NCBI GenBank assembly: GCA_961205875.1
Contig: OY540821.1
Coordinates: 10,354,001 to 10,418,000 of the forward strand
DNA from: Sialis fuliginosa
Lineage: Eukaryota > Arthropoda > Insecta > Megaloptera > Sialidae
Length of the DNA: 64,000 nucleotides
Direction: 5' to 3'
The position numbers and the translations under genes are program-made. Positions 1 to 64,000 of this stretch are shown one piece after another; the first letter of the stretch is position 1, and each line of letters begins with the position of its first letter. A model generated the notes under the pieces. It searched no databases and was not told the origin of the DNA. It was given only the letters and a program-made list of their open reading frames with translations.

Positions 1-4817
<4,817 letters not shown>

Positions 4818-4921
4818 CGTTGACAATTCTCGAGTATCCACATTCAGCCAAGTATAACGTGACAGACTGGCTGACGTACAAATATTTCCATCATTTTTAC
4901 AGCTTGCGACACATCACAATC

Positions 4922-7231
4922 CTGTAAACAAACAGTATATTATTTTAAATTGTAAGCAGATAAAAATTCAGATGTGACACCACAATCAAAAGTGTATCAC
5001 TTGATTATTCAATAATAATTCTATGGTATTTACAGAAATATGTGATTTAATTAATACATGATGATAAATACTTGTTAAAAAAATATTCAAAGTGGTTGAT
5101 TTATAATAGAAAACATTAAATAAATAAATTGAACTACATTCTGACAAGTGGGTGGTCAAAGAAATGACAGCTGAAATAAATAATGACATTTACATACTAT
5201 CAATAAAATAATTCATATCGTTCCCTTTAGAACTGTTGTAAACATTTATAAGCACAGTTTTTATTTAAACTTTGTACAACTGGCATTTTCAATGAATTTT
5301 CACACCTCAGAACAGTTTACATTTAAGAATACAGACTGTGATCAAACCGCGACTCGAGATGATCCTAACCCCAGATCTAGCTGGAAGTTGATTAATCATT
5401 TAATAAACTAAATATTATTAACTAAAAAATATTCCACTAGTTTAGCACGTTTTATCTCACTATTTTATATTATATTTTTATATACACGTGATATTTTATG
5501 GTGAAATTAAGAAATATCCAGTTTACAAACATACTTGATTTTGCTTTGTTACTGACCCCTATGAGTGAAATATAACATTACAAAATGTCACGTGCGAAAG
5601 CGCTTGTTTTGAAGTTTACACTTATTTTATTTATTTTACTTCATTTAATGTAAACACACAACTAAATATTAAATTATAAAATATAGTATTCACAACAATC
5701 AATATTTTCACTCATTTTAAACATTGTTACTTGCAAGAATATCGAGAAAAATAATAACAAAATTAAATTTAGAAAGTTGATGGTAAAAAAGTCAACTGAC
5801 ATATCAATACAATTTTGTAACGGTACTGTCAACGGTACAGGACAATTTTATTAAACAAATATAAATAAAGTCCTTATGTATTTCATGTACAAATCTTTCA
5901 AATCTGTTCTATTTTTTATATTAAATAAAATACTGATTCGAAGTTTGTGATAAAATACATAAAAATTGTAAAATATAATTTACATAAATTAGGTATACAG
6001 ATTTCTGTAATTCTAGTATTTTGTTTTCAACAAATTTTGGTAGATAGCAGCACATACAGTGACCAAATTTTAAATGAATTTTTGATTATTACAATTTATT
6101 ATTATTATTTGTGACTATACGAACGTAAAAATGACAGATAAATAAGTTATCTAATTTACATTTATATATTTATATACAATATTTAAAACGATTAATATTG
6201 AACGGAAAAAAACACAAATAATGATACGATTTCTGTGTAATTATATTTTAAGGTATACAGATACGTATTTTTCAGAACTTTCATTGTGGGTTTAAAAGAT
6301 TATAAAATGTATTATACAGCAGAGGTTCCTAACCAGTTTTCCTTGATTCAATGGGAAGGCATACCTTCCAAGAATTTTTCACCCGAAATATATGATAAAA
6401 ATTAATTAAAAAATTGTAAAACTAGCAAATACATGCATATTTATAATGTAATTTTATAAAATAACCCTATAATCGACGACTCAATGTGTTAATAGTATGT
6501 AAGAATTTTAATTGGGACATACTACATAATTAAATTGATTTTTCAGTGTGTCGTTAGGCAAAAATGTTGGGGAACTCTGTTATGCAGGTACCTAATGTAT
6601 TAATAATTAGATTTTATACCCCAGTCCCTTGTCGAATATTTTACAGCTTATTTCAATACGATATGTAGAAAATAAATTTTAACAAGAAATTGTTTTTGAA
6701 ATAGGCATATTTGTCAATATACGTATACGAAATGTTTAAATATAATAATGCATAGTTTTTCTATCAAAACATATTTTTTACTATCTATTTAGTATTATTT
6801 AATTTGTTATTATGAAGATTTATTTTTAAATATGTATGCATGTGATGATATTTCCTATCAAATTGATTTTGAAATATCATACACATGTACTTCCGTAATG
6901 ATATAATAAAAAAAAGTTTTACAGAGTCGAACTTAACGAAAAATGTATATACATATTTTTGTATCTATTATCTGATTATAATAGCTAAAATTTTTAAATC
7001 CTATCGCGGGCCCCAGGCTAGAATTTTCGGTGGGCCCCTTCCCACTAGAAATCTAAGACTTTTTTACGAAAAAAAATTTGTTTGCTCGCTGCGCCCGCGC
7101 CGGGCCCCTCTTAACCCCGGCGCTCCAGGCTAGAGCCATGTAGGCACCAAGTTAATTTAACACTGGTATTATGAAAATCAACAAATAACAAATAATAAGT
7201 TTTTAAATTTTTTCTTAAAATTTTTTAATTT
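4922..7231. other. AT-rich intergenic sequence
   Basis: No credible gene. Around 7000-7135 there is a GC-rich block with GGGCCCC motifs like the termini of decayed hAT-type repeats (similar blocks occur at 37520-37710 and 39290-39330). Otherwise there is nothing I can name. Confidence 0.5.
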
Positions 7232-8415
7232 CCGCATATTATTTTCAGGTATTATAAATTTACTATGATTTTAGCAGATGTCCATTGTAATACGCGGTAA
7301 AAAGTTGATCAATACACTTATTTTTATATTTAAATAGTTTGATTAAATTAAAATAGTAATTATTTTGACCTGATTTTGAGAATTTTCTGCACATTATTTT
7401 CAGGTTTTATAAAATTTACAAAGATCTTTACAGATATCCATTGTAATATGCGATAAAAAGTTGATCATGGACACTGTTTATTACCAGAAACCAATATATA
7501 ATATTAACTATGTTATTATTTTCTTTTTATAATTAAACTAGCGCATTTGATCCGGTGTTACCCGGGTTAATATCCACAAAATCATAGTGACCTAAGATAT
7601 TCAACATACCCACAACACAAGGTTCACCAAGAATTGTTTTTATCCGATACAAAATATCCATAAATTATATACCTAAACCTAACCTATCCATTAGTGAAAA
7701 GCCGAATAAAATTCATTCAGAGTTACTGAGAAAATCGTGAAAATTTATATTATTAAACTCCCAGGAAACACCAGGTCCCGTCTTAGAATTAATGTGAAAA
7801 TCAAAAAATAAAAATAAATAGGTTAGCGACAATCATAATCAATTTCGATATTTTACCTTTCATGGAAATGGAATGTTTCTTTATATAGTATTTCAATTTT
7901 CAATCAATGTAGGTATTAAATTCTTAACATGTGTCAAAAATCATCAAATTGTTCGACAAAATTTTTGTAACCTAAATTAATAAAATAAAATATTGAAACC
8001 GTAAACTATAGAATTATGTTTTTATAGATACTATTTTTTTATATACCTAAATAACAGTTGTATGCTATGCCATCATGGAAACAAAACACGACTTGATAAT
8101 TTTTTTTTTAGTCTTTTGATGTTAAATCTTAGGTTTTCATAAAATATTAAAAGTCACGATACTGCACAGAAAAATTATCTAACTATTGGATAAAACCGCA
8201 TTGAAATCGGTTCAGTAATTTCTGAGTCTATAAACCTAGTACAAACGAACATTCATTTTTATATATAGAGATTTCAGGTTTCATAAAATTTACAAAGATC
8301 TTTACCATCCATTGTAATATGCTATAAAAATAACTATTATTATCCCCTTTTTATAATTAAATGGTATGATTAAATTAAAATACTAATTTTTTTTGACCCG
8401 GTTCTGAGAATTATT
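7232..8415. repeat. ~155 bp direct repeats split by an inserted element
   Basis: A unit starting around CATATTATTTTCAGGT recurs at 7232, 7387 and, 5'-truncated, 8273. Each copy continues with CATTGTAATAYGCGRTAAAA. Copies 2 and 3 are separated by the 7541-8271 repeat, which therefore inserted after the tandem duplication. Confidence 0.6.
7541..8271 (+). mobile_element. Dispersed repeat, family D (TAGCGCATTGGACC...), longest copy
   Basis: Begins ACTAGCGCATTTGATCCGGT and ends in a simple TATATA tail, interrupting a direct-repeat array. Related copies lie at 29646-29880, 44447-44690 and, inverted, 63075-63352. Shared internal words are AATTTAATCTGTAATAAA, a stretch around CATGAAATTTACA, and CCATTAGTGAAAACCG. 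The asymmetric ends and simple tail suggest a retroposed SINE or LINE tail, but this is not proven. Confidence 0.55.
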
Positions 8416-8636
8416 ATCACATAAAAACATTTCTGTTATTTTATTGTTTTAATCAGTTTTACATTCTCATGCGAAGAAATAGGAAATACTTTTTATTTTA
8501 GTTAGTTTTTATGGATGCGTTATAGTAAATGAATAAAGAAAGAATGACGCCCTAACAAGAGGAATTAAAATAATAATAAAATAATAAACGTAAGTTGTTG
8601 ATAGTTTCTTCTAAAGTTTAATCTCGGGTTGCCTAA

Positions 8637-8896
8637 AGATACTCATAGTAAGAGTTCCGACAGCCTGAATCGATTTCTGATTGATTGTAGTAACCAAGTC
8701 TCACTTAAAATCGTATTTTCTCATTTTATCAATTGATAGGTATCATTAAATATACTTCATATTATTTACATTATGTTCAATTTTAATTTTATGCTTGCTA
8801 AAAATAATACAAAAATTAATTTTTGAATAAATCGCGCCACCATCGATTTAGCTAAAATTGGCGACGCTATGTCATAACTCTTACTACGAGTATCTC
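8637..8896. mobile_element. MITE with AGATACTC..TAGTAAGAGTT termini
   Basis: The left end AGATACTCATAGTAAGAGTT is matched inverted by AACTCTTACTACGAGTATCT, enclosing 260 bp. The same terminal sequence bounds a larger composite at 62936-63885. Confidence 0.65.
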
Positions 8897-8929
8897 TGGG
8901 ATTTTTAACCCATTGATTATAATCTTTAA

Positions 8930-9261
8930 CCCTTTGAACGCGACCATATAGCGAAACTTATTCCTTAAATTTCCGTAGAAAAATTAAAGTTGTCTAATTT
9001 TTTTTAAATTTACATTTTCTTTTCATGATGATTTTGCATGAAATTAAATATTTTAGGGAAGTTGGTATATATTCGTTTTTAATATAATTTTTATTTTATA
9101 TAAATATAAAATGTACATACAAAAATGAATAAACAAAGAATGTGGTGAAAGATGGTACTGAATATTTCACTGACATTTACTTTTTTTTCGAAAATAAAAG
9201 TCGATTTTCGCGTTGAAAGGGAAAAAATACAATTGACTTTTGTTTTTTCGCGTCCAAAGGG
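8930..9261. mobile_element. piggyBac-type MITE
   Basis: The ends CCCTTTGAACGCGA and TCGCGTCCAAAGGG are near-perfect inverted repeats and are flanked on both sides by TTAA (8926-8929 and 9262-9265). TTAA duplication with a CCCTTT start is diagnostic of piggyBac-like elements. It is 332 bp with no transposase, so non-autonomous. Confidence 0.85.
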
Positions 9262-9381
9262 TTAATGAATTGTATTATTACTTTTACCCTATGTTTTAAA
9301 TTGAAACCTTAATAAATAAAAAAATATGAGATTATAATAATTTTGTAAAATCAAGTTTTAAAATTTTAAAATAATTTTTAG

Positions 9382-11883
9382 ATGGAGCTCGTTTTAAAAT
9401 ATGCTGTTCTATTAGTAATTATATACATCAAATCAACCCAAAGTATTTGTAAAGAAGAATTAATAAAAACTTACAAAGTATTGCTTTGTAAACAGTCAAC
9501 AATAGATGATTACAACAAATACATACCGTCCATAAATAAAGATGGAAGAGTATTTTTCACTAACTCGTATCTTACCACAATTCCTAAAGAAGCCTTCAAG
9601 AACCAAGGCGAAAAAATAAAATCACTATGGCTTCCGAATAATCATATTGAAAATATACAAACTTTTGCTTTTGGAAATTTAGTTAACGTGACTTATATAG
9701 ACTTATCAGATAACCCTATAACTAAAATTGTAGTTGGAGCATTTGCTACAGCATCTACAGATTCGAAATTATTGTATGGGGATTTAAAGAAATTACTCAA
9801 GATTAATTTAAGAAATAATGTTATTACTCAGTTTGAACTTGGTGGTTTTTATGGATTGAATGATATGAAATTTTTCCTCCAACCTATTTTCAATTTGACC
9901 CATATCAAGTCAAATAATTTTCAAGGGCTTGGTGAAAAGATCCATACTTTTTCGATTACAAACTGTACTTTAGAATATACCGAAACAAATTCTTTCAATG
10001 GAATGAAAGGTTTAAAAAGATTGGACTTTTCTGGAAACAAAATAAAGAAGCTAGCATCGAAAACATTTGGAATCAAGGATTTGTTGTTCCTGAACATGTC
10101 GAATACTGTTATATATGAATTAGAACACGAAGCTTTCGACTCGTTAGAAAACGTGACGGAATTCCTTCAACCAATATTTAAACTTGAAGTATTACCAGAA
10201 AAATCATTCGTAGGGTATCCGAATATTGTAAATACATTAAATTTATCAAGTTCTGGTTTAAAAAGAATCGAACCCACGGCATTCTATGGAATGGGTTCTT
10301 TAGTATCTTTAGATTTATCGAACAATAATTTAACAATATTGAAATCATCAGTTTTTAACGGCCTTTCTTCATTAACTTTATTGAACTTGAAGTTTAACAA
10401 TATTAGAATAATTGGAGCTGATTGTTTTTCTTCATTAACCAAACTTACTGATTTTCATATGTTTAATATAAAAGGAATCCTTGCAAAGGATCTTTTAAAT
10501 AATCTAAATCAGCTAAAGTATTTAGATTTATCTAATACTGGATTGGCTAGTATAGATGGAGGAATATTTTCAAATTTATCCTTATTAGGATATTTAGATG
10601 TATCCTTAAACGATTTTTTTTCAATAGGTAGCGATTCTTTTACGGGGTTAAATTCTTTGCATACTTTAGACATGACCGGTGTTACAATAAATGATATTTC
10701 TGACGGAGCATTTAAAGGTGTTCCGAATTTAAAACGCTTTAGAACTCCTCGATTTAAATTAAATAAAATACCAGATGATATTTTCAACGCTCTGTCTAAT
10801 ATCCAAGAACTTGATTTGTCCCAAGGAACTATAGAAGATGTTCCTTTAAATGCGTTTAAAAATTTAAGTTTACTAACTAGTTTTAATATATCTTACAATC
10901 AAATAACTGAACTGAAAAATGGTACGTTCTATGGATTCAAAAGTTTGTTGAAGTTAGATCTGCAAGGAAATCGTATATCTGTCTTAGAAAGTGGGGTTTT
11001 TGGGGATATGTCGCATTTACAAAAGTTGTGGTTGAATGGTAACTTATTAGAAGTTATAAATCCAGATACTTTTAAAGGATTGGCAGATTTGAAGTTATTG
11101 AATTTAGATGGTAATAATATAAAAATAATGAATCATGATTCGTTCAGTGGACTCAAAGAGCTTAGTTTTCTTTCGTTGGAAAGTAACGCGATTAAAAAAT
11201 TACAACCGGATACGTTTCACGATTTAAGTAATTTAGAAACGTTAGATTTATCTATAAACCAATTATCAGATATAGAAAGTGGGGCTTTTACTGGTTTACG
11301 TAATTTGAATATTTTAAATATATCTTCAAATTCTTTAACGTATTATGCGGAATCTGTATTTTTTCCTTTGGAAAATTTGCAAGTTTTAGATATAGAAAAT
11401 AACAAGTTGAATTTTATTAATATCCCACATTTAATCGATCACTTACCATCGATTAATAGGGTCAATTTAGGATCAAATGATGTATTTTGTATGGAGGTGG
11501 GTAACATTTTGAAGAACTGCAAAGAAAGGAAAATAGAATGTCAACAAAGGAATCCTAGACAAAAGGGACAGAAAAATGTGAATGGGGTATTATGTAAAGA
11601 TTTACATTTCCTTACTGATACAGAATATGATCTTAAGCCATATGACGATATGGAGGCATTTGATCCTTATGATACTGATGCTATGACTTCTGAGGTTATT
11701 AAACCTGAGAATGACAGTGGCGCACTTACTTTAACTATTTCTTTAGTTGTAGTTTTAGGGTTTATTGTTTTGTCTTTGATAATTATTTTTAAAAGTAAAT
11801 TTGCTAAATGTTTCTCGGTTTTATTTAAAAACCCTAATAATAGTTTTGCTAGGATTCATTTTTTTGCTGGAGATAACGAATGA
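9382..11883 (+). CDS. Leucine-rich-repeat single-pass membrane protein, 833 aa
   Basis: One uninterrupted frame. Residues 1-21 are a signal peptide, followed by a short Cys-containing cap, then about 26 LRRs of ~24 residues (consensus LxxLDLSxNxIxxIxxxxFxxL) over roughly residues 65-715. A Cys-rich C-terminal cap follows, then an acidic juxtamembrane stretch. One membrane helix spans about 782-803 (LTLTISLVVVLGFIVLSLII) and the cytoplasmic tail is 30 residues. There is no TIR domain, so it is not a Toll receptor. It resembles the insect chaoptin/capricious-like or LRR-only adhesion and receptor class, with no closer identity. Many NxS/T sequons support extracellular exposure. The sequence AATTTTTAG directly precedes ATG, so an upstream untranslated exon is likely. 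Repeats 4, 8, 12 and 16 lack the usual LDLSxN core, showing a four-repeat super-period. The antisense frame 10509-10787 is a shadow. Confidence 0.93.
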   Translation: MELVLKYAVLLVIIYIKSTQSICKEELIKTYKVLLCKQSTIDDYNKYIPSINKDGRVFFTNSYLTTIPKEAFKNQGEKIKSLWLPNNHIENIQTFAFGNLVNVTYIDLSDNPITKIVVGAFATASTDSKLLYGDLKKLLKINLRNNVITQFELGGFYGLNDMKFFLQPIFNLTHIKSNNFQGLGEKIHTFSITNCTLEYTETNSFNGMKGLKRLDFSGNKIKKLASKTFGIKDLLFLNMSNTVIYELEHEAFDSLENVTEFLQPIFKLEVLPEKSFVGYPNIVNTLNLSSSGLKRIEPTAFYGMGSLVSLDLSNNNLTILKSSVFNGLSSLTLLNLKFNNIRIIGADCFSSLTKLTDFHMFNIKGILAKDLLNNLNQLKYLDLSNTGLASIDGGIFSNLSLLGYLDVSLNDFFSIGSDSFTGLNSLHTLDMTGVTINDISDGAFKGVPNLKRFRTPRFKLNKIPDDIFNALSNIQELDLSQGTIEDVPLNAFKNLSLLTSFNISYNQITELKNGTFYGFKSLLKLDLQGNRISVLESGVFGDMSHLQKLWLNGNLLEVINPDTFKGLADLKLLNLDGNNIKIMNHDSFSGLKELSFLSLESNAIKKLQPDTFHDLSNLETLDLSINQLSDIESGAFTGLRNLNILNISSNSLTYYAESVFFPLENLQVLDIENNKLNFINIPHLIDHLPSINRVNLGSNDVFCMEVGNILKNCKERKIECQQRNPRQKGQKNVNGVLCKDLHFLTDTEYDLKPYDDMEAFDPYDTDAMTSEVIKPENDSGALTLTISLVVVLGFIVLSLIIIFKSKFAKCFSVLFKNPNNSFARIHFFAGDNE

Positions 11884-13500
11884 GATATTACTTGAATATA
11901 TTAATGCAGTGGTATTAAATTTTTATAAATATGTATTTTATTTGTACCTAATTATTATATGTATTTAATAAGTTACAATTTTATGATAAAATATTTTATG
12001 TTAAAAATATACTTTTATAATATTTTTAAAGATATTTTTTCAGATGCCTGAACTATAGACCATAGAAATGGACTGCGCATTCTGTATTAACATAATATGT
12101 TCACAAAAGTGAAGATAAACTTCTCTATCTTTTTACACTCGTGTTTAAATAAAGACAAACATATTCGCAATATCAATAAGGTATCGACTTTCCAAAAACA
12201 ATTCAGAATATATTTAATAAAGAAATGTCCATAAAATCTAAATTTATATTAGTTATTGTAAATGTATAATCCTTTTTGTGTTCTGCCGCTGTTTATCCTT
12301 TTTGTAAGGCTTGATAAAATAAAGAAAATATTCTATTCTATTCTATCTCTTTATTGTGAAGACTCGATTTTCGAATCAAATGCACAGTCCATGTTCTGTC
12401 TACTACTAATATCAACCAAATCGTTTGCGCTGTTGCCACGTTTTCAGTACTAACACAAAAAATGTTTTGAAAAAAGTGGTGTGTGCCTCACCCACATAAG
12501 CACACGGTTGAAGTGAAACTTCTTTTGATTTCATTAGCCATCCAAATTAAATATATAAAGTAAGTAAACGATTATTAAATTAATAATCGAACGTATACAA
12601 TACCAGCCTAAACTGACTTGTACGCATTCATCTATATTTCTTTTATACATTTACTCTCTCTCTTACGCCTAACCGATGTACCCATCTTTCCCTTATACAT
12701 CTTATTCATCCTTAAAACGTGTCGAATTTTAAAATCTGTTGAGGTCACTTCAATTCAATAGTTTCACTAAAGAAAAATCGAATGCTTCCCATATTAAAAA
12801 TTTCACGCCTCGCCACTGGTATCTACGGTAATAATTTTGCAACCTAGGGGCCACAAAATGATAAATACACCACTGATATACTCATAATGATATCATGTGT
12901 ATAATATATTATAGCAAGTGATGATAACATAAAACAAATTAATTAATTTTCTTAATAGTTATTTGGTAATTAAGTAACATGAAGGCAAGACAGTGGCTTA
13001 ATCGATGTTTATGAAAAGATATCATAGCATTATCGCTATTACTTGATCTCAAATTGCTTCTTATTTGATTAGTACGCGTGGAGAAGCTTTTATCCATCCA
13101 ATTTACTCCCGAGAAAGCTCTCTATTAAGTCTCAGAGCTTTGAAATTAGCATCCGATGAAAAGCTTTTTAAAATTATATATTGTGTTATTTGTACCCGTT
13201 ATTAAATGATCATTGTTATGTTCTTTTATATGGGTTTAATTATAATTAAAAAGTTTGTGTGGTTATAAAGCTTAATGTCCGAATGTCCTTTATAATGGTG
13301 GTTTTTTATTATGGTCATAATTATTTTAGTTGAGGTTATATTTAATTAAATATACATGTCAGAGGTCAAAGAGAGTAATTTGATGTTTTATTGATAGTTT
13401 TGCTTGGGAAGCTTTGTGATCATTTCTTAAAGTAGAAAAAAATGTTATTTAACTTCAAATTTATAGGGAAGTTTACTTATTTTTTTTTCTAAATAATGTT
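11884..13500. other. Intergenic, MITE remnants
   Basis: Presumed 3' UTR of the LRR gene at first. Then a family-E element (12055-12405) and a hAT-like remnant around 12480-12830, whose right end, AAATTTCACGCCTCGCCACTG, recurs inverted at 55285. The rest is plain AT-rich sequence. Confidence 0.5.
12055..12405. mobile_element. MITE, family E
   Basis: Left end CATAGAAATGGACTGCGCATT and right end AAATGCACAGTCCATGTTCT are the family-E termini in inverted orientation. No coding content. Confidence 0.6.
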
Positions 13501-13589
13501 TCATGTATCACGGGATATTCAAGTACAGTGGCGCAACAAAGGGGCGGTTTTAGGGTTAACCCCCCGTCCCCGAATTTGTCAATATATAT

Positions 13590-13766
13590 TATTTAAAAAA
13601 GTGTATAAATTTAAGTTGACGAACAAAAAAAAAGAAAAAGGTCAAAAAGGTCTTCAAATTTTATGTCTGTACATTCTTGCCCCGGGGCCCCCCGAGTCAG
13701 GGAATTTTTAATCTGTGGTCAGGAAAAGTCAAGGATTTTATTTCCAAAAACCAGTGCACACCCTGT
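13590..13766. mobile_element. Partial MITE, family B (..GTGGACACCCTGT)
   Basis: The segment from GTGTATAAATTTAAGTTGAC to CCAGTGCACACCCTGT matches the 3' two-thirds of the family-B copy at 30204-30436. The 5' end is replaced by a GC-rich chimeric stretch. Confidence 0.6.
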
Positions 13767-14420
13767 TATAATAGTTTATTTAATAATGTTCTGCACTATT
13801 TCTGATTTCATTTAAAATAGTACACGTTTATAATTTGTTCCCTTAAACTTACCTTTACAGCAGGTTGGTACCAATGATTCTTGTATACTCAGATCGTATT
13901 CCGCAAGTATCTGAATGTATGACCATAAATATTTCTCGCCTCGCAATCTAATTTCTACCCAACTGTCCCGATTGATAAAACCCGAGAAATATATATCTTT
14001 AACTTTATGATCTGCTAAGTCCCCACACAAGTGAATTCTCTCTTCTTTCCCACAATAAAACTAATAGAATTATTATACCCGTGTAGGTTTCAAAACAACA
14101 AAAAACATTGTCACCCGACAACAAGTGCCGAAAATATAGCCTCCCCCCTTTCACACACATAAATCATACAGTACATTGGGTATGCGAACGTACCCTCCCT
14201 TTCCCCAACCCCTGTCCTCGCACATGTCAGGGATATGTCGCACCCTTCGTGTAACCGGTGTCGGAGGGGGGGGGGGGGTATTCGCGTGACAGTCGACGCA
14301 TCTGATGTACATACATATACCGCGTAAATATTGTATGAAGTAGGGGAGGGATTCTTTACTGAATTGTATTTTTTATATTTAGTAATCCTAGATAAATAAA
14401 GTCCAGTATACTTTTTTCAA

Positions 14421-14783
14421 ATTCTTAGGTTGGTAATAGTGATGGGTAGATATTAGTGGCGCATGCGCACATGGCTTGTGCACAGCGGTTTCAAAACGGT
14501 TGTATAAATAAAAATAATTATCGTTATCGAATTGTTATAAATATTTTACTGTAAATATGTGGCTACTTAATCTTATAATTCCAAATAATTGATATGATAT
14601 TTAATTTAAGATACAAATGATATGCCACTGATTTTACGGAGCATATTTTTGCGGAGCACATTGGTAACAATTATGTGTTATAGAAACACAGAGGCTTTAA
14701 ATCAGTGGTACATATAAAAATAATTGATTTATATATTTATCTTAATATAAATCTCTACTCTGTGTTATTGCCAACCTAAGAAT
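14421..14783. mobile_element. MITE with ATTCTTAGGTTGGYAAT termini
   Basis: Left ATTCTTAGGTTGGTAATA and right ATTGCCAACCTAAGAAT are inverted repeats 363 bp apart. The TTAGGTTGG core resembles mariner-type ends. No transposase present. Confidence 0.7.
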
Positions 14784-16413
14784 CTGGTTAAAAACCGTGC
14801 ATCAGTTCACACTAATCTTTTACCTAAATATTCTAAAAAGTCAGGAACATATTTTCACTATTATAAAATTGATAATTGGTGGATCTAGTTAAAATGGATT
14901 ATCCTTATGATTTCTTTATGCTTTTTATTACAACGTGAAAAAATTAATTGTTTGCAAGCAGAACAAACTAAAAATTTTCTACGAGGTATTGTTAGTTATA
15001 CGTTACATTATCTATGGATTTTAGCAATTTAAAACTTACCATAGATATAGAGCATGGACTGCAGTACATCTGATTCGAAAATGAATTTGATATATTACTT
15101 GCAAATAAATTCTTTATAAAAAAATTAAAAGTTTTTTATTCTTCATATATGTATAAGTGAATAACTAACAGTATTTCTTACATATTACCAACATTAACAT
15201 ATTATAATTGTCCCCGCATTTAATCTAGAGTATTCTAGAGCAGTGTTTACTAAACTATGGAAGCGTTTTGATTAAATTATTTTGTTTTGAACAAGAAAAT
15301 AACATTTTTTTAAATTATGTTATATAACGCGTTTGATTTTTTACATGAAAACAACTTTAAAATTGCAATATGTAATACATTTTTTCCAAAAATTAACCCT
15401 CGGACTCACCCCTAACCTAACTTAATTCACAAAAGGATACATGCTGATTTTAACTTTAGTAAATACTGTTCTAAAGTATTCGTCCAGTTTTTAACATTTT
15501 TAATAAATTTATTGATTTAATATCGACATAACCTCCCTCCCCCACCTCCACATTTTATACGACCGTGATAGATTGAGACACACACACACACACACCGACA
15601 TTGGTCCCGTATGGGGATGCGAAAGCCGGGCCCAAGGCGTTCCCAGAACCGGGTCTCTGAGGGATGCCCTCACCGACCGTACGACGGACTAACCGCCCCA
15701 GGGGTAGTGCAGGGTTTGGCTCTCTCTCATACATAACACATACACTGTGTACAAATACGTACCTTTTGTTGCTCAATTGACACTGTTGAGATTTAATAGG
15801 TAGTAAAAATACAAGACAATATGTGGTGGAGTTAAAAAATATATTTTTATTGAAACCTAAAATTTATACAATTATTTCTCAATTAGAACACATTACACAA
15901 CTCTATAAAAAGTAGGTGTAGTTCTTTTCTGAAGTATGTTTTTTTATGTATTTTTGGACATTGAAATTGCTATAGTTAAAAAATTGAACATTTTTAGAGG
16001 CCTCTACAGGTCGTGATAAATTTTTTTCATCAAATCGAATGAATGGCTTTTATAGATCAGACTTTTCTCTTCAATTTGCTTTTTTTGTATTGCTGTACGA
16101 CCTTTTTTGTATAATACATATAAGCGGTTTTTACTTTGATTGCAAATAACTCGGTCAAAAATGGTTTTCAATAGTGATACAAAAAAGCAAACTGAAGAGA
16201 AAATTTTGATGTACAAAAGTCATTCATTAGATTTGGCCAAAAAAAATTATCACAATCTGTGGTGGCTTTCAAAATTGATATAAATTTTATTTCTTATTTT
16301 TTGACGATAGCAAAAATATGTGGTCCGGGCCTGTGTAAATATATTTTTATTTTTTGATCTTCTAAAAAAATAAAGCTGCAATCGACTTCTGTTCTGTGAT
16401 CTATGTCAGCACC
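14784..16413. other. Intergenic, AT-rich with one GC-rich block
   Basis: 15540-15770 is a GC-rich block with a (CA)n run and a compact, structured sequence (GGGATGCCCTCACCGACCGT and similar), perhaps the 3' end of a decayed non-LTR retroposon. A family-E terminus lies at 15038-15080. No gene. Confidence 0.4.
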
Positions 16414-16924
16414 TAATGTATTAGCACCAGTCTTGGATGATATCCCATTGTTGGACACTTGTTTAATTAAATGTACTAAATTAGAAATATTTGTTGATAT
16501 TTGTTTACTGCCATTACTGAATCATAATCTATAGACACTTAACTGTAAAACAGCTTAATTTGATGACAATCGGTCAATCGGTGTCAAAATGGTGGACATT
16601 CAAACATCTATTTATTAATGTTTCTAATTTTACAATTCTTTTTACAATTACAATTAACTTTTGTGTCTTACTACCTACTTGTCATTTTGTAATCATTAGT
16701 AAGTATACATCACTGGGTGCCCATAATTGGAGAAAAAACATAAACAAAATAAAAGGTTATAATTTAAAAAAAAAAAACAAAAAAATATATATTTGCGGAC
16801 TTTGGTAATTAAATTGATTTAATAAAGAGGTACTTGTTTTATTATTATTTGATGAGCCCATCAAACCCATAAAACAGTATACCTTACTCTTGAAGCGTCC
16901 AAGACTGGTGCAAGTATAACATTA
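16414..16924 (+). mobile_element. MITE, family A, near-complete copy
   Basis: Begins TAATGTATTAGCACCAGTCT and ends CAAGACTGGTGCAAGTATAA plus CATTA (inverted). Internal landmarks are GGTGTCAAAATGGTGGACAT and CACTGGGTGCCCAT. At about 510 bp it is the best-preserved of nine copies in this window; the small reading frame inside it is not a gene. Confidence 0.8.
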
Positions 16925-17339
16925 TATTTAATTAACCAGATATTTCTGTACATCATTGCATTCATATAAAAATCTAACACATGTTAAAATTTTTCAACAT
17001 ACAAAAGTCAAGCAAACATAACAATAAACCTCAATTGGAGTTCATCATCCCAAAATTTCCGGCTAATCGAATTTAAATCAAATGAACAACAGTCTTGCTG
17101 ATCAGATAAGTGTAGTACATTTGGTACCCACTAGAAGTCACGTGGCGGCCACCTGCAAGTCACGTGACCCATCCATTATGGGACAGAATGACATTTTACT
17201 GTGTCATCGAATACAATTCTATAATTGTATTATTGTTTGCTATTATTGCAGGAAGTATTTTGGTGATGATTTAAAAAAATTGTAAGAATACATAATTGAC
17301 ATTTAGATTAAAAAGAGCAGTGGTCCTATTTTTTTTAAT

Positions 17340-18190
17340 ATCTTTAATCTATAAACAGTTGCGAAGTGTTCATGGAAGCAGTGCTTCCCTTACTTTATGG
17401 GTAAATTAATACAAATCTGTATTTTCAGTTAATAAATAATTTAAAAATATTATTAGAATATTCATCTTTATGAGCAACTCAAACAAAAATAGTATTTAAT
17501 ATTATTTTACACGCTCAATTATAAAACTATAATCCCTCTACGTCTTATTTTCTTGTATTTTAGTCGATATTTGTATGACGAATTGAAGTTCCCTGCAGGA
17601 TATTTCACTAAAAAATTTTGAATTTTTGATTTCGTTAAAAGTATGTTTATTGTATAGAAAATGACGTGAAAAGTTGTTTGTTTCAAACCGCAGGTCTGTA
17701 TCTCAAACCGTTCTCGAGATATAGTCCCTCAAAGTTTCAATTCTTTCAAAATTTTGAAGAAAAATGGCCCTAACTTTTGAACGGATGTTCGGAATTGATT
17801 TTAGTTGACGGATTTGGAATCAGCGTGTCAAAATCTATATAATGACATGTATAATACCTTATAACTCGGAAAAAAAATTTTCGCGAAAAATCGAAAAAAT
17901 TCAAAGGGGTATACCTTAAAAAAATGTCGATTTTTTACCAAATTTTTTTTGTCGGATTTTAAAGTATTATACATGTCATTATATAGATTTTGACACGCTG
18001 ATTTCAAATCCGTCAACTAAAATCAATTCCGACCACGCGTTCAAAAGTTATGGCCTTTTTTCTCCAAAAATTTGAAAAAACTAAAACTTTGAGAGGCTAT
18101 ATCTCGAGAACGGTTTGAGATACAGACCTACGCTTTGAAAATTTCAACTTTTCACGTCATTTTCTATACAATAAACATATTTTTAACAAA
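17340..18190. repeat. Fold-back repeat, family C, copy 1
   Basis: A long imperfect palindrome. CGCAGGTCTGTATCTCAAAC is followed about 440 bp later by its inverse, and the arms also include TTGTATAGAAAATGACGTGA and CTACGTCTTATT. The left flank (17340-17530) also occurs, inverted, beside copy 2 at 56170-56360, so the two are parts of one larger element. The 62-codon minus-strand frame at 17828-18016 is a by-product of the palindrome. Confidence 0.75.
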
Positions 18191-18873
18191 TCGTTAAGCG
18201 TATTTGATTTGAAAAACAGCTTTAATATTGCAAAAAAATTTACCCCCCCTGACTGGCCCTAAGGGTACGCCGATAACACTTGGTAATTCTCAAAAGGGGT
18301 ACTTGGGGCTTTTTAATTTGGTAAACACTGCCGTTATAATGTATAACATTTGGTTCAAATAAATATGAAAATAGAGATATAACCCAAAAAATAAAGACAA
18401 GTATAGACCCCAATGTGAATGTGAATTGATTTTTGAATCAGATGCATAGTTCATGTTCTGTCAAAAACTTCGTCTCGTCAAAATTTCAGACGATCTCTTC
18501 TCGTCCGAATTTAAGCCAATCTCGTCTCGATCTCCTTGTCATTTCGAAACCGAATTCAGTCTCGATGTATAATCCTAAAAGTTAGAAAATATTAAATTCA
18601 TTAAATTTAGTGAATTTAATTAGGAGGAGATAATTTAATTATAATAAATAAAAGTTTGATGGACACTGATTTTTATGACAGTAGGAATTTAATTAATTTC
18701 AAACAGAAAACAAAACAATAAATTTTTTAATCATTTGTTATTATTTTTATATTTGTCAAAATGTACTAAATGTAGTTTTTGAAACTTTGTATTTATATTA
18801 ATGTAGGGCATAATTTAAATTCTTATTAATAAATTATTGATTTTTCTAAATTGTTTAATATACTTGTGCAAAA
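18191..18873. other. Intergenic upstream of the 273-aa gene
   Basis: Holds a family-E terminus (18418-18455), a hAT-like stretch with repeated TCTCGTC words (18468-18570) and AT-rich sequence that presumably includes the promoter and 5' UTR of the following gene. I cannot place a start of transcription. Confidence 0.4.
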
Positions 18874-18942
18874 ATGTTTTACCCAACTTTGGTCTGTTCC
18901 GTTTTTGCTGAATTTGTTATTGAATTATATATCAGTTTGACA
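18874..18942 (+). CDS. 273-aa gene exon 1
   Basis: 23 codons, MFYPTLVCSVFAEFVIELYI then SLT, followed by a strong donor GTAAGTAAG. Hydrophobic throughout; it could be a signal anchor or the first of two membrane segments. An alternative upstream first exon cannot be excluded. Confidence 0.6.
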
Positions 18943-21900
18943 GTAAGTAAGGCATTATTTCATTTTAATCACTTATTACTTAATTTTTCTAGAATATAAT
19001 AAATTTTTATTTATACGTTTATATATTTATGTAGTATTGTTTTCACGAAATTTTCTTTATATTTATTTTGTAGTTATTAAGAGTTGAATGGATTATTCTA
19101 AATTATAATGAAACTTTCGCGATAGTCATTATATAAATCTAGATTTTTAATTATAAGTGTTATAAATTTTAAAATCATATTTTTTTACCAGGAAGAAAAA
19201 GCAAAAAATGCTAGATTCTTTTCGGCGACCTATATGCAAATTGCAGTATTTAGTACCTTAATATTATTTTTGTTACTAGTTGTGTTTATAAAAGGTATGA
19301 TTGATTACAAGAAGCCTAGAAGTAGAAAATCCTGGCATGATCCACTCAAAATGAAAAAAACACGCGCGACAAGGAAGTGAGTATCAAAAATATAAATACA
19401 TTATTTATTTATATCAAAAATTATTTAATTCAAAAACCCTTGAATATTCTTAATAACTTCAATAACCCAAAATGATTTATCTTAATGATAAATACATCGA
19501 TGATCTTGTTCCTCTTGGTTTCTGAATGATCCAGATATGACTGAACTTTTAAATTATACGTAGATCCAAAAAATTAAAGTCAACAAAATCTTTAAAACTA
19601 TTTTTCTAGCTAATTTACAATTATTGAGCTATAAATATTGCAATTTTGGAACGTCTACATTGTGTAATTATGTATTTACCTTGTTTTATTAAATGGACAT
19701 TAAAATAATTAAAATTGAAAATAATACATTATCTACTTTCTTCAAGAAAATTTATAAAAATAGAAACTGTTTTTTCTTATAAAAAATTAAATATTTTTAT
19801 TAATATTATGGACAAGTTCAAGCACTTATATTGTCATTTAATATAATAGCGTCCGGATTATATTATATTAAATGTACACTTACTAATTTTAATACCATTT
19901 GAATGACCAAATTTTCACTAACTTTATATATGTTTTTTTATTTTTTTATTCATTGTTATTATTTGAATATATACAATATTGTACATACAGTATAACATCT
20001 TTAAATCGACCAGAATTGTATCATCAAATACCGATCATATAGAAATAGTAGGTACGTCTGGTACACATAAAAAACGCTGAACTTTTCGAATGTAATATGC
20101 CACTTTCTGTAGTCATATATAAGGTTAAAAGAAAGATTTTCAGATAGGGAGCCACTTTAAAATGTGTAGAACACTACTATAGCGGCTATTAAAGATGGCC
20201 CCTACCGATGTTCTAAAATTGGCTGTATCTCAGTTCCTAGTCATCCAGTTTCAATTTTCTTTTGTTTATTTTATGTTCTTGAGAAGATTATTTTTTGTCA
20301 TGACTCGTTTTTCTCTAAATTCACAATTTTTGAAAATTTGAAAATTTCACTTGTTTTTTTGTCGTTTCCAATATAATTTTTTTACTACATATAAAAAAGA
20401 AAGACCAACTTCTTTGTAAATCTTACTTAGTTAAACTAAGAAAAATAGACTAATTTTTGCCACGTATAACCAGACGTACTAAAATAGGGATCGATTCGAG
20501 AAACTTCACTACTTGACCTAAAAACTCGAATACAAAAATAAAATTGTACTTATTTAATTTATCCCAAATGTTGCAATAATCGACCCAATTTTTTTCCCAT
20601 TACAGATTATACAGTAGTCGCGAAAATTTATTTTCGTAATATATTTATTTATTATTTGGATTATTTTCTTTTTGATTTTGCTCCCTGCATTATGTTTATT
20701 GTGACCCTAATGAAAAGGATGAAACAAAAATAATGGCGTCGATTGAACGGTACGTACACATAATTTGCGTAAAGCGTAGCACGGTGACATTTTGGTGTTC
20801 GCTGGAATAGTGCGCGTTCACACAGTCAGCGTTTTGGCGTAGCGTTCAGTGCTGCAATTCTTGATATTATTGGCGATTGCTAATCGGTTTTTGTAGGAGT
20901 TGTGTAACATTGAAGTTTTTTTACCCTCCTCCCTCCCCCGCCCGTTATTTTTGCGATGCTACGCTTTACGCTGTATGTGTGAACGTATTGTAATCAAGAC
21001 GGTCTTTTTACAAAATATATCAAATAATTCCCTTATTAAAATATCAAAATACTCCTGAGGTGTAAACAAAAAAGAAATATTTAATGGAGTATATGCCTAA
21101 ATCGTCGATGTAGCGAAAATGATGTAAGATAGAACAAAAATGAACAGAAGAATTTTTTTAGATAATAAAATTTCCTATAAGAAAGTTACTTACGGTATAT
21201 ATCTAAAATTAATAGTTCAGCAGTGAGAGCCGTTCAAAATTACAAGATCAATTTTATTTAAAAATGTCGCAATATGCTTCGACCATCTATAATATAAAAT
21301 GTAAGTATATAGCTAATAAAAATTTCCAAAAAAATATTTGATGTGAAATTTTATTATCTGTAAAATTATTGCTATTTATTTTTGTTTTATCTTACATTAT
21401 TTTTTTTCCTGATATTTTATTAAGGGCATCATTTGGTGCTAAAATACTCGAGGCGAAAATTAATATTTTTAATATTATTTTCAAAAATCCTGTAGTAACT
21501 TTTTAAATTTATTTCTTTCAATGTAGCTATTTGCTACATTTAGCTGAATTGATGAAGAAAGCTTATCTGTATATGAAGACATTATCAACAAAATATATCA
21601 AAGCATATATACCAAATGTTCATATCAACATGAGTATTTTTAATAAAAAACATTCCAATATTCAAAACACTGCAAGTATAAATACGCCCAGTTTTAACTA
21701 CCCAAACAGTACACCGCATAACCCAAGTATAAATATTCCAAACATGAACTTCCGGAACACCTGTAAGGCAACAAATAACAATGAAAATTTCTTCGGTTTG
21801 CAAAATTTTTCTAGGTGAGTATAGAATTATCTAGTTGCGGGTAAGTTTGAAGTGAAACCTCGAAACGTTTTAAAATATTATACGACAGGTTTTCAAGATG

Positions 21901-24900
21901 AAACGCTAAGGAGAGTGTGCACATTATGCATGAGAGAGCGATGAATAGATGTATAAGAGAAAGATAGACGTTCAGTTTACGTGTTTTGTATAAAATTGAA
22001 GTGTTAAAACAATACGTTTAATTTTTAATTTAATATGTTTATAGTACAGGCAACGAAGGGATTTAAATAGAACAAATTCGGAGTGGAATGAAATTTGGTA
22101 CCCATATAATATACATAATAGTACGTCTGTACACAAAAGTCCCCATCCATAGGCCTTGTGGAAAAAAAAATACAGCCGTTTGAAATTTAATTTAGTTTTT
22201 ATTGAATAACTTCAAGACAAATAAAGATACCGAGACGTGCCTTACATTAAAATTTTCAAAAATATTTGCTTTACAACTTTATTTCAAAATTTTCTCCAAC
22301 GTATCTACATAGATTGCTGAAAAATCGCCGTGAATCTGAAAACTAAGTGCGTTTAATCAAAAAAATATGTTTAAATGGATTTTTAAGATCTTAAAACTGA
22401 TAATCGAGACAAATGTCCTCTATAAAAGTTGTAGAGAATAAAATTTTACAATTTTTTTTGTAAGGTACAACATTCGATGTGTAAATTTTTGTTAAATATT
22501 TCTATTTTAAAAAGTCAAAAAAACAAATTTTAATTTATAAAATCGTATAAATAGCATGCTATGAAAATTAGCATTACATAAGAAAATAACATATTGGTAT
22601 AGAAAATTAATGAAAATAAAAGTAATTAATAATTCCAATACTTCAAATAAGACTTTTAATAACATATTATGATAACAATGTACTGAGGTGTAATTTGTAG
22701 CCCCTAGATTTAATATTATTGTATGTTTTAATAGTTTTAAATATAAATCTTCAAGACATTTTATTTTATCTTCAAAATACGGATATTAGATAAGAACAAA
22801 ATCAGAGTATCATAAAAATTTGCACATATGTAGTACTTATATTACATTAGACATGTGCAAAAGTCCTCATAAATTGGGGATATGGAAAAAAAATTATAGC
22901 TGTTTTAATTTTGATATGATAAATTACTATGTATCATATTTTCACTTATAATTAACCGTTTTTTACTTGGACATTTACATATTGTGTATCTCTGTATAGC
23001 ATGTACATTATGAACAATTGAATTATGATCATTTTGATAGAAAATTTTGATTTTTAAATCAAACGGTTGTTAAGATATAAATTTATTTGTTTAATTCGAT
23101 TTTATAAAAGTATATTTTGTTATGTATTTTATACCTGTTTACAGATACGCTTATAACATTTCTTTCGGGGTATCAATTAATGGGGATTTTCAAACAAGCG
23201 TAGTAGATACATTAGTGAGTGCATCTGAAAAAGTCCCCATACATTGAAGCCATAGGACAAAAGTTACAGCTGTTTTATAATTACGGTGTGGTAAATTGAT
23301 ATCTATGTAATGTGTTAAATTATGTAAATTATGTAATTATGGGTGATTCTCTCAAAAATTGAAACTGAATTTTATTCCTATTTGATCAATGTTATCGTTC
23401 TTATTGAAAGTAGTAACCATTTTTTTTAATTTCCCATCGAGACTCTCCATAAAATATTCTTAGGTTTTTTTTTTAAATATGATGTATGAGTTTTAATTTG
23501 TTTTTTTAGTTTTAACTTGTTTTTAAAAAGGGAAGAAGCACGCGAAGGTCTTTAAGTGCGTGATGCTCTTAAAGATAATAGTGTAAGCTACATTTAAAAA
23601 AAAAAACTGGAGTCTCTTCGATCGCGCCAAGCTGAGATATTAACTATTCAATTTACTTCTTTGTTAGCGTATGAGTTTTAATTTGTTTTTTTAGTTTTAA
23701 CTTGTTTTTAAAAAGGGAAGGAGCACGCGAAGGTCTTTAAGTGCGTGATGCTCTTAAAGATAATAGTGTAAGCTACATTTTAAAAAAAAACTGGAGTCTC
23801 TTCGATCGCGCCAAGCTGAGATATTAACTATTCAATTTACTTCTTTGTTAGCGTATGAGTTTTAATTTGTTTTTTTAGTTTTAACTTGTTTTTAAAAAGG
23901 GAAGGAGCACGCGAAGGTCTTTAAGTGCGTGATGCTCTTAAAGATAATAGTGTAAGCTACATTTTAAAAAAAAACTGGAGTCTCTTCGATCGCGCCAAGC
24001 TGAGATATTAACTATTCAATTTACTTCTTTGTTAGCGTATGAGTTTTAATTTGTTTTTTTAGTTTTAACTTGTTTTTAAAAAGGGAAGGAGCACGCGAAG
24101 GTCTTTAAGTGCGTGATGCTCTTAAAGATAATAGTGTAAGCTACATTTTAAAAAAAAACTGGAGTCTCTTCGATCGCGCCAAGCTGAGATATTAACTATT
24201 CAATTTATTTCTTTGTTAGCGTATGAGTTTTAATTTGTTTTTTTAGTTTTAACTTGTTTTTAAAAAGGGAAGGAGCACGCGAAGGTCTTTAAGTGCGTGA
24301 TGCTCTTAAAGATAATAGTGTAAGCTACATTTTAAAAAAAAACTGGAGTCTCTTCGATCGCGCCAAGCTGAGATATTAACTATTCAATTTACTTCTTTGT
24401 TAGCGTATGAGTTTTAATTTGTTTTTTTAGTTTTAACTTGTTTTTAAAAAGGGAAGGAGCACGCGAAGGTCTTTAAGTGCGTGATGCTCTTAAAGATAAT
24501 AGTGTAAGCTACATTTTAAAAAAAAACTGGAGTCTCTTCGATCGCGCCAAGCTGAGATATTAACTATTCAATTTACTTCTTTGTTAGCGTATGAGTTTTA
24601 ATTTGTTTTTTTAGTTTTAACTTGTTTTTAAAAAGGGAAGGAGCACGCGAAGGTCTTTAAGTGCGTGATGCTCTTAAAGATAATAGTGTAAGCTACATTT
24701 TAAAAAAAAACTGGAGTCTCTTCGATCGCGCCAAGCTGAGATATTAACTATTCAATTTACTTCTTTGTTAGCGTATGAGTTTTAATTTGTTTTTTTAGTT
24801 TTAACTTGTTTTTAAAAAGGGAAGGAGCACGCGAAGGTCTTTAAGTGCGTGATGCTCTTAAAGATAATAGTGTAAGCTACATTTAAAAAAAAAACTGGAG

Positions 24901-27900
24901 TCTCTTCGATCGCGCCAAGCTGAGATATTAACTATTCAATTTACTTCTTTGTTAGCGTATGAGTTTTAATTTGTTTTTTTAGTTTTAACTTGTTTTTAAA
25001 AAGGGAAGGAGCACGCGAAGGTCTTTAAGTGCGTGATGCTCTTAAAGATAATAGTGTAAGCTACATTTAAAAAAAAAACTGGAGTCTCTTCGATCGCGCC
25101 AAGCTGAGATATTAACTATTCAATTTACTTCTTTGTTAGCGTATGAGTTTTAATTTGTTTTTTTAGTTTTAACTTGTTTTTAAAAAGGGAAGGAGCACGC
25201 GAAGGTCTTTAAGTGCGTGATGCTCTTAAAGATAATAGTGTAAGCTACATTTTAAAAAAAAACTGGAGTCTCTTCGATCGCGCCAAGCTGAGATATTAAC
25301 TATTCAATTTACTTCTTTGTTAGCGTATGAGTTTTAATTTGATTTTTTAGTTTTAACTTGTTTTTAAAAAGGGAAGGAGCACGCGAAGGTCTTTAAGTGC
25401 GTGATGCTCTTAAAGATAATAGTGTAAGCTACATTTAAAAAAAAAAACTGGAGTCTCTTCGATCGCGCCAAGCTGAGATATTAACTATTCAATTTACTTC
25501 TTTGTTAGCGTATGAGTTTTAATTTGTTTTTTTAGTTTTAACTTGTTTTTAAAAAGGGAAGGAGCACGCGAAGGTCTTTAAGTGCGTGATGCTCTTAAAG
25601 GTAATAGTGTAAGCTACATTTTAAAAAAAAACTGGAGTCTCTTCGATCGCGCCAAGCTGAGATATTAACTATTCAATTTACTTCTTTGTTAGCGTATGAG
25701 TTTTAATTTGTTTTTTTAGTTTTAACTTGTTTTTAAAAAGGGAAGGAGCACGCGAAGGTCTTTAAGTGCGTGATGCTCTTAAAGATAATAGTGTAAGCTA
25801 CATTTTAAAAAAAAACTGGAGTCTCTTCGATCGCGCCAAGCTGAGATATTAACTATTCAATTTACTTCTTTGTTAGCGTATGAGTTTTAATTTGTTTTTT
25901 TAGTTTTAACTTGTTTTTAAAAAGGGAAGAAGCACGCGAAGGTCTTTAAGTGCGTGATGCTCTTAAAGATAATAGTGTAAGCTACATTTTAAAAAAAAAC
26001 TGGAGTCTCTTCGATCGCGCCAAGCTGAGATATTAACTATTCAATTTACTTCTTTGTTAGCGTATGAGTTTTAATTTGTTTTTTTTTTAGTTTTAACTTG
26101 TTTTTAAAAAGGGAAGGAGCACGCGAAGGTCTTTAAGTGCGTGATGCTCTTAAAAATAATAGTGTAAGCTACATTTTAAAAAAAAACTGGAGTCTCCTCG
26201 ATCGCACCAAGCTGAGATATTAACTATTCAATTTACTTCTTTGTTAGCGTATGAGTTTTTATTTGTTTTTTTAGTTTTAACTTGTTTTTAAAAAGGGAAG
26301 TAGCACGCGAAGGTCTTTAAGTGCGTGATGCTCTTAACCCTTAATTGCATCTTGTTAACATTCGTGAACAATGTTTTCAGAGGTATCTATTAGCAAAAAT
26401 GTACAATATTTTTTAGCCTTTGCGATTCTGGCGCCCTAGGCGAGATTTCTTTTGACGCCCCCCCCCCCCCCTTTCCACCGCCACAGTGACGATCATTAAA
26501 AATTATCCGCACAAAAAAAAAAAAGCGTGAGAAAATTATCTTGTTATTAATTCATTAGTGTAATATAATAATATAATATAACATATAATTGATAAATAAT
26601 ATATAATATAACTAAAATTATATAAAAGATTTCTTCCTGGCTTTCATATCTGCAAAATTATCGATTGCTGTCTCAAAATTGAGGTTTGCTACAACCTTAT
26701 TTTCAATTGAAAGAATAGCCAAATTATTCAACCTATCTTCTATCATAGCCGATTGCAAATAAGTTTTTATGAATTATTTTAATTTACTAAAACTTCTTTC
26801 ACCACTAGCTACACTAACCGGAATTGTTACAAGAATTAGCAAAGCCACCCACAGATTTGGCACTGTGCTTTTCAAGTTTTGTAAAAAAATGTTTAATAAA
26901 TAATTTATTTTTGATATTAAGCATTTTATTAAGTAAAATGAATTATTTTGCAGAAAAAATCAAAACTATTATTCAAAAAATATATATAGCTTAAATTTGG
27001 CGCCCTAGAACAGAACATAGAAAAAAAGTTTAAAATAATTGGCGCCCCCACGAAATTAGCGGCCCAGGCTGTCGCCTGGGTCGCCTGGCCGTTCGGCCGG
27101 CCCTGCCAATATGTTATTTTCTTATGTAATGCTAATTTTCATAGCATGCTATTTATACGATTTTATAAATTAAAATTTGTTTTTTTGACTTTTTAAAATA
27201 GAAATATCTAACAAAAATTTACACATCGAATGTTGTACCTTACAAAAAAAATTGTAAAATTTTATTCTCTACAACTTTTATAGAGGACATTTGTCTCGAT
27301 TATCAGTTTTAAGATCTTAAAAATCCATTTAAACATATTTTTTTGATTAAACGCACTTAGTTTTCAGATTCACGGCGATTTTTCAGCAATCTATGTAGAT
27401 ACGTTGGAGAAAATTTTGAAATAAAGTTGTAAAGCAAATATTTTTGAAAATTTTAATGTAAGGCACGTCTCGGTATCTTTATTTGTCTTGAAGTTATTCA
27501 ATAAAAACTAAATTAAATTTCAAACGGCTGTAATTTTTTTTCCACAAGGCCTATGGATGGGGACTTTTGTGTACAGACGTACTATTATGTATACTATATG
27601 GGTACCAAATTTCATTCCACTCCGAATTTGTTCCAAAAACAGGGCAATTTTTCCCTTCATTGCCTGTACTATTAGCTTTATTTATTTAATTCGCATGGTT
27701 AATGAAAACAAAATAAGTTTCACTTCAACCATGTGCTTGTGTATGCGAGGTACACGCAACTTTTTTATTTTGTTTGTTGGTTTTTGAAATTGTTGCAATT
27801 TTTATTTAGACAAGAAGATGTCCCTTTAATCGTTAATTCTGTGAATTCCTTGCATACTTTGAAACTGAGAGATCTTAATTCGATGGACAGTTACATGCAT

Positions 27901-29330
27901 TTGTTTCAAAAAAAGAACCCTGCCCCTATTAATTTGTAAGTATTTATTTTTACCCCTATTTACATATTATATTCATTCTTAGTGGGGTGTTTACGTCATA
28001 AAAGAAAGCCACGTTTGGGTTGGGCGTTGATGAGCCAGTCACTCAGGATTTATACCTCTGTTGTTTTATTTTTTCGCGATAGAAAATATCGCATGGATCA
28101 GCATTCTTACTATCGATCCTAAAAACATTTGTTTATTACTTTAATGAAACCGACTTCAAAAAAGTAGAGGAGGTTCTAAATTCGACAATATAATTTTGTT
28201 TTCTTCGGGCATAATTTCGACAAATATGCATCGATTTGGGAGATTTTTAAAAATTTGATAGAGTATACTCCTGGGGTAGTCTCATATGAATTTTATCAGA
28301 ATTTGACCATGTACTTCGAAGATACACCACTCAAAAGGAAAAAATAAAAAACCTAAAAAATATATAAAAAAAACGATTTTAAAAAAGCCTAAAAACATTG
28401 AAAAGTATAAACAAATTATTAACAGCTTTTGAATTCGATGCCAAGCCGATAAGAAAACCGATTTCAAAAACTATTTAATTAGGTATTAATTCGTATTATT
28501 ATAGGTATTTTTTATTATTTAAGGTAGTTCTCGTACAAACATCATTTCGATAGAATTAAAAAAAAAAAATCAGGGTATAAAAAGAATAATGATATCTATC
28601 CAATCGTGAAATTTTAAAGAGATCGACCGTTTTAAACTCGAGATAATTGTCATCAAAGTTTGCCACTTTTGTACGTATCCGCTATATCAAGTTCGTATTA
28701 TGTCCATTTTCATGACTAAAACTTCGATAGATTTTGATAAAAAACTATCAAACAATAAAGGTTTATTATTCTGATATGTGATAAAAAATTCCTAATGATT
28801 GACCTTGTATTTCAAAAACAAAATGATTGACCGTTTCATATTTGAAATTTAATTATATTTCAAAAACAAAACGGTCAATCATTTTGAATTTTTTATCACA
28901 TATCATAATAATAACCCTTTACTGTTTGGTAGTTTTTTATCAAAATCTGTCGAAGCGTTTAGTCATAAAATAAAAAAAATATATTCATAGTATGATTGTG
29001 TTTATAATAATCTGTATAGACGGCTTTGGGTATAGACTTGATCAAAAATTCTCTGTAGCAACGCAATTATTTTCGATATTTTACTATGGTATTATGAGCG
29101 TAACTTTTTGTTGATACTGTAGCACGAGAACTACCTTAAAGTTTTTTATAAATGATTTAAAATTGCATATTTCAAGGCCGGTGGTTGAAGAAGAAACGTG
29201 CAGTAATGAACGTTATTACAGCGTTACAAATAGCTGTACTCAAACTGACGAAGCTGAGTTTGTGAATGCCCTGTCGCATTGTGTCCTCAGACGAACAAGA
29301 AGTGGCCAAGTTTACGGTTGGTTTCTCTGA
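18874..29330 (+). CDS. Unrecognised five-exon membrane protein gene, 273 aa
   Basis: Exons 18874-18942, 19192-19376, 21527-21814, 27810-27935 and 29177-29330. Every border is GT/AG and the phases agree (0, 2, 2, 2), giving 822 nt that end in TGA. ATG at 18874 is the first in frame after a TAA at 18856. Residues 2-22 are hydrophobic, and 37-56 form a clear membrane helix (YMQIAVFSTLILFLLLVVFI) followed by a basic stretch (KKPRSRKSWHDPLKMKKTRA), which suggests a cytoplasmic C-terminus. Residues 130-175 are Asn/Ser/Pro rich. The C-terminal exon carries ERYYSVTNSCTQTDE and a basic RRTRSGQVYGWFL end. I recognise no family. Confidence in the gene rests on five consistent splice joins; function is unknown. 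Intron 3 hosts a 5.6 kb satellite-bearing element. Confidence 0.75.
19192..19376 (+). CDS. 273-aa gene exon 2 (membrane segment)
   Basis: Acceptor TTTTTTACCAG, donor GTGAGT, 61 codons plus 2 nt. It encodes EEKAKNARFFSATYMQIAVF, the membrane helix and the following basic stretch. Confidence 0.75.
20046..20482. mobile_element. MITE with TAGTA(GG)TACGTCTGGT termini
   Basis: Left TAGTAGGTACGTCTGGTACA and right TATAACCAGACGTACTA are inverted repeats about 437 bp apart. No coding content. Confidence 0.65.
20751..20987. mobile_element. MITE with GCGTAAAGCGTAGC termini
   Basis: Left TACGTACACATAATTTGCGT plus AAAGCGTAGCAC is mirrored by GCTACGCTTTACGC and TGTGTGAACGTA on the right, 237 bp in all. 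It is GC-richer than its surroundings. Confidence 0.7.
21527..21814 (+). CDS. 273-aa gene exon 3
   Basis: Acceptor TTTCAATGTAG, donor GTGAGT. The phase fits exon 2 (AA+C). It encodes YLLHLAELMKKAYLYMKTLS and then a low-complexity Asn/Ser/Pro/Ile tract with near repeats (SINTPSFNYPNS, SINIPNMNFRN). Confidence 0.75.
22042..22597 (+). repeat. Left terminal inverted repeat of the 5.6 kb element
   Basis: Reverse complement of 27106-27671, apart from a few substitutions and a small indel near the outer end. Confidence 0.85.
23484..26336 (+). repeat. 184 bp tandem repeat array, ~15.5 units
   Basis: The word TTAGCGTATGAGTTTTAATT recurs with spacing 184 bp (boundaries at 23667, 23851, 24035 and so on to 26247, one step of 185 and the last of 187). 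Units are almost identical, differing mainly in A and T run lengths and a few substitutions, with more changes in the last two. Each unit contains AAGCTGAGATATTAACTATT, TCTTCGATCGCGCC and an imperfect hairpin (GAGCACGCG ... TGCGTGATGCTC). There is no spacer variation, so it is a satellite and not a CRISPR array. Confidence 0.97.
26420..27105 (-). mobile_element. Decayed hAT transposon 3' portion
   Basis: The right edge reads inward as CAGGGCCGGCCGAACGGCCA, a hAT-type terminus, and GC-rich GGCGCC words mark both sides. It contains the transposase remnant at 26618-26892. A C-run at 26458 and AT-rich filler indicate decay. Confidence 0.65.
26618..26892 (-). pseudogene. hAT transposase C-terminal dimerisation domain, broken
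   Basis: The minus-strand frame reads PNLWVALLILVTIPVSVASG, ERSFSKLK, stop, FIKTYLQSAMIEDRLNNLAI and LSIE, ending KARKKSFI and TAA. The pattern P(V)xxASxERSFSxLK..IKxYLxSxMxxxRLxxLAxLSIE is the hAT family C-terminal domain as in ZMYM1-like transposases. One in-frame TAA follows SKLK, and the N-terminal part is missing. Confidence 0.8.
27106..27671 (-). repeat. Right terminal inverted repeat of the 5.6 kb element
   Basis: Reverse complement of 22042-22597. The inner edge (CCAATATGTTATTTTC) abuts the end of a hAT remnant. Confidence 0.85.
27810..27935 (+). CDS. 273-aa gene exon 4
   Basis: Acceptor TTTTTATTTAG, donor GTAAGT. The split codon AG+A gives Arg. It encodes QEDVPLIVNSVNSLHTLKLR and DLNSMDSYMHLFQKKNPAPIN. 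Confidence 0.75.
28150..28500 (+). repeat. Dispersed repeat, family G, copy 1 (intron 4 of the 273-aa gene)
   Basis: Contains GAGGTTCTAAATTCGACAAT and TAGTCTCATATGAATTTTAT, shared with 57905-58200. No coding sequence; the minus-strand frame 28282-28467 is spurious. Confidence 0.55.
28521..29137. mobile_element. Fold-back MITE with AAGGTAGTTCTCGT termini
   Basis: The outer ends AAGGTAGTTCTCGT and ACGAGAACTACCTT match inverted. The centre is a long palindrome around ATGATTGACCGTTT / AAACGGTCAATCAT. It lies entirely in intron 4, 40 bp before the last exon. Confidence 0.75.
29177..29330 (+). CDS. 273-aa gene exon 5 (terminal)
   Basis: Acceptor CATATTTCAAG. The split codon TT+G gives Leu, followed by 50 codons and TGA. 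Encodes PVVEEETCSNERYYSVTNSC, TQTDEAEFVNALSHCVL and RRTRSGQVYGWFL. The balanced base composition contrasts with the surrounding AT-rich DNA and supports coding. Confidence 0.7.
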
Positions 29331-30139
29331 TGTTTCCAGTCGGAAAAGTCACATTTAATGATAGGTTTTTCACTGAAATTATCCCATTTTGTTTATGTGT
29401 GTATACGTGTTTTTGTCTTTTGTCTATGGTCATTTACGTTTGTGCTTTATCAATGGTATGAGTGCATGATTTCTTTTTTTTTAAAGAAATGTACGTGAAT
29501 TTGTGAAGTTATATGGTTATTTATGAGAAATATATTTATTATTGATTGTATGTTTTTTTGTTTTTTTTTTTAATTAGGGGGAATTTTTTGTACTTATTTT
29601 CAGATTACTATATGCTAGAACTACGTTTATTTTGTTATAGAATATAACTAGTGAGCCCTGTTACCCGGGGATATAAATTTAATCTGTAATAAACCTATTA
29701 AACATTGTTTTCATGCATTTATTGCTAATTTCCGACTTCATGAAATTTACATAAAATATTCACAAATTATATACCTAATCCATTAGTGAATATACGTTCA
29801 GTAGTTACTGAAAGAATCGTGCACAGACAGATAGACGCAGCGTGGGACTTTGTTTTATACTATATACATATGTATGTAAAAAAATAAATTAAAATTTTTT
29901 GCTACTGGACTGTTTATGAGAGTTGCAAAGTTAAAATTCATTTTATTATAAAGTTATTTTTTGCGCTACGATTATTAGTTCCGGAGATGTAAGCTTTCAA
30001 AATGTGATATATTTTGTTACATTCGTGTTATTGAGGCTACTTCTTACCACCATCGGGAAAGACGTAGTTCTACGTCAAAATAGAAAAAGTAAAATAAATC
30101 TTACAATTATATCATTAGAGTATTGTTCATAATTTCGTA
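29331..30139. other. Region downstream of the 273-aa gene
   Basis: Presumed 3' UTR, then a family-D repeat copy at 29646-29880 (TTACCCGGGGATATAAATTT and CCATTAGTGAA), then AT-rich sequence. I see no further exon. Confidence 0.5.
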
Positions 30140-30702
30140 TACAGGGTGTTCGCCAGAATCGAGCGATCATTGCTAACTTTGTTATTATTGGGAGCTAGAT
30201 TTACAAGGTGTCCACTTTCTGGAAAGTCGGGGAAGCCTAAAGTGGTCAGGGAAAGTCAGGGAATTTATTTAAAATTTTGAAAAGTCAGGGAATTTATTAT
30301 TTTTTTTAGAAAGTTAGGGAAAAAAGTGTATAAATTTAAATTAAGACGAACAAAAAAAAAGAAAAAGGTATGACCAAAAAAAAGCCTTCAAAAAAAATCA
30401 GGGAATTTTATTTCCAAAAACCAGTGGACACCCTGTGGAAGATTTTTTATCAATTTTACCATAATGCATGTATTACATACACACTCATAAAGAGAACATT
30501 CTCAGTTATATAATCCATTAATAATATACAGGATATTCCATTTAAAAAATCTTTCAATATATCTCTTAAATTCGGCATTCAACTGTTTTTTTGAGATCGC
30601 CATCCCGAAAAAAGACTGATACTTTGCCCATTAACCGATCTTCTAGTTCCAATAATAACAAAGTTAGCAATCAATCACTCGATTCTGGCGAACACCCTGT
30701 AG
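30140..30702. mobile_element. MITE with TACAGGGTGTTCGCCAGAAT termini, carrying a nested MITE
   Basis: The ends TACAGGGTGTTCGCCAGAAT and ATTCTGGCGAACACCCTGTA are perfect inverted repeats, and the similarity extends through AACTTTGTTATTATTGG. A family-B MITE (30204-30436) sits inside the left half. Confidence 0.85.
30204..30436. mobile_element. MITE, family B, nested copy
   Basis: Starts AAGGTGTCCACTTTCTGG and ends CCAGTGGACACCCTGT. The repeated AAAGTCAGGGAATTT words are typical of the family. It is inserted in the 30140-30702 element, so it is younger than that insertion. Confidence 0.8.
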
Positions 30703-33000
30703 ATTCTAACAAAAATCACTGTGTATAAAAAAATATTAACCGCTAAACAATGTTTACTGCTTATACAAACTGTGATTTACACCAATAAACCCAGACACAA
30801 TAAAATAATCCCAGAATTTAATTCGAAAACGTGAAATCAGTTAAGGTAGACTAAATTGCATGCCATTTCGTTGAGTAATACTGGTGCCATCTTAGAAAAG
30901 CGTCAAGTAATTTGTCCTGACTCTGACGTCGCTCCACCTACTCTGTCTTACCAGCGGTCCCAAAGGGGAGGGGGTTGGGTTCATCTCCTCTAGCCCTAGA
31001 CAGGAAAGCATCAATCACATTGTTTAGATGTATCTATGTTACACCGATGAAAGTTATAGGATGGATATATTTGTAAAAATAAAAGTATTATATGTACCTA
31101 CTAGCCCGCGTGCACCACGGAATTATTGTTTAGGATTTTTGAAAAATATAGTTGAATTAATTAAGTACAAACACGATTAATTATTATAACATATAATTAC
31201 AAATAATTTTTGTTCTGTTTAAATTTAAAAGTTAATAATTGAAAACAAAATAAACAACTGACGTTCGAGCGCAGAATCTTCCCTCTGCCCCCTCGCGACA
31301 CTTCATCAAAGTTCCAGAGGTCAAAACTGGTCAGTAAAATCAGTAAAAGTCAGTTTTTTGTAACCCGGTTAGTTAAATTCAGTTTTTTGGGTTTGGCACT
31401 CAAAGTTTTCACATCGGAGCCCTATTTATCGTGAAAAAACTCACTATTTGTTTTCAAAACGACACAATTATCGTGAAAAATGTATTCAAATTATAAATAA
31501 TGTTCTATTTTGTTTACTTATTTGTATTGTTTATTACCAACTTTTAGAAGATATTTTATGACATAATTGTAGCTATGCCAAGTTCGGTGAGAAAAATTAA
31601 CAAAAATTAACTGTAATGTTTGTTACTTTTGTTTTGAACATAATAAAAAGGTGCTAAGGGTTGGCTATGGGGATGGTGGAGGCCAATATTTATAAAAGTA
31701 TTATTTTTTTAATATATAGGCACCTATATGTTTTAACTCGGTTCAGATAGTCAGTAAAAGTCAGAATTTAAAATTTCTGTGTCAGTAAAATCAGTATTTT
31801 TGAACACTGAACTTGTTTCGACCCCTTGTATGTATTATCAGAGCCGTAATTATGAACAGGCGCTAGCTGGGGGAGAGGGGTCGTAAAAAAATGAAAACAA
31901 ACTTTGAGTTTCTATATCTCGTGAACGGTTTGAGATACAGTTTATTTATTTTTAAGTTATTGAAATCTACATTTTTCTTAAAAACAAAATTTCAGTCTGT
32001 GAAAACAATTTACTAAGAATTCTTTATTATTTACATTGAAAAACTCTAAATAAAAGCTTTTCTTCTGATTAGTTTCCATCTAAAACCATCACAACATCAG
32101 AAAAACAACATTCTGAAGAAAACAACAAGTTTATATTTCACCTAAACGCAATTTCAGCGAAACTTAAAATTAATATACCCACCCTTCAGGATTAAGATCC
32201 TTAGGTTAAAGGTGGAACGCTGATTGGTTCAATAGTCCAACTCCTGTCTTCCTACAATGACAATCATCATTCAACTGTTTTTGCTCCTTTGTCTAAATCT
32301 GGCCTTTGCCAAAGTGAGACAGCCTAATTAACATTACATATAAAATCATATCTCTATCTCGTTTTTTTACATGCAAATTGTATTTTGAACCTCACCGAAA
32401 ATTAGGAACTTGTTGAAAAGAAATGGCTTAATAGGAGTTACATATAAAATTATATATCTGTCCTGCTCTTGTAGAGGAAAAATAAGTTCCCCATACCTTC
32501 AAGTTTTACTTTCAAGATAACATTAGTCTTGGATGTTGATAAATTTTCACTATTGTTGTCTTGAGAAGTTGCAAGATTGAGTGTCCTTTCTACGGTAAAT
32601 TTGTATGTGTTTTCGACGAAAAGATTTGCAGAAAGTAAGAATAGTTTTTTATCTTGCGGGGTAAATGATGTTTGTTGTTTTTTTTTGGGAAAGTTTGTAT
32701 GTAAGGAAAAATAATGAAGGTTGAAATTTTTTTCAACTGAAAATTTATAACTACGTACTTCCTATTTACTAATAACTTGTATTAATTTTTTATATTATTT
32801 TTAATTTTAATAAAAAAAAAATTTATATAATTTCTTGATCAAACCGAAATAAATTTTTGAAAAAAAAAATTACTACTATCAAAAAAATAGAAAAATTTTA
32901 AGTATTTTATTTTTATTTTGCGCCACATTTCAAATAGTAGAGTAGTTCATGTTATAGCCGAACGCAGCGCTGCATGCGCTTAACTGGGTTCAACAAGTTT
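30703..33000. other. Intergenic repeats
   Basis: 30890-31020 is a GC-rich block (CTCTGACGTCGCTCCACC) without a frame. 31314-31830 looks like a decayed element rich in GTCAGTAAAATCAGT words. 31895-31985 has a fragment of fold-back family C (TCGTGAACGGTTTGAGATAC). The rest is AT-rich. Confidence 0.4.
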
Positions 33001-33529
33001 AAACCATATTTGGCAATTAAAATTAAGTATATAGAAAACGCGTAATAGGTATGTCATATAAAGTTTTTTAGTGGTGTTTCTGATCGATCGTAGCTTTTTT
33101 ATGTTGTTAAAAAGGTAAATAAACATAACAGTGATATTCGCGAATAGAATTGTGATTGTATTTAATCTTTTTAGACAGTGTAGTGTTAAGAGATTTTTTT
33201 TGGTGTATAATATATACTATTCTATACAATTTTTAACTTTTAACATATCAATTGTTTTGTGCAAAATGATATATTATTATAATATATATACATTTATATT
33301 ACATGTGTATAAACTTCAATACAATACAAGGGGTGCCACATACATCATTAACTATTATTTCCTACCCCCTTTTGTATGCTGGGTTAAACATCAATTGAGG
33401 TGAGTACTATTTTACATTATCTGTTTTACAATTCATGGAAAATAATAATTATATAATAATATGTAATTTTAAATATTTGATTTATAAGTATAAGATATAT
33501 ATTTTTTTGGCATTTATTTTCATATACAG

Positions 33530-33652
33530 CCAGTTATTAACGTCACTATGCCACTACCAGACATGGATGACTGGGGGGATCGGGAAGTGCCCTGGGGCAA
33601 TCAGGGCAGGAAACAGTCACGAAGCCCATTTCATCCACGGGTAACGTCATAG
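33530..33652 (+). CDS. Candidate small coding exon, MPLPDMDDWGDREVPWGNQG...
   Basis: After acceptor CATATACAG there is an ATG at 33548 opening 31 codons rich in D, W, G, R and P (MPLPDMDDWGDREVPWGNQG, RKQSRSPFHPR), then GTAACG, which could be a donor at 33641. If it is not spliced, the frame stops at 33650 (34 residues). Upstream, a consensus donor GAG|GTGAGTA at 33400 would close a leader exon, leaving a 130 bp intron. Composition is far more coding-like than its surroundings. I do not recognise it. It could be the 5' end of a larger plus-strand gene, a microprotein gene, or a fragment of a repeat. Confidence 0.4.
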   Translation, partial: PVINVTMPLPDMDDWGDREVPWGNQGRKQSRSPFHPRVTS

Positions 33653-36194
33653 GAATAGACAATAGGTTCTTATTTCTATCTTAGTCTATACAGTCGATGT
33701 CGAATTGCTCCCATACAGCCCCATATGCCTCCGATTCTCCAGCTTAAGGGGTGCACTGACGCTATTCTCAACGACTGTATTACAAAATTATCCTCTCTGG
33801 CTGTTACAATTGTATTTTTGAATGAACTATAAAGTTGTAAATTATTTTATATATGTCTATATCTATTGACTCATCAAATTTATGAGATATGTGGGAGTAG
33901 AGGGGAACATACTTTTAGAGAGGTTGTCTAAACCTAACCTAAAAAATTACTTCTATTAACGTAAATTTTGTATTTTAAAAAGTTTAATTTTTATTATTTA
34001 ATAATTTAAATAGAAGTAAAAAACAATCCCTAATTCCTTGGTATAATATTCAACGTTTCGTTGCACATTGCAGATGTACAAACCTAAAAAATCTCACTAA
34101 ATCCACGGTCGCATTAATATACTTCAAAACCTCTAGTCTAGAATTAAAAAAATAATTTTTTTGTAATAAAAATTAAAATAAATATATAACTACGTAAAAG
34201 TTAATATTTATTACATAAATATATATTTGATCAATTTAGTGTGGGGGATGGGGGGGGGGGGGGTAGTACCTAGTCTTCGTACACGGTTAATACGACCCTG
34301 CATAAACCATAATACAATTTAAAATATAATAAATTTAGGCACACTAACTGATTTGAAAAACAGGTCGATACACATGTGCATACCAGAGTAGATAATAGGA
34401 TTAATGACGGTTTAGTTGTGATTAGCGCACTATTAGCACCAATCACGTACCGTCATGATTTCATTGTGTTTTTGATGATTGTGATTTGTCGAATTATAAC
34501 AGGATTAAATGATTTGAATGGACCGCGACGTACAGGTATAAATAAACTAGTGGTTTGATAATATAATTAGATTTGTTTTTTGCAAAAATAATAGGAGTTA
34601 ATGTAGTTAAAATGTGTTTGGAATGTAAATATAATTAATACAGAATGGTTCGTTTTGATTTTATGTGGTTGATTTCGATTGATTTTATCGTTTATGTTAA
34701 TTCTCTTTTAAATTTATTTTAATTAGGGATATTATTTTAATTGTTTATGAATATACAGGGTGAGCCAGTTTATTTGATACCTTCTCTCTCTTCTACCTTA
34801 TTTAATTCATGTTCTGGAGGTCTGTTGAAAAACATTGAGGGGATAAGGAGATAAAAAAAATTGATATTGTGCTGAAATATCATTACCTACTATTAAACTA
34901 TACAGTTTAAACTATGCATCACTTATGTCCGGTATTATAAAGGAGCTAGCAAACTTGCTAGCTAGCAAGCACTTTCAAATGAGATATCAAACTTATATGA
35001 CAGTTATTTTGGAGATTTGTTGAAGACTTTGACAAGTTGCGCGCACGCGTTTTAGGTAACTACCAACGGTATTAAAACAGTGGTGCTATTATGAAAATTA
35101 TTTTGTACGGTGAAAGATGCCAACTGTGTTACAATTAGTTGAAGTGTCGCAAATTTGACGATTCTTTCTTTTATATCTTTTGTGTCGTGGTACTTTATCA
35201 TTTTGTAATCATTAGCAAGTGTCCATCACTGCGTGCTCATTACTGGTTTTACTTTATCCATTACTGGAGAAAAAACATAAACGAAATAAAAGGCTATAAT
35301 TTAAAACACAAACTATATTTGCGGACTATGGTAATTAAATTGATTAAATAAAGAGTTACTTGTTTTATTAGTAACATGAGTTAAAGGAAAATTACAAAAA
35401 AGAAGCTCGTCAATCACAAAAACAGTAATCCTTGATCTTATAGAGGCCATAGCTGGTGCCAGTACTTTATAACATTATTGTGTTATTTTCTATTTAAAAA
35501 TATATTTTTTTCAAATCGTGTTTAGTTCAATATGTAAATATATATTTTGGTATTTTATCCTATCCCGACCCTGTACACTTTTTGATACAAACAATTATTG
35601 AATAGCCATTAACAATATATCCGAAACATCCCCTAAAGTTAAAACAATAATTCATACAATGAGTTTCTTGCTGCCGAAACATTTCTAAAGTGTTATTTAA
35701 TTTAAGTTAAACAAGTAACTTACACTATCTCTCTCTGTCTAATTTATGCGTCTGTTTATGTATAATGGTCCAATAGCAATCAGATAAATGCAAATTGAAA
35801 AAACGACAACTAAATGGGAGATTTACATTTTCTATGTATCATATAGAATGACGATCCGACTGGTATTTCTAAGGGTAGTGCGATTAAGGGATGAAAAATT
35901 TGATTTCGTATTTTTTATATTTATTCGGAATTGATTTAACCCTTTCAGCCCTATTTTTTTTTACTAAGCAAAATAAAATATTTGTTTACATTAATTATTC
36001 ATTGGAGTACCTGCAGAAATATCCTCACCAAATTTTTTTTAAGTGTAAAATCTGTATTATCTTAGATAATACCAATTTCTGTCGATAAAACAGGTTTTTA
36101 GTTTCGTATTTACACGCTAGATGTATAATATGCCAAAAAAGTATTACCTATAATGCGTACATATGTCACACCCATTTTTTTATCTAATAAATTT
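33653..36194. other. Intergenic
   Basis: AT-rich with a G-run at 34250, a transposon-like end ATACAGGGTGAGCCAGTTTA at 34756, and a family-A half copy (35128-35477). No gene recognised. Confidence 0.4.
35128..35477 (+). mobile_element. MITE, family A, right half
   Basis: Shares CATTTTGTAATCATTAGCAA, GTCCATCACTG and the terminal GCTGGTGCCAGTACTTTATA with the other copies; the left half is absent. Confidence 0.7.
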
Positions 36195-36770
36195 TTGTGA
36201 TACAATGTAGCCTATGTCCTATCTCAAGATTCAAGCTATCTCTCTGTCAAATTTCATCAAGAGCGGTTCAGCGGTTTAACCGCTAAAAGATAACAAACAG
36301 ACAGACAGACACACTTTCACATTTTTAATATTAGTATGGATAATCGTAATCCAACTATGTATTATTGTTTTAAACAATATTTCAAAGATAATATTTTCTT
36401 GTTTTTAGTAAACTTTTTTTATGCGTATAAAATGTTGAAAATACTTAGTTTTGGTTTTAGTATTTCTAAAAAGTATGTCACTAATGAGCCCTGATACAAC
36501 TGGTGCGAAACTGGGCAAATATTCAGTAGGTCGATCAAAATATAAAATAGATTAGTTATTAATAAAATATTACAAAGTAGCTGTTACCCCGCGACAACGA
36601 CCGCGTGGATTTTTTGAAAATCTAATCAATTTTTGAGATAAAAAACAGTCTATGTTCTTCCCCAGAATGCAAGCTATCTCCCAGCCAAATTTCATCAAGA
36701 TCGGTTCAGCGGTTTAGCCGTGAAAAGACAGATAAAGTTACTTTCGAATTTATAATATTAGTATGGATGA
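36195..36770 (+). repeat. Two non-LTR (RTE-like) 3' tails
   Basis: 36195-36345 and 36570-36770 both end TATTAGTATGGAT after AAATTTCATCAAGA.CGGTTC and AGCGGTTTA. This is the widespread insect RTE/LINE 3' tail with its short PACAGA-type repeats. 5'-truncated, no coding part. Confidence 0.6.
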
Positions 36771-38040
36771 ATTTTTGTGTGTCAAACATGTTGTGAGGTT
36801 TGTTAAATTAGTGCATAACAATATTCATTTATCAAGATAATTATCGCAATAATTATCTTTTCGAACAGTAATTTTAAATAATATTTAACTGCATCTCTTT
36901 CTAGTTGCTTGATCTACAAATCATTATATCTTATATATAACATAAAGCATAAAAAACCAATTCGTAAACTATAGGTTAAATGATTACCAGCAAATCAGAT
37001 TTTACAAACTGTTGATACCGACAAAATATGGTAAACACATCGACTACTCAGTAGCTGTTTTAAGGGGTTGGTTTGAGGGGCGGAGGGGGGGGGGGTCTGT
37101 GGATTACCCCTCTGCATCGCTAAAACAAATTAAATTCTTCAAAATACTCGCTTCCGAATCATTCAAATCGGTGAGGGTACTATCGAATATTTATATGTGT
37201 GTGTGTGTGTATGTATGAGTGTGTGAACATCCCTGAAATGTCTCTGCGGAATTCTGAACTGGAAAATATATATAATGTTTGAACTTATTTGCTAAGAATC
37301 AGGGGTTATTTTAGTGTGTAGTTGTAACTTGTTTCTGCAGTTCAAAAAATGAAAACTGCAGTTATAAAAGTTAATTTGTGTAGTTGAAAAATTGCAAATA
37401 TAAGAATGAAAAATATAAAAAGTGTAAGTATAGAGCAAAAAAAATGTCACTATAATTTGTAAGAGAGAAATATACAAAGTTATCATGTAAAACATGGTTA
37501 ATATGTGTATCGTATTTATGGCCCCTACATTTTATCGCGGGTCCCTATATCAGGATTTTCTGCGGACCCTCTACTGTCAGAATAATATTTTTTTTTTTTC
37601 AAATGACCTTTTTTTGCTCTTCACTTTTCTATATTTTCGTCAACGACCAAAAAAAAAAAACTTGTAGATTCGTCGCGTAGGGCTCTCAGACTAAATCCTT
37701 TTCAGCCCCCACCCCTTAGAAAATTAAGATTAAAGTGAATTTGAAATATAAAAGTACTTGAGTATTGAAAAAGTTTATGAGATTTTAATTGAACAAAATT
37801 TACTAAATCGTGTTTTGCGAGGGTTTATTCAATTTTTTGAAAAATAAGCCAGCAAAAAACTCTTACATGGAAATAAACATGTACTGTAAACAATTAAAGA
37901 CGCGGTTTTTATTTAGAACCCCGTAAACCACAACCGCGGGTGCCCTAATAATTACCCACCAATTTCCACGAAAGATTCAATAATCAAAAAATATTTTCTA
38001 CAGAACCCCTCAAAGACACCGTGAAAATGCAAGAGGGGGT
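36771..38040. other. Intergenic upstream of Phox2
   Basis: G-run and (GT)n microsatellite at 37086-37225, and a hAT-like GC-rich block at 37515-37710. No gene. Confidence 0.4.
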
Positions 38041-38260
38041 TGCACGTGACGTCACCTAAGCCTCGAACCAATAGCAGGCAAGCGCGACCGTGCCCGATTG
38101 GCTAACGTACCGGTATGGAGGGTAAAAGACCGCCCTCTCACGAACCACCCTTAGAGCACAAGGTGGTCCACCACCCCGGCATAGTTATTGAATTAAACCT
38201 TATCATTTGATTTCAACATTGCGAACAATTCGGTTGTCGTTGATTATATACTCTTAAAAA
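38041..38260 (+). promoter_or_regulatory. Phox2: Promoter-like GC-rich block of Phox2
   Basis: About 840 bp before the Phox2 ATG the composition rises sharply. An E-box CACGTG (38043-38048) overlaps a full CRE palindrome TGACGTCA (38047-38054). A CCAAT (38068-38072) and an inverted CCAAT (ATTGG, 38097-38101) follow, and TTATATA lies at 38244-38250. The spacing suits a core promoter followed by a 5' UTR of some 600-700 bp. The site matches are seen in the sequence; promoter function is inferred. Confidence 0.55.
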
Positions 38261-38885
38261 AAACAACACTCGCGCCTCTGATGGTAATATTATGTACTAC
38301 TAGCCATAATTTAATATTGTATCTATGTTTTTTGATCCAATTATTTTACGAGAAATCTTGGTGTTACGTCACACCTTTTGACTTTGCCGCTATCGTATTT
38401 ATTGTTCTTCGTACTTTTATTAATTTATCCCTTGACGCAAGCGTGCCAACTTAATATGATTAACTGATTCTGCCTCGCTTAATTCGGTTTAAACACAATT
38501 GACATTACATTTTCTCTACTATTATTGGGCTAAAGTGATTATTTTAAATCTTATTACACCAAATCAAATTTACGTTTACTTTTGTTTACTCATAAAACAC
38601 TTTTTTCGTTATTTTTTTATATAATTGTGTGTGAAATAATAAACCTGTGGTTTTTAGTTTAAAAATAAGTGATGTTTAAATTTAAAACAAGTATTTATTA
38701 TTATAAATAGACTGTGATTTTAAAAAGTTTGAAACTATAACAAAGTGAAAAATTATTTTTATGTGGAATTCAGTGATATAATAATGGGCTACTGATATAG
38801 CACCCATTTAAAACAATTAAAAAAAAAACACGTACATTTTAAAGACATTATCCATACGCGAACAATTCTATAAAAAAAAAAAAAA

Positions 38886-58893
<20,008 letters not shown>

Positions 58894-59459
58894 TGAAAGT
58901 GCTTTTTTAATCGATTAAGGGGGAAAGTCACTGCGACGGTTAAAAAAATTCGATTTTTTGGCTGCATTTTTTAAAGTATACACATTTAAAAATATGTATA
59001 AAAAAATAAGTTAAAGTTTCGAAAATTGACTGAATTACAGTCAATTTAGTGATACCAAGTAGTGCGGCCGGTTATGACCCTCAGAAAACTTTAAACGCAT
59101 TTTCCTTGAAACGAATAATTTTCTACCAAAAATTCGATGGAATAATGGAGAGGAATTTATTTTTTTGATCACGTCGGGGGTTATAAGTTGTAAATTTTTA
59201 ATATTTTTTTTTTGAATAAGTCAAATATATAAATAATAAATAATTAGTCATACATGTGAAAAAAAATTCCAAACATTGACAATTTTTTGACAGTGTTTTT
59301 TTTCCCTTAAGAGAGCTTTACCGATTAACTGTATCGTTTGTGAAACCGGGCATAGTTGATTTCTACGTATTTTTATTTTATATCTACATGTCATATGGGC
59401 GTTATCCACTTCCATTAATTTACTAAAACAATACCAAATAAAAGAACAACTTTATTTTC

Positions 59460-59720
59460 CCCACATGGTTTTCTTAAACATCGAACCGTGTATTTCTACT
59501 GCTATTAAGGCAGTTACGTAGCACTTAGAGCTAGCTTCAGGGCACTTAACGGCAGGTAATAGCTCTGCAACACCTTATACCGGCTATCTGTGGTCAACTT
59601 CAGATCTAATTAGCGAGTCTTATACTGTTGTTGCCTCCCCTTCATCGTAATGTGCGAGGGGGAGGCTTGGTTAATGCGGCTTCTAATTGTTCCGACTGTA
59701 ATTTAGACGTGCTTTAAGAG
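59460..59720. promoter_or_regulatory. Phox2: Candidate enhancer in Phox2 intron 2
   Basis: A non-repeat, balanced-composition island with the homeodomain palindrome CTAATTAG (59607-59614) and further TAAT cores at 59672 and 59684. GTAGCACTTAGAGC and GGGCACTTAACGG resemble NK-type sites, and CAGGTAATAG is E-box-like. Paired-class homeodomain dimers bind TAAT-N-ATTA sites, so autoregulation is conceivable. Inference only. Confidence 0.4.
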
Positions 59721-61630
59721 AATGTGTTGTGAGTGTATACAAGTGGTACCAAAACAAACGTCAAATAAAATTTATTATAAATTAACGAAAATACGAAACA
59801 TTCTATTGAAAATTTATATTGTACGTTTTTATATGAAACAGATTGGAGGGTGGGTATAGTTGTCAGTTTTATATTATATTAAAATAATTATTCACATAAA
59901 CTACATATATGGAAACAATAAATAATCAGTATTCAAGTAGAAGTTGGTTGTGTGGACCTCAAAGGTCGGACCCACGGCTTATTTTTTTTTGACGTGGTAT
60001 CCAAAAGAATTTTTTTTTGTGTATCATAAACGTAATATGAAAATAAAGATAAATAAAATATTACCCCTCTCTTTTTAACTTTCTCCCCTCATAACAACTC
60101 TTAACCTTTAAAAATGTTTGTTGAGCTCTTCATAGCCTACCGTTATCAAAACAAGTAATAAAAATATTGTTTTTATTTCTTAAAACAACTGTTCACACAT
60201 GCGAAGATTACAATGTAACATGTAACAACATTTTGTCTATCAAGATCTTCTACAATACTCAGGGCCGTACTTAGTACTTACACATCTTTTTGTAAATGAA
60301 AAATAAAGCCCCATTAAAATAATTTTTTTTCTTTTTACTGATCAAAAAAGTTTAGTAACTATTTCTTGGAGACCTCTTTATATTCGCATCGAGGCCCCTT
60401 TCTTAGATACAGATTTGGTTAAATCTTAATGTTAATCTTATCTTTAAAGAAATCTGAATTTCTTTAGATAGCTATAATTTTTATCTCAAAGTATATAGTA
60501 CTTACTTTTTGTTTTCGTTTTCGAGTTATAGATGACCTATTTTTAGTATATTTATCAACAAAATGTGACTTATTTCCGAAAATAAGTGGAAAACTAAAAA
60601 ATATTGATATTTATATAGTAATTTATTACAAACAATCATGTTGACTATAAAAAACAAAAATATTATAACAAAAGTCATAATAGCAACAATAAATATAATA
60701 AATTAATTATATCGTCGTATGTCCGATATTATCTGTCAATTTTATGCTCCTTTAGCATTAAATGCTCCTTTAAAGTAGATTTAAAATCATAGTTAATTAA
60801 ATTCTAGGCTCGTAGAAAAATGTACATAATATACGTTGTAAAAACATAAAGAATATTTAAAATCCCTTTAATTAATGCTTGATTCTGTTGATAATACGAT
60901 ACAAATTAAGCTAAATTACAATTAGTTAAAGAAACATTAAAAGTTAATACAATAAACTATTAAAATTAAATATATATACAGTAAGTACTAATAAATAATA
61001 TATATTTTTATAATGTTAACATTATAAAAGTGAAAATGGTCTAATAAAAGAAAAACTATTAGGTAGGTAGTAGGTACATATAAAACATTTAGAATCTAGT
61101 TGGTTGGGTGAACATTGTAACAACGTAGTTAGTTCATAGATGGCTCTGATATTGTTAGCGAAGAGGCTCGATGCATATTTTATCTGGCCGTCCGTATAGA
61201 CCTACTCTGTTTTATGGAGTTACTTTACTTAGTTTAACATCAATTTATCATTGGAGTCGAGCTCCATGTGTCTGCTTTTTATGAACCAGTCTGGCACAGG
61301 TGTACACCATCTCTAAATAATGTATTTTCATTGTTTATTTTTACACAGTACTTGTTTGGACGTTGTTCACATACTAAAGATTCATGAATTTCGGCGTTTA
61401 CAATTATATGTAGTTTTGGGTTACAGTGGAGGAGGGGGGGGGGGGGTAAACCCTCCTTCCCACCACCCCCAAAGTAAGGAGTATACAATAGGAAAATTTA
61501 TAGGAATGAATAGTTTGGTATGTGTGCCCCCCCTTCCCTTCAGTCGTTTTGTGGATATCTAAAGGCAATTAAAAAAATTGAAAGTTGGCAATATTTAAAA
61601 CTTTTAGAAGAAAATATAAAAAGGTCATTT
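59721..61630. other. AT-rich part of Phox2 intron 2
   Basis: No gene recognised. A G-run sits at 61432-61446. Around 60260-60420 there is a decayed hAT-like stretch (CAGGGCCGTACTTAG). Confidence 0.4.
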
Positions 61631-61639
61631 AAAAACATT

Positions 61640-62300
61640 ATAGATCCCAGTGTTAGAAAGAAATTTGTTGATATTTGATTACTGCCATTACTGAATCATA
61701 ATCTATAAACGCTTAACTGTAAAAAAATCGACAAATGGACGTTAAACTGGTGGACATTTAAACTAATTATTAGTGTAATTTATTTATTAATCAATATATT
61801 ATCATAGCATCTGCTTTAATTTGTTTACAATTTTACGATTCTTTGTTTTATAATTTTTTTGTGATAGTGCTTATCATTAGCAAGTGTCCATCACTAGGTG
61901 TCCCTTATCTATTACTGATTTAATAAAGAGGTACTTGTTTTATTAGTTACATAAGTTCATGAGAATTACAATTAAAAATTAATAAAAAATATTTTTTTAC
62001 TCGTCAAACCCTTTCATTTGATACCCATATCAAGGGGGCTGTTAAGAAAAAGGTAATCTGCCATTTTGGTACGTCCACATTAGATTTAGAATAATATTAG
62101 ATATACTATATTGCATCATCACCGGACTTATATACGTGTACAAAATTTCAAAGCTTTAACTAGTTGAAATTTGGATTGCAATATTTGATCTTAAGATATC
62201 TAACAGACTAACAGGTGAAGTTAAATAAAAGTTTGTAAAAAGAAGCCCATCAATCGCAAAAAACAGTATACCTCGCTCCTCAAGCGGCTGAACCTTATTT
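61640..62300 (+). mobile_element. MITE, family A, with inserted sequence
   Basis: ATTACTGCCATTACTGAATC, GTGTCCATCACTAGGTG and AAGAAGCCCATCAATCGCAA are in family-A order. About 230 bp (61990-62220) of foreign sequence interrupts it. Confidence 0.65.
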
Positions 62301-63074
62301 TATGAAATTATTCCTGAAAAGTAGAATTTATAAATGAATAAAAAAACTGAAAATATACTTCTTTTCCAATATATCCAGTCCATTAGACTGGATAAGTTTT
62401 ACTGTCTTTGGCTTTTGAATAAGTGTATTTTCGAGCACTCTAGAACAAAAACCATGTTCCCATTGCCCCCCCCCCCTGGAATCGCGTTTGAACGTACCGT
62501 AATTGTCATCATCTTAAAACTACCATTTTAATTTTACAAACCCAGCATCCATATATCATTCAAAAGCACCTGTACTATCCCCAAATAAATACTTCACCGT
62601 AGGTACTAAATAAATAAAAAATAGACGAGGAGAAAAAAAGCCTCATAAATCACGAATCCATAGACAACAACAACAACAAAGTCCTGTCGGCCTTTTCCTG
62701 TAGGAATATCTAACGAACTGTACACATGTGTGTTGGGTGGGTTGCGCGGGGTGAGTACATTTAAATACTTAACGAGTCGTGGCAGCAACGGTCACTCCAT
62801 GTGTCGTTTATGTAAACACGCGGGCATCAACTAGAGGACGTTTGAGGAATCGCCGCAAGAGAGTTTAAATAAAGTCGCTAAAATACACTGCTCTCTCGAG
62901 AACTTACAAGATAGAAAAGAGATTTATCTAAATAGAGATACTCACTCATAGTAAGAGTTCTGACAACTCGAATCGATTTCTGATTGATTATAGTAACTAG
63001 AGATACTCCAGTATACTCCAGTAAGAATTATGACAGCGTCGCAATTTTTAGACAAATTGGCGGTAACGCGATTT

Positions 63075-63352
63075 AAAAAAAAATTATTTTTAGCAAGACC
63101 CTCGCTGCGTCTATCTGTTTGTCTGTGCATGATTTTCTCAGTAACTATTGAAGGAATTTTATTCCGGTTTTCACTAATGGGTAGAGTATTTCTCGAGGAA
63201 GGTTTAGGTGGTAGGTAAATGTATATATGTATATTTTGTGTAAATTTCATGAAATCAGAGATAGAGATAGATATCTTTAAAATAATTAGCGATAAGTGAA
63301 AACAGTTTAATAATTTTATTACAGATTAAATTTATAATCTCGGGTCCAATGC
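63075..63352 (-). repeat. Dispersed repeat, family D, inverted copy
   Basis: Read on the minus strand it starts TAGCGCATTGGACCCGAGAT and contains CCATTAGTGAAAACCGGAAT and ACAGACAAACAGATAGACGC. Confidence 0.65.
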
Positions 63353-63499
63353 GCTAATAAAAAAAATTAAATTAAAATAGAACATCCATGTCCATATATA
63401 TTGTAAAGCTGGCAAATCAGGGCGACCGGGGCGACGCACAATGGGGCAATTTGGTTCAATAAATCAGTATACAGGCTATAATTTTTGAGTAAACTTTTT

Positions 63500-63740
63500 A
63501 GGAGTCTGTAGGATTGCCCCAAGCTGAGATATTAACTATTCAACTTATTTGTTAATTTATTAATTTTAATTTGTTAATAATAGGGGAAGGGGTTTCGACG
63601 GTCTTAGGGCATTTGATAGTCTTAAAGTTAATGATGTAAGCTATATTTAAAAAAAAAATTTGAGTCTGTAGGATCGCGCCAAGCTGAGATACTAACTATT
63701 CAACTTCTTTGTAAATTTATCAATTTTAATTTACATTTTT
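63500..63740 (+). repeat. Diverged copies of the 184 bp repeat
   Basis: CCAAGCTGAGATATTAACTA occurs at 63518, and ATCGCGCCAAGCTGAGATAC at 63672, about 155 bp later. AGGGGAAGGGG, GGTCTTAGGGCATT and GATGTAAGCTATATTTAAAA lie between, in the order of the 23484-26336 unit. This is about 1.3 decayed units. Confidence 0.8.
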
Positions 63741-64000
63741 GGTGATTTTTGAACATTTTTTAGGGTGAGAGAGGACGGAAACATAAATCTCGCCCAGGGC
63801 ACCAGACTAACTAAGGCCGGCTCTGGCTACTACAATCAATCAAAAATCGATTCGGACTGTCAGAACTCTTAAAAAATGAGTACCTCTAATAGTAACAATG
63901 ATTCTATCAAAAAGATGTACTTACAAAATCATAAGCGAAATAACAAAGAACTGATTTTTCGATTCAAACAAATCTTGTTTTCGATCGATTTTATTCCTAC

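Follow-up and report, generated by a model that had tools for sequence, protein, structure and literature searches.

In the 64-kb window (the whole stretch of 64,000 nucleotides of Sialis fuliginosa DNA that was analysed), we find a block at 22042-27671 in which two inverted arms of approximately 560 bp enclose a tandem array of 184-bp units. The limits of this block proved correct as given in a preliminary description of the DNA, which also placed arms and array inside an intron. The intron is predicted at 21815-27809 on the plus strand: A splice-like donor (TCTAG/GTGAGT at 21814/21815) and acceptor (TTTAG/ACAAG at 27809/27810) bound it, and the reading frame runs on across both, from the exon ending at 21814 into the exon at 27810-27935. 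The splice-like sites and the frame thus support a putative position within an intron. As predicted, the intron measures 5995 bp and would measure 365 bp without the element. When the two exons are joined and compared with Pfam, the family GCS is reached at E = 0.079 (12.7 bits, under the cut-off of 25). Elsewhere in the window, an open frame of 833 aa at 9382-11883 carries leucine-rich repeats (Pfam LRR_8, E = 9e-93), and the frame at 38889-39248, for which there was no Pfam match up to E = 0.001, is presumably akin to the beginning of a homeobox protein of Phox2 type.

The left arm (22042-22597, plus strand) starts with TAGTACAGGCAACGAAGGGA and is the inverted match of the right arm (27106-27671, minus strand). 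Along an ungapped core (22070-22597 against 27106-27633) there are three mismatches in 528 nt. The full gapped match (22041-22597 against 27106-27672) has an identity of 96.6% over 567 columns and a score of 942 bits; its identity is below that of the core mainly because some 10-20 bases just inside the terminal ~20 bases are unlike. By comparison, 50 first-order Markov shuffles of 21000-29000 gave no inverted match above 50 bits, the highest score reached, and the two inverted arms of the preliminary description are thereby confirmed. We found no second copy of the full arm or of the arm pair across the whole 64-kb window, and no transposase belonging to the arms was found. The arm end, the arm module, and the arm subterminal stretch had no exact matches in a viral contig collection, and the left arm had no match among phages, both being collections in which few animal sequences are expected. 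Other inverted repeats also occur in the window. There is a near-continuous foldback at 17631-18190 (277-nt arms, 87% complementary, with a 6-nt spacer) and a long palindrome of ~720 bases at 55438-56159, consisting of two nested pairs of inverted repeats (230 nt at 92% and 125 nt at 93%); short-loop inverted repeats of MITE size, with arms of 83, 81, and 111 nt, lie at 28722-28955 and 52019-52618.

Inward of the left arm, an inner segment (22598-23483, plus strand) contains two degenerate copies of the arm module (22794-22934 and 23222-23306), and six-frame searches of 22042-23483 found no protein families up to E = 0.1. The tandem array, the only outstanding one of the window, follows at 23484-26337 on the plus strand, with 15.5 units at a period of 184 (TRF). 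Cut at a fixed motif, it yields 15 full units and one partial unit. The full units have a mean pairwise identity of 98.9%; seven of the 15 are identical to the consensus, and five more differ from it at one column. These values bear out the earlier statement that the array consists of near-identical, homogenised copies. The departures from the consensus are unevenly spread, with 14 out of 19 falling in units 1, 11, 15, and the partial unit 16 (three, three, six, and two columns, respectively). Three of these four most divergent units (1, 15, and 16) are at the edges of the array, the exception being the inner unit 11, which is as divergent as unit 1. Such divergence of edge units would be the usual mark of unequal exchange. 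The core of the unit had no exact matches in viral contigs or genome contigs, collections of viral and prokaryote sequence in which a lack of matches tells little about an animal genome, and two units compared with plasmids gave no match.

The array does not run directly into the right arm. Beyond an unassigned spacer (26338-26415), whose resemblance to the expected continuation of the arm does not exceed that of shuffles (47 of 300 as good), we find the relic of an internally deleted hAT transposon at 26416-27105 on the minus strand. The minus-strand translation of these ~690 bases matches the hAT C-terminal dimerisation domain (PF05699, E = 4.2e-10; 39.7 bits against a cut-off of 21.4), with a stop codon inside the domain. 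An intact-looking terminus, CAGGGCCGGCC, starts on the minus strand at 27105 and directly adjoins the first base of the right arm, 27106; it is probably hAT-like, as the adjacent domain suggests. The opposite terminus, near 26418, is decayed, and the likeness between the two ends is at chance level (equalled in 207 of 1000 shuffles). The left arm carries CATATTGG at 22590-22597, the point at which the right arm is cut, and the arms therefore cease to match exactly where the hAT terminus stands. No continuation of the right arm was found beyond the relic. The putative hAT target site, CCAATATG, is at 27106, and no second copy of it occurs in 22598-27105, even with one mismatch, as would be expected if the far end of the relic has been lost. 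At 26403-26410 there is ACAATATT, which differs from the target site by two mismatches and may be a chance occurrence. The pattern of the hAT terminus had no exact matches in viral contigs, among which few animal sequences are expected.

At the outer ends of the arms, the flanking DNA tells of an older repeat. When the sequence left of 22042 is joined to that right of 27671, the resulting stretch can be aligned, through the junction, with 12596-12470 on the reverse strand, at 82% over 127 columns and with a single 2-base gap (E = 2e-30); 30 AT-rich bases of this alignment lie left of the junction. We assign 21850-22041 to the left part of the interrupted repeat, in which these 30 junction-side bases are joined further left by collinear but weaker matches, of 27 bases at 93% and of 133 columns at 68%, to 12.63-12.75 kb. 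Its right part is at 27672-27750, where 27676-27750 is 85% identical over 75 bases to 12560-12486. These alignments give the outer ends of the arms the look of genuine insertion junctions; most probably, the block splits a dispersed repeat that has a relative without the element at 12.5 kb. As in a terminal inverted repeat (TIR) transposon, the inverted repeats stand at precise junctions, the left side being represented by 30 bases. Both flanks carry TTA, which fits a 3 bp duplication, yet the joined flanks need no duplication in the empty-site alignment. By exact comparison there is no duplication of 4-11 bp in the flanks at 22042 and 27671; the 8 bp duplication common in the hAT superfamily is likewise absent from the flanks of the outer arms. 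The likeness to hAT elements, in the PF05699 dimerisation domain and the probable hAT terminus, belongs only to the inner piece at 26416-27105. The mobility of the arm element would rest on this one insertion.

We consider it probable, at somewhat better than an even chance, that the block is a nested composite made up of two DNA transposons, a non-autonomous element with long TIRs and a hAT insertion, and of an internal repeat that grew where it lay. The TIR element, its arms ~560 bases long, would have inserted into the older dispersed repeat within the predicted intron, an event to which the junctions and their empty-site relative point. The right arm would then have received a hAT element, either within it or at its inner end, where the hAT terminus is seen to abut; the far end of that element and neighbouring right-arm sequence would have been lost. 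Within the interior, unequal exchange or slippage would have multiplied a 184-base repeat, either carried or acquired, to 15.5 copies. The same processes could keep most of the middle units identical and let the edge units drift, which is the pattern observed. The arm cores, still 99% alike, suggest either a young insertion or mutual conversion.

The array also has a relative within the window. At 63501-63743 on the plus strand there is a diverged relative of the 184-bp unit in 1.4 copies (73% over 273 columns, E = 3e-39), and it is without these arms: Its surroundings, 63300-63500 and 63744-64000, resemble the arm on both strands at chance level (130, 98, 28, and 99 of 300 shuffles as good). 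As the single other occurrence of the unit found in the window, it suggests that unit and arms can occur apart. The preliminary description had regarded arms and array as one dedicated unit, a claim that finds no support here on two counts: the array is separated from the right arm by the hAT relic, and the one other unit-like sequence found in the window has no such arms. Neither that relic nor the two relatives, at 12.5 kb and at 63.5 kb, had been mentioned in that description. A dispersed repeat in three copies (62933-63002, 63821-63888, and 8634-8696) has its first two copies inverted around the 63.5 kb relative. We did not count 62952-63871 as a second element of like build, since its arms (51 nt at 86%; 70 columns at 81%) have a third copy at 8634-8696; they may be pieces of another dispersed repeat, though the stretch may also be a second case.

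The 63.5 kb relative is also the source of the main rival to a composite origin, according to which the array belongs to a non-autonomous element of hAT type and arrived with the relic, or grew beside it, and is no part of the arm element. Next to the unit relative, 63785-63806 matches the decayed end of the relic (26427-26448) at 20 of 22 bases, which none of 1000 shuffles equalled, and at both loci no other recognised piece lies closer to the unit on its right side. However, this stretch faces opposite ways relative to the unit at the two loci; the array is therefore outside the relic at 26 kb, but the unit would be inside at 63.5 kb. A left hAT end near 63.42 kb is a weak candidate (14 of 1000 shuffles as good), and to the left of the array we noticed no hAT-like end. 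With the evidence so divided, we regard a hAT origin of the array as rather unlikely.

The preliminary description further supposed that the arms are able to pair, and this receives support from a cofold of the two isolated arms, in which 544 intermolecular pairs are predicted. Since satellites in mosquitoes can yield piRNAs, the arms might be read as a functional long hairpin, the folded intron transcript being processed to small RNAs and the satellite forming its loop or serving as their source. Against this, the loop between the arms is 4.5 kb long, no Rfam family matches, and the unit folds in no unusual way on either strand (171 and 97 of 200 shuffles, respectively, do as well or better). 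Seventeen inverted-repeat pairs occur in the window, two of them involving the arm element, and such elements are therefore ordinary here. We think a functional hairpin very unlikely. Under the nested composite that we favour, the pairing of the arms would be a by-product of inverted repeats, as in any long-TIR insertion, and for the host the element probably means no more than a longer intron.

An origin of the array, or of the symmetry of the arms, partly in assembly is less credible still: Copy number in near-identical arrays is hard to assemble, but several units hold private variants, and the three core substitutions, together with the unlike stretch near the ends, mark the arms as separate sequences. 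We would call it equally far-fetched that there is a long-TIR family which regularly carries the satellite and seeds arrays in gene-rich DNA, its intronic hairpin giving small RNAs that act on related copies of the satellite in other places.

Returning to the nested composite, we compared its parts with elements known from other animals. The preliminary description stated that no known mobile family combines these parts; this overlooked published satellite-bearing non-autonomous elements, but it stands insofar as we recognised, in a limited literature search, no published element with exactly this set. Helentrons are not known to have long TIRs, and the TIRs of ~560 bp here do not fit a Helitron or Helentron with central repeats. 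The Cg_HINE Helentrons of Crassostrea gigas are likewise non-autonomous, have satellite-like central arrays, and are scattered through the genome (PMC7492417). Satellites that grow inside non-autonomous DNA transposons are described in reviews (PMC9659126, PMC12628747). According to the same texts, the miDNA4 MITE of Xenopus is a TIR element that encloses a satellite, be it one monomer or an array whose copy number varies; it is described as a Tc1/mariner MITE, whereas the present element has arms of ~560 bp, an unplaced superfamily, and a nested hAT relic (PMC12628747, PMC9659126).

Tetris, a foldback transposon of Drosophila virilis, has AT-rich internal repeats of ~220 bp that have expanded to satellite-like arrays (PMC4079207). 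The likeness extends to the non-autonomous state, the long inverted arms, and an AT-rich tandem repeat of similar size, and also to long arrays, which in Tetris are more homogeneous than short ones (PMC4079207). The differences are that the repeats of Tetris sit within its arms, whereas here the array occurs once, between the arms only, and that its target-site duplications are 8-10 bp long, whereas here there is no duplication of 4-11 bp (PMC4079207). The locus thus departs from a Mutator-type foldback element such as Tetris in two features, having no 8-10 bp duplication and no tandem repeats within the arms.

On the evidence of the sequence, we would file the locus as a satellite-bearing TIR element of unplaced superfamily with nested damage, a kind of element that is already known. 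It shows rather clearly a satellite in the course of growth within a mobile element, in DNA that bears genes; the junctions can be seen, as can a relative of the empty site and a relative of the unit that lacks the arms. As such, it would be a further instance of the published connection between DNA transposons and satellite birth, and it indicates that an inverted repeat around an array need not be one functional device.
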